Shown here one piece after another: positions 1-64,000 of a stretch of DNA of 64,000 bases (the first letter of the stretch is position 1; each line of letters starts with the position of its first letter). The notes below the pieces were generated by a model, which did no database searches, had not been told where the DNA came from, and saw only the letters and a list, made by a program, of their open reading frames with translations. The stretch comes from Paralichthys olivaceus (taxonomy: Eukaryota; Chordata; Actinopteri; Pleuronectiformes; Paralichthyidae): contig NC_091099.1 in assembly GCF_024713975.1 (NCBI RefSeq), forward strand, positions 3,437,001-3,501,000, written 5' to 3'. The position numbers and the translations under genes were made by a program.

Positions 1-1897
1 ATCTCCACCTTTGTTGATTGGTGACTATGGTGACAACAAATTAGAGACTTTGTGTATCTTACTCGACTTGCAGCAATGATGATGACAGAAACTATACACA
101 AGACAACAGTCCAGACCAGACCAACCAGTCCTTTGTTACCTATAGACCATGTTTGTGTCAGGACATTAACCCGTTTATAAGAGTTAAACCTGACTGATTG
201 AACTCAAACTGTAGAGCTGCAAAAACACAGCAACAAACAAGTTGACATACCTATCAATTCAATTCAGCTCCATTTTCATCTTCAACCTCAGTTTATTTAA
301 AGTCCACATCTGAGAGTCTGCACACGTTACCGGTTAAATTTAACATCAGACGGACAAATACGAGACTGAATACACACGAGCACACAGGCAGAAACCCAAA
401 CACACAGGTATGAATATTGATATGACAATAGGATAAGCAATCGTATTCAAAGTTGAATCCCTTCAAAGACAACCCGGTCAGTGTAATTAGGACAGGTCAT
501 GCAAAGGGTTTTCAAACTTGAAAATATCAACAGAGCCTACTTAATTTGCATGGCTTTAAATCAAGAGACGCCCTGAGTCTACTTCCATTATTATATGCAG
601 TCTATCGTCATGGGAAGGCATAAGAAAAGATGTGCATAGTGACAAAAATGTTAGTGTATGAATTAGATATAATAGGGTGTATATTGTTCATATAAAGAGA
701 TGGATGTGTGTAGTTCTGTGACATATATGATATTTGGCTAATACTTAAAATGTTGTCAAGAATTATTCCCAAATTCTTGAATGTATCAATCAGGAATTTG
801 TGCTGCAAATGATGGGCTGTGTTTTTTTAATGTAGGGCTACTATTGGTCTGAACATCTTACAGGTGGATAGATTTGTATGTCTTCTGCTTAGCAATATTA
901 ATGTTGTATTGTTTGTTTTGAAGATCTAAAATGATCACGGAGAACAAGTACTGATGATCGTTGCATTTACAATGAGCGAGCAGAAGGCAGCAGGAATTGA
1001 AAATGACATCCTCTGTTCACGCACAAGTTCCTCTAAAAACAGTCTTCCTCATCCAATGAAGAAAAATCTCTTTCAATATCAAGTTGAGTTTAAATGAAAG
1101 TTTAAATTAAATTTACTTTAGGTAATCACTAATTATTTGTAAACCACCTTGAGCTGTGTGATATTTATTTGCTTTTTTCATTACTTACTGAGGACATTAA
1201 TTAACATTAACAAGTGATGAAAAACAATGTTTGGGAAACTGAGATATCTTATTTCTGAATTACATGAAAGCCTCAGTCATGGTAGAACTGTCCTAGTGTG
1301 ACTTATTTAGCTTTTAGATGCAAATGTAGGCTGGTAAGATCTAAACTCACTGTGCTTGTGCTCACGTTAAAACACATATTAGAATACAAGGAGAGCTCAT
1401 GTTGGCTTCCAACAGGCCAATTATCACTGAGATTTTTTTTCATGTAACAAGAGGCAGGGAAAGGGAAAACAAAAAGCTCCTCAGGAAAGCCAATCTTTTG
1501 ATTTCACTCTGTGGGAAAGAAAGACGATAGGTCTGTGAGATCTCGAAGAGAATAAAAAGAGAAGAAGAGAGAAAGGATAACATAACAGACAGAGGATGAG
1601 TGAAAGAAGGAAATGAAGGAGAGGAAAAAGAAGGATTGGGCAATACAGAAAGAAAAGCAATTATCTTGCAGTTCTCTGAGAGCGATGACAGCAGTTGACA
1701 GGCAGCTTATTGCAAAGCTCTCATCCTGGCGGTCCACCAACCTGTCTTCCCCCTGCTCGCTTTCTCTTCCCATTATTTGTCGATCGCACGAGGAGAACTT
1801 TGCAACCGCTTCAGCTTCTTTTGATTGCAGCACAAACAAACACTCTGCAGTGTGTGTGTGGACAAACATGCTTGTTCTTACATTTGAGAATGTGTGT

Positions 1898-1900
<3 letters not shown>

Positions 1901-1952
<52 letters not shown>
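1901..1952. repeat. (TG)n microsatellite
   Basis: Uninterrupted TG dinucleotide array of about 26 units. Open frames of repeated Cys-Val across it are artefacts. Confidence 0.97.
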
Positions 1953-1955
<3 letters not shown>

Positions 1956-4575
1956 CTCTCTCTAAAAGGATGCTGTGCTGAAGTCCCCTTGGTGCGACAG
2001 CCCTGTCAAAGCAGATGCCTCAGCACTCCCTAAGAGCTGCCCGTCTTTTCATTGAAATCAGTGGAGTGAGAGAGGGGAAGGGTGGTGGAGGGGTTTGTGT
2101 CACTGGAGCAGCACAGTCTTCACTCACTTTTAACACTGATCAAGGATTGTCTAACACACCGATGAAGGAAAGCTGGTGAGCTGAGCAGCCTCTATATGTA
2201 AAACATCTGTGGCATTTAACTGACACAGGAAAATGAAGACGTCTACTGTACGAGTGTAAGAACTATGTTGTACTGCACATGCAAATTGACACAACACACG
2301 TATTCACACACACAAGCTGTGTCGGCAAGCTCGTGCTGAAGTCTCTAGTGGAGCCTCAAGCCTTCTGCACCATGCTGACCCGAAGCATACATAAGAGAGA
2401 GGGAGCTAGGGAAAGGTGCTAAATTAAAAATGATAGTCTCTTGATGGGCTGTAAGTGGTGTTCTGGACGCGGGCTCGCCCTCCCATTATAAAACCTTAAT
2501 GCTGCAGCTGAATGCTGCTACTGTTTCTTTAGTAGATCTGTAGATTTATGTAGCAACACAGCACCTCTGCTCCTTTAAGGTCACACACGCAAGCAAAGAG
2601 AAACAAATCAGGAAAAACAAAAGCACTCGAGAGCCACAGTATGTTTTATACCCAAAACAATCAACATTAAAGAGCTTCACATGAATCTTTCATCAAGTCT
2701 CTCGCTGCTCTGGGGAAAAGCTACACAATAATTCAAAGATAAACTCCAATGGATAAATATGAAGTCAGGACAGTTCAGCTTTCATCCACCATTATCCAAT
2801 CATAAACCGGCTATTTTGCACAAGGTGACTTTGTCGTGGCAGAATTTAAGGACTAATAATAACTGATGACAGATTAAGTGTCGTATCAGCACGAGGCTGA
2901 ATTTTCTCTGTGACAAACACATATGGTGAAAATGGGGTTGCACTGTGACAAACCCAGGAGATGCATAACTAACAAGAATGAACTCAGGTCTATTTTGCCT
3001 CTGCATCATATACAACTGTTTTACTGTTTTACTGTATTCGTTGAACATTTTTCGACGACTCTAAGGCAGCGGTGCATGTGGGCAGCTTGGATCAGGAGTA
3101 ATGCTGATCTGATTCTGACTGAAGCATCTCTTTACTTTATCAACCTAGCCACTGCTGTTTGCTGTTGCTATTTTCAGCTGGCAGGGTTGAGCTGCAAGTA
3201 CATATGAAATGAGAAATTTCTTCTTTCCCATCATAACAAAATACGGTGAGATACATTAACTATAAAATTAAATGTTTTCAACCCATAAAGTGATTTAATA
3301 TCCACTATTTTACGATTTTCTAAATGTGTGTAGGGTGTGAGCTTTTAGTCAAAGCCCCAATTTGTGCAGTTTTTGCTGAACAGGATAAAAAGACATGCAC
3401 TGATGTTTTCAAGCAACTTTCTCCTTTTACCTCTAATTGATCCCAGTGTGTGTGTTCAGGGAAAGTCAAAAGCTTTGCCTTCTTGCCTTTGATGTTAAGG
3501 AGTCTGGCTAATTGTGAAGGCAACCGAGGCTACGACTGACCACCGGGTGCACAACTTCAGCTTCAGTACGGTGAAATAGAGGATAGAGTCTCTGAATCAC
3601 TCCACAAAAAATTTAACTAACAAGGTTACGACAAATGAGCTGATCTGTTACGAGAACTAGAAGAAGAAGAAGAATTACTCTTTAGTATACAGCATGAAGC
3701 TAAGGACAGCTGATTCAGTCACTCCAGGGTAGAGTTGGTAAGAGATTTTTTAAACCCTTTTTTATCTTAATTGTTGAAATCCTCTTCACATCCCATTCGC
3801 CATCAATACATAAAGTTGTCTGAATTTCTTTCTAAAAAAAGCCAGTGTCTGTGACCCTTGCAGGACTTTAATAAACACAACCAATTATTTCATTCTATCC
3901 GAATATGTTGGTGTACCTGTCTGTCACTAACCAACCTGCCTGCCTGCACACACATACTCATACATTCATATTTAACCTGATGAAAGAGATTAAGATATCT
4001 GTAAAACGTTCATATTGGTTGCTCTAAGTTCACAATAAATTGCAAAACAACAGATTACTTTACTCACAATGGTGTACAAGCACTGGTACTCATGTGTTTT
4101 TCTGTTAGCTTTGAGTAGCAGCGATGCAATAAGAGACACACAAACTGTGGCGCATCCTTCTTGATGCAGAGGAGAGGAGAGATAACAGGCCCTTAGAGAA
4201 AGCTGAACTGAGATTCTGTACAACACAGTCATCATGAGCTCAATCCACACCCCGCTCACAGTCCTGCTCCCTGAGGACATTACAGATACTCCTTTCATTA
4301 CCATTACTTATTTCACCTTTGACTTCATGCAACTGTCCAAACACACACACAAGCCCCAAAGTAGCCTGTTAGTATCCGCTCATCTACTAAAGGTTAAAGG
4401 TTATTCCGGCTCCAAAACAGTCTGTATACATAAACACCGCCTATATACGATTTAAATTAAGCAGCAAAGAAGAAGACAATTAGAGTGGAGACAATGAGCA
4501 GTTAATTGGATCAGCTCGGGAAATCTAGTTGTGCCTGGCTGCTACAGATGTGGATAGGAAACATTGAAAAGGCTG

Positions 4576-4576
<1 letters not shown>

Positions 4577-4644
<68 letters not shown>
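4577..4644. repeat. (TG)n microsatellite
   Basis: Uninterrupted TG array of about 34 units, one of the longest dinucleotide arrays in the window. Confidence 0.97.
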
Positions 4645-4645
<1 letters not shown>

Positions 4646-5365
4646 ACGCCCCTTATCTCATTATGGTCTTTACCTCCATGATTATTACAAACACATTCAT
4701 AATTTTAGTTCCACACTATTTGACACTGCTGATTATGCAGATTATAAAAACTCCTTAGATCGAATCTCTACTCCCATCTAGGTGTTTGGTATAAATAAAT
4801 ACATATATATATCAAGTGTCAAGTAACCATATTTGGAGAAGTGGGGGTTGGAGCTTGACCAAGAGTTAGAGGATGCTATGCGCCCACCTACAGCTGCAAC
4901 ACGCTGCCAGGCTAACTTACAAAATGAACATCGTGCTCTATTAAAGAAGACAGGAGACTAGAGATTGAGAATATAAATTACATAGGAAAATGCTTCATTG
5001 TCACTCTTATGCTGATGTTATAATATATGTGTGTGTGTAATTAAAGATAAAGTTAGGTTAGACTATGGAATAATGAGAATTTGATGAACCCATATTAAAT
5101 CTGTTTCTGTGATGGTGTTTCACAAAAACAATGAGGACGAGAAATTCACTGTAACAAGGTCATTTGTATGATAAAATATGTATATGCTGATACGTCAGAT
5201 ATGAATATTTTACTACTTTTACATTTTTACTCCTACTCTGGGATATCAATAAATGATATCACTGTAGAGGTGTATCAGAAGCTGCGGCCATAGCCTTTTT
5301 TTAAGTTATTTGTAGCACAGTGTTTGCAGTGTGATTTGTTGTCAGAGGCTGGGATTTTCTCTCAC

Positions 5366-8300
5366 CAGTGTGATAGTGCAGGCGCAGGGGCTGGCTGTGG
5401 TCTCCTGTGGTCATTGGGTGGAAATTCACTGTCACCTGCATGCTCTTGCCTATATCAAGAGTCCCACAGGGGGGCGTCACTGAGAAAGGCCTGGAGTAAA
5501 ATACAACAAAACTTTTACTCATAATCAGTAGTAGTAGTAGTATTACTTTAAATGTTACTTAAATATTTACCTAATTGCAGTTACAGTTATAACCTTCTTA
5601 AGGGTTAACAAGTAATGGCTTTATAGATTTAAGCTGATGGTAAATTACAAAATCTCTCAAACACATCAGACATAAACTGGGTGTGTACAGACTCCAACCT
5701 TTGTGTGTGCAGCTCGAACTTAGCCGCCCTGTTTCCTATGTTGCGGACTAGCTTAGTGATCTCTGTGGAGGCTTTCACTGGACAGATCGGTAGACAGATC
5801 TCATCTCGAAAGTCAAGGATGGCACGTGGCCCAATTGCACGGACTGGCACCTCAAACCGCTCCCTCTCTGTCACAAAAACCAACCTGTGGTTGTAGTCCT
5901 GAATGGAAAAAGACGTAAAACAATGATTTTGAGAAACACACAGAGCAAACCTTTATTTTATGTCCTTTTTTTCAATTCAACATGTGTGCATACCCCTGAG
6001 CAGAGCAGCCATAAACCTTTCATTATGGTTCACTGCTATGCTAACAGAATGACATTTCCATTCCCTCAATCACAGCATCGTGTGTTGACCACGATAACCT
6101 TTGCTTCTCAGTTTTCACTTTTACCCAAAGTATCAGTACAAGAGAAGTCAAAAGGATGTGCTGTTGTAACTTGATGCCTGACCCTTGACCTTCTCCTTCT
6201 GACCTTGCTGTTTAAAAGAGATTTGTGCATGAAATATCAATGCAAGATAATTGCATCCATTTAATTCATATCAAATTCTTAACCACATCCTCTTCTCTGC
6301 TTCACCACAGGTCTGATTACAGCTTCATTTACTCATCTAATCTAAATCACCCCAAGTGCTTGTTACCATGATACTTCATTGTGCTCCCTAACTCTGTCCT
6401 CCTGTGTATGATAACTCTCTAAAGCAGTCAAACCCCCTCTCAGTACCTTGTTCTCCTGCGGGGTGAAGAATACAGTGAAAGTCGTAGACATCCCTGGTGC
6501 AACCTTGCTAACTGTGTCCTTTGAGCCGCCCACATGGAAACACTCTGACTCCTGCGGCTCCAGCCTCACACTTCGAGGAACCTTAAAAGAAAATAACACA
6601 CAGCCTTTATAAAGTTGCAAGCACCACACACAGCCACTCTTGATTGAAGCATCAGCTCTGCAGCCATACTGCTTGTGTTTATTTATCCATCAAAGACCTT
6701 GTCATTGTTGGAGAGGACAAGCTGCAGCTTGTAGGTCTGTGCAGGGGTGAAGTTCTGGAAGCACAGCTCAGATGGGCTGGGCTGGAAAAGTGCCCGGTCC
6801 ACGTCTACCAAGGACAACTGAGAACACACACACACACACACACACACACACGATATAAAATAACGCAGATCGAAATGTGGCTTTCCTTAGAAATATTTAT
6901 TGACTTTAATGTCAGAGTCAGAGACAATTAAGGGGCTTCTAATAGTTTGGGGGTATGAGCCAAGAACTCTTTGGAGCCTCAAAATAACAAATGCCAACAT
7001 TGCACCTGAACAAACAGGCCCATGATCTGATGGGTGCGAGCGCTATTTAAACAACATATGTGCTAGATGGGAAAATGACTTCTAAGATTGTTTTTGAGTA
7101 AGATTGCATGATATATCTGAGTAAATACTGTCTATGCCTCTTAAAGTTAACCTGAATTATTTTCTTTCATCTTGTAACATTGTATATATTTGCTTTCAGG
7201 ATCCTGCTGGTCATTGCTCCTTCTTACCACCTACAGTGGAGGTTAGTCTCATTACATTTGCATTTTTAAAAGACATTGAGAAAACGTGAACAGAGCGAGT
7301 TGCAGAATGTGTCCTCTTAATTATGATGAAGGGGGTATTATTCATTTCACAGGCATTTCCCAAACTTTCAATAGCATTTTCGCTAAGAGCCCTCCATTAA
7401 ATTCTGACTTCAAAGGTGTAGAGCATTCAGTCACACTGGTTGCCCTCTGCCCTTCAGTCATTTTTTTTTGGCTGTTCTCTTCCAAGAAAATTCATTTTTG
7501 TGGATCGTGTAGTACCCCAACATTAGCATGCAGTTACTTTGTGATGTGTAGTCTTGCTCATGTCGAGCAGCTCCAGGATCCGGGGTGGGTGAATCTGCTT
7601 GGTGTTTGCCAGGCGCTCCTCTGTGGACTGTAACATTTCCTGGGTGTAAACAGATGGAGTCACCTGCAAACACACAGCAGCAGTTTATTATGCTATAGCA
7701 CCAGCAGTGAAGTAAGCGACACAGCATCAAACCAGACTTTCACCACTGAAGAAGAGTGGGGAAAAGATAATGAACACAAGAGCTATAAGCTGTCAATTTT
7801 AGGCTGTCAGTTATGACACAAATGCACAGACATCTGCATCACACACATATAGGAACATTAGCATCAGCTGATTTCATGCCTCCAATGAATGTTACTGTAA
7901 TATTCTCCCCCTCAGTGAGGACCATCTGCAGCATTTTATGGTTAGTATCCTCTCCACACAATTCTCTGGCACTTCTTTATCAGTGGAGAAACATCTGACT
8001 CCACTCAGCCTATTTCAAGGTCGGGTCAGAGACGGATTTTTGCTTAAAATATAAATCACTAATGTTGCAGAGGAGGTTATTGTATATGCAATATTTAATA
8101 GCTGCCAGTAAGGTGTGTATTCTTAATACACTCGTTCTAATACGTTCTATTATTCAGTTGACTCAAATAATTCAAGTTGTAAACTACGGCTGTGAACCAG
8201 CGCAGTGCGGGCCTGAGCACTTGTGAAATCGGGACCTGCACCATCAAGTGCAGACCACACGGTGAAATGAAGTTGCAAAACGAGTCTTACTTCCTGTTTC

Positions 8301-9209
8301 CAGTAGGTGGCGCAATCACTATCACTGCATACAGACTAATAGATCTGTTCAGGTCAGGGCTGTGATTACTGTAAGCCTGACAAATTTGCGGCTGCTTGGA
8401 CAATGCACACTGGAGTTACAGCAATTTCGTGTGTCGTGGCGACTCGTTGAAATTTGACGCTACATGCTGTGATTACAGTAAGTCATGATTTCTGTGTAGA
8501 TGTCATCAGGCCAGAGCTCTTGTCATACAAGTACAGAATTTCATGAAACTAGACGGAATATCTGCGTTTTAGGGGGCGTTGTTGAGCCATTTTGCCATCA
8601 GGCCCGACGTGCCAGCGAAGTTTGGTCAAACGAAAAGCAATAGGGCCTTTGCACTGTTGGTGCTAATAATCAGCCATAAGGACAGATTGATAGTTATATG
8701 TAGACCTGAGAAAAATCTCAGTAAAATAAAAAGTATATCCCACTTGTGTCACCTACTCAGATACAGATACAAGCAGCCGAGGAGCAGAGGCATGAAGTTT
8801 GCTGAGCAGGGGACACTGCAACAAAGCACTGCAGTCACACATTGATTTTTATATCCTATCAGAGGCCAAGGTCATTGTTAGGATATTCTGTCATCCCGAG
8901 CAGCTTTAGAAAAAAAATAAAAATAACATTTGACCAAGTCTAAAACATATAGTCCCAGGAAATTGTTCCCTTGGTCGAGGATTCTTGAGATAAGCCTGAT
9001 TTCTAGATATGTGTGAAATTACAAGACGTGATGTTGCCTTGAGTATTCACGATAAAAGAGTGAGTTCACAGAGAAAAGAGGTAAAAACAACATGATATCA
9101 TCCTCACCTTTCTTGGCCTGTCCTCCTTCAGAACAGGTGCGTGGCTGTAAAGCACATTCTGTCTGCTCCCAGATTCCTTTGTCTGCGTGTTCTTCTGAAT
9201 GGCCGCCAT
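5366..9209 (-). CDS. hydin: HYDIN axonemal central pair apparatus protein, N-terminal part
   Basis: HYDIN is a giant (about 5,100 aa in mammals) ASH/MSP-domain protein of the C2b projection of the ciliary central pair, needed for ciliary bending. Six coding exons on the minus strand: 9209-9108 (start Met, 34 codons), 7663-7538, 6817-6698, 6581-6447, 5898-5699 and 5490-5366. All have AG/GT borders and compatible phases, giving about 269 residues. Diagnostic stretches are VTPSVYTQEM, TEERLANTKQ, RILELLDMS, KVAPGMSTTF, FTPQENK and GPRAILDF, which line up in order with the mammalian N-terminus as I know it. The last exon ends in phase 1 at a consensus donor (GTGAGA), so more protein must follow, but no further exon is visible to its left. 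The start codon was chosen because it precedes the conserved KVTPSV block by a plausible 33 residues and follows a splice acceptor at 9240-9239. Partial gene; identity is secure. Confidence 0.93.
6824..6851. repeat. (CA)n microsatellite
   Basis: About 14 units of AC, just beyond the splice acceptor of the third hydin coding exon, in the upstream intron. Confidence 0.95.
8191..8672. repeat. Teleost interspersed repeat
   Basis: This matches from memory a very common teleost repeat whose hallmarks are 'gaaccagcgcagtgcgggcc' at the start, 'ggtggcgcaatcactat' and 'aggtcagggctgtgattac' in the middle, 'gggggcgttgttgagccatt' later and 'aatagggcctttgcact' near the end. It sits in hydin intron 1 of the coding part. 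No coding capacity. I cannot name the family with certainty. Confidence 0.7.
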
Positions 9210-9238
9210 TTAGAAAGTGTTGTCTAGCAGCAAAACAT
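9209..9238 (-). promoter_or_regulatory. hydin 5' leader with a 4-codon upstream ORF
   Basis: On the minus strand a splice-acceptor-like TTACAG (9244-9239) is followed at once by ATG TTT TGC TGC TAG, an upstream ORF of four codons that ends 15 bases before the hydin start codon. If the acceptor is used, this short ORF lies in the mature leader and could reduce or tune hydin translation. Read directly; the functional claim is inference. Confidence 0.5.
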
Positions 9239-9243
9239 CTGTA

Positions 9244-9814
9244 AGAGGAGAGGAGAGGAGAGGAGAGGAGAGGAGAGAAGAGAAGAGAAGAGGAGAGGAG
9301 AGGAGAGGAGAGGAGAGGAGAGGAGAGGAGAGAAGAGAAGAGAAGAGAAGAGGAGAGGAGAGGAGAGGAGAGGAGAGGAGAGAAGAGAACAGGAGAGGAG
9401 AGGAGAGAAGAGGAGAGGAGAGGAGAGGAGAGGAGAGGAGAGAAGAGAAGAGAAGAGAAGAGAAGAGGAGAGGAGAGGAGAGGAGAGGAGAGAAGAGAAG
9501 AGAAGAGAAGAGGAGAGGAGAGGAGAGGAGAGGAGAGGAGAGGAGAGGAGAGGAGAGAAGAGAACAGGAAAGGAGAGGAGAGGAGAGGAGAGGAGAGGAG
9601 AGGAGAGAAGAGAAGAGGAGAGGAGAGGAGAGAAGAGAACAGGAGAGGAGAGAAGAGAAGAGAAGAGAAGAGAAGAGGAGAGGAGAGGAGAGGAGAGGAG
9701 AGGAGAGGAGAGGAGAGAAGAGAAGAGAAGAGAAGAGAAGAGAAGAGAAGAGAAGAGAAGAGAAGAGGAGAGGAGAGGAGAGGAGAGGAGAGGAGAGGAG
9801 AGGAGAGGAGAGAG
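9244..9814. repeat. (GGAGA)n/(GAAGA)n purine-pyrimidine array
   Basis: About 570 bp of almost pure purine on the plus strand, built from pentamers GGAGA and GAAGA grouped into alternating blocks, with rare AACAG variants. In the hydin sense direction it is an all-pyrimidine tract that runs directly into the predicted TTACAG acceptor of the 5'UTR intron. Long open frames on both strands here (Ser/Leu-rich and Glu/Arg-rich) are products of the repeat. Mirror-symmetric purine tracts of this kind can form triplex (H-) DNA. Confidence 0.97.
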
Positions 9815-10078
9815 GAGATGGAAAAAGGGTAGAATTAAAAGAAGGGAAGAGGAGATGAGAAGAGGAAAAAATTAGAGAAGAAAAGAAAAGAAAAGAAAAG
9901 AGAGAAACATTAACAGAAGAAAAGAAAAGAAATGAGAGAAACATTAAGAGAAGAGAAGAGAAGAGAAGAAAAGAAAAGAGTGAAACATTAAGAGAAGAAA
10001 AGAAAAGAGAGAAACATTAAGAGAAGAGAAGAAAAGAAGAAAAGAGAGAAACATTAAGAGAAGAAAAGAGAGGAGAAC
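9815..10078. repeat. Degenerate purine minisatellite with ACATTAA punctuation
   Basis: The array continues as a looser purine tract. About five repeats of a unit that reads 'gagaaacattaagagaag' followed by AAAAG/GAGAA pentamers can be seen between about 9900 and 10065. Unit lengths vary, mostly from about 37 to 53 bp. Confidence 0.85.
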
Positions 10079-10279
10079 AGATTCAGGAATCATCAGTTTG
10101 AACCGTTGAATTTAGCTCCAGGAGATTTGAAGCTAACGCTGCTTCTCGGCTTCACCACAATCAGAACACTTCGTCTCTTAACGTCACACACGACGTGTTG
10201 TCTGGTGAAAACCATTAAAAATCAGAACACGAACGCATTAAATCACCAGCTCGTTGACTTGAACACACAGAGAAGATCC

Positions 10280-10380
10280 GGATCTCACCGTCAGCGAACA
10301 GCAACTCTCTCCACCGCGACCTGTTGCTGTGACAACGCACTCAACCCGACCGCGCAGTAAACTCGTCTCTGATTGGTCGA
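10280..10380 (-). promoter_or_regulatory. Putative hydin promoter and non-coding exon 1: CCAAT box, RFX X-box, splice donor
   Basis: On the minus strand the order is: CCAAT at 10376-10372, then an X-box-like imperfect palindrome GTTGTCACAGCAAC at 10336-10323, then GC-rich sequence, then a consensus splice donor (CTGACG|GTGAG) with GT at 10288-10287. RFX factors bind X-boxes in the promoters of ciliary genes, and HYDIN is such a gene. The proposed intron would run from 10288 to 9239. Motifs are read directly; the assignment as promoter and first exon is inference. Confidence 0.6.
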
Positions 10381-11037
10381 TGGGTGCAGCGCTGGTTCCC
10401 TGCAACTCTTATTCTATTACTTACTATTTGTTTGATTGTTCTGAATTTTATTCTTTCGTGTTAGCATATTTCAGCTTTTACTTTTAGATACGTTGCATTT
10501 TATAGGAAATAGTGGTTTGGTCACTCTGGTGCTACTGTGCTGTCTTAACTCCTTTTGTTCCTTTTCATCCTACTTTTATTGCAAGTGTATTTTATGTTGT
10601 GTCTTAAAAGAGACAGATTTGGACTCTGCTGCTTGATAATAATAATAATTATAATTATAATAAACTTTAGATTTTGTAAATTCAATGTGAATCAAAATAC
10701 AATACATCCATCTTAAATGTTTAGTGAAGTTTGAGGCAGAAAGAAATGGACACGACGATGACTAATAACTGTTGTGAATTGTATTATACTTTCCAAACCA
10801 GGTTTAAATAAACAATTAAACCTTGACTTGTCTTGGTTTTTCGTATGTTTTTTTAAAAACACAATTCATAGGCTTTTTAAAAAAAGCCAACATTTGGTGA
10901 GATGAAAGTGAGGCGCATACAATCTAATGATCTGCTACAGAAACATCAACATGATCCACAGACAGATTTGGAAATAATGACTCTACTTGCTCTCAAAAAC
11001 ATTTCAGGAAATCCTGACAAGTCTCAGATCAGGCCTC

Positions 11038-11048
11038 TGTCTCTCTCT

Positions 11049-11113
<65 letters not shown>
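11038..11113. repeat. (CT)n(GT)n compound microsatellite
   Basis: A short CT run passes directly into about 30 units of TG. Confidence 0.95.
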
Positions 11114-11114
<1 letters not shown>

Positions 11115-11939
11115 CCAGCGGGTTGTGATTATAAGGTCATTAAAAGGGCATGTGGGTCTACAAAAATGGATGTGAAAGCCCAGTAAGCGTGAAAGCAGGA
11201 CAGGAATGTTTTAACTTCAATCTATCATTACATGAATAGATACATATGATACGGTTCAGGGGTTAATCATCCTTGTTATTTCCCCCAAGTGGAGGAACTT
11301 TGTCACTGATCAACATTGATAAGTACTTTTCCCATGAGGCCCCACTCTCAGAATTAGTTTTTGCTCTATATTGTCCGCGACTGAAACTCCCCATTAATTC
11401 AGTTGTGTTCTATCCATTGCCGAGTATAACGTAGTTTGGTAAGTGATACCAAACTATGTTCTTTTTTAAAGCATTAATTAGAACAGGCTGCTTTTATACA
11501 AACGATAGGAAGAAGTTAGTCACAATACAAAGACTTAATATAATTATAAGACAGGGAGCAACAGTCTTTTAGATGTTTTAATTAACAATACAGTAAGTCA
11601 AATTGAAACTGACTCCTTAAAATATCCACTATGTACTGTGGAAGTTAAACTGTGTTAAAATCAAATTTCAAGAGAATATATTGAATACCTGACATCCAGA
11701 GATAGCCTAACAACTAATAAAATACTTTTGTCTTATTGTGATAAAGAGTTAAACATATTTCACAGACACAATTATTGGTTGATAGTTTTCTTTCTGTGAT
11801 TATAACCTGTAATTGCAGCTTTCACTGGGCCTATACTCGTTTTTTGTTCTTTCTTATCTCTCATCACTTTCATTCTCTCCATCCAACCCATGTGTCAGCA
11901 CTTTGAATTGTTGCACAGCCTGTGAGTGTGAACATTTGT

Positions 11940-12090
11940 GTACTTATATCTTTGTGAGGACCATTTTGAGCATAGACCATTTGGAGTGAGGACATTTTGG
12001 GAAAGAAAGGATATTTCGACTTGTCCTCACTCTCAGACCTGTTTGAAGGCTCAGACTTGCTTTGAGGGTTAAGAGTTGGTAAGTGTTTGG
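11940..12090. repeat. TGAGGACA-type teleost repeat, degenerate copy
   Basis: Contains 'tgaggaccattttgag', 'gtgaggacattttgggaa' and 'tgaaggctcagacttgct', which resemble the widespread teleost repeat with TGAGGACA motifs. Related copies are at 24197-24392 and 21350-21407. Confidence 0.55.
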
Positions 12091-12635
12091 TTGGGATTTT
12101 ATAAAACATTTTCTAACCTTTATTTAGCCAGGAAGATCCCATTGAGATGAGTAAACTGTTGTTTTTTTTAACGGAGACATATAGCACAGTTTAAAACATG
12201 TAGTTAAAGACACAAAGCTCACGAGAAAACAAGATCAACCTAACCAAACAACAGCCTGGAGCACAACAAAACTAAACTAAAACTATGTAGATTCAAAGGT
12301 GCAGCTTGACATTTGTTGTAAAGTAAACATTCTTCTATAAACGGACTGTGTGTGAATAGTTATTGCACCGTGTGAGTATCAGTTGTCCAAACAGGAAGGG
12401 AAACATATGTGCAGAGGGTTGTTAGTCGTGGGTTGACTGCAAATTTAGGAACCTGATGGTAGAAACCAGCCAGATCTTATAGTCGTTTATTGGACCCTGA
12501 CTGCAGTTCTGTCACCCTGGTTTTTAAAGGCATACAAGGGAGATTCATTTGCTGATAGTGAGGGTGTTAGACTAGGGAATGCATGGTGCCGATGAGTGTC
12601 CTCATTAAGATGGAAGTACAAAAGTATGTGTGTGA

Positions 12636-12669
<34 letters not shown>

Positions 12670-12781
12670 GTGAACTAGTTGTTTTTGCTTTATTCGTAAT
12701 GTTCTGCAGAAGTTGCAGATTTAATCTTTTATCAAAAGTTGCAGATTTAATATTTGCCCTCCTCCTTCCTCTCTCTCTCTC

Positions 12782-12830
<49 letters not shown>
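12782..12830. repeat. (TG)n microsatellite
   Basis: TG array with one interruption, about 260 bp upstream of the pnp start codon. Confidence 0.95.
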
Positions 12831-12832
<2 letters not shown>

Positions 12833-12914
12833 GTGCACGCGTCAGTGAGCTGCTCATTCTGCTGGAAAACTGGATTTAGTCTCCTGCCAGAGGCCCCGCC
12901 CCCCTGCCAGAGCG

Positions 12915-12946
<32 letters not shown>
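12915..12946. repeat. Poly-C run of about 32 nt
   Basis: An unbroken C homopolymer in the proximal pnp promoter. The exact length may be an assembly or sequencing artefact. Confidence 0.9.
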
Positions 12947-12948
<2 letters not shown>

Positions 12949-12962
12949 TGTCCAGTACGCGC

Positions 12963-12970
12963 TGACGTCA
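12963..12970 (+). promoter_or_regulatory. Perfect palindromic CRE (TGACGTCA) upstream of pnp
   Basis: A full consensus CREB/ATF site lies 121 bp 5' of the pnp start codon and just downstream of the poly-C run, inside a GC-rich stretch typical of a TATA-less promoter. The sequence match is exact; use of the site is inferred from its position. Confidence 0.6.
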
Positions 12971-13090
12971 GTGCGCAGCGTGACCTCGGCAGTCTCCATC
13001 CTCCGTCACCTCCACGAGAGAAGCGTCCGTCAGCAGCGACACGAACCCGGGTCTGATCCACACCGCTGTCCCGCTCCTCGTCTGGAAGCT

Positions 13091-14354
13091 ATGGAGGCTG
13101 CGTCCTGCTCATCCAGCAGGTGAGAACCGCGGGATCAGAACGCACGAGACGGCTAAACTGACATCGGGCATTTTGTTCTATCTGACAAGAGCAGAAGGTT
13201 TATTATGAGGCTTTATTCTAAGGATTACACCTCTCTGACGTCCTCAGGTGGGATTCACTTTAAATCCAGTTCGTGCATTTTACGCACGAAGAATTCCTCT
13301 CTATAATTAAAATGTCTGCGCAGTCAACAGGTCGCTGCTGTGCTTCTGCTTCAGCTTAGCAACAGCTCAGGCTGCTCAGAAACGCTGTGTGTTTTTGTTC
13401 CCCCGGGGACGTGCTGCCATGTGTCCGCCAAACTGTGAGGCTCCGAACCGGGAGGAGGGAGGAGGGAGGAGGGGAGGCCGGGTCCTGCTCCGCTTCTCGC
13501 TCCGGCCGCTGAATACTAAATTCCGGCAGCACCGCGGACAGCTCCCGGCCTGAGAGAGCCAGAGACAGGGGGGAGGGAGGAGGGAGGGAGGAGGGGGGAC
13601 CACTTCCTGTTTCATAACAACACAGGCTGCTGAGTATGTGACCTGCAGTATTAGTCTTATACTGACTGGAGGACAATAAGAAAAAAGAATACAAACATCA
13701 AGCTCGTTCATTGTGGCACAGGAATAAAGATTAAACACAAAATTAGAGATTGAACACAAAAGATAAAAGAGGAGCATTGAGAATACAGACTAGCTTACAT
13801 TAAAATATATTTATTTGATAGCTGTAAGTTGTTTGTCTGTTCACGCACTCAACAGTTCACATATAGATATCAGTCATATGTCCTGAATTCTTCTGTGAGA
13901 AATCAAGCAAAATGTTGAAAAACAAACTCTCTTTCAATGTTAATGAAATTAAATTTCCTGGATCCGTCCCCTGATCCAGATCTGCACCAAAAATGTAATG
14001 TTTCCTGACCCATACAGCAAAACTGAGAAACTCCACCACGCTTCATGGTAATTCCTCCAGTTGTTTTCACAAAATCTTTCTTACAAACTAACAAACCGAC
14101 CATCAGAGAGATTGGACCTGTTGATCTTCACAAAGAATGTTCACACACCTTTCACCTAAAGATATTTGCTTTTTAAACGAACCAGTCGGGGTAGTTTTTA
14201 TCTACATTACTGTGGAAAGATGATCTGAATATTCTATACAAATGTTGGATTGTACTGACTTCAATGTTTGGTTCGTTCTCATTCAACAGGTTATAATAAC
14301 TTTCAAGCTTTTCATGATAAAATCTCTAAGTTACATTCACTCATTTTCAACAGT

Positions 14355-14388
<34 letters not shown>

Positions 14389-17300
14389 TGCTGCCATGAC
14401 CACCTGAAGTAATTCTTCAGGTTGAAGAACAATGTCTGTTACTGACAGACTGGCAATGACAACCACCGTCTGTGCTGTAGGATGAAATCAGTCCTACTGA
14501 TTTTATAGAAAACAGAAATACGCCTCCTATTATCGCCTCCTTTTTCCCTCCTGTCTGTCTGTTGGTTTGTGTGTTTGTTAATTAGCAAGATTACACAAAC
14601 AACTACTGGACAGATTATTATTGGTGGAGGAATGAGGTACAGGTCAGGACAGAACCCATTAAAGTTTGGTGTGGACGTTTCTTCAACATGGTGTCAAATA
14701 TTTACCTTGTATTTTCTTTTTAGCTTGAATGTAATAAGAAAACCATATGGAAACACCCTGCAGCTGCTCTGTTACTAGTACTTAGTCATCATAACTTGTT
14801 TGGAGTTTCTGTAACTCCATTTCAGGATATTCCAGTAAAACCAGTTGCATAAAAACTTTTGTGAACTTATCTCTTGTGCAAAAACCAAACTCCCTTTTCC
14901 TGTTTGTAGGAGCTTAACTATTTCCCAGTTGTTGAAACAACAGCTGAACCTCCTTTATGTTTGCTGTTCATCAATATACTCTCTTATTAAATCTAGTGTT
15001 GTCATCGTTACATAATAATAATGTAAATCTTCTTTATATATTGTTTGGTTTTTCTTTTTTATAACTTCTACATACTTTATATTTCAAATTTATTTTAGTA
15101 CAATTGCCGAATTCAAAACCGTCCTCGGCTGATAAACACGCCTCAAACACAAGTGGAATCCACACTGTCTTTCCCCCCACACACACTACACACATTCACA
15201 CTGTGAAGCTTAAATATTTTATGGGTAGAGACAAAGACGTGCTGCTTCATCAGAGATAAAGTTTAGTGATATTTTTAATAAAGCATTTTGTTCGGTTATT
15301 TTCAGATACAGTTATGAGGAGTACAAAGAGACCGCAGAGTGGCTGAGGGACCACACGGAGCAGCGGCCTAGAGTGGCCATCATCTGTGGCTCAGGCCTGG
15401 GCAGTCTGGCCGATCTGCTGCAAAACAAGACTGTCTTCCATTATAAGGACATCCCTCATTTCCCCATTAGCACCGGTACGTCGTCTCTGTCCATTGCATT
15501 TTATTAGAAAAGCACCATCAGTGTTATGACACAGCTTGTACCAGCTCGCAGCTCATTCTGTCTGTGTAATCGTGCAGTACCGGGTCATGCCGGTCAGCTG
15601 GTGTTCGGGAGTCTGCAGGGCTGCGACTGCGTCTGTATGCAGGGGCGATTCCACTTCTACGAGGGCTACGACATACAAACGGTAAGATGCAGCGTGTAAA
15701 GTATAAAGTGTACGACGGCGCTGAGTACACCTCTGTGCTTTTAACTGAAATGGTAAATGATTTGTACCTGTGTCATCCGTCAAAAGACAAAAAGCATTCG
15801 CAGTCTCGATTCAACCTGACACCAACCTGCATGTCTTTGGATCATGTGAGGAAGCAGGAGAACCCGGAGAAGATCAACGCAAGCACGGGAAAAACATACA
15901 AACTTGTCAGAGAGACTTTATCAATACTACAGGCCCCAAAGCATATAGTGCAGTGTTTGAGTAGCTACCTGAACAGGAAACCAGAGTGTGAGGCTTAATA
16001 ATCATCAGCTGCAGAACATTTACACAAGCAGATGAGTAAGGGCTTCTGGTTTGGCCTGAGGACTTTCTGTGGAAAGTGTCAGTGACTGATCAGACAGCGT
16101 GAGGGACGGTGCAGGAAGTCAACATCAGACGCTGACATTTGCTGATTAGCATATCCCCAAAAACAAAACAAACAAAAACTAAGTGTAAGACAAGTTGCAA
16201 TTTAGATTTTGACCTCATGGAGTTGAACAAGTTGAACTATTTCACAGAATAAGTGAAGCCAGTTTTACTAAAACAGTGCTTGATGGATTGTAAATACATA
16301 ATTTCTCCTGAATTTCTGTCCCCAGTCAACGTCCCTCTGCATTTCCAAACCTTGCTGATGTAGCTGATATTGGTTCCAGGATAAGTGAACTGCAGCACGA
16401 AGTTTAAACTCTGACTTTGTCGATCACTTTGAGAAAAGTATTAACAGCGTCTGCGGGCGGAGGCCTAATCTTTAAACTGTGGAGGTGAGCACAAACTCAC
16501 TTTATTATTCTTGTCACAGCAGGAGCCTCTTTGCGAGACTCAATTGATTTTGTGCCTCATTACTTTAAAGAACTTTCTGTTCCTCACTGGCTGTGGATAG
16601 AGTTTGACTAAATGCAACTAATTGTTGTTTGAATTCAACTTTTTATAACTCATTAGATCAAATTTTAATCCTCAGTTTTGTCATTCTATCATAAAAAGTC
16701 GTATAAAATTTGTCTGCCTCTGTTTTTTGTCCAGAGCTTGACAGACCGTGGTTTATTGCACAACTCGGGCTAACAATTTACAAAGTGCGTTGAATGATCA
16801 TGTGATGACAGTGAGAAAACAGGATGGCCGACGGCCTTTGCCCCATGGAGACACTGCTTCCTGGTTCAATCACCAGCTATGATGTTCCACCTCCGCTTAA
16901 ATCATCCACATAATTCCACTGAATCATAAAATACGGTTTTATACAAACATTAATATAGAAGGACGGAGGCTTTGTTGGAATTTTAAACAAAATCATACTC
17001 CGATCAGAGAAGTGACTAATATACTGTTGTATAAAAATAATCTTTAAGCAGTAATAATGTCTTTTTACAGGTATAGTGTAAAATGTGTTGTCACACTTTT
17101 TGGAAAACAAACCAACTCACCATTTGCAGCTCAAGGAATCTACTGATGATTCTTCTATTACACAACACAGCTCACAATCCTCACGTTTTCAGTCTCTAGC
17201 GAGGCCACAAGTCCAGTGTAACACACTAAATGATACGCACATGATATGCATTTAAATAGAGGCAGGTTTTCACAGACGTATCAGTTTCTAGGTTTAGTTG

Positions 17301-18513
17301 ACCTGATATATAAAATTTTTTAAAATATATATATTCTCCTGATCCAAATCAATGGAACTCTAATTTAGATCAAACGCTCTCATGTTTCATACTGACAGCA
17401 CTCACCTTATCAGGAAACCTGGGCACTATAAACATTTCTGCTTCAACAGGCTAAAGATTTTTATTTCAACTTATACACACGTGTTATAGGAAAAAAGCAT
17501 TTTTCAAATGTGACTGCGGAATTTACGGGTAATTTATAAAGGTTTTGCATAGAAACACAACTGTTTCAGACATCAGCAATCATCAAAATCCTGGAGTTCA
17601 CTGACATCACCGCACGCAGACGCTGTCCCATTTAAATTGCTGCTTTCTCCTGTGGTGCGTTTTATCAAGACAGTAAAAGAAGAATATTGTTTGTCTCTCC
17701 AGGTGACGTTCCCAGTGCGAGTCTTCCACCTGCTGGGTGTGGACACCCTGATTGTGACAAATGCTTGCGGTGGACTCAACTCCACCTACAGCGTGGGAGA
17801 CATCATGCTCATTAAGGATCACATCAACATGCCGGGCTTTGCAGGGCAGAACCCGCTCTGTGGCCCCAATGATAAGAGGTGCAGCACAAACACAAAGGCA
17901 GGAATATGAAAGTGAAAGTGACACGTTCCTGAATCCAATTCTTTTCTTTCTTATGACTCCAGGTTTGGAGAACGTTTCCCTTGCATGTCCGATGCATATG
18001 ACCGAGAGTTGATGGCTCTGGCCAAGCAAACAGCAGCGGAGCAGGGCTGCGACAGCTTCCTGCAGGAGGGAGTTTACTGCATGGTGGTTGGGCCGTCATT
18101 TGAGACCATTGCAGAGTGCAGAGCTCTGAGGACGCTGGGCGCTGACACTGTGGGTTAGTACAGCTGCCTGCTGCTCACACAGAGGGATCCTGATATGTTG
18201 TGGGAAAGCCTCTTTATGGTGCATCTGCAAAAGGAGATGAACTGTGTGTGAATATATTATTCAGATGAGAGCAGATAATGCATTCTGGAGCATATGAGCA
18301 TGTGGTTTTTATCTGCAGTATCCCCCTGTGGAATAGCCAAACCTTAGGTTGTGGTCTTAGGTTCAGTAATCAGACATTCAGAGAGGCTCATCCTCTATAA
18401 CCTGCAAACAGTTTTCAGAGGGTCCATTTGGAAGTGCAGTTTTAAAGCTGGATTCATGTTGCACAGCTGGCACCTTACGTGACACGACTGTATGATGAGC
18501 TAAAGTTAAGGAA

Positions 18514-18545
<32 letters not shown>

Positions 18546-19182
18546 ATTTCCATCGGTGTTTCTACTTTCTTTAACATTGTGAGGTTGGACATTTTTTTAT
18601 ATTTTAATTAATGGATGTTAATGTATCAGGCTCATTGAGGTATTTTATATCTATGGGTGTATGTGAATTTAGTGCAGCTGGATTTTATCACCTATAAATG
18701 TGAAGATAGAGGCAATAGCTTTTTATTTACAGCTTACAGCCTATACATGTATCTCAGTCTAATCTGGGTTCAGGCTGTTTACATGCAATGGGGAATACAT
18801 GAATAAACCAGAGACTACATCACTTCACTGCAGATCAAACAGACAGAACAAGCCCTGCAGAAGCATGTGAAATGATTCAGCCGTCAGTCTGTGGATGACG
18901 AATTATAATACAGTCAAGTTTAAAGTTTAATGGAAGTGCAATAATACTAAATCACAGTTCTTAATATTTATCTCTCCTCCTCCAGGTATGAGCACAGTCC
19001 CCGAGGTAGTGGTGGCTCGTCATTGCGGCTTGCGTGTCCTGGGTCTGTCCCTCGTCACCAACATTGCCGTGACAGATTATGACAGCCATGAGAAGGCAAA
19101 CCACGAGGAGGTGCTGAAGACCACCCAGTATCGAGCCCAGGACCTGGAGAGGCTTGTCACCCACATCATCGCCAAGATCTAG
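13091..19182 (+). CDS. pnp: Purine nucleoside phosphorylase (trimeric PNP family)
   Basis: Cytosolic enzyme that splits inosine and guanosine with phosphate into hypoxanthine or guanine plus ribose 1-phosphate (purine salvage; in fish also linked to guanine supply for iridophores). Exons: 13091-13119, 15306-15475, 15578-15681, 17703-17878, 17963-18153 and 18986-19182; 867 coding bases, 288 aa, against 289 in human. Catalytic and binding residues are present with a constant +6 offset from human numbering: Ser39 (GSGLG), His70, Arg90, His92, Tyr94, Phe206-Glu207, Met225, Asn249 and His263. Oddities: the TNAAGGL loop reads TNACGGL (Cys123), and the residue after Asn249 is Ile rather than human Lys. 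Start chosen as the ATG ending in the SSR donor codon that joins the conserved YSYEEY exon. Fish carry several PNP paralogues; which one this is cannot be decided here. Confidence 0.95.
13450..13598 (+). other. Two G-quadruplex-type tracts in pnp intron 1
   Basis: GGGAGGAGGGAGGAGGGAGG-type runs at about 13450-13482 and 13568-13598 each contain four or more G3 blocks with short loops on the coding strand, 330-510 bp downstream of the start codon. Such motifs are common near promoters; folding is a prediction only. Confidence 0.55.
14357..14387. repeat. (TG)n microsatellite
   Basis: About 15 units, in pnp intron 1. Confidence 0.95.
18517..18549. repeat. (AT)n palindromic run
   Basis: Alternating AT with a central TTT, self-complementary, in the last pnp intron. 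Confidence 0.9.
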
Positions 19183-19671
19183 GGCTGTTGGCACCAAACA
19201 AAAAGATGTGCATCCTTGCAGAAAGAGGCTTGGGGATAGTGGTGGATATACTGTAGCTTTGAATGAAAGATTTAAATGTGTGTGCAGATGGTGAGATGTA
19301 CATGTTGGGATGAATAGGTTGATATGTATTGTATCACAGGGTAATGATGGGACTGAGTGAGAAGCTAGTGACCATAGAGGAGCCAGTTAGCCATTGTTCT
19401 ACATGTCTTAAGAAAAAGTAAGGTTTGCTTTTATTCGTTTGGTCCAGTCAGTAAAAAATGTGCTGACCATCAGTAATTCAGACCATTTGAACAGTTAAAT
19501 AGAAAGTAAAACCAACAAAGGGTGTTTCACAGACAGACCACACCAAGCCTTGATTTTGCCTGTGGTCGCCATGGTGAGAACTGTACTCTGCCGCGGCTTT
19601 AACCACACCTGACAATTACGACACGTGTCTGCAGCACCTTTAATGTGACTCATGAGGTGTTGACACCATCT

Positions 19672-19790
19672 ATCCATTATCCATACCCCTTATCCAGGTT
19701 GCACCGGGGGTAATCCCAGCATGCATAGGGTGAGAGGCGGGGTGCATCCTGGACAGGGTGGTGTGCAGAGGCAGAGATTTCCAGAGCAGC
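19672..19790. repeat. ATCCATTATC-type teleost repeat, fragment
   Basis: Contains 'catctatccattatccata', 'gtaatcccagcatgcat' and 'gagaggcggggtgcatcctg', hallmarks of a very common teleost repeat. Related fragments lie at about 27326-27390 and 44690-44930. Confidence 0.7.
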
Positions 19791-21147
19791 TAAAGGCTCC
19801 GGGCTCCCATAGTGTTGAATTTAAATGTATAGACTGACAGAGGAATGCAGCCGAGGGAGAGCTTAGGGCTAAGAAGGAGGTGAAGAGAGGGAGGAGGTCT
19901 GATAGGTGTGGGGGAGTATTGGCATTTTGTCCACTGCCATCTTAGTTTTTTGATTTATGTTTGCAGGAGCAGGGGGTGGAGCCTGACTGAGCGCTCGAGG
20001 TCACTGCACGTCGCTGTCAATCACAAGGTTTCCACACCCTAATCCATAAAGTGCTCAATCGTCTATTTGACTCTAAATCGACCACGTGAGAGAATACAGG
20101 TTTCAAGCACTTCTGCATCAGCTTCACTTTCCAGAACCAAAGTTAACGTGCATTTTTATGTTGAATATGAAGGTTTGAGGGGTCAGATTTGGTGCAGAGT
20201 TTATTGAGGTGTCAGTAACAGTGAGTTTCTGCTCTTGACATGTTAGCAGGCATCGTTTAATCATGTAGAGACGTGAATCAACATATGAGAAGCTAATTGG
20301 CGAGTACAGAATGTTTTTTTTGTTCAAGAATAAGATCATTGGGACTAACTGGCTCTTACTTTTTATTGTTCTGTGATCGCTTAATATTAATATATATATA
20401 TATACTATATAATACATAATATACCTATTTTAGCTAAAAATCTAATTAGTGTTATTAACCTGAATTAAGCCCTGTCAGATTAAGGAAAGCTCTGAATTGT
20501 ATTCATATAATATGTCAGATGATTTATATAGAAGTCTAATCATACACCAAAATATAAATAAATGTATAGCCTATATAATCTGAAAGGATCTGTTTTCTTT
20601 GCACAACAAAAGACCATTACACTGTAATATCAGGGAACCAGCCAGAGAACCTACAGTTTTCAATCTTCTCTGTGCTGATCAGGAAGCTCCTGCCAGGTTC
20701 TCTTGACCGTCTCATTCATTAGAGCTGGAGAGGCACGAGAAACCCCAGATCAGCAATCCACCTCGTAAACCATTTGTATCAGGCTTAACATCCAGATGCT
20801 AATGGAAGCCTTAAAGGGGAATTCCGCTCTGAATGAAGCCCCCCTGTATGGAAATGTAAAATCTGTAGCCGCTTCAAACACGATAAACAGGAAAGCTTGT
20901 TATTCACACACAAGGGAATTCATTCTAACGTAAAGAAATGTTATAGAAACGTATTTTTAACTACCATTCTTTCTGTTTTCCTGTGGAGATAACAGCAAAT
21001 GTTGCATTTCCTTGTTGGTCGTCCGTTGTCTTTAATCTTATTTACATGTCCAGGTTAGAATCAAATGTTCTTCCTCAGTTCATTTACATGCTGTCAAATA
21101 AAAACTTTCAGGTGACATCTGGACACTGTTGTTTTCTGGCACGGATT

Positions 21148-21159
21148 CACACACACACA

Positions 21160-21195
<36 letters not shown>

Positions 21196-21307
21196 TTCCT
21201 GACCATCCACCTTCTCTGTGGGTGAATATTGTTTGTGTATGGAAATGTCACGTCTGTGTGTCTCATGAAAAAAACACTCCGGGGTAATCCCACCCAACCC
21301 CCAGTAC

Positions 21308-21351
<44 letters not shown>

Positions 21352-21404
21352 TCTATCTATTGTTGTGAGGACAATCATTGGCATAATGCAGTCCCTATAG
21401 CCCC

Positions 21405-21442
<38 letters not shown>
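21148..21442. repeat. Cluster of three (CA)n arrays
   Basis: Arrays at about 21148-21191, 21311-21348 and 21407-21442. Between the last two lies a fragment of the TGAGGACA teleost repeat (ending at the third array). Confidence 0.93.
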
Positions 21443-21447
<5 letters not shown>

Positions 21448-22744
21448 TAATAACACACAGAGACACACACCTCATCAACACATCCACACTCTCTCTCAAT
21501 CCTTCACCAGAACAAGCATCAAACAGATGAAGACGTTGTGACATTGAGACGAAGTGGAAATGACTGTTCCGTGCTCCGCTCCCCTTCTGTTACATAATTG
21601 ATCCACATACAGCGCGTCGAGGTGCAGCCCACTGTGGAACTGAAATATTAATACAAATGAAGCAGGCGGCCTGACGACACAAACACAGCAGCCGTGGATC
21701 ATATCTACACACATTCACGCCTCAGATTCACAATAAAAAGTGAGCGTCTAGCACAGATATGCATGAGGGAGGCTCGTGGAAGGCTCGCTGCTTTAAAAGG
21801 AGGGAAGTGGACGACAGGACGAGCAGATGAAGACAGAACGTAGTAATGACTAAAGGGAATAGGAGAGGAGAATGAAGTGTGTTTGACTCGGCAGCTCCCC
21901 CGCAGGCTGGCAACAGGCCTCGTTTGTAATGCAATGTTGATCCATCTATTGTCGCCGTGCCAACCGAGCCCAGCTCCCGCTATTGATTATTAAAGGGTGA
22001 AAAGAGAAGCTGAGGAAATAGTTCTGCTGAGTTCACACTCTGAGAAAAACCATCATAAGCCGTCTCACTCACAAACACACACACACACACACACAGCTGC
22101 TCCTGTGCACTGTCATGTGCCGGACCTTTAATGAGACGGCTCTGCTCCTGTTAGTGAATGTGACTTTTACAAGTGTGAGAAAAAAAGAGGTTGTGAGGGA
22201 ACGTCTCTGCTGACTTTCACACGCTGCCTCCAAAGGCAGTTGGCTGCCAGCAGCGTGTCAGCACTGTACGAGCGAGCTGCAAGGTGGATGTGGAAAATTA
22301 CCGCTCCACCTCAGAGGCGATGTGACGGGTCAGGGTTCAACTCTGCGTCCAAGAGCACGATGGGGCCAACTTGGTCCATCTGGATGATGATAATTATTGT
22401 ATTTGCCTGCACCATCGCAGCCTCGGAGGAGGTACTGACCTTTAGCACTGAAATGACAAGATGCCAACATCCAGCAGTGCACAGACACACGTGTCAGTTA
22501 GTCTTGATATGATGACAGAACATTACTGAAAGTTAAAATCTAACGTACACGAGGAACATCGGATTTCAACACATGTTAACTCAACAAGCTGCCAGTACTT
22601 TACACTGCAGGAGGAACCAGAGGACGACACTCAGCTGGGATGGGATCAGCTTTCAACAATACACCTCCTAGCACCTCAAGCTTACTGTTGCTCACCATGA
22701 TATGAGTTTGTCATATGATCGTATTAAACCTGACCAACTTTTCA

Positions 22745-22970
22745 TGTACTAGGTTGGTGTGACAGTGGTTAGCACCTTATCCTCACAACAAATATGTTCC
22801 TGGTTTCAAACCTGCTGGCTGACCAGTGTGTTGTGTGGCGTTTACACGCCATTGAATCAATCAATCACATTTTATTCGTAAAGCCCATATTCACAAATTA
22901 CAGTTTGTCTCATCGGGCTGAACAAGGTGCAACATCCTCTGGAGGAAAACTCCCAAAAAACCCTGATAAC
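22745..22970. repeat. Teleost repeat fragments
   Basis: 22745-22830 includes 'gtgacagtggttagcacctt' and 'tcctggtttcaaacc', part of the same family as the copy near 44.9 kb. 22853-22970 includes 'attcgtaaagcccatattca', 'gtttgtctcatcgggctgaa' and 'aaaactcccaaaaaaccctg', another common teleost repeat. The second abuts the nested inverted repeat. Confidence 0.65.
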
Positions 22971-22974
22971 AGTT

Positions 22975-23194
22975 TGTGGAGGCCGCTGCAGTTCACCTTC
23001 ACCTGGAGCAGAGGATCAAGCAGCGCAGGTGAGAGCCGTTAGCTGCTTGATCCTCTGGTAGAAGAGGCAGCAGCAGAGCAAGGAGGACTCAGACTCAGAA
23101 CTCTTTTCTACCAGAGGATCAAGCAGCTAACGGCTCTCACCTGCGCTGCTTGATCCTCTGGTCCAGGTGAAGGTGCACTGCAGCAGCCTCCACA
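22975..23194. repeat. Nested inverted repeat (89-bp arms, 42-bp spacer)
   Basis: Left arm 22975-23063 and right arm 23106-23194 are reverse complements with about three mismatches. Inside each arm the 15-mer agaggatcaagcagc and its reverse complement also face each other (23010-23024/23042-23056 and 23113-23127/23145-23159), so the 15-mer occurs four times in alternating orientation. The whole could fold as one long hairpin or as two smaller ones (a cruciform). Confidence 0.93.
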
Positions 23195-24056
23195 CAGGGG
23201 AACAAAGATTTGGTTTGCAGCTGATTAAACTGGCTCCAAAACAAATGAATGCAGGTTTGAGTTTTTTTTAAATATGAAATCAAAAAGATGATCAAGCTGT
23301 TTTTACACCGTCACATTGTGTGAAACCTAATTTAATCTCAGATGTCACGATAACATTTTGACACATCACAGCAGGAAATGCACGGACGTAATTTACGACA
23401 TTAATTAATAACCATTTAGTTCATCCTGACCCGGAACCCTGGTTTTGTGCTTACTTGCACATTGGCACGATTTACTAGACAAGCAAATGGAACAGAGCCA
23501 TTGTTAATGCTGTTAATTACAACTGCAGTCCAAATGCCATGACAAATCAAAATGTCTCTGTAGAAATCAGCCTCTGCAGAGCTTGTGAAGAACTCCCAGC
23601 GTTCCTCAGACCCACACAGGTCAACTGAAAAGTGCCAGGAACATTTTTCAATATTCATATGTGTCTTTCTGCAGATTTCATCCAGCAGCAGGAACATGCT
23701 TCCAGGGATACTTGCCCTCGTGCTCATTACACTCTTATTACTTCATCCTCAACATTATCGCCTCCTGCAGTAAATGAGTAGAAGAAATACACTTGAGCAG
23801 GTTTTTTTTTTTTATGCTCACTCTCCTAATAGGATCTGTGGCTTTGGCTGCCTCTCTATGACCATTAATGGAAAAGTTTCTCCCTCTTTTTCTCCAGAAT
23901 TTACATTTATTATGTGGGTTAATCACTGCAGGCTGGAGGCAGTGTGGGGAAGATGATTAGCCAGTGAGTTCTAATTAAGTCTGTGAAGCCTCACACACTG
24001 TAGACGGGCTCCGGGAGCTGCACGCTTAGATACACACACAGATGTAAGGGGAAGGA

Positions 24057-24060
<4 letters not shown>

Positions 24061-24087
<27 letters not shown>
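24061..24087. repeat. (CA)n microsatellite
   Basis: About 13 units of AC. Confidence 0.95.
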
Positions 24088-24088
<1 letters not shown>

Positions 24089-24196
24089 GCACTAAATACA
24101 GGGATGCATAATATTGAGATACTGGATCATACTTGGTACATGTGATGATGCAATAATGAAACGGTCTTCAAACTTACACACACACACATCACACTT

Positions 24197-24392
24197 CTAT
24201 ACTAATGAGGACACTCACTGACATACATTCCCTGGCCCCTTACCTGAACCATCCAAACTAAATGCCTAACCCTAACCTAAATCTAATCCTAACCCTGAAA
24301 CCAAGTCTTTACTTCCTAACAGCCCACTGGAAAAGTTAGGACCAGTTAAAATGTCCTCACTCTAAATGTTTAAAACGGTCCTCACACAGATA
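24197..24392. repeat. TGAGGACA-type teleost repeat with telomere-like segment
   Basis: Begins with 'aatgaggacactcactgaca', passes through 'cctaaccctaacctaaat' and 'ccaagtctttacttcct', and ends near 'aaaatgtcctcactctaaat'. This is the fullest copy of the family in the window. The CCTAA repeats are part of the element and not a telomere. Confidence 0.75.
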
Positions 24393-24979
24393 CAAGTAGA
24401 CACACACACACACACACACTCTCACACACACACGCACATGTGTCACTACTGAAACATGGAGATGCATGCACTTGCACTGGATCAGTCTGCTCTCTGCACA
24501 CGCACACATCATACAACAAGCATGTATTTAGTATGATGATGATAATGATGATGCAAGAACAGTCTGCTCACTATCTGCATCAAGACAACACACATACACA
24601 CCCGTATGTATGCACGTGCACGTGCACATACAGTAGTCTGCTCACCGCAGTGCCAGAGATGTCACATCACACAACTGCATCCACATTAAGCTTGGATGCT
24701 CTCTCTCTCTCTCTCCCTCTCTCCCCCTCCCAACCCTCTCTCTCTCTGACACACACACACGCACACACACACGCACAACAGGACAGGGACGCTGACTCGG
24801 ATAGATGGAGTCTCTCTGGGGCAGTGCGCCCCCACTGGCGGTGCCGGGTCGGTGCAGCTCGTGTGCGGGGTTAAAAGCGGCGGGCGGTGCGCCGGGGCTC
24901 CAGTGTGGGTGCGTTCGAACCAGGAGACGCAGAAAAGTTATCAGCGGGATTGTGAACCTGCAGCAGCAGCAGCAGCATC

Positions 24980-26462
24980 ATGGCCAACAAAGCCCAGCAG
25001 CCTCCTCACCTGCACCTGGCGGAGGTCACCGCGTCCCAGTTCCTGGACATCTGGAAACACTTCGACAATGACGGTACGATTCTCTCTTTCTCTCTAAAGT
25101 TCCTCCACACTCAGAAAACACGAGACATGAATAAGATCACTGCTGAAATATGCATCTGAAACACTCCAAAAACCTTTAGACTATCAAGATGTCTTATAAT
25201 AAAGAACAACCTCACAGCAAAACTATGATTTTGACATTTTAAAGTCACAATTCTGTCAATTCTAAAGCAAGGGAATCATTTTCTGGGCTTCTGTAAACTT
25301 AATTGGTAGTTCGAAATTACCCAAGGTACCTTAAAGGGATAATAAAGTGTGTAACTGATGAAAATATTGTTTGTCTTCATGTCTTCTATACTTGATAGAT
25401 GATAAAGTTAAAAGCAAAAATCCAAATAGGCACATTATTATTAATATTATTATTATTATTGTTGTTGAATTGATTTTGACTCTCGACTCAAGTGTTAGTT
25501 TGCACCAGTTAATCACTGTTTTTCTGTGGGTTTAAATCATCTATAACCACTGACAGTATTCATCAGTAATTGGCTGAGAATGATGCTCCTCACAGGGCTA
25601 TTGACATGTGTGTCCAGTCAAAGAGCAGCTCCATCGATAGGTGAAGACTCACGGCTGCAGATGGCTCCGAGCTGCAAAAATGGATTTATGGATTTATGAT
25701 GTCGTTGAAATGTCATGAAATGTTCTGCGTGTGTTAATTTCTCCCCCCTCTTTCCATATGGTCTCAATCTTGATCATCTTATTGTATTGATTCTTGCACA
25801 TCCTGTTCTTCACGTCTCACTCTGCAAATATCTGTGCGTGCACGTGTCTGTGTCACAGTGAGAGGACAGTGAGGACAATAGACACTTGTGTGGACAATGG
25901 ACAATTTGAAAAGAGAAAATCATCTTATTTTATTTCCAGCATCTCGTCCTTTTGTTAAAACGTCAAATCGGTGATGATCGGCTCTCATTACAGAATCAGA
26001 GGCAGGGAGGACAAGCACTGGTCTCTTTGGGGGGCCACTTAATTAGGAGATAAGATCAAACTGACAATGTTAACCAGCTCCCTGGTTTATTAGTTATCAG
26101 CTGCAGCCGGGCTAATTAAAATATCCATTCATCATCAGCCAGAAAAGTGAGTTAGTATGTGGGACATACTGGTCGTTATTAAACATCCTCAGTCCTGCTT
26201 GCTCACTCAACTTTCTCCAGATGTCCAACGAGGTGTGGATGTGTCGCAGTCATCTGTATCACACACACGCACACAAACACACAAACACACAAACACACAC
26301 ACACTTGGGAATTCATTGTGAACAGGATCTGTTTTTGATGCACACATGCAGAAACGTGCTCCTCAGGGAAATCAAGGTGGAATGAGGAGGTGGTAGGAGT
26401 GCAGAGGCTTTAGAGCCACAAAGATAAGTTATCATTTCTGTTTTTTAACTCTGTTTCTTGGT

Positions 26463-26498
<36 letters not shown>

Positions 26499-29022
26499 AC
26501 ATCAGTCCTGTTCCAACCAGGGTTTTAAGCCCGAACGCTGACATGTTTTACATATCGTGCTTTGCAAACCAAATACAACCCCACTGTGCATCAACTGATT
26601 TGGCTGGAGTGTGTGATTCCTGTGCTCATTATCCGGGGAGTGTCTGGTGTCTCGGGCAGCAGGAGAGGAGAACTAATTTGTTTGCTCAGATTAAGTAAAC
26701 ATCTCTGAGTTGCAGATAAAAATACACAAGAGGCGATGCACCCACACATGATGAAACCACATATTCCCCTGTTGGCCCAGGATCAAATCTCATCTGGATT
26801 GCATCTCTCTCTCTCTCTCTCTCTTCTCTCGCAGCTCCTCCACTCTCATCTTCCTCTGCCGTCACCGTTCAAACCTTTTCAATTCAGTCACTTCAAAGCT
26901 GCCAAAGGAAACAACTGCAGCTCCATTCGCTAATTATAGAACAGTTGCTGTCAATTATTTTTATTAACCTGAATACGTGGGAATTTGGAATATTGACACA
27001 AAATCTTCCCCTGGAATCGACCCAACTTTGATCCCAGCACAAGACATTTGAATAGACAGGGCTGAAGTCTGCTTTGAAAGGCAAATGCACTTCATATAGG
27101 GTTTGAAATATGAGTTGGTGCAGCTGCCCGGTTTCCTATGTCGGATCTTTAGAATCAGAACCAGAAGAGTAAATCTCCTGAGACTGACGCAGTATCCCAA
27201 AGAGGGTGCCAAAAGTGGTTTTGTGAGGCTTTTACTTTGGCAGCGGGTGCAAGATTTAAGAGGCTGTGCAGAGAGACTGAATTATATGCAGGCAAGTTGA
27301 AATGAGCCATCTCATTAAGACGTATATCCATCCATCCATTATCTACACCACTTATCCTTTTTAGTTAAGCGTGGCTGGGGACTGGAGCCCGTAAAAAAGT
27401 AGTTTAAAGTGAATTTGAGGTGAATAAATTTGGAGCTCTGCAGCCACTGGCAGTGATTTCCCACATCTACCCACCGATATAACATCATTGATATTCACTG
27501 TAGAGGATCAATCCCTGGACTGTGGACACTCTGGGAGCAAAGGACACAGTAATTAGGCTGCAGCACAAACCTTAAGCATGAAGTTGTGATATAGAACTCG
27601 TGCTGCATGTGAATAAACACAGATGCACAAATCTGAGCGCTGTACAGTCGCTGCATTTATTGAACGAACGACAGCGCTCCGGCCTGTAATCTGTCATAAA
27701 TCTATTTTTATTGTCAGTTTATCTCATTCCCCGTGTAGTTAATCACATTCTGTTCTGTTTAATTATCAAGCAGGTCTTTGCTCTCCGGAGAGCGAAATGT
27801 CAATAAAACCCACAGGAGGGAGGCTGGATAGCAGCGAGGCATTTGACTGTCCCACTTACTGAAACAGCACAGCTCGTGTTCATGGGTTTTGATCATATCA
27901 CTGAGGAGTGTGCATGCAGCCCCCCCCCCCCCCCCCCCCCCCCCCCCACACACACACACATACACACACTGCACATATGAAAATGTCCATGGTTAGAACA
28001 AAGACGTTAAGATGCTGCTCGGATAGAGAGAGGGACTCAGATATGAAGCTGAGGCACAGTTAGAGGGAGCGGAGAGGAAGTGGCATTATAATCTTTGTTA
28101 GTGTTTAATGAGGCCGCTCTGCCTTCCAGGGTTTTATTGAAGCAGCGAGTTACATCGTTTGGAGCCATCTGTCCGGCCGTTCAAAACGCTTGTTGATAGA
28201 ATATTGGCACCAGTCCACAGACTACCTGGGTGAAGCCAGCGCAACTCATTGGTCCTCTGAATAGGTTCTGTCAGGGCGCCCGAACACCAGGAATAAAGAT
28301 AAAATGAGACGAGGAGAAAATCGTCCACAGGATAAATTTGTCATCACAGAATCCAAAGATCTAATCTGACAGGATGATTGATAGCACACAGTGAAACAAG
28401 AGGAAGCTTCAGTTTCTGAGAAAACATTGTCACTTTCATAATTTATGTTAGCTTAAAAAAAAAAAAAGATAAACATGTCTGAAAATCTTTTTCTTTTAGG
28501 CATCACACTGTTGTTTCTCCCAGTGCAGACACTGTCATCCATATCGATTAGTCCCATTTGCCAAACTCCCCTCTGACTGCGTTATTGATCTTTGTGGAAT
28601 AAAAGAAGCTGCTTGTGGATCATCACCTTCAGAATCCTAAAGAAGCAATTTTCCATATATAGCTTCTCCTTGCGTGCAACCCTGTGAGTGCAGCCAGTCT
28701 TTGAGGAGTGATCAGTTTGCATCGTGTCAGTCAATAGTCTAATCTATTGAGCCAGAGGGGGGAAGAAACAGAGTTACGGCTAAAACGCTCATGTTTGAAT
28801 CGATAACGGCAAAAGTGCGATCTGTTTGACACTGCGACCACATCGGAGTTAATGGGCTTTCATGAAAGCCCTTGGTGGTGAAAGCTAAGATCAACATGGC
28901 GTTACGACCTGTTTGTCTCCCAGGTAACGGCTACATCGAGGGGAAGGAGCTGGAAAACTTCTTCAGGGAGCTGGAGATGGCCCGGAGAGGAGCAGGGGTG
29001 GTAAGTCTAGAGACTATAACTT

Positions 29023-29063
<41 letters not shown>

Positions 29064-32000
29064 ACCAGTCGGGCTTCACTTGTATTGGCTGCAATTCTTT
29101 TTCCAGGACCCTTCAAACCCCACATTCAGAGAAAAGATGAAGGAGTTCATGCAGAAGTTTGATAAGAACAAAGATGGACGGATTGAGATGTCGGAGGTGA
29201 GGATCTGGAGCTTTGTGTTTTATGCTTTAATATAATTATTTTCTTTAAAGGTTCAGTGTGTAGAATTTAGTGACATCTAGTGGTGAAGTGTCATGTTGCA
29301 GCTGAATACCCCTCACCTCACCCTCCCCTTCAAAACATGGAGAACCTGCATGTGGCAACTTCAGTCGTCATAAAACCTCAAAAGGTTTTTAGTTTGTCGA
29401 GTCTGAGCTACTGTACAAAACATGGCGGTCTCGTAGAGAGGACCTGCTCCTGATGTAAATATAAAGTATTTCAATATAAAGAAAACAACCATACACGAGT
29501 GAAAACATCACTAGGATTATTTTATATTCAATTTCTGCCAATAGATCCTTTTCACCTCAATCTTACACACTGAACCTTTAAAAGAAAAGTTTTTGCATTA
29601 ATGCTTGTTGCTTCCTCTCATCTAACTCTGTTGAGTTAGATGAGAGGATTAATATCACTCTCTTCCATGGCCAGCACCCAGAAGCATAAAGACTATAAAT
29701 AAAGCAAACAACGATACTCTTCTAAAATTGAAAAGCTTAACAATTTGGCAAATACACTTTGCGGCTGGCAGTAATATGATAAGATGTATATTACTCATAT
29801 ACAGTTTCCATACTTCAATCTGTGCAATTGCTTTGGGCCACTGCCATGCTCTAAAGATTTTCTATATGTGTAATTTTACTGTGTAAAATTACTGTATGTT
29901 AACTTCATTAAACTGTGACTCAGACCCAAAAAACTGACTTGAAGCAAAGCTTTGTGTTTTCTGCTTTTAGAGGAAGGTGAGAAAAAGTTATAAAAAGAAA
30001 ACAGTAGGATGATTCACAAAGCCAGAGGACTACAGCTCAAGTGAGAGGATTCAGAAACCCGATCAATACTCTGATCGGTGGTATAAAAGCCGTCTTTATC
30101 ATCGTCCCTGTAGAGCGTCAGTTCGGGATATTGCTTTCCCTCGATTTCACCATTTTCAGAGTGAGATGTGAAAGAGATGCAAAGAGGAGGATTTTCTGCA
30201 ATATCAATAATCCACCTCCAGCCGGCAAAATCTGCAAATGAGTTTTAGCTTCAATTATTGTAAAAAAAAAAAAATCCAATATAGAGCATCCGAAAACATC
30301 GTTTTTTAAAAGAATTCCAATTTAGGCATAGCCCTGCCACTGAGGTTACGTCTCTCTATTATTAATGTCTGAGGTGCCCATTTGAAGCTTTGCAGACGAA
30401 AAGCTCCCCAGCCTCATTTTTTTTGTCCCAGCTTTTTAACTCCACCATCTTGAGCCCTCACCACTTCCATTTCCCTGTCACTTGTCTCTCCAGCTGGCCC
30501 AGATTCTCCCAACTGAGGAGAACTTCTTGCTGTGCTTCAGACAGTTTGTCAGCTCCAGTGCTGAGTTCATGGCGGTAAGTGTGTTTCTGAGTGAGGTTAG
30601 ATGGACCGGTATGTTTCTTCTAATGCAAGGTGCGATGCTGCCCCCGATTAACAAACTGTTATTTCATTTGGTTCTTTGAGATACTTTTTGACTTCTTGCA
30701 CAAAAGCCTCTTGTTCACTGTGAATCGTAGTAAGGACAGGTTTGCTCTAACGAGCCGTTCGTTCAGGAGCCAGTCGACCATGCGAGGGCTGACAGCCTGC
30801 ATGTTCTCGTTTGTACCTACCAGCTAATTTCACGGATTAGTTCCCTGTCTGTGGTTGAAGGTCTGATACTAATTAGTGAAATTAACTGGAGAAAACCACA
30901 CGCTCAATGCCTCCATTGCACAAGGTTGCCTGTGTCTGCTGTTGAGACGTAGCAGTAGCATTTGAAATCGAGCAACAACACCTGCTCCGTCGTGAACTGG
31001 AGAAGTGGCCGAGCAGAAGAAAACGATAATGTTTGACGGGAGCGAGACGAGGAAAAGGACAGCTGAGGTTTCAATCCCTTCAGTTAATAACCCTCCTGTT
31101 GTTTCAGCTTATTTTAGCTGCAGTGTTTTTTTTGCTCAGCATCTAATCAGTGTTAATTACTCAGGCTGTAAATTGTTCTCTAAAGATGAAATGTGTTTGC
31201 TGGTCTATGGAGAAGTTATGGTTTGTCCTCAGACTGTCCATTGCTGCAGCTCCTCTTTTCAGCCTCTGTCTCAAACACTTGGTTTTAGCTTCTGTCTCTT
31301 TAAGACCCCTCTCTCCATAAAGCCAGCTGACCCATTCTTTTGTGATTGGTCAACCACTACCGCTTGGGGGCGTGTCAAGACTAGCTGCTAGCCGTGCATT
31401 ATGGGAATGTCGAGCATCTTGATGTCATGTGACATCACAAAACCCCAGAAGTATTGACTAATGTGTTTTCTGTGGAAAACAGGAGCTCCCTTTACCACAG
31501 AGGCTTTTTAACTTTGCAGAACTTTTACATCAACAAAAAAAATATAAACAGTAGATGTGTAATTTAAGCTAGTAAATGTATATAATACTGATGTTTAACA
31601 TCCATAAAGAAGCATGTGCGTTGGAGTATCGGTAGAGTAACAATAGTTCAAACAGCATCAGTGGTTTTGTTAGACAGAATCGTCATTTATATCACATACT
31701 AACTGCATGTGTAAAAATCTAGTTTATGGGAACATTTCACACACTTTCTGTTTTGCAGGAAACAAATGAAAAGTTGCAGGGAAAACTGATCCAGTGCAAT
31801 ATTGAAATGATAACATCTGTGTCAGTGTCAAATGTTAAAACAAGACGGTGGCAGTTAGCTGAGCAACCAAATCAGTTTGGCCACTCAGATGGATTTTTAT
31901 TGGGCTGATGCTAACACTGATATCAGGAAGTAAATAAAGAGAAACTAGAGAAAACATATTATTTACATATAAAACACAAAATGACTGCATTGTTTTCATG

Positions 32001-35000
32001 TTATTGCACATCAGCAAACATAAATGCTCAAGGGATCATATTGGCAGATTTTTACGAGTCAATCGATAAATAGCTCAGACTATTTTAATTCACAAAAACA
32101 AAATAACAATGCCCACTTCATTCTCTTACGTAACAACAGAGTTGTTTCTCTAAGAAATGGTTTTATATGAAAATCTTCGAGCACCATAAACAAGTTCAGT
32201 GCTGCTGTGAATTATGAATAATGAATGAACGTTGGAGTAACAAAAAGCCCTTTGCAGAGCTGAAAGGTACCAGCAACGGGAAAACCATTTATTCCACTAA
32301 ACGCCTTCAGAAGATAAGAAAATGGCAGATTTCGTGTTAGATCTGCTGCAGTGGAAAGGACGGAGTCAATTAGAAACCAATTACATGTCGGGGAAGAGGC
32401 TGTCCTCGTCTCCCGTGTCAAACTTAGAGGGAATAATGAAACGAGGGGTGGAGGATAAATGGAAAAGAAGCTGTGGAAAGAGAGAAGGATGCAAAGGGCG
32501 AACGGGAGAACGCGGGAACAGGGAGCACGTAAATGAAATGTCGATGGGAAGTAGAGAGCCGGAGTTTGAGAACATAAAACAAGAGCTGGGGATTAATCAG
32601 TCTTTGCCGAAGGGTGCGGGGCGGAGGAGGTGGGCAGAGAGGGTATTAAAGGGTTAGAATGAGGAAGCAGAACTTTCTATTTTCAGAGTCATATATAATG
32701 GATAACCACTGTACCACTGTAGTGCCTCTCTGCAGAGCCCAGAGGAGGAGCGGAGGAGAAGGGGGAAGGCCATCCATCTTTGATAAGGAGCCCTCCTTTG
32801 GACAGGGACAGCTGCTAGATTAAAACATTCATTAAAATGACTTTCTCTCCCTCCCTCATTTCTCTCTCCGTCTCTCGCCCTCCGCTCTGTATGTGGGCGG
32901 ATGGGATTGTATCGAAAACCGTGTGATTGCAGCCACGGTCCGCACTCTTGTGGTCGTCCCCCCCTCTGGGACGAGAGAAAAATCAAACTCTTAGCACGGT
33001 TAAAGAGCGAGCTGGGGATCGATCAGAGGGAATTTATGCATGGGGGGGGGGGGGGGGGGTGTAAATCAAGATGGAGGAAAGGGTCTTCAGAGAGAATTCC
33101 GCCCAGTGTTTTTTGATTTCTTTCAGGCATGGCGGCGATATGATACAGATCGCAGTGGTTATATTGAAGCAAATGAATTGAAGGTACGTCATGAATCATA
33201 TTTATTTTCTAATTCACACTATTTATTCATCTGTTCTTAAAAGTCCTCATACTTATGTTTATTTTGTTTTGTCTCCCCCCCCCCATGCACATTCACTCTC
33301 ATATCACATTCTCTACCAGAGCACTTTCCCAAAGGACTAATCAAATAGTTGCGCAGCCACTTAAACTGTATCCCATGTTTTTTCATATAATCACTTTCAG
33401 TTTATTTACATGTAATTCAAACTGTGAGTCTTGTTCTTCTACACCCACTAGATGTTCTGTGGTTTTGCACTAATAAAAAAGAAAGAAAGAGGCAAAATGG
33501 ATCAATTGTTTTGTGCTATGCTGAGTATCTTCCTCACTATGATACTAATCCTGAATCTGTTTGTATATTTAAAGGAAAAGAAATAGGAAATACTGGTGTT
33601 CACTTTGCAGCCAAATATTAGCTGAGAACACTGATAGTCTTCCCGGGTACAGGTGCTGCCATCTTCTGCTTTAGACGTAAAATGTGGAAAGGTATCGAGG
33701 TCCAGCTGATTCACGTGCTCAACCAATCGTGATTCAGTCTCAGCTGCCAGTCGTGGCGTTTAAACCCTTTTTTAAATTGCATCAAAAACCAAAATTACCA
33801 GAAAAATGAACAGTTAAACAAACGCCGGCGTGAATGGAACGATCTAAGATGACACGAGGCATCCTTGAGATTGTTTTGGACTCTGTCCCGTCCACGAACA
33901 TGGAGGAGTCAGGGGTTATGACCTGTTCTCTTTAGCTTGACTTTTGGGAGCGTTCCATCAGTGCAGTGGCATCAATCTCCTTAACAAAGAAAGCGAATCA
34001 GCATTTTTCCAGGAGCATTGATTCTTAAAAGACACTTGCACATTTATTTTCATATCTGACTGCAAAGAATCTTTAAGCATAAGAAAGTGACTGAATCCCA
34101 GCTGCAGGATTTTCCCTGTCAGGACCATCGAGTGGCATCTTTGCTAAAAAGGTCCAGTGTTGCACCGAGAGGTTTCCGTGCGTCACCTTGTTTTATATGT
34201 GAGGGCGGGTTTAGAACCAGACAACAGCTTTGACAGAGGAGAGTTAAGTGGCTGCAACACAGGAAATTCCCCAATGACCAGTTTTGTTCAGGTGAGGATT
34301 CAGATGCAAAAAGCTCCACAGATCACACAAATATTATTCACTTCAACACCTCCCGGAAACGTTGTGTCGAATCACGTTAAGGAAAAAGCTCCACACAGGG
34401 GAGTCGAGCATTAATGGGGTCAGTGGTTCTGCATGTACAGATTAGGCTGCTCCGGTTGTTATGGGATCGCATCTCTTCCAGCTGACCAGATACAGATGAG
34501 TTACTCAGGTGTGGCTTTTTAAAAAGCTTTGGGAAAATGCAAATCACAGACGACTGTGAGAGCACGTGGAAAATATTCGAGTACATTGACTCAGGTACTC
34601 CACATATTTTCTACTGCCTTACATTTACTCTGCAGATTAGGTTTTTAAATACAAAACACGAAACAAATGCACTCATTTTCTGACCTTTTCTTATCTTTCA
34701 TCCTTTCGCTCTTCCTCTGTTGTCATAATTTTGTCTTTCATTATTGTAAACTTTCTAAATATTAAGAAGATAGTAAAGTAAAGAACAGTATTGATGTTTC
34801 TGTTCACTGAAAACTGACATCAGAGACTTTCTCTGTTCGTTACTAAATGTGAATACGTCTGTCAGCTCTTTGAGATCTGATGGTGCTGTTGAATTCGATC
34901 TCGTCACTAATTAAAGCTCTTTCAAAGTTGTGATTCTTCAAGTAGCCTGTGTCTCTGCATGTTCCTGCTCACGTCTTTTCTTGCTCCGTCCTCAGGGCTT

Positions 35001-38000
35001 CCTGTCAGACCTGCTGCAGAAGGCGAACAGACACTACGACGACCAGAAGCTGCAGGAGTACACACAGACCATAGTAAGACTCACACTCACACATGGACTC
35101 GTTCATACTCAGGAGAACCACACATTTTTACTACTAACACGTTGATCAGACATATTTTAGTTCAAATTTAGTTTTAGCGTGATTCTATTTACCGTTGAAC
35201 AGGAAAAATATTTGTGTTCTCTCCTTCACACCGGATTGTAGTGAACTGGAGCAGAGATTGTAGATCGTATTTCAGGGTTTCACGACGGTAACGTCAGGAT
35301 AAAACACACAAATAAGCTGCTTACTGTGCATCTGTATCTCTCAAAGTAAGTTTAAGTACTATGAATAACCAAATTGCTGTTCACCTTTGTGGCCCGTGCA
35401 TTTCGATTCGATCTTGAGGTTTTAAGGAGTTTTGGAACGAACAAATAAATAATAAGAATTTTCCAGTCGCAGGAGAAGCAAAGTCAGACTCTGGTACTCT
35501 GGTACGTTGGCCTCCAGAGGGTGAGAGGACTATTTGCTTTTGGAACAGCAGCTTGCTTGCTGATATCAGCAGTTTCAGCTCCGGTGATGAACTCCATTGC
35601 AGCGGTGATGCTGTTGTTAGATCGTCCCAACACTCAAATGTTTATTGTGTATTCAGCTTCATCTTCTCAGACAAACTTCCTGCCAAAAATCAGCAAAAAC
35701 CGACAGCGTATATTTCAATTCTAAGACTAAATTTCACCTCCGATGATTTCCTTCATGTATAAAAACTCAGCGGAGCCGAGGAATCCTATAAGCACTGTGA
35801 GCCATGAGTAGGTTTTATGAGAGGTGTACATATCTGGCGTGCAGGATCTCAGAGGCTCTTCGTGTTGGTGGCAGCAGCGCTGTGCGGCTGAGTGGTCATG
35901 ACCCTCTGTGTCCTGCAGGTCGGGTGTTTACAGCCCAGATGTGCTCACATCTGCCTCTTCCTGGAAGCCCCAGAGCTGACCTGATTTACCGAAGCAGTTT
36001 CCTCAACATGCTTCTTCACAGATGTGTAACATAGAACACATATATACACAGCTATATTTTTCCATTGTACTATCTGGAATATCTCATGCTAACATTATGA
36101 CGATATATATTTGTACATATATACACGAGTCTACATGTGATTCTAAAATTCATACCTGGGTTTTATTGCTTTGGCTTTCGCAAGAAACACACTATTTTAT
36201 TTTATTTATACTTTAAATGTTTAAAAACTGTAATTAAATAATTTTTCATTTTAAATGAAACTCTCATATAAAACTATTAGACCTCTGTTCTGTAAAAGTT
36301 CACCATCATTCATCGGCTGAAATGTCTGATGCAAGTTTTATGGACAGTGCCTCAACTGGTCCTCTGTTAAAAAAAGTGTGGATGAATTATGGATGTCCAT
36401 TCTATTTCCCAGTCGCTGACATTCATGGGACCACATTTTCCTTCATCTTGACAGCATATACCTGTGAGAAAAAAATAAACTTAAAACCCAGATGCTTTCA
36501 GTTTCTCTCGTCTGTCTGTTCCTATCTCTGTTCTGCTCCCACTTTGTAGCTCAGGATGTTTGATCTGAATGGAGATGGGAAGCTGGGCCTGTCAGAGATG
36601 GCCAGGTAATTTCACTCACTTCTGCTCACTGTATAAATGTTGAAACACATCGCCTGCAGAAGCATTTGAATAATTTAACAGCTATTGTGTCCGCTAATGA
36701 AGTCCCTCTCCCCCCGCAGGCTTCTTCCTGTTCAGGAGAATTTCTTACTCAAATTCCAGGTAGAGAACGAGCAGCTTGTTTGCATTGATAATTAATGTCA
36801 CTGGTGACATTACATCTACAATTAATGTGCTGCTGCCCCGAGTTTAAATATTAATGATTAACTTCAATTCATCTGAGTTTTATTGCGACTGAGCCCGATA
36901 ATGAAAATCAGATCTTGTTCTTTCAGGGTGTCAAGTTGACCACTGAGCAGTTCAATGCCATCTTCACATACTATGATAAGGTCGGTGACACTCTACTTAA
37001 CGTGGTCATAACTAACACATGCTTTAAATTTCAGAAACTACACTTTTGACAGTTATGGAAAAATATGCCTTCTCTAATTCTTTTATTTTCATTCATTTGA
37101 TTTGAATTTTTTTATAAATAATCTCACAAACCACTGGTGCACTGCAGCGAAGACAGTTTCCCTTAAAGGCAGCTGTGGCTGAGGGTGTAGAGCGGTCGTC
37201 CACTAACCAGAAAGTTCAATCCCGTTCTTCCCCATTTGCATGCTGAAGTCTCCGTGTTCCCTCAAAGAGAAAGTGCTGCCCACAGATGCACTGTATGAAT
37301 GTGTGTGTTAACGCGTGAATGGCAATAAACTGTGACTGTGAAGATCTTTGAGCGGTGATGAGGACGAGAGAAGATCTTTATAAATACAGAACATTTTCTC
37401 TGCAGGTCTTGTTTGAGCCTTGGCATTAAAAGTCGGAGAGCATGAAGTCAGAAAAGAGCTTCACAGCAGTGGGGGGGTTTGCGTGCGCTCACGTCGCGGC
37501 TCGTTGGACTGAGGGCTTGCAGTCTCTCTTGCTCACTTGCGAGAGGGCGGGGTTGGATATTCAATTATGGATGAGCCAGTGGTCCAGTCCATCCATGTAG
37601 ACACTGCGAACAGCACACCACCATTTATGTGTGTAATTAGTTTCATCAGTTTGTTCTGAGCTCAGCCCTTGCAGCTGAAACGCAGGCAGCTGCCGTCACT
37701 GATGCTGAGACATCGTGCGCAGGCCGAACTGTGGCCGGTCAGCTGAACACTGACATGGCTCACAGTGCTTGCTGTGCCACCGCCCCAAACTGTGCGAGGC
37801 CTTGAAAAATGTCTGAAATGCAAGATAGCGTGCAACTTGGACAGACTGGCTGGTACCTGATGTCGCTGCGTTTTCCTGAAACTCTGCAGTGGCCGGGGTC
37901 TTTCATCCTTAAAGGGAAAATAAATAGAATTCTCCCTTTATTCCCAAGATCTGGGAGACTTCCGTCTAATCATCACAGAGCTCCTACAGTGTTAAAAAAT

Positions 38001-39197
38001 AAAGCTGGCGAGACGCGAAGCTCTGAAGTCATCTTGAAACTGAGCCTAGATACAGAACATGGTCTTGTGCCTCTTGCCAAAGGAAAATTTCCAACATTCT
38101 GGACTGAGACTTTCCACAATGTGACACATAACTCATTAATTAGCGGAGTGGCTGCACTTTACAGCAAACCCTCTCTACAGAGCTGTGAATGGGAAGTCGT
38201 TTTTTAAATCATTATTCATGAATGGCCATTTGGCCGGTGCATTCATAACGGCAGCCATGAAATATTGAATGGAGTCAAGCAGCAGAGCAGTGCACCAAAA
38301 AAATCAAGAGGCTCAGAATCCAAACATAGCTGGTGCACGGTGTCGCAGTTTCATTGGCTGAGCATCTGATTATCTTTCCAGTTCTCACAGTCTGGTTCTG
38401 ATTCTTTCAGGATGGGAACGGCTACATCGATGAGCAGGAGTTAGATGCTCTGCTACGAGACCTTTACCAGACAAACAAGAAGGTGAGATGAGGGCTTTGG
38501 AAAAAAGTTTACATGCACTTGCTCTCTTTTTACTTTCTGTGCAAACAACGTCACTGGACGAGGCTGAAAAATGTATCTGGCAGTTAACGGCGATTATAAA
38601 ATCTCAAACACAAACATTTCTCATCAGCAAATAATGAATCCTCATGACCAAAATCTTTCATTTCAAACACATCTCGTTGAACAGGACATTAAAACATGCA
38701 AACAATGTCCAGCGTGACAAAATAATGTTAACTTATAATAAAAGTGCTCCCTGTTGTGCAGCAAATCAAATCCAGTTCGAAGAAATGATCAAATTGACCA
38801 TTTTGCACCGTGTGTGTTGGGGCTAGTTCCGACCAATGGGTGAAGGTTTCATGTGTAGGTGGGCGGGCAAGTGCCTGCAAGCCCAGTCAGGCTCCACCCC
38901 CTACTCCCTACAGCTCAAACTGTCGGACGAGCTCAACACAACCCTGATGAACTCAGACTGAGAGATTCGTTTTTTCCTTCATAGGCTTGAGTTATATTTA
39001 GCTGGATTAACTTTGCTTGTTATTCAAGAAATTACTAATCAGCTTTGCTGCCTCCATGTTACCTCCCCGTGTGTTTTCAGGAGGTGGACCTGAAGAACCT
39101 GACGGGCTACAAGCAGAGCATCATGAGCCTCTCTGATGGCGGGAAGCTCTACCGCGGCGAGCTGGAGATCGTCCTCTGCAGGGAGCCCATCGTGTGA
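24980..39197 (+). CDS. calb2: Calretinin (calbindin 2), hexa-EF-hand calcium buffer
   Basis: Cytosolic Ca2+ buffer of neurons and sensory cells. Eleven exons: 24980-25073, 28924-29000, 29107-29196, 30494-30574, 33127-33183, 34996-35073, 36550-36605, 36720-36759, 36927-36980, 38411-38482 and 39081-39197. Together 816 bases, 271 aa, the same length as human calretinin. Five canonical EF loops: residues 29-40 (DNDGNGYIEGKE), 76-87, 120-131, 164-175 and 208-219; the sixth (around 251-260) is degenerate, as in the family. QILPTEENFLLCFRQ and LLPVQENFLLKFQ are near-identical to mammalian calretinin and separate it from calbindin-28K and secretagogin. The start ATG follows a (CAG)5 run and gives the expected N-terminus with HLHLAEVTASQF. 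Teleosts often keep two copies (calb2a, calb2b); which one this is cannot be told here. Confidence 0.97.
26465..26497. repeat. (TG)n microsatellite
   Basis: About 16 units, in calb2 intron 1 (25074-28923). That intron shows no exon or other gene. Confidence 0.95.
27326..27390. repeat. ATCCATTATC-type teleost repeat, fragment
   Basis: 'atccatccatccattatcta' followed by 'cacttatcctttttagttaa' and 'ggggactggagcc', a short fragment of the family seen at 19672 and 44690. In calb2 intron 1. Confidence 0.7.
27920..27969. repeat. Poly-C run followed by (CA)n
   Basis: About 28 consecutive C, then a short CA run, in calb2 intron 1. Homopolymer length may be unreliable. Confidence 0.9.
29026..29060. 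repeat. (CA)n microsatellite
   Basis: Fills about a third of the 106-bp calb2 intron 2, between the donor at 29001 and the acceptor at 29106. Confidence 0.95.
29239..29588 (+). mobile_element. MITE-like element with terminal inverted repeats (full copy)
   Basis: About 350 bp in calb2 intron 3. The left end (29239-29262) reads ttttctttaaaggttcagtg and continues tgta; the right end (29564-29588) is its reverse complement with one extra base. No coding capacity. Internal landmarks are 'gacatctagtggtgaag', 'catgttgcagctgaatac', 'acatggcggtctcgtaga' and 'ttcaatttctgccaataga'. Two further copies, reversed, are at 42478-42743 and 46801-46931. The family is widespread in teleosts as far as I recall; I cannot give its name. 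Confidence 0.85.
29614..29647. repeat. Perfect 15-bp hairpin
   Basis: cctctcatctaactc at 29614-29628, loop TGTT, then its exact reverse complement at 29633-29647. It lies 25 bp beyond the right end of the MITE, in calb2 intron 3. Confidence 0.9.
31060..31530. repeat. Possible degenerate teleost repeat in calb2 intron 4
   Basis: Stretches such as 'ttgtgattggtcaaccacta', 'gcattatgggaatgtcg' and 'ctttttaactttgcagaact' resemble an interspersed teleost element from memory. Borders are unclear. The rest of intron 4 (30575-33126) shows nothing recognisable. Confidence 0.35.
33042..33059. repeat. Poly-G run
   Basis: Eighteen consecutive G about 65 bases upstream of the calb2 exon 5 acceptor. Confidence 0.9.
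37168..37394 (+). mobile_element. tRNA-derived SINE-like element, plus orientation
   Basis: Box-A-like tggctgagggtgtag (37176-37190) and box-B-like agttcaatccc (37213-37223) are followed by 'gcatgctgaagtctccgtgt', 'ctgtatgaatgtgtgtgtta' and a tail 'agatctttataaatacagaa'. This order is that of a common teleost SINE-type repeat. It lies in calb2 intron 9 (36981-38410). A reversed relative is at 46263-46441. Confidence 0.75.
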
Positions 39198-39901
39198 CTT
39201 TCTCCTCTCTCGTTGCATATCATCATTTTCTCTGTCTGCCCCGTCCTGCTCTCCTGAGACCACCCCTCCTCCACCTCCAGCTGCCTGGCAGTGTATACCA
39301 GGTGCATGTGCCGGACACTCCCACCTCCCCCTCCCCATCATGTCCCTGCCAACCCGCCCCTAAAGTTGCATCTGCAGAACGAATGATAAGTGCACTGGCA
39401 GCACGCAACAGCTCTTCTCTCTCAAAACCCCCATTTTCTGCAGCCTGACCCTCTCCACCCAGACCATGACCTCTCTGACAACCTCTAGCTTTTTGCCTTC
39501 TCGACTCTCCCGACCGCGTCCTTTACCGTTTCTGACCTCATCCCCGTCTCTGCTGTGCCTGACTTGCAACTCCTGACCAAAATCCAAAACCCCTTACTCC
39601 ACAGAAATGACCAGTTGATAAATCCTGAACCTTGACCCAAGCTTCATTGACCTTCCATCCCCCTCTGTCAACTTTGCATTAGATACAATATATATATAGA
39701 GAGAGAGAGAGAGAACAGACAGCTCTATTTGGAATTTATTGAATTTATAGTCTGTGATGGAACCGATATTGAATTTTCCACTTCTTATTGTCCCGATGCC
39801 CTTTTATTCCATCAAAACTCCTCTGTCCCATTGCCATGATATGATTTTTCATTTTCAATGATTGTTTTTGGCTGATACTGTCAATTGGAAATATTAATAA
39901 A
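39198..39901 (+). terminator. calb2 3'UTR with poly(A) signal
   Basis: AATAAA at 39896-39901, about 700 bases after the calb2 stop codon, is the first clear polyadenylation signal. The UTR is C/T-rich and contains a short (GA)n run near 39700. Confidence 0.7.
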
Positions 39902-41484
39902 ATCTGTTAAGATAAAATAAGTTTTGAAATTGTCTTAATTTGATTCTGCAGACTGGATTCAGACCTCCGCACTCAGCAACCATTCAGTGCTGTGTCATTC
40001 TCTCCAGTGTCACATCTCCTGATTACTTTCTGTTGCACTGACCTTCTGCACAGCAGCTTGACTATTTAATCAAGGTCCCCCGGCTTTAAACTGCTCCGCT
40101 GCGTTCAAGGGAGCAGTTTGGAGGCAGCACCAGTGTAAAACTATAGCGTAAAAGAGGATTAACGAGGGATGCAGTCTGAAAAAGAGCCACGTCATGTACT
40201 AAATCTGAAGATGATGTAAATAACGGCAGTTTAACTGTAACTCTGACCACTTTGCTTCATGTCTTCATCTGCATTAAGACGTCTTTCTCCCACGTGCTTA
40301 ATGAAGAAACAAGCGAGGCTGCACACGGAGGCCGTGCTAGAGTTTTTGTCTTCAGAGTGAATGACGTGGAATTGAAAAAAGCCCAATTTAAAGCTCTTGC
40401 TGACATAAATTTTAGAAAATTGCTGTTGGTTTTCCTGTCATCCGTGAATCAACAAAACTTCAAGTTTAAAAAGTCTAAACAGGTAAGAATCAGTTAAATC
40501 ATGGAAAAATATGGAGAAAAAAAAATTAGATAACCTCTAAAGTCTTATTTGAAGAGGTGATTTAATTTGCTATTGTTGTGGCATCTCATGAGTTTTAAAT
40601 GTCACTGTAAACATGAGGAGAAAGTCTATTACATAACGCCCCCGCAGTAAACTTAACAATGATCCAAACTGACAACCAAAAAACTTTGGGCTTTATTCCA
40701 GCAGGAAACCGGAAGTCTTTGTCTTTTCCAGCTGAATCCAGGGTGGGAGGTTTTTCCTGCTCCTGAGCTGTTTCTCCTAAGACAGTAGGACAGGACATGA
40801 TATTTCTCGTAAAACCCCAGTAATTGAGTTGACATGCTTTTAAGGCAATCTGAATAATACAGCAAGCACACAAGCTCCCATCCAACTGTGGAGCGGGTGC
40901 AAACCCACATCAATTATTCAGAAGCATTTAAATCTTTATGTGTAATGCAGCTGCACAAGGAGAGTAGATATCACCGAGGCAGCAGTATGTATTTAACAAT
41001 ATGATCTGTATTTATAATAGATCAATGATATAAATTAGAATGAAATATAAAATGTACATGAAGTACACATGGAAAAGATAATAATCCAGCACAGAAATAC
41101 AAGCTGTGTCCTGACTCAGGGGCGATGTACTCGACCACAAACGGTCTACAGAGGATGTCGGCATCTCCAGCTTGTCCTGCCCTCACCGCTGTCCCCTCGT
41201 AACAGAGCTGCAGTTGGACACGACGAAAAAGTTTCAGTGCCCCCTGTTTGTCTTTTTATGTGTACCGCTCATCGACAAAGCGCAATGAATCCTGGGATAG
41301 ATTGCCCCAAGATGGATCCACCCGTTGGAGCCTTCGTTTCTCGGGGACAGAAGGACGCATTGGTTCATCAGCATCAGCAGGAGCAGTCTAGTCTCGCTGC
41401 CCAAACATAAGCTGTGTCTCAAGTAGGAGGCTGCGTCCTTCGGAGGACCCGGTCTACGCAGACCGATAAATAAATAGAAGCTCA

Positions 41485-41488
<4 letters not shown>

Positions 41489-41519
<31 letters not shown>
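41489..41519. repeat. (CT)n microsatellite
   Basis: About 15 units of CT. Confidence 0.95.
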
Positions 41520-41521
<2 letters not shown>

Positions 41522-42477
41522 AACAACAAGACATCTTTAATCACTGGTCATTCAGGAAGTGCACCGATGACTCAGCTGTTTGCGTCACAGTTTCAAACAG
41601 GGGAGCACTTTGAATGAACGCATGAACAAAGTGGGTGAATAATTTCTCGCGACTCCACATCGTTAAATTAAAAGAGCGGCTGATAGGTTTTGGAGAGGAG
41701 GCACGTCTGATTAAACGTTTCGCTGAAGATGCAGTCGTTGACCAGATCGGACAAGTGTAGATACTCCAGCGCCCTCGTTCTTTAACAACATGACGTCTCC
41801 ACGTGTTCTGCGTGACCAAAGAAAGTTAAACAAACTTCCACAGATCCTTCAGAGAATTCTCACTTGCTGCAGTTTTCTGAACGAACCATTAACAGGGGGT
41901 TTGAACCTGCGTGGCCCCGCAGTGAGAGTCTGAATCTGAAGGCAACACACAGACGGCAGGAATCATCGACAGTCCTTGAAAGCAGTTTTGCTCAGCACTT
42001 GCCTGCTGCAACCACCTGGGAGAAGAATTTACATTTAAAATCAGACTTCAGATGCAGGCTGAACTTTGTCCTTTAGCTATATTTAGCTCTGCACATAAAG
42101 GAGTGACAAACTAAAACTACACACTCCACTGAGGTTTACTGCACTTTAGAAAAATGTGGCCTCGAATATTTGTATGTTTTGTGTGATATTATTCTTTCCT
42201 ATGCTGCCAAATGTTTATGTACTACAGTCTGCGATACAGTTTTACTATATTATACAGAAGGGACAAAATAAAACATATAACGATAAGAAGAAGAAGAAAA
42301 ACAGGATTTATGTTGCTGATTCATGTCGAGTCAATTCAGGTTAATATTATTTATAAAGCACATTTCAATCAAGAGAGAAATAATTTGCAAAATGAACTAA
42401 ATGCCCATTAAGAAATAAAAAGTGATTTGATATAAATGAGAGTCTGTTTTAGTTTTAAAGATTTATTTGAAAGGATT

Positions 42478-42743
42478 TTTTGGCAGAAACTGAATATGAA
42501 ATAATCCTAGCGATGTGTTCACAGCTGTGTTTCTTCTAAACTGTATGAATTGTTGTTTTTCTCTTTCAATAGAATGGTTCTTTATATTTACATGGAGGGG
42601 CGGGTCACGTTTTTACTGTCGTCCAAACTGGACCAATTAAACTGAAGTTCACGACAGGTTTCACTACAAAGGGGAGGATGGAGGTATTCAGCTGCAACAT
42701 GCAACTTCACCTCTAGAAGTCACTGAATTCTACACATTGAACA
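42478..42743 (-). mobile_element. MITE-like element, reversed copy
   Basis: Reads in reverse the same landmarks as 29239-29588: 'ttggcagaaactgaatatga' at its left, 'tatttacatggaggggcggg', 'gtattcagctgcaacatgca' and 'gaattctacacattgaac' at its right. Ends are degraded, so the terminal inverted repeats are incomplete. Confidence 0.75.
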
Positions 42744-44689
42744 ACACTGAGTGAGAGAGGAGAAAAGATTTCAAGTTTGACAGCAACGACATGATTGGAC
42801 AGTAAACATCCAACAATCAGCTGATTAGAAGAGGCGGGTAGAGTACAAGAGAACTGTGAGTGAGTGAGACGTAGAGAGTCTCCCTGATGGAACTTTAACT
42901 TTGCTTCATTCAAAACAACAACAGGAGGCTACAGCTGCACAACGTTTGTCATTGTGAAGCCATTAGCAGGCTGACACTGACATTCAGCTCAGAACATTGA
43001 AACAGCCTCACGGAGCCGATACTCGTCTGAGTGCTGAGTCATTCATTTGCAGGGGATTTGTTAGTGTTGATGAACGTCCTCCGTCCAAACTTGAATGATG
43101 ACTTGGACAATTGTCAACAAGGACATTTCAGTGTATTTTATGTGACCAAACCGAACCCATAGCGCAAACAAATGCACGAAATTCAAAAGCTCAGAAGGTG
43201 AACGATGTTTGATTCTTTCCTCCTGCTCCTCCTCACAGTCGCACACTTTGCACAACATGAAGCTGAGACTTTCTGCTTCGGTGTTGGAGGGGAATTCCTT
43301 TTTTACTCCAGCTATCGTGTTTCTGTTCTGCATGCAAACACAATCAACTGGATAAAATTGGAGGCAGTTTTGGAACTACGCACCCAACGGCTGCACAGGG
43401 GCGAGAGAGAGAAGAGAATATGAATGTAAGAGGATGACTGCCATGATTTATTCAACGAGGAAAGGAACCCTGCAGTTTTATTTATGATCTCTTTAAATAT
43501 AGCTCATGTGAATTAAATAAATGATTGAAAATGGATGTTCCAACCTAGATTCCTGTGTGTGTGCCACACACCTGGGCACATGCACACAGTAAACACAGGC
43601 GTGTGGATTCTCATTGTTAATTACATGCACATCTTCACCAACAGATACACTTTGATCCAGACACTTTCAGGAGGTATCTCCTAATTTCATTGTCTTTCAT
43701 GCACAGATGCAAATGGATGTTGATGGCGGTGACGTTATTGCCTGCACTGAATGAAGACCCACAATGCAGTTCAGTGCAACACAGACACAAACTCTTTATA
43801 CAACTTGTAAATGAGGCCAAATGGAAACATGGTGCTCAAAATTATCCAAAATTGTGAAATGAGTCCTTTTTAAAACCCTTAATTAAAATTGTTCCTCGTG
43901 TCAGGGCTGCAAGATCGATTAAACAAACAAGGCCTGAATTTAATATTGACCGATACTTATTTTTTAATGAAGCACAGCGGCCCATAGTAATTTTACTAAG
44001 CCTGCATGGGCCCTTGTGTCTTCAGTGACATCACTGTATTTGAAATCCATAGCACTGAAATAGTTGCAGAAATGAATACCGCTTTTCCGTGTAGATAGAA
44101 ATCGGCTTTGCTCTTTCACAGAGTCCCAGAGGCTGTTAGTGTTTATTTCTTACCACTATTACGCCAATAATATTCAGGAAGAACATATGAAAGAGAATCC
44201 TTAAGGGATAAAGGAGAAGGAAAGGAAGTACTATAAAATGATCAATACTTCCATTTTTAGGTCCAGAAAAACCTCCTGCCGCGACTCAAGCTGTCGTCTT
44301 TGTTGTGTAATATTTAATAAGCCGTAGTTTCATTCTGCTGATTTTAATATAATAATATATAGTCGATTAAATTACTCAGTATATCAGGAAATTTCATTGC
44401 TATCAGGGATTTCCCTATGTTCTTTGGTCACGATGCTCAGCCATCCTTCCTCTCACGTTTCACTCTATGAAGTTCAGGAGCGTTTCAAATTATAAACAAA
44501 GTGCACAGACATAAATAATAGTGAGTTTAAGTTCCAGACACAGATAAAAACATTTAGACGGAAATGTTCTTCTTTCCTACCCCGAAGGATCTGAAACCTT
44601 AACTCTGACTTTATTTTGTATCATATCACATTTACTGAGTTGGCAGTCGGCATGAGAAAGATGCAGGATAATGGCAAATAATAAGCTTC

Positions 44690-44930
44690 ACCCGTCCACC
44701 TTAATATTTCAGGGTCGTGGGGGGAGCTGGGGCAAATCCCAGCGAACACGAGGCAAGAGGCGGAGGATACGTGACACAGAGTGACAAACAAGCTTTTGGT
44801 CACACATTCACAGTCACACCTTCGGACAGCGTGCATGTCTTTGGACTGTGAAGCTGGAGACTCCACACAGATCAACCAAACCAGAAACCGGAGGCAACAG
44901 TGCTCCCCACCGCACCACCATGCCCAAAGA
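44690..44930. repeat. ATCCATTATC-type teleost repeat, long fragment
   Basis: 'tcagggtcgtggggggagct', 'caagaggcggaggatacg', 'gtgcatgtctttggactgtg', 'agactccacacagatcaac' and 'gaggcaacagtgctccccac' appear in the order known for this abundant teleost repeat. Confidence 0.75.
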
Positions 44931-46262
44931 AGAAGCTGTCTATTTAAAGCCAAATAAAATAATGTGGTGTGTGTTTGTGTGTGTGTGTGTGTGTGTGATG
45001 CTGGATGAATGAACATAAAAACTACAAATCCACTGGGAGAGAGTCCAGGACAGAATAGGTTGCAGGATGAGAGCACTGGGCCTCAGGTGCTTCCACCTTC
45101 ATTCATCCGTCCTCCAGATACCGACCCCACTTTGCAAAATAGTTTGGGCTCAGATTTAGCTGACACCATCATACTGTCGTCTGGCCTACATACTGCACTG
45201 TGTGGAACTATGGCCCTTCGGTTGGTCCGCTCCTGTTCGCCAGATCTGGGCCGGTTTGATCATCATTCACAAAAAAAGTTACAAAAAGTATTACATGTGT
45301 TACAAGACAAGAACTCCAATGAAGATGAACTGTAGCCTTTATTGTGAGCGATTTTGTAGGTAAATGTTAAACTAAAAAACACTTGGCACATCCATCGGTG
45401 CATAGGAGAGGGACGAGCAGTTTATAAATATGTTTGTGATTGCAGGTTAGACAGTGTGCGGGGGCTCTTTCACAAACAGGTAAATGTTAAAAGTAGCAGC
45501 AGAAATAAACAATAAAAATAGAAACATCATCTCCTGCGCTGTGATTACTGGGCAGACCAACTGCAATCTACAGTATGCAATTAACTGATTGTTGAATTTT
45601 GTGTCGAGACAATACCTCCTCTCTGCGTCTGCTCAGGGACGCCAGTGAACCCCCTCCAGCTCCAGCACAGCTCTGCACCACATATTGTACCGCCACCAAC
45701 TCATCATTTGCAGCGTGAGCTGTGTGCCAAAGTAATGTGTCTGTAAATGGTGGAATAGAAGCCAACTTCCAAATGAAGTGACCCCAGAGGAGCCCGGCGA
45801 TATCTGCTGCTCCCAAGCTCCAGGAGCTTTAAGAGAGTCTGGACTCAGGAGGCTGCCAGAGAAACCATCTGTGTGCTGTGACTGCATAAGCTCCGTCGGC
45901 TGTGCTGTCAGCTTTATCTCGGCACCTACATCTCAGCCTCGGTGTTTGCAAACTAACTCAATGCGAAAACAAACAATGGAGCCCAGTGAATTCACGACAG
46001 CCAGACTGTTTAATCATAAATATTGAATGGACGAGGAAAACCAATCTCTTTTAATAATGTCAACATTTGCCTCTTGGATCGTGCCTCTTTTATTTTGTCA
46101 AGTCTCGTATTAAAGGGGGAAATAAACACTTTATGCAAATCAGGAGAAAATATCAGCTTCTAATTTTACTTTTATAAGAAACAACAATCAATAACTATCA
46201 TCTATACAACAGCAAAGGGAAGGTATTCTGGTGCAGTACTAGTTGTATCAATGACATATATA

Positions 46263-46441
46263 CAGCTGTATTTATCTCGTCTTATCAACAACTCAAAGTA
46301 CTTTACGATACAAGCCACACACCATCCATCACAGCCGTATGGTTCAGTATCAAGTTCACATTAGGATACAGACTGGAGGAGCCAGGCATTGAACCACCAA
46401 ACCTTCAGTGGACAACCCTCTCTCTCCCCTGAGCCACATCT
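46263..46441 (-). mobile_element. tRNA-derived SINE-like element, minus orientation
   Basis: Reverse complement reads box-A-like gtggctcaggggagag, 'ggttgtccactgaaggtt', box-B-like ggttcaatgcc, then 'ctcctccagtctgtatcc' and a tail with 'actttgagttgttgataaga'. Same family as 37168-37394, in opposite orientation. Confidence 0.7.
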
Positions 46442-46800
46442 TAAGGATGTAACTTGTTTTACAATCAGTGTGATAAAGTTGGGTTAAATGATTTATGCTG
46501 TAATTTACCATATTGCATATTAGTGGATTAATAATTTATATAAATACATTTTGTAAAGATTCTTTTCATAATGGTGCCTCGTTATTTTTTAAATGATATG
46601 GTCTGAGATCAGTTTACAATCATAGGGAATTGTCTGTATGATATAGAAAGAAAGAAAAATCTAAGGTACGGGGAGAGCGGCTTTAAAACATTATTATTGC
46701 TAATGTTTTTCACACAAAGAGGACCAAAAAAAAGAACCCAAGGTGAATAGCAACAGTTATTAAACTGAAGGTAGCCTACCTCTTAATAAAAACCTATCAA

Positions 46801-46931
46801 GGGTTCAGTGTGTGAGATTTTGATGAACTGATCTATTGGCAGAAATTGAATCTAAATTAACCTGTGTGTGTTTTGTACAGTCGCCCACTTCACCACTAGA
46901 TGTCACTAACTTCTACACACTGAACCTTTAA
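46801..46931 (-). mobile_element. MITE-like element, internally deleted copy
   Basis: Both termini are kept (gttcagtgtgtgagattt left; ctacacactgaaccttta right), as are the subterminal blocks 'atctattggcagaaattgaa' and 'cttcaccactagatgtcact'. About 220 bp of the middle is missing relative to 29239-29588. Orientation is opposite to that copy. Confidence 0.85.
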
Positions 46932-47415
46932 GAGAGGTTTCAAATTTCTAAATGAACATAACTGCATTTAAAAAGGGTTATTTTCACAGTTGTGCAGGGT
47001 TTTTATGTGATATAGACTTTTGGACATGTGTTACTATTAATAATACGAATACTACTACAACTACTAATACTACTAATAATGCTACTACTACTTATAATGT
47101 TAAGAAGAAGAAGAAGCAATTAGCAATTAGGAATTTGCAATTAGGAAGTATCAGTAGGGGTAGTCGTCGTCGTGCGCAATGAATTGTGGGAAGCAGGACC
47201 GTGCCTTTGAGACCCTTCTCTCTGTTGAACCGTCCCCGTCGTGCAGAGGCCTTGGGTCGGATCGGTGAAGCGGGACAATGCTCCCCTCTGCCGGAGGAGT
47301 CGCGCCGGACACGCGGATATGTCCAGGGCCCCGTCGCGGTTAATATCTGGACGCGTAAAAGACGGTCCGCCGCATCGGCTCCAGCACTTAGTCACAGCCC
47401 GAGTCAGAGTCAGCG

Positions 47416-47897
47416 ATGAGCGGGGCCACGGTGTTCAAGCAGTGCGGCTCGGTGCTGGTGACCGGGGCCAGCCGCGGGATCGGGCTGCAGATAGTCGAGA
47501 GCCTGGCAGGAGGAGGCTTCTCCCCGGGGAAGATCGTAGCCACGACCCGAAACCCCGATGGCGCCCAGGTAAACACCCAGCAAGCTAACTGATTATCCCC
47601 GCAGCTACACGCCGCGTGTGGGGCTGTGAGACCGGGTCAAACGTGGGTCTGCGCCCGGGCTGAAAGGTGCATCATGTACCGGGGATGAAGTCACAGTAAC
47701 CACCGGTGTCAAACTGTTTTTATTCTCTGAATGAAACCGGATTGTTCTGGATCCACAGAAACTCCAGGATCTGGCTCTGAAACATCCCAACATCCACATC
47801 ACCACTCTGGGTAAGAGAGAGGAGCATGGCTGCTGTTTGTTAAGTGTCCTGGAGCTCAGTGAGAAGAGCCAAACTTTTAAAAAGTGTTGTTATGTCA

Positions 47898-47945
<48 letters not shown>

Positions 47946-50900
47946 TTTGAAGGAGAGAACACGAGACTGGACCACATGGGGGCGAGAGGGGAAATCATTG
48001 TTCAGTGTGTTCAACATCATATAAATCATATAAAGCAACAATAAATGTGAAATATAACAAAAGACCCTGAGACAACACAAGTGCCTGCACATAGATGTGA
48101 ATGAATGAATGTCGTGTTATTAACATTAATATAATTTTTAGGATTATTTTGATGAACTCAGCAAAAATATTAAGAATAATGAGGATCATGGTTATTTTAA
48201 ATGTGATGGTTACACAACTGTTGCTGGTCTCTCTCTCTCTCTCTCTCTCTCCCTTCCTCTTCTTTTCCTCCCAGCTCTCCTCTCTTTTCTATTTTCCTCC
48301 GCTCACCGGCCGGTCGAGGCAGATGTCGTCCACACTGAGTCTGGTTCTCGAGATTTCTTCCAGTTATTGAGGAGTGTTTTTCTGTCCACTGTCTCGTGTG
48401 CGGCTGACTGTTGTTTCTCTATAATGTTTAAGGTCTTGATCTTATTATGCTATGATTTGGGGATAGATTTTGATAAGTGCTATACAAATAAAGTTATTAT
48501 TATATAGAAATTGTTCATGTTTTTCAAGCTACATAAACCATTACCTGTTTGTGAAGTGTTCATGTGATATTTTCCACTTTTCTTAATATTTTGTTCTCAT
48601 TTTTTGCTAAAGTCCAGCGTTGATGTCTCTTTCTCCAGATGTTCTGAGCCAGGAGAGCATAGATAAATGTGCAGAGGAGGTGAGCCGGCTGGTGCAAGAC
48701 GAGGGTCTGAACTGCCTGATCAACAATGCAGGGATTAATGTGATGGCCGACTTTCAGTCCGTTACTGCCGACAAGATGATAGAAAACTTCCACACCAACG
48801 CTGTGGCTCCTCTAATGATCACCAAGGTAATGTTTATTCATAGGCTTTGTGCCCCAGCACAAAACGGATGGAGCTGTGGATGAGCTGTATAGTGACACAC
48901 AAAGGTTTTGTTTGGAAGCTTCCGGATAGCGGGAGAGAAAGGAAAAATGTAAGAAAGCAGACTATTTTTTCCCGCAGCCACCGGAAGGAGGCAAACTCAA
49001 ATAACAAGACGACCCTGATGGACAGAAGAAACAAAAACCCCTCGGCTTAGGACAGGCTGCATTTCATAAATATTCATCTGAAGTCTAGTTTGCGTCGGCC
49101 TCAGAGTACAGGGGCAAACAACAGAGCGACACCCTGAGCTGGTAGAAGCTCAGGCTCTGATCAAGAAGCCTGTTGACACACACTTTGTTCCAATGGAAGG
49201 ACAGTGTGTAAATACAAGGCCGCACTGCAGCACAGAGCTCGGAGCAAAACTGCTGAGGTCAACGAACAATGACGCGGAACAGAAACCTGCCAATACAAAC
49301 ATGTTGTACTTGATATTTTGAACACATTCACACTGGTTGATCAAACTGTTTTGAGCATCTGTTAGAGTCGGGACGATATGGATCTTCGGGGGTTGAAGCA
49401 GATAGTAGGGAGTAAAGCATTTCAGATACTGATATATTGGTAGAAATATGTATTTAAAAACCAAAAAGACAAATTGTCAGTGATTCCCAAGATGATGTTA
49501 AACCCTGACGGCAATTTTTATTTTAACTGAGACTTGATATTCTTCAGTTTAACCATAAAATTTAAATTTAAACAAATACATAGAACACAGACATTTTAAT
49601 GTAAACATAAATACACATCTCTCCTGCATTGTTTATTGCAAATGACAATACAATACATCTGTGAAAGGCTAATGTGTATATATTATAGTTTAATTGTTTG
49701 GGTGCTACTTTTTTTATATTCTTCAGTTTCATATTAATATTACTGTGACTGTCTGTGTGGAGAGTTCAGCCCTTCTCTCTGAAAGTGTAAACCTCTGCCT
49801 CTAGTGGGCGACACTGACCGTCTGTTTCCACTCAGGGTAATGTGTTTGACTCAGTGAACGCTCCAGTCGTTGTCTCCTAATAACTTTATATTTATACACG
49901 TGTTGTGTTTCAGTCTCAAATCTAATTTTTATAAAGAAAATAACATATTTATCCCCCCCCCCCCCTCTGATCCCAGGCCTTCCTCCCTCTGCTGAAACAA
50001 GCTGCGTCCAGAGGAGGAGCAGGCGGCTCGGGGAGCATGAGCATCCAGAAGGCAGCAGTCATCAACATGTCGTCTCTGCTGGGATCTGTGGAGCTCAACT
50101 GGGGGGAGAGTGCAAACATCAAATGGTTTCCCTACAGGACGTCCAAGGTGTGGTGTCACAATTTATGGAAAACGTGTTTGATGGGTGAAGTTAGTTAAAT
50201 ATAGGGTTTTGCATGTGAAGTAGGTTGACTCTGGTTTGATGTGGCTAAAGAAAGAGACCTAGGATTGTTACAAACTACTGGTTATTGGTAAAATGTGAAC
50301 GCAGTCCTGCTGATCAGCTGCTGTGATAACGTGTTCAACTGCTCCGTAGTGAGTTGAGCCTTATGCTCAATGGTAGTTGATGTGTTTGCCTCCTCAGAGT
50401 GCCCTCAACATGGTGAGTCGCTGTATGGCTGCAGACCTGGAGCCTGATGGGATTCTCTGTATGGCCATACACCCAGGCTGGGTCCGCACTGACATGGGGG
50501 GGTCTCAGGTAAGAGCCAGTCAGACAGTCACAGTCCTTCTGAATAAAATCTGTGTTTAAATCCTCCTCCGTAGTAGAAAAGCTCTGTCAGTACCTGCATT
50601 GGTGTTTTTCTTACTGTGATGAAATTCTTCAAATGCTGCACATCTGTAAAATCTGAAAAACTTAAGCTTAAAGGTTATTTAAGTCATTTAACTATGATGA
50701 ATAAGATTCCCTAGAATGTTGTAAACATAAAAAAAATACAAAAATCTATTATTCAATCAACCTTTGCTAAATAAACACAAATGGCATATTGATCCAAAAT
50801 ATTTCTAAATATAGTAACATGAACAAAGTATTTCTTAACACTCCTTAAGTTATTTGAACTATGCCCATTTTCAAAAAACAGCTCTGTGTGAATACTTGTA

Positions 50901-51173
50901 AAATATTTACTTATTTAGATAAGTGATAATTAAAATCACCGATATATTCCAGCTGTTACAACATAATTCAATGTGAAAATTGTCCTTAACATTACAAATA
51001 TTCAAGAGCTTGGTGGTGAACGTGTATATACACTTCATTGTTTGTTCTTTTGTTTCCAGGCTACATTGAGTCCAGAGGAGAGCGTTACCTCCATGCTGTC
51101 TGTGATTGGTGGCCTGAGTGAAAAGGATCATGGGTCGTTTCTGGACTTTACTGGAAAGGTGCTGCCCTGGTAA
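47416..51173 (+). CDS. Short-chain dehydrogenase/reductase, sniffer/C-factor-like
   Basis: Classical SDR fold NAD(P)(H)-dependent oxidoreductase; the nearest group I recognise is the sniffer/C-factor (CsgA-like) carbonyl reductases, which are cytosolic and monomer-to-tetramer sized. Exons: 47416-47568, 47759-47810, 48639-48826, 49977-50147, 50398-50508 and 51060-51173; 789 bases, 262 aa, usual for the family. Motifs: cofactor-binding TGASRGIG (16-23), NNAG (97-100), catalytic Ser164 in INMSSLLGS, YxxxK at Tyr184-Lys188 (YRTSK) and HPGWVRTDMGG after it. All catalytic residues are intact, so an active enzyme is expected; the substrate is not known. The start ATG lies in a GC-rich leader, and 15 residues precede the TGASRGIG motif, as expected. 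Poly(A) signals AATAAA at 51449 and 51469. Confidence 0.93.
47902..47940. repeat. (CA)n microsatellite
   Basis: About 19 units, in the second intron of the dehydrogenase gene. Confidence 0.95.
48301..48503. repeat. Teleost interspersed repeat in dehydrogenase intron 2
   Basis: 'ccggccggtcgaggcagatg', 'cacactgagtctggttctcg', 'gagtgtttttctgtccactg' and the tail 'gtgctatacaaataaagtta' match a very abundant teleost repeat. It is preceded by a (CT)n run at about 48231-48251. Confidence 0.75.
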
Positions 51174-54033
51174 AAGTGAATATCACCAGTAACGAGTGTG
51201 ATGATTATGAGCTCTATTAACTTTGGGCTGTTGAGTCAGTTTAGATCATCTTCAACTATGAAAAGATAAATCTGTTACCTCAGAGTTTTTCTTTAATCCG
51301 GCTCCATCTGCTGGAGGAAATCTCGTATGGTTAATAATGAGAGGGTTCGTGTCCGTTAGGGCTGTAACGATTCTCGAAACGCACAGTGTCCAGTAAATAA
51401 AATGTTATGACTCATTGATGTGAAAACTGCCACAAAATTAACATGCTTAATAAAAGTTTGGAGCTCTAAATAAACTCCTGTTGTCATGGGCTCCAGTATT
51501 TCTATTTACTAGAATGTAACTCAGTAGAGAACATACCTGCATCTGAAAAACAGCATTTACTAGCATTTAAGAAAATTCTTATTCTTACAGTCTTACTAAG
51601 TTTTCCTATTTTTAATCACGTGAGGCCCTTGTGTTCTGAAACCTGAAATACAAATAAATCTGTGAGTATATTCTTCAGCACAAGCCAGGAAGTTTCTTTT
51701 CAAAATGTTTGACCTCCTTATTCTCGCAGTGGAAAGTTTAGTGAACGTAATACTTTGTCTTTCAGCAAGGTGCATTGTCATGATGTGATCTGGTGAAGGC
51801 AGCTCCTCAGAGTCTGAAAGATAAAGATGACAATGAAAAGCTTTTAGCACAAATGACCTTTAGAGTCTGAGGCTGACGGACGAGAACTGAGTGTGCGTTA
51901 ACATCGCTTTACAACACCTGCTGCTTTGGTTATAGTGAGACGATAGAGCAGAGCGACTTAGAGAATACTGAATTCATCAGACCTCAACGCAGACAACATC
52001 AAACAGCTCATGTGTCAAACTTACAGAATGTGTTTGCTCAGAAATGTTGTGGAAATTGAAATGAAACCCAAAATTAAAGCAATACTGAGCAACAGCGCCC
52101 TCTGCAGCCGCACATGGGGATTAATTCAGTTGACAAAGCGATGAAGTGGTTTTCATGTAGAGGAAAAACGAATTCTGTCAAAGTGTTGAGCTCTTGACTG
52201 TGTCGTCCCGCTCACTGAACTAAACACAACTGAGCGCTGGAAATTACCCATGATCCTCTGCTTCCTGAGCCAGAAGAGCTGTGGCTGTAACAAATCCACC
52301 AAACTCTGTTTAGAATTCTTCATATTTTAAAAGTTTCTCTGCTGAATATTGGAGATAAACTCTGGTTTTTTAATAAAATACTTATAGAAGCTTTACCCTT
52401 TAACTTGCCGGACCTGCTTTGGACTCAACAGAGTGACATAAAACAGACTTTCAGGGCGAGGAGTGGAGGAGAGCAAATGTTCTCCATATTCCAAATCTAT
52501 TTACCATCAAATTGATTTTGAAGCCGTTGCTTTAAGGTGAAAGAGTTGCATAGTGTTGCTTTAAGGCAGGTTCAGTGTAAGAGGCAGCAGTGCCTGCGGT
52601 AATGGTAAATACATGGTTTAACATACACACCCATTAGTGCAATAATGCAAAATAGGTTTTATATTGGGTGTTTTCTGAGTCTTTAAGAGGACGAGAGCCG
52701 GGGATCAGGTCATGTGAGGCTCCCTCAAATATTCAAATCTAATCAAACCAGTTTGCTCTGAATGGTGTGCAGGAAGTCTTGTGCTGTGTGTGTGTGTAGA
52801 GAGGAGCGTGTGCGTAGAGCTGCAGAACAGTTAGACGTGTTTCTCTTGCAGAAAAGTTCTGAAGTGTTTGTGAAAGATTAAGAGCCTGGATTTATAGCAC
52901 AGGAGAATATGTGCTTGCCTGAAGAGGAAGATTGCTGAAGGTTCATTATGCAGCTCAGGTAAATGTTTATCTGTTTTTAATGTCATCATGTGTTCGTTCA
53001 CTTATGAAAAACATCTCTTAAATAGGTTTTGAGCTCATCCACGTTTCTTTATTTAAAGCTACTCCTCTGTAGATTTCCCTTTGCAGGGTTGATCGTATCA
53101 AGTGTGAGCAGGACCGGCACAACAGTTTCTGATTGGAGATATTAATGACTCTACTACCAACCCTCAGGTGAACCACTTTACTTCATCCTAAGACCTGCTC
53201 ACATAATAATCCATCATCACTGAGTCCTGTGAATAGCTCCCTATCTTTGGCAGTGGTGTTGGTCTGCTTTGCCTATTTACCACTGTGCCTTTCTTTTTAT
53301 CTATGTATTTTGTATAACCACTCCACTCCTTGTTTAAAGCCTGTGAAGTGTCTGTCAGCTTCCCTGTGCCCAAGCTGACATCTTTCAATGTTCTTATGTG
53401 TCACAAAACCCACAGTTAAATCTGTTTATAATGACTTTAAGTTCCACTTCACGTTTTTAGAAATTGTTCAGTTTCTGCTGCTGTAACAAATCCACCAAAC
53501 TCTGTTTAGAATTCTTCATATTTTAAAAGTTTCCTTCTGAATATTGGAGATAAACTCTGGTTTTTATTAACTTCTAAGTCTTTTTAACCGATCTTTACTC
53601 TTCTGGAGTTGATTCCTACCATTGAAGCTGTGACTCTCAAGTCAGTTCCTCGCTTCTCACAGGAGATCGAACCCACTCACCAAAGTTATTCATACTCACT
53701 CAACCCTCAATCCTATTATGATGAAGCTGCTGTTTGAATATTTTGAGTGTGACCTCGACCAGAGTTAGAATTCCTATGTAATGCGGATGTTAATCTGCTC
53801 GCTAATTCAAATACTGTCACTGTTCTTCACTCCTACTTCTCGGAGTGAACAATTAATGGTCACTGTCATCATCATCCATTGGTTTCACTTTAGGCAACAA
53901 ACAAAAATCGTGTAATGCTGATATTGTGGACGCTCCACTGCTGCCATCAGAGGGTCCACAACCCCTCACCTGTGTTCCTGAGTTGCAGATGTGTGTATTG
54001 GCCACATGGAGGCAGAGAGTCACGGTCACTCCG
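51174..54033. other. Dehydrogenase-synaptotagmin-like intergenic region
   Basis: Starts with the dehydrogenase 3'UTR, with AATAAA at 51449-51454 and 51469-51474. No gene is seen between about 51500 and 53980. It holds a direct repeat (52285-52375 and 53481-53566). A weak candidate for a non-coding first exon of the next gene ends at a donor (CTCAG|GTAAAT) near 52960, unproven. Confidence 0.6.
52285..53566. repeat. Pair of about 90-bp direct repeats
   Basis: Copies at 52285-52375 and 53481-53566 start 'ctgtaacaaatccaccaaac' and end 'ggagataaactctggttttt' with only small differences. They are about 1.2 kb apart, in the same orientation. Confidence 0.9.
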
Positions 54034-57000
54034 ATGGACCGTCCAGCTCCTGTCGAGCAGCTCTCGGCTGCTGCAGAGCTGCAGATGCCGTTCTCAGACA
54101 CAGTCAAGTACATCATCCTGGGCGTCTCCGTGACTCTACTCCTGCTGGCCCTGGGCCTCCTGGCCTGGCAGACCTTCAGATGCTGCACCAACAAACACAC
54201 CACACACACCCAGCAAGACACAGGTGAGTGGGGATAGGGCCACAGAACCAGACTGAACAGCACAGGTTGATGATGCCTGTCGTGTCTGACCAGTTAATAA
54301 TGATTTTGACTCTAGGGAACAGTGATGAGCTGGACTCGGATCAAAAGTCAACAACAGCAGGGGAGTGCTCAGGAGCTCCAATTATGCAGGTGAGCGAAGG
54401 AGGTGGAGATTAAATCTAAACTTTATTCACTTTCTTTAACATTTTTCTTTTCCATATTCACTCACTTCTTAAAAATAACTCATTGATTTTGATGAAAAAT
54501 ATATGATTAACATAAAACAATGTGTGTAATTTTGCATGGATCCAAATTAAATTCTCAATCTTTCCACAAATCAAAAGAACCAATGGGTTTTTTGTTATAT
54601 TCAGTCATGTGAAGATATTTCGAGATCTTTTAACTAATACTTTCTTTCTTTCAACATGAAAACTTTATGTTCTAAGTTTTGGCTCCCAGGTTTGCTCTTA
54701 AGTTAATTATGTTTTTATTAAGAAAAAGATGTAATGTCGTGGTTAATTGCATTTTGATTGTAAAAAGTTGCATTATATAGTTTGGCCGATATTATCAACC
54801 AACTGATCCGTCTGTGGGGCTCTGTGAAGAGGCCTCAAGCGGAAAACCGGGTTTATGTGCATAAACATTAATGAGCAGACTTGTTCAAACACCGGAGAGA
54901 TGTGACTTGTTCTGTCAGATTACAGCTGGAGGGGCTGCAGTCGATTATAACACCACTGATGCATGTGTGCGTCCTGTCCAGGTGGAGGACGTCAGCACTG
55001 AGGTTCACAGGCTGAGTCGTTGTTTGCCTCAGACCTCAGGATCCAGCCAGGCGGAGGGAGACGAGGGAGAGCAGCTCAACGTTAAGAAGGTGACAGACAT
55101 TTCTGTATAATCCGTAACTTAAATTTAAGCTTAAATATTTGAAGCAAATTTCATGGCAATCCACCCAGTAACTTCAAGGTTTAAGATATCTTTATTATCC
55201 TGTGCAGCCAGCAGTAACCACATACGGTCAAAGCACATTAATTACACTAAATACATCAACAGTACATCACACTGAGACTTTTAAAACAAGTTAAATTACT
55301 TATTACATCTGTATCTTGGAAAATTGAGTCTACAGCCAGACGGAAGAGACAAAAACTCATTGATTCGTCATGGACCAATTATAATAGTAATATTTCACTC
55401 TGAACCATATATGTCAACCTCATGGTGGCGCTAGAAGATTCGGGGTTATCTTTTCTACACATTCCTTGTGTACAGATAAACACGACACTTCAAGCCCTCG
55501 TCTGCATCCCAGCTCATACTTACAATTTATTTATCATCATTAGGATTCATCCTCTGAAAACTAGAAATGTCGGGACAAAGTTTTATGCAAATCAATAGTT
55601 GTCTGGGAACTATTCAGAATTTTGAAAACCTCCATTTAATCCATTTATATTAAGATTAACAGAAATTAATCCCTGAAGGAAAGAGCAGATTTTGAGCAGT
55701 ATCAACAGAAGGTGCTGGCTGTATTCCCTAACACGAGTTCTTGCGACAGGTGGATGGATCGCTACGGTTCTCCCTCTACTACGACCAGCCGCAGTCCCGT
55801 CTGGTGGTCACCGTCCTGCAGGTGGAGGGGCTTCAGGAGCTCAGCCAGACTTGCTGCCTCCAGCCATTTGTTAAACTGCGACTCATGTGGGCAGGATCAG
55901 AGGGAGCGGACGTGAAGGGCTGCAGGGGCGAGGAGGTGGTTATCACAAACAGAAGTGACTCTCTGGCATAAATAGCTTCTTGTTTTCTTTTCATGCTTTT
56001 CAGACCCTATTTGTGTTTTAAACCAATAAGAATAACTGCAAAACTTAGATTGAAGGTTACAAAAGAAGAATCTTCTTTTTTTTTAATCATGTTTATCGTT
56101 CAAAAATGTGTCAGATTGTCTGTCAGTCCTGCAGCGTCTCTGCACCATATAAAGGTTATAGTTACTCTCTGTGCTCCTCGTAGGGTGAGGGGACGTCTCC
56201 TGCTCTGTGGACAGTGCTGCAGGAGTGGCAGACTCGCATTGTGAAAGACAGCTGTAACCCTTTATATGGAGATCAGTTCAGCTGCGTTCTGCAACAGGAC
56301 AAAGACGCACTTCATCACGTCAACCTCAGGATGGAGGTCCTGCAGTAAAACCTTCTCACTTTCAGTAACTCTAAAATCTTATTCTATCATAGACATAATA
56401 CTATTTACTTTGAACCTGCACTAGCAATACATTTTTAAATTTCAAATGAATAAAACGAGTTGCAGATTACATCTTCGCTGTCATGCTGCACATTCACAAG
56501 GATTAGAAGCTCTAAGTACTGCAGTCATTGCAGAATTGACAGAGTAGTCATGTGAGAAAAGGGAATGTGTTTTCTTACTGCTTGATTCTATAAGTAAAGA
56601 GTCTGTCCTGTATCTCTGTGATTCTCAGGTGTGGAACTTTGATAAATTCTCCAGACACACAGTGTTGGGAGAGGTGAGGGTTCCTCTCGGGCAGCTCAAC
56701 GTGTCCTACCCTCTGGAGCTGCACGAGGATCTGCAGATTCCCCAGAAGGTACAGCAGCATGTTACGTAAAACTGCACAAACACACTCATTTGTAATCTCA
56801 TGGGTAAGTTGTTCTCACCCTTTAGTGGAGGGGGAAAGGCTTTTCTTACACTTCAATGAGTAATGTAGACAATGTTAAATAAAATAAAGTAATTTCCGAA
56901 ACTTAGAATGAGGATGTGTTGTATATACAATTTCCCTCATTATATGATTACCGTTGTTTTACTCAACAGACTAACTTGATTTAAATGCAACTTTAAAAGT

Positions 57001-57814
57001 CAATATTTGATGGAATGGAAGGTTTGCTGTGATTGTGTTATGATATATTATGCATTTGTTTTCTTGATATCGATTTAAGTTTTCTTTTTGCTCTTTTGTG
57101 TGTATTTGTGAACATTGTTACCTTCACCAATTAAACCCTCTATATAAAAGGAAACTGAAAGAAATGAAAGAAAAGGAATAAGAGGGGAAAAGAAACAAAT
57201 CCTTAACCGAAGCAGAAGCCAGAGAAAGAGGCCGAATCTGTCTTTTGAATCACATGCGAGGTTTATGAAGTGTTGATCCTCTCCCTCTGGACAGGATCGT
57301 GTCGGTGAAGTGCTGCTGTCACTGAAGTTTCTTCCCACTTCTCAGAGGCTTGAGGTTGGTCTGCTAAAGGTCAGAACGGCCCCCACTGAGACATGCTCAG
57401 ATTCTGGTAAATAACAAACATCTTGCCAAATAGAAAACCATTAGCAGCCATACACACACAGTGGAACGTATAGAGTTACTGATTTGCCGTTCTTGTTTTT
57501 GTGCAGCTCTGTACGTCAGGATCAGTGTCCAGTGTAATCAGTGCAAGCTCAGGTCGCAGAAAACCTCGGTGGTGGCCTGGTGCCGGGACAGCGTCTTCAA
57601 CGAGGTGCTCATGTTCTCACTGCCCGAGTTTCCTGTGGTGCAGTGTAAAATCATGATCTACGTGTATGAGACTCACACGACCTGGAAATCACCCAAACAT
57701 CTGATAGGACAGTTGACGGTGGGGAAGGAGAGGAGTACGGAAGACGAGCACTGGAACTGGATGATGCGCTCAGTCCGCCAGCCTGTCGCAAGGTGGCACG
57801 GCCTGCTGATCTGA
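54034..57814 (+). CDS. Divergent synaptotagmin-like protein (TM segment plus tandem C2, Ca2+ ligands lost)
   Basis: A type I membrane protein with synaptotagmin layout. Coding exons: 54034-54223, 54316-54389, 54919-55089, 55750-55935, 56184-56336, 56629-56748, 57295-57406 and 57507-57814; 1,314 bases, 437 aa. A hydrophobic span at residues 26-46 is followed by Cys-Cys, an acidic linker, C2A (about 146-290, with FDKFSRHTVLGEV) and C2B (about 300-437, ending in the WHGL form of the WHXL motif). The Asp residues that bind Ca2+ in classical synaptotagmins are mostly absent (SDPYVK is LQPFVK in C2A and SALYVR in C2B), so it is predicted to act without Ca2+, as for Syt12-16. FSRH and the C2A-C2B link hint at Syt13, but I cannot assign the member. 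The start is uncertain: an in-frame ATG at 53989, right after a possible acceptor, would add 15 aa. Confidence 0.85.
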
Positions 57815-58337
57815 GCTGCAGTTCATAAACCCACTTCTTTAATCTCCCCGCCCGGTTGTGTTTAAAGCCGTTGTTCTGCGTTCAGCTGTTGAGAGATCGG
57901 CAGCTGTTTAACTGAAGGACAAACACGGACTCACTGAGACTCCAAAGTGACAGAGGAGTCACTCAGCTGAAATCTCCTCATTCACTGACGTTTATTTTTA
58001 AATCACAGTTAATTGAAAAGGCTCTAATTATTTGACTCTTTCACTCCTTTCATCGAGATTACTTTAGCGTTGTACTGACTGTACCTGATCAGTGAATACC
58101 TCTTGTTTGTGTTATTGTAATATTTATCTTTAAGCTGTGTTGCACTACTGTACCTGTTTTTAAAAATCAATCCACCCATATCATTAAATCTTTATATTCC
58201 AGCTCTGGAGTCAGTAAATTCACCAATGCACTGAGAATAAGAAGTGGGCCAGGACTTGACCCGGAAAACATCCAGAAAATGAAATAACTTTCAACAAAAA
58301 AACATATTAAGGATATGTGCCCTTATTGTGAAATAAA
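57815..58337 (+). terminator. 3'UTR and poly(A) signal of the synaptotagmin-like gene
   Basis: AATAAA at 58332-58337, about 520 bases after the stop codon, is the first clear polyadenylation signal. Confidence 0.65.
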
Positions 58338-60626
58338 CCATTGTGCTTAAAATCCACATTTCATTTATTGTCTTTGTCATGGGTCTTCATTGTTTTCTTT
58401 ATTTTTTCCTTTGTGAAGCATTTTGTAATGGATACATTTGAAATGACCGATATAAAGTGATTCTTAATGATAGATTTGAGATATATTTTATTTATAGTAG
58501 TACTTACTTATTTATAGTAGTACTTATAGTATAACTACATGCACCCATTATGGACTGCTCTTGAAATTTAGGTTCACTTTTCAACTGTGTGATATTCTTT
58601 CTGTCTGTCTGTACTATACAATGGTTCATGTGCAATCCATTCACTGTACATATTCACACACTACATATATTTTCTTGTTTTTAAACTGTAGCTATATGTT
58701 TTTATTCCATTCATATTTTTCCTTGTGTCCTTACTCTTAAGTTTTTACTCATAACGTCCTTACTTAGGACTGGAAATCAACAGCAGTTATTGGATTGTTC
58801 ATAAAGTGTAAGTAGCTTCGATGCAGAAGTAAAAGCTTCATATTTGATTTGTATGTAAACACTAGAGGGCGCTATATAGGACCACGTGCTGTTTCCTGTC
58901 CAGCTGTGTCACAATTTGAGCTCGAAGGTGCAAACTGACCAACAACACTCCAGACTTTGGTGTAGCATCGCTAAGCTAAACGAGGTCTGCTTCATATATT
59001 TGTATTATCGTCAGTAGGCTATATATATTTGCTATCATTTCTAACTATGACTAAGCTTAGTGCCGTATTAGCTTATGCAGTTATCCATGATTTAGCTAGC
59101 TAGGTTCAGCTATTAGCATAGCCATCCAGCAGCTAGCTTGCAGATACTTAACGTGAAAGGTTAATTTAATAAACCCTGTTGATGTTTAAATATATATAAT
59201 TTCATCAACATCCACCGTCTTGCTCACCTCATCCAGAAAAGGTTTGACATCTTAATTTATTTTATACAGTATTGTAATATGTGATTAAATAGAATTATTG
59301 GCATTATGAATGAATTAGGAACTTTCATTCTCATAAATACAGATGCCTCGGTTGTGATTTGTTCATCTTGGGGGTGGAAAAGGACGAGACACTGTTGATT
59401 TTACATTGAAAACTATGGTGTGGCTGAGTAACGCTCTGACCCACAACACATCTGAATATATTACAGTATTGTAATGTGTGATAAGGTAACCGTGGTGCAA
59501 ACTGACCAACAACACTCCAGACTTTGGTGTAGTATCGCTAAGCTAAACAAGCGCTACTTCATATATTTGTATTACCGTCAGTAGGCTACATATTTGTTAT
59601 AATTTCTTACTATGACTAAGCTTAGTGACGTATTAGCTTATGCAGTTATCCATTATTTAGATTTTAGCTAGCTAGCTAGGTTCAGCTGCTACTATAGCCA
59701 TCTAGCTTCTAGCTAGCAGATCCTGCATAATGTTAAAGCCTAATTGTTAGTTTAAACAAACCCTGTTGATGTTTAAGTATAGAATATATCATGTTATATA
59801 ATATAACACATAGACGATTGTTTTCAGGAAGCATTAGTTGGGATTTGTTCACTTTGGGGACGGAATAGGACGAGACACTGCTGATTTTACATTAAAAACT
59901 ATGGTGTGGCTGTTCAACGTGCCTCCAATGCTTGAGGTGTTAAATTTCATCATTATCATCATCCACCGTCTTCCTCACCTCATCCAGAAAAGGTTTGACT
60001 GACAAGGTGAGACATATTAATATATTCTACACAGTATTTTAATATTTTATCAAATAACATCATTGGTATTATGAATGAATTATGAACTTTTCAAAAATGT
60101 TTTCACCTCATCCAGAAAGGTTTGACAGACAAGGTGAGGTATCTAAATATTTTCAATACAGGGATGTTATATGTGATTAAATAACCTCTGTATTATGAAA
60201 GATTAGCCTGTTATTCATATGTACATCATAGTTAGCCAGGTAGCCACGGGTAAAAGAATCCGTAGCTACCGTGGGTTCACTGCTAGCTAGGTAAACCTGT
60301 CTCCTTAAGATAACATTGCGACATGCAGGCAAATGTTGACTTGGAAAATTATTGGTGAGTATTTCTTGCTCATATGCCTCTAAATAACTAATAATAATCA
60401 TAGCCATATTTTTCAAGTATAAGAGTAAAAGAGGGAAATTAAATGGGCTAAGAGCGTATGGGAATGCCAGAATGATAGAGGTAAAGAAAAACTACCTGAA
60501 AAAGGTTTATCTTATCTGATGGAGAAGGTAAAACCCCAGGAAGAAGGGACAGACAAATTGTTTCTCAGAAGAAACAGGCAGATGAAAATGAAATTAAAGA
60601 CATCAATTTTAGAGCAAAAAATACAT
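58338..60626. other. Intergenic region with rearranged duplication
   Basis: No gene is seen. From 58927 to about 60200 the sequence is built of blocks that occur two or three times. Block A ('gcaaactgaccaacaacact', 'gctaagctaaac', 'agtaggcta', 'atgcagttatcca') is at about 58927 and again 59494. Block C ('gacgagacactg', 'aactatggtgtggctg') is at about 59341-59435 and 59831-59918. Block B ('cacctcatccagaaa', 'ggtttgac') is at 59225, 59976 and 60107. The order is A-B-C then A-C-B-B. Confidence 0.85.
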
Positions 60627-60632
60627 TTTATT
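60627..60632 (-). terminator. Poly(A) signal of the myosin heavy chain gene
   Basis: AATAAA on the minus strand, 60 bases past the myosin stop codon, giving a short 3'UTR. Confidence 0.6.
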
Positions 60633-60691
60633 TTTACAGCATATTTCACATCATATTATATGATTTGAAACAGGCGATCAGCCGATGTTCT

Positions 60692-63981
<3,290 letters not shown>

Positions 63982-64000
63982 CTTGTGTGAAAATTAAGAT

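Follow-up and report, generated by a model that had tools for sequence, protein, structure and literature searches.

A 576-nt adenosine-free repeat tract before the putative 5'UTR splice acceptor of hydin in Paralichthys olivaceus

Exons with distant branch points are the closest described counterparts of the splice acceptor reported here. According to PMC1431707, the first step of splicing is AG-independent at such exons and the first downstream AG is then selected by linear search. The survey given there (Gooding et al. 2006) counts 165 of 67,334 human exons with an AG exclusion zone of at least 150 nt, and its abstract lets the known distant cases reach about 400 nt. Its examples comprise PTB exon 11 with a mutation-tested branch site at -351 (zone of 381 nt), nPTB with a predicted branch site at -389 (zone of 438 nt), tyrosine phosphatase sigma with an unverified zone of 1126 nt, and alpha-tropomyosin exon 3, i.e., a distant-branch-point exon with a large AG exclusion zone. 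One zone of 369 nt is made by a repeat, but a good branch site is still present there at -17 (PMC1431707).

Two further systems involve long pyrimidine tracts. In the merle allele of dog PMEL, the poly(T) of a SINE lies at an acceptor with variable length, and once it exceeds about 55-66 bp, a competing cryptic acceptor can be used instead (PMC7349775). PKD1 intron 21 holds a very long polypyrimidine tract, discussed in PMC11696556, where the figure of 2.5 kb stems from a title in the reference list. The hydin acceptor is a real, extreme variant of the known arrangement. No description of such an arrangement in hydin was found among the titles, abstract openings and passages covered by our literature search.

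The window, i.e., the whole stretch of DNA analysed, comprises 64,000 nt of Paralichthys olivaceus (NC_091099.1, positions 3,437,001 to 3,501,000). All coordinates refer to it, and negative numbers give distances upstream of the exon. By homology the gene is hydin, because exons 2-6 (joined by hand at frame-keeping GT/AG boundaries) align to residues 67-284 of the PDB chain 9ijj_4G, 'Hydrocephalus-inducing protein', with an E-value of 4.2e-64, and also to the HYDIN chains 7n6g (3.9e-35) and 7sqc (7.4e-35). The ORF 5629-5904 by itself matches 'Hydrocephalus-inducing protein' in PDB (E 6.5e-17). Four ORFs were scanned with Pfam: 5301-5558 passes the cut-off of PF22544 (HYDIN/CFAP65/VesB Ig-like domain; 43.6 vs 25.5 bits, E 3.7e-11), 5629-5952 matches the same family under the cut-off (21.6 bits), and the other two lack PF22544 and show weak matches to other families only. 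The parts of the gene around the acceptor are as follows.

9108..9238, minus strand: hydin exon 2 with a 29-nt leader, ATG at 9209, 34 codons and the donor AAG/GTGAGG at 9107 (from sequence, HYDIN alignment and donor score)
9239..9240, minus strand: acceptor AG (TTACAG/ATG), the first AG for 877 nt (AG scan)
9243..9818, minus strand: A-free stretch of 576 nt, mainly CTCTC/CTCTT pentamers (base count and pentamer listing)
9878..10069, minus strand: degenerate 29- to 34-nt repeats including five TTAATGTTTC copies, each of which fits the YTNAY branch-site pattern and has a pyrimidine run behind it (Tandem Repeats Finder and TAAT listing)

The preliminary description had called the repeat nearly pure C/T in the sense direction of hydin, and the base counts bear this out. 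On the minus strand, 9812-9244 (569 nt) consists of 297 C, 269 T, 3 G and 0 A, i.e., 99.5% pyrimidine; the share is 96.6% for 10069-9244 (826 nt) and 96.2% for 10078-9239 (840 nt). In Tandem Repeats Finder, 9244-9812 comes out as 113.8 copies of a 5-mer, and the interval 9878-10069 contains the degenerate 29- to 34-mers. The array end reads ...CTCTCCTCTTACAG, its terminus being CTCTTACAG with the AG at 9240-9239, and is followed by the 29-nt leader and the ATG at 9209. That is, the tract indeed ends at an acceptor sequence (TTACAG) that precedes a short leader and the hydin start codon, as had been proposed.

Within 9243-9812 (minus strand), CTCTC and CTCTT pentamers alternate blockwise with a rough period of 11 units in a control-free count, and three CTGTT variants recur. 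The block pattern and the variants suggest block-wise expansion; the higher-order periodicity, close to 11 pentamers (seen at lags 21-22, 32-33, 44-45 and 54-55), was obtained without shuffle control and is set aside as evidence.

No AG occurs on the minus strand between 10117 and 9240, which yields a zone of 877 nt. The next-longest AG-free gaps in the window measure 193 nt (other strand) and 129 nt (minus strand), and the next-longest A-free run on the minus strand is 52 nt compared to 576 nt here. At a further five acceptors of hydin within the window (four from exons in the HYDIN match, the fifth boundary from sequence reading and the Pfam match of its ORF) the AG-free zones are 29, 63, 23, 52 and 21 nt, i.e., they range from 21 to 63 nt. 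Given that the zone holds no AG, a usable acceptor inside the array is ruled out, and 9239 is the first acceptor past the array whichever upstream donor is used. Downstream of 9239, the AGs at 9224 and 9195 and further ones are possible competitors. Mononucleotide shuffling lends no support to selection for an AG-free path: the absence of AG fits the base composition, with a probability of zero AG of 0.26 for 9819-10115 and of 0.58 for the whole zone. A second acceptor microsatellite is found in hydin at exon 4, where (GT)14 at 6824-6851 stands directly before TTCTCAG.

The leader itself is 5'UTR for the hydin frame, since an in-frame TAA (9212-9210) lies directly 5' of the ATG at 9209. Consequently, no upstream exon can extend the hydin frame via the 9239 acceptor, and read-through from an upstream coding exon by this route is ruled out; an acceptor 3' of the TAA would escape this argument. 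For the upstream end of the gene we considered the following features.

10100..10499, no strand: CpG-rich islet taken as promoter region, containing a CCAAT box at 10376-10372 on the minus strand (composition and sequence)
10323..10336, minus strand: RFX X-box-like palindrome GTTGTCACAGCAAC of the putative hydin promoter (pattern match)
10283..10291, minus strand: putative exon 1 donor ACG/GTGAGA, intron from 10288 (donor score of 8.32 bits)
9239..10288, minus strand: putative intron 1 of 1050 nt (donor score and acceptor sequence)

Ciliary promoters driven by RFX belong to X-box genes. An X-box palindrome 5' of a motile-cilia gene is nothing unusual, and we use the likeness only for promoter placement. 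We take GTTGTCACAGCAAC at 10336-10323 to be an RFX X-box-like element and CCAAT at 10376-10372 (minus strand) presumably to be a CCAAT box. The stringent pattern GTTGYCNNRGCAAC, chosen after the sequence had been viewed, matches once in 64 kb, with 0.03 matches expected on average and one match in 3 of 100 shuffles. A looser pattern gives 14 matches vs a mean of 6.9, a count reached by 4 of 100 shuffles, where the 10323-10336 site is counted on both strands. Weight is placed on these two patterns instead of on an ad hoc one with 6 matches in the window, among them the GTTGTCACAGCAAC site. CpG observed/expected ratios are 1.27 and 1.19 in 10100-10499 and 0 in both 9300-10099 and 10500-10699.

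Donors were scored in bits with a matrix. Of the GT sites scored in 10450-9991, the one at 10288 ranks first, and an equal or better score is reached by 1.07% of the GTs in the window. Alternative donors at 10424 (7.33 bits, upstream of the X-box), 10246 (6.35) and 10155 (4.42) all score below it. As a point against the donor at 10288, an exon 1 ending at 10289 would measure at most 34 nt if transcription starts downstream of the X-box. An intron that spans the array from a donor near 10288 to the acceptor at 9239 is credible from sequence. The earlier proposal, in which such an intron places the tract at a 5'UTR acceptor, gains sequence support (X-box, CpG-rich islet, best local donor, in-frame stop, no AG between 10117 and 9240), while the use of this intron stays putative.

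A contrary reading is that 9239 is not the main route, i.e., transcription starts in or just 3' of the array, exon 2 is left out of the transcript, or intron 1 stays in it, such that the array would be an ordinary intronic or upstream microsatellite. It draws on the first coding exon, whose 34 residues alone find 0 distinct sequences in PDB at E up to 10. Such a result may be expected from so short a piece; residues 12-34 of exon 2 align weakly and only inside the larger HYDIN match, where query residue 12 pairs with PDB residue 67, which puts the predicted start about 55 residues inside the PDB protein. Against this reading stand the X-box match and the CpG-rich islet about 1 kb 5' of the hydin ATG, the reading frame, which continues across the exon 2/exon 3 junction and aligns with HYDIN, and the exon 2 donor, which with 10.85 bits is the highest of the hydin donors scored (donors 2-5: 10.85, 5.67, 1.65 and 4.44 bits). 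We regard the reading as rather unlikely.

The real puzzle of the hydin acceptor is its branch point, a matter missed by the preliminary description, because the array leaves no A anywhere from -5 to -580: apart from TTACAG, the minus strand is free of A over 9818-9243. Among the 12 YTNAY matches in the AG-free zone, one lies at -4, too close for use, and 11 lie at -597 to -855. The site of most interest is the following.

9864..9877, minus strand: candidate distant branch site CTCTAATTTTTTCC with A at 9872 (-634), an adjoining U run and 4/7 identities to TACTAAC (motif listing)

Further upstream, the five TTAATGTTTC repeats provide TTAATG sites with pyrimidines behind them at -672, -706, -750, -779 and -816. 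With an A at the branch position, the best TACTAAC identity within the zone is 5/7, found for a single heptamer (TTCAAAC, -859). Such modest identities, and distances of at least 600 nt, far beyond usual branch spacing, speak against the distant sites. With adenosine lacking nearby, a branch point that is either very distant or other than adenosine would be used at this acceptor.

Longer spacing between branch site and acceptor weakens splicing in S. pombe, and hairpins that shorten a long distance are discussed for yeasts (both PMC9508853). Here, folding as a means to shorten the gap is ruled out by prediction: the RNA 9880-9239 has a minimum free energy of 0, and so do 20 shuffles, i.e., this is a property of the composition.

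The non-adenosine option leads to a second reading, in which the acceptor at 9239 is used at conventional spacing with a C or U in the last 50 nt of the array as branch point, and the array length would be largely neutral. In a combined human catalogue, 9.6% of the branch points are not adenosine, and in three experimental sets within it the share is 21% (Mercer), 32% (Taggart) and 25% (Pineda), as stated in PMC9636908. These experimental shares of 21-32% make branching at a C or U of the array a serious rival. Moreover, with the branch base ignored, the pyrimidine heptamers at -11, -16, -21, -26 and -36 (the five best shown for the last 60 nt) match 4/6 of the non-branch positions of TACTAAC; apart from its A, the distant site at -634 is no better match. 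On the other hand, catalogued branch points are mostly adenosine (PMC9636908), and YTNAY sites with adjoining U-rich tracts are present further upstream. On balance we deem a C or U branch unlikely, if well worth keeping in mind.

We tentatively prefer a distant adenosine branch site, to which we assign somewhat less than an even chance: intron 1 would be used with a branch 600-800 nt upstream, and the array length would tune intron 1 removal and hydin output. Under this model, a CpG-rich, X-box-containing promoter at roughly 10.3-10.4 kb would drive leftward transcription of hydin, and the array would lie in intron 1 (about 10288 to 9239). Slippage in an original polypyrimidine tract may have moved the branch site 600-800 nt upstream. 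U2 and U2AF would assemble at the distant site, most likely at CTCTAATTTTTTCC (A at 9872), or else at one of the five repeated TTAATG sites or of a few further YTNAY matches. Step 1 would then run independently of AG. To reach the first downstream AG, that of TTACAG at 9239, the spliceosome would have to cross some 600-816 nt of RNA that is AG-free and without predicted structure. PTB or similar pyrimidine-binding proteins might assist by looping the tract. In this way the array length may govern intron 1 removal and thereby hydin output.

The likeness to the distant-branch-point exons of PMC1431707 covers the long AG-free zone (877 nt vs the survey threshold of 150 nt), a branch-site match with a pyrimidine tract toward the 5' end of the zone, and pyrimidine-rich sequence of PTB-binding type between branch site and exon. 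Of the features that mark this class, hydin thus shows the zone length, the lack of a good adenosine site at the conventional position, and a 5' YTNAY match with pyrimidine tract. It differs in three respects: a tandem repeat forms its zone, the exon behind the zone belongs to the 5'UTR, and 576 nt without A make a nearby adenosine branch site impossible. The escape taken by the repeat-made zone of 369 nt, i.e., a branch site at -17, is closed for adenosine in hydin.

As in PMEL merle, a pyrimidine microsatellite stretches the distance from branch site to acceptor, and length is expected to matter. With merle as precedent, array length may likewise alter hydin splicing. Still, hydin does not fall into a merle-type class: the microsatellite is positioned alike, whereas a cryptic acceptor is missing, as the 877 nt upstream contain no competing AG, and the A-free tract has about ten times the length. 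The missing upstream competitor may be why a ten times longer tract can persist.

Binding of PTB-type proteins to the tract is likely from its motif content. UCUU occurs 69 times in 842 nt compared to 5.35 times per 840 nt over the whole minus strand (array included), an about 13-fold excess that follows from the tract composition. Longer pyrimidine tracts are associated with PTBP1 repression in PMC5224494. As a hypothesis, we put forward length tuning of hydin. In its most far-reaching form, the repeat would be a length-adjustable acceptor, in which intron 1 is spliced from clustered, repeated branch sites at a distance of 600-800 nt across an A-free, structure-free tract, array length and PTB-type proteins set the amount of hydin per ciliated cell, and alleles differ in ciliary output. 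We consider this full version improbable.

Splicing of intron 1 probably matters for translation, too, given the following element.

9224..9238, minus strand: short upstream ORF ATG TTT TGC TGC TAG, starting at the first base of exon 2 (sequence)

It ends 14 nt 5' of the hydin ATG and contributes the sole ATG of the assumed spliced leader. If the start is assumed at 10310, a leader that keeps the intron (down to 9210) would carry 9 ATGs, including that of the upstream ORF, vs 1 if spliced; it is this difference that points to a role in translation.

Alternatively, the main effect might concern the DNA. The array, forming H-DNA just 3' of the start site, would slow transcription or replication, as proposed for PKD1 intron 21 (PMC11696556). 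Both loci combine a very long intronic polypyrimidine tract with mirror repeats, and the longest perfect mirror repeat in hydin measures 53 nt (9767-9715); PKD1 intron 21 differs in having been studied for DNA structure and breakage. Triplex formation by the hydin array is only a sequence potential. Furthermore, GGG occurs just twice on the purine strand, which rules out canonical G-quadruplexes of the kind discussed for PKD1. A main effect of this sort is very improbable in our judgement.

If the distant adenosine site is used, the locus would be a natural test of the AG search range of the spliceosome without nearby adenosine or RNA folding, beyond the approximately 400 nt given in the abstract of PMC1431707. 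As the repeat sets the distance, natural alleles of this gene, which motile cilia require, could form a length series. If instead a C or U inside the array serves as branch point, hydin would clearly exemplify how sequence can enforce branching at a base other than adenosine.

Regarding hydin in other fish, hydin-1 of channel catfish is located in the sex determination region and is expressed with a 9- to 42-fold male bias according to PMC9171582, which also cites hypermethylation of its X-allele as unpublished data. In the neighbourhood of hydin, the plus-strand ORFs 17553-17906, 17922-18155 and 18931-19179 match the nucleoside phosphorylase family PNP_UDP_1 in profile order and thereby mark a gene that lies on the opposite strand and is divergent from hydin. 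A Pfam scan of 119 ORFs in 10300-64000 of the window also shows Myosin_tail_1 (3 ORFs), adh_short, C2 and EF-hand.
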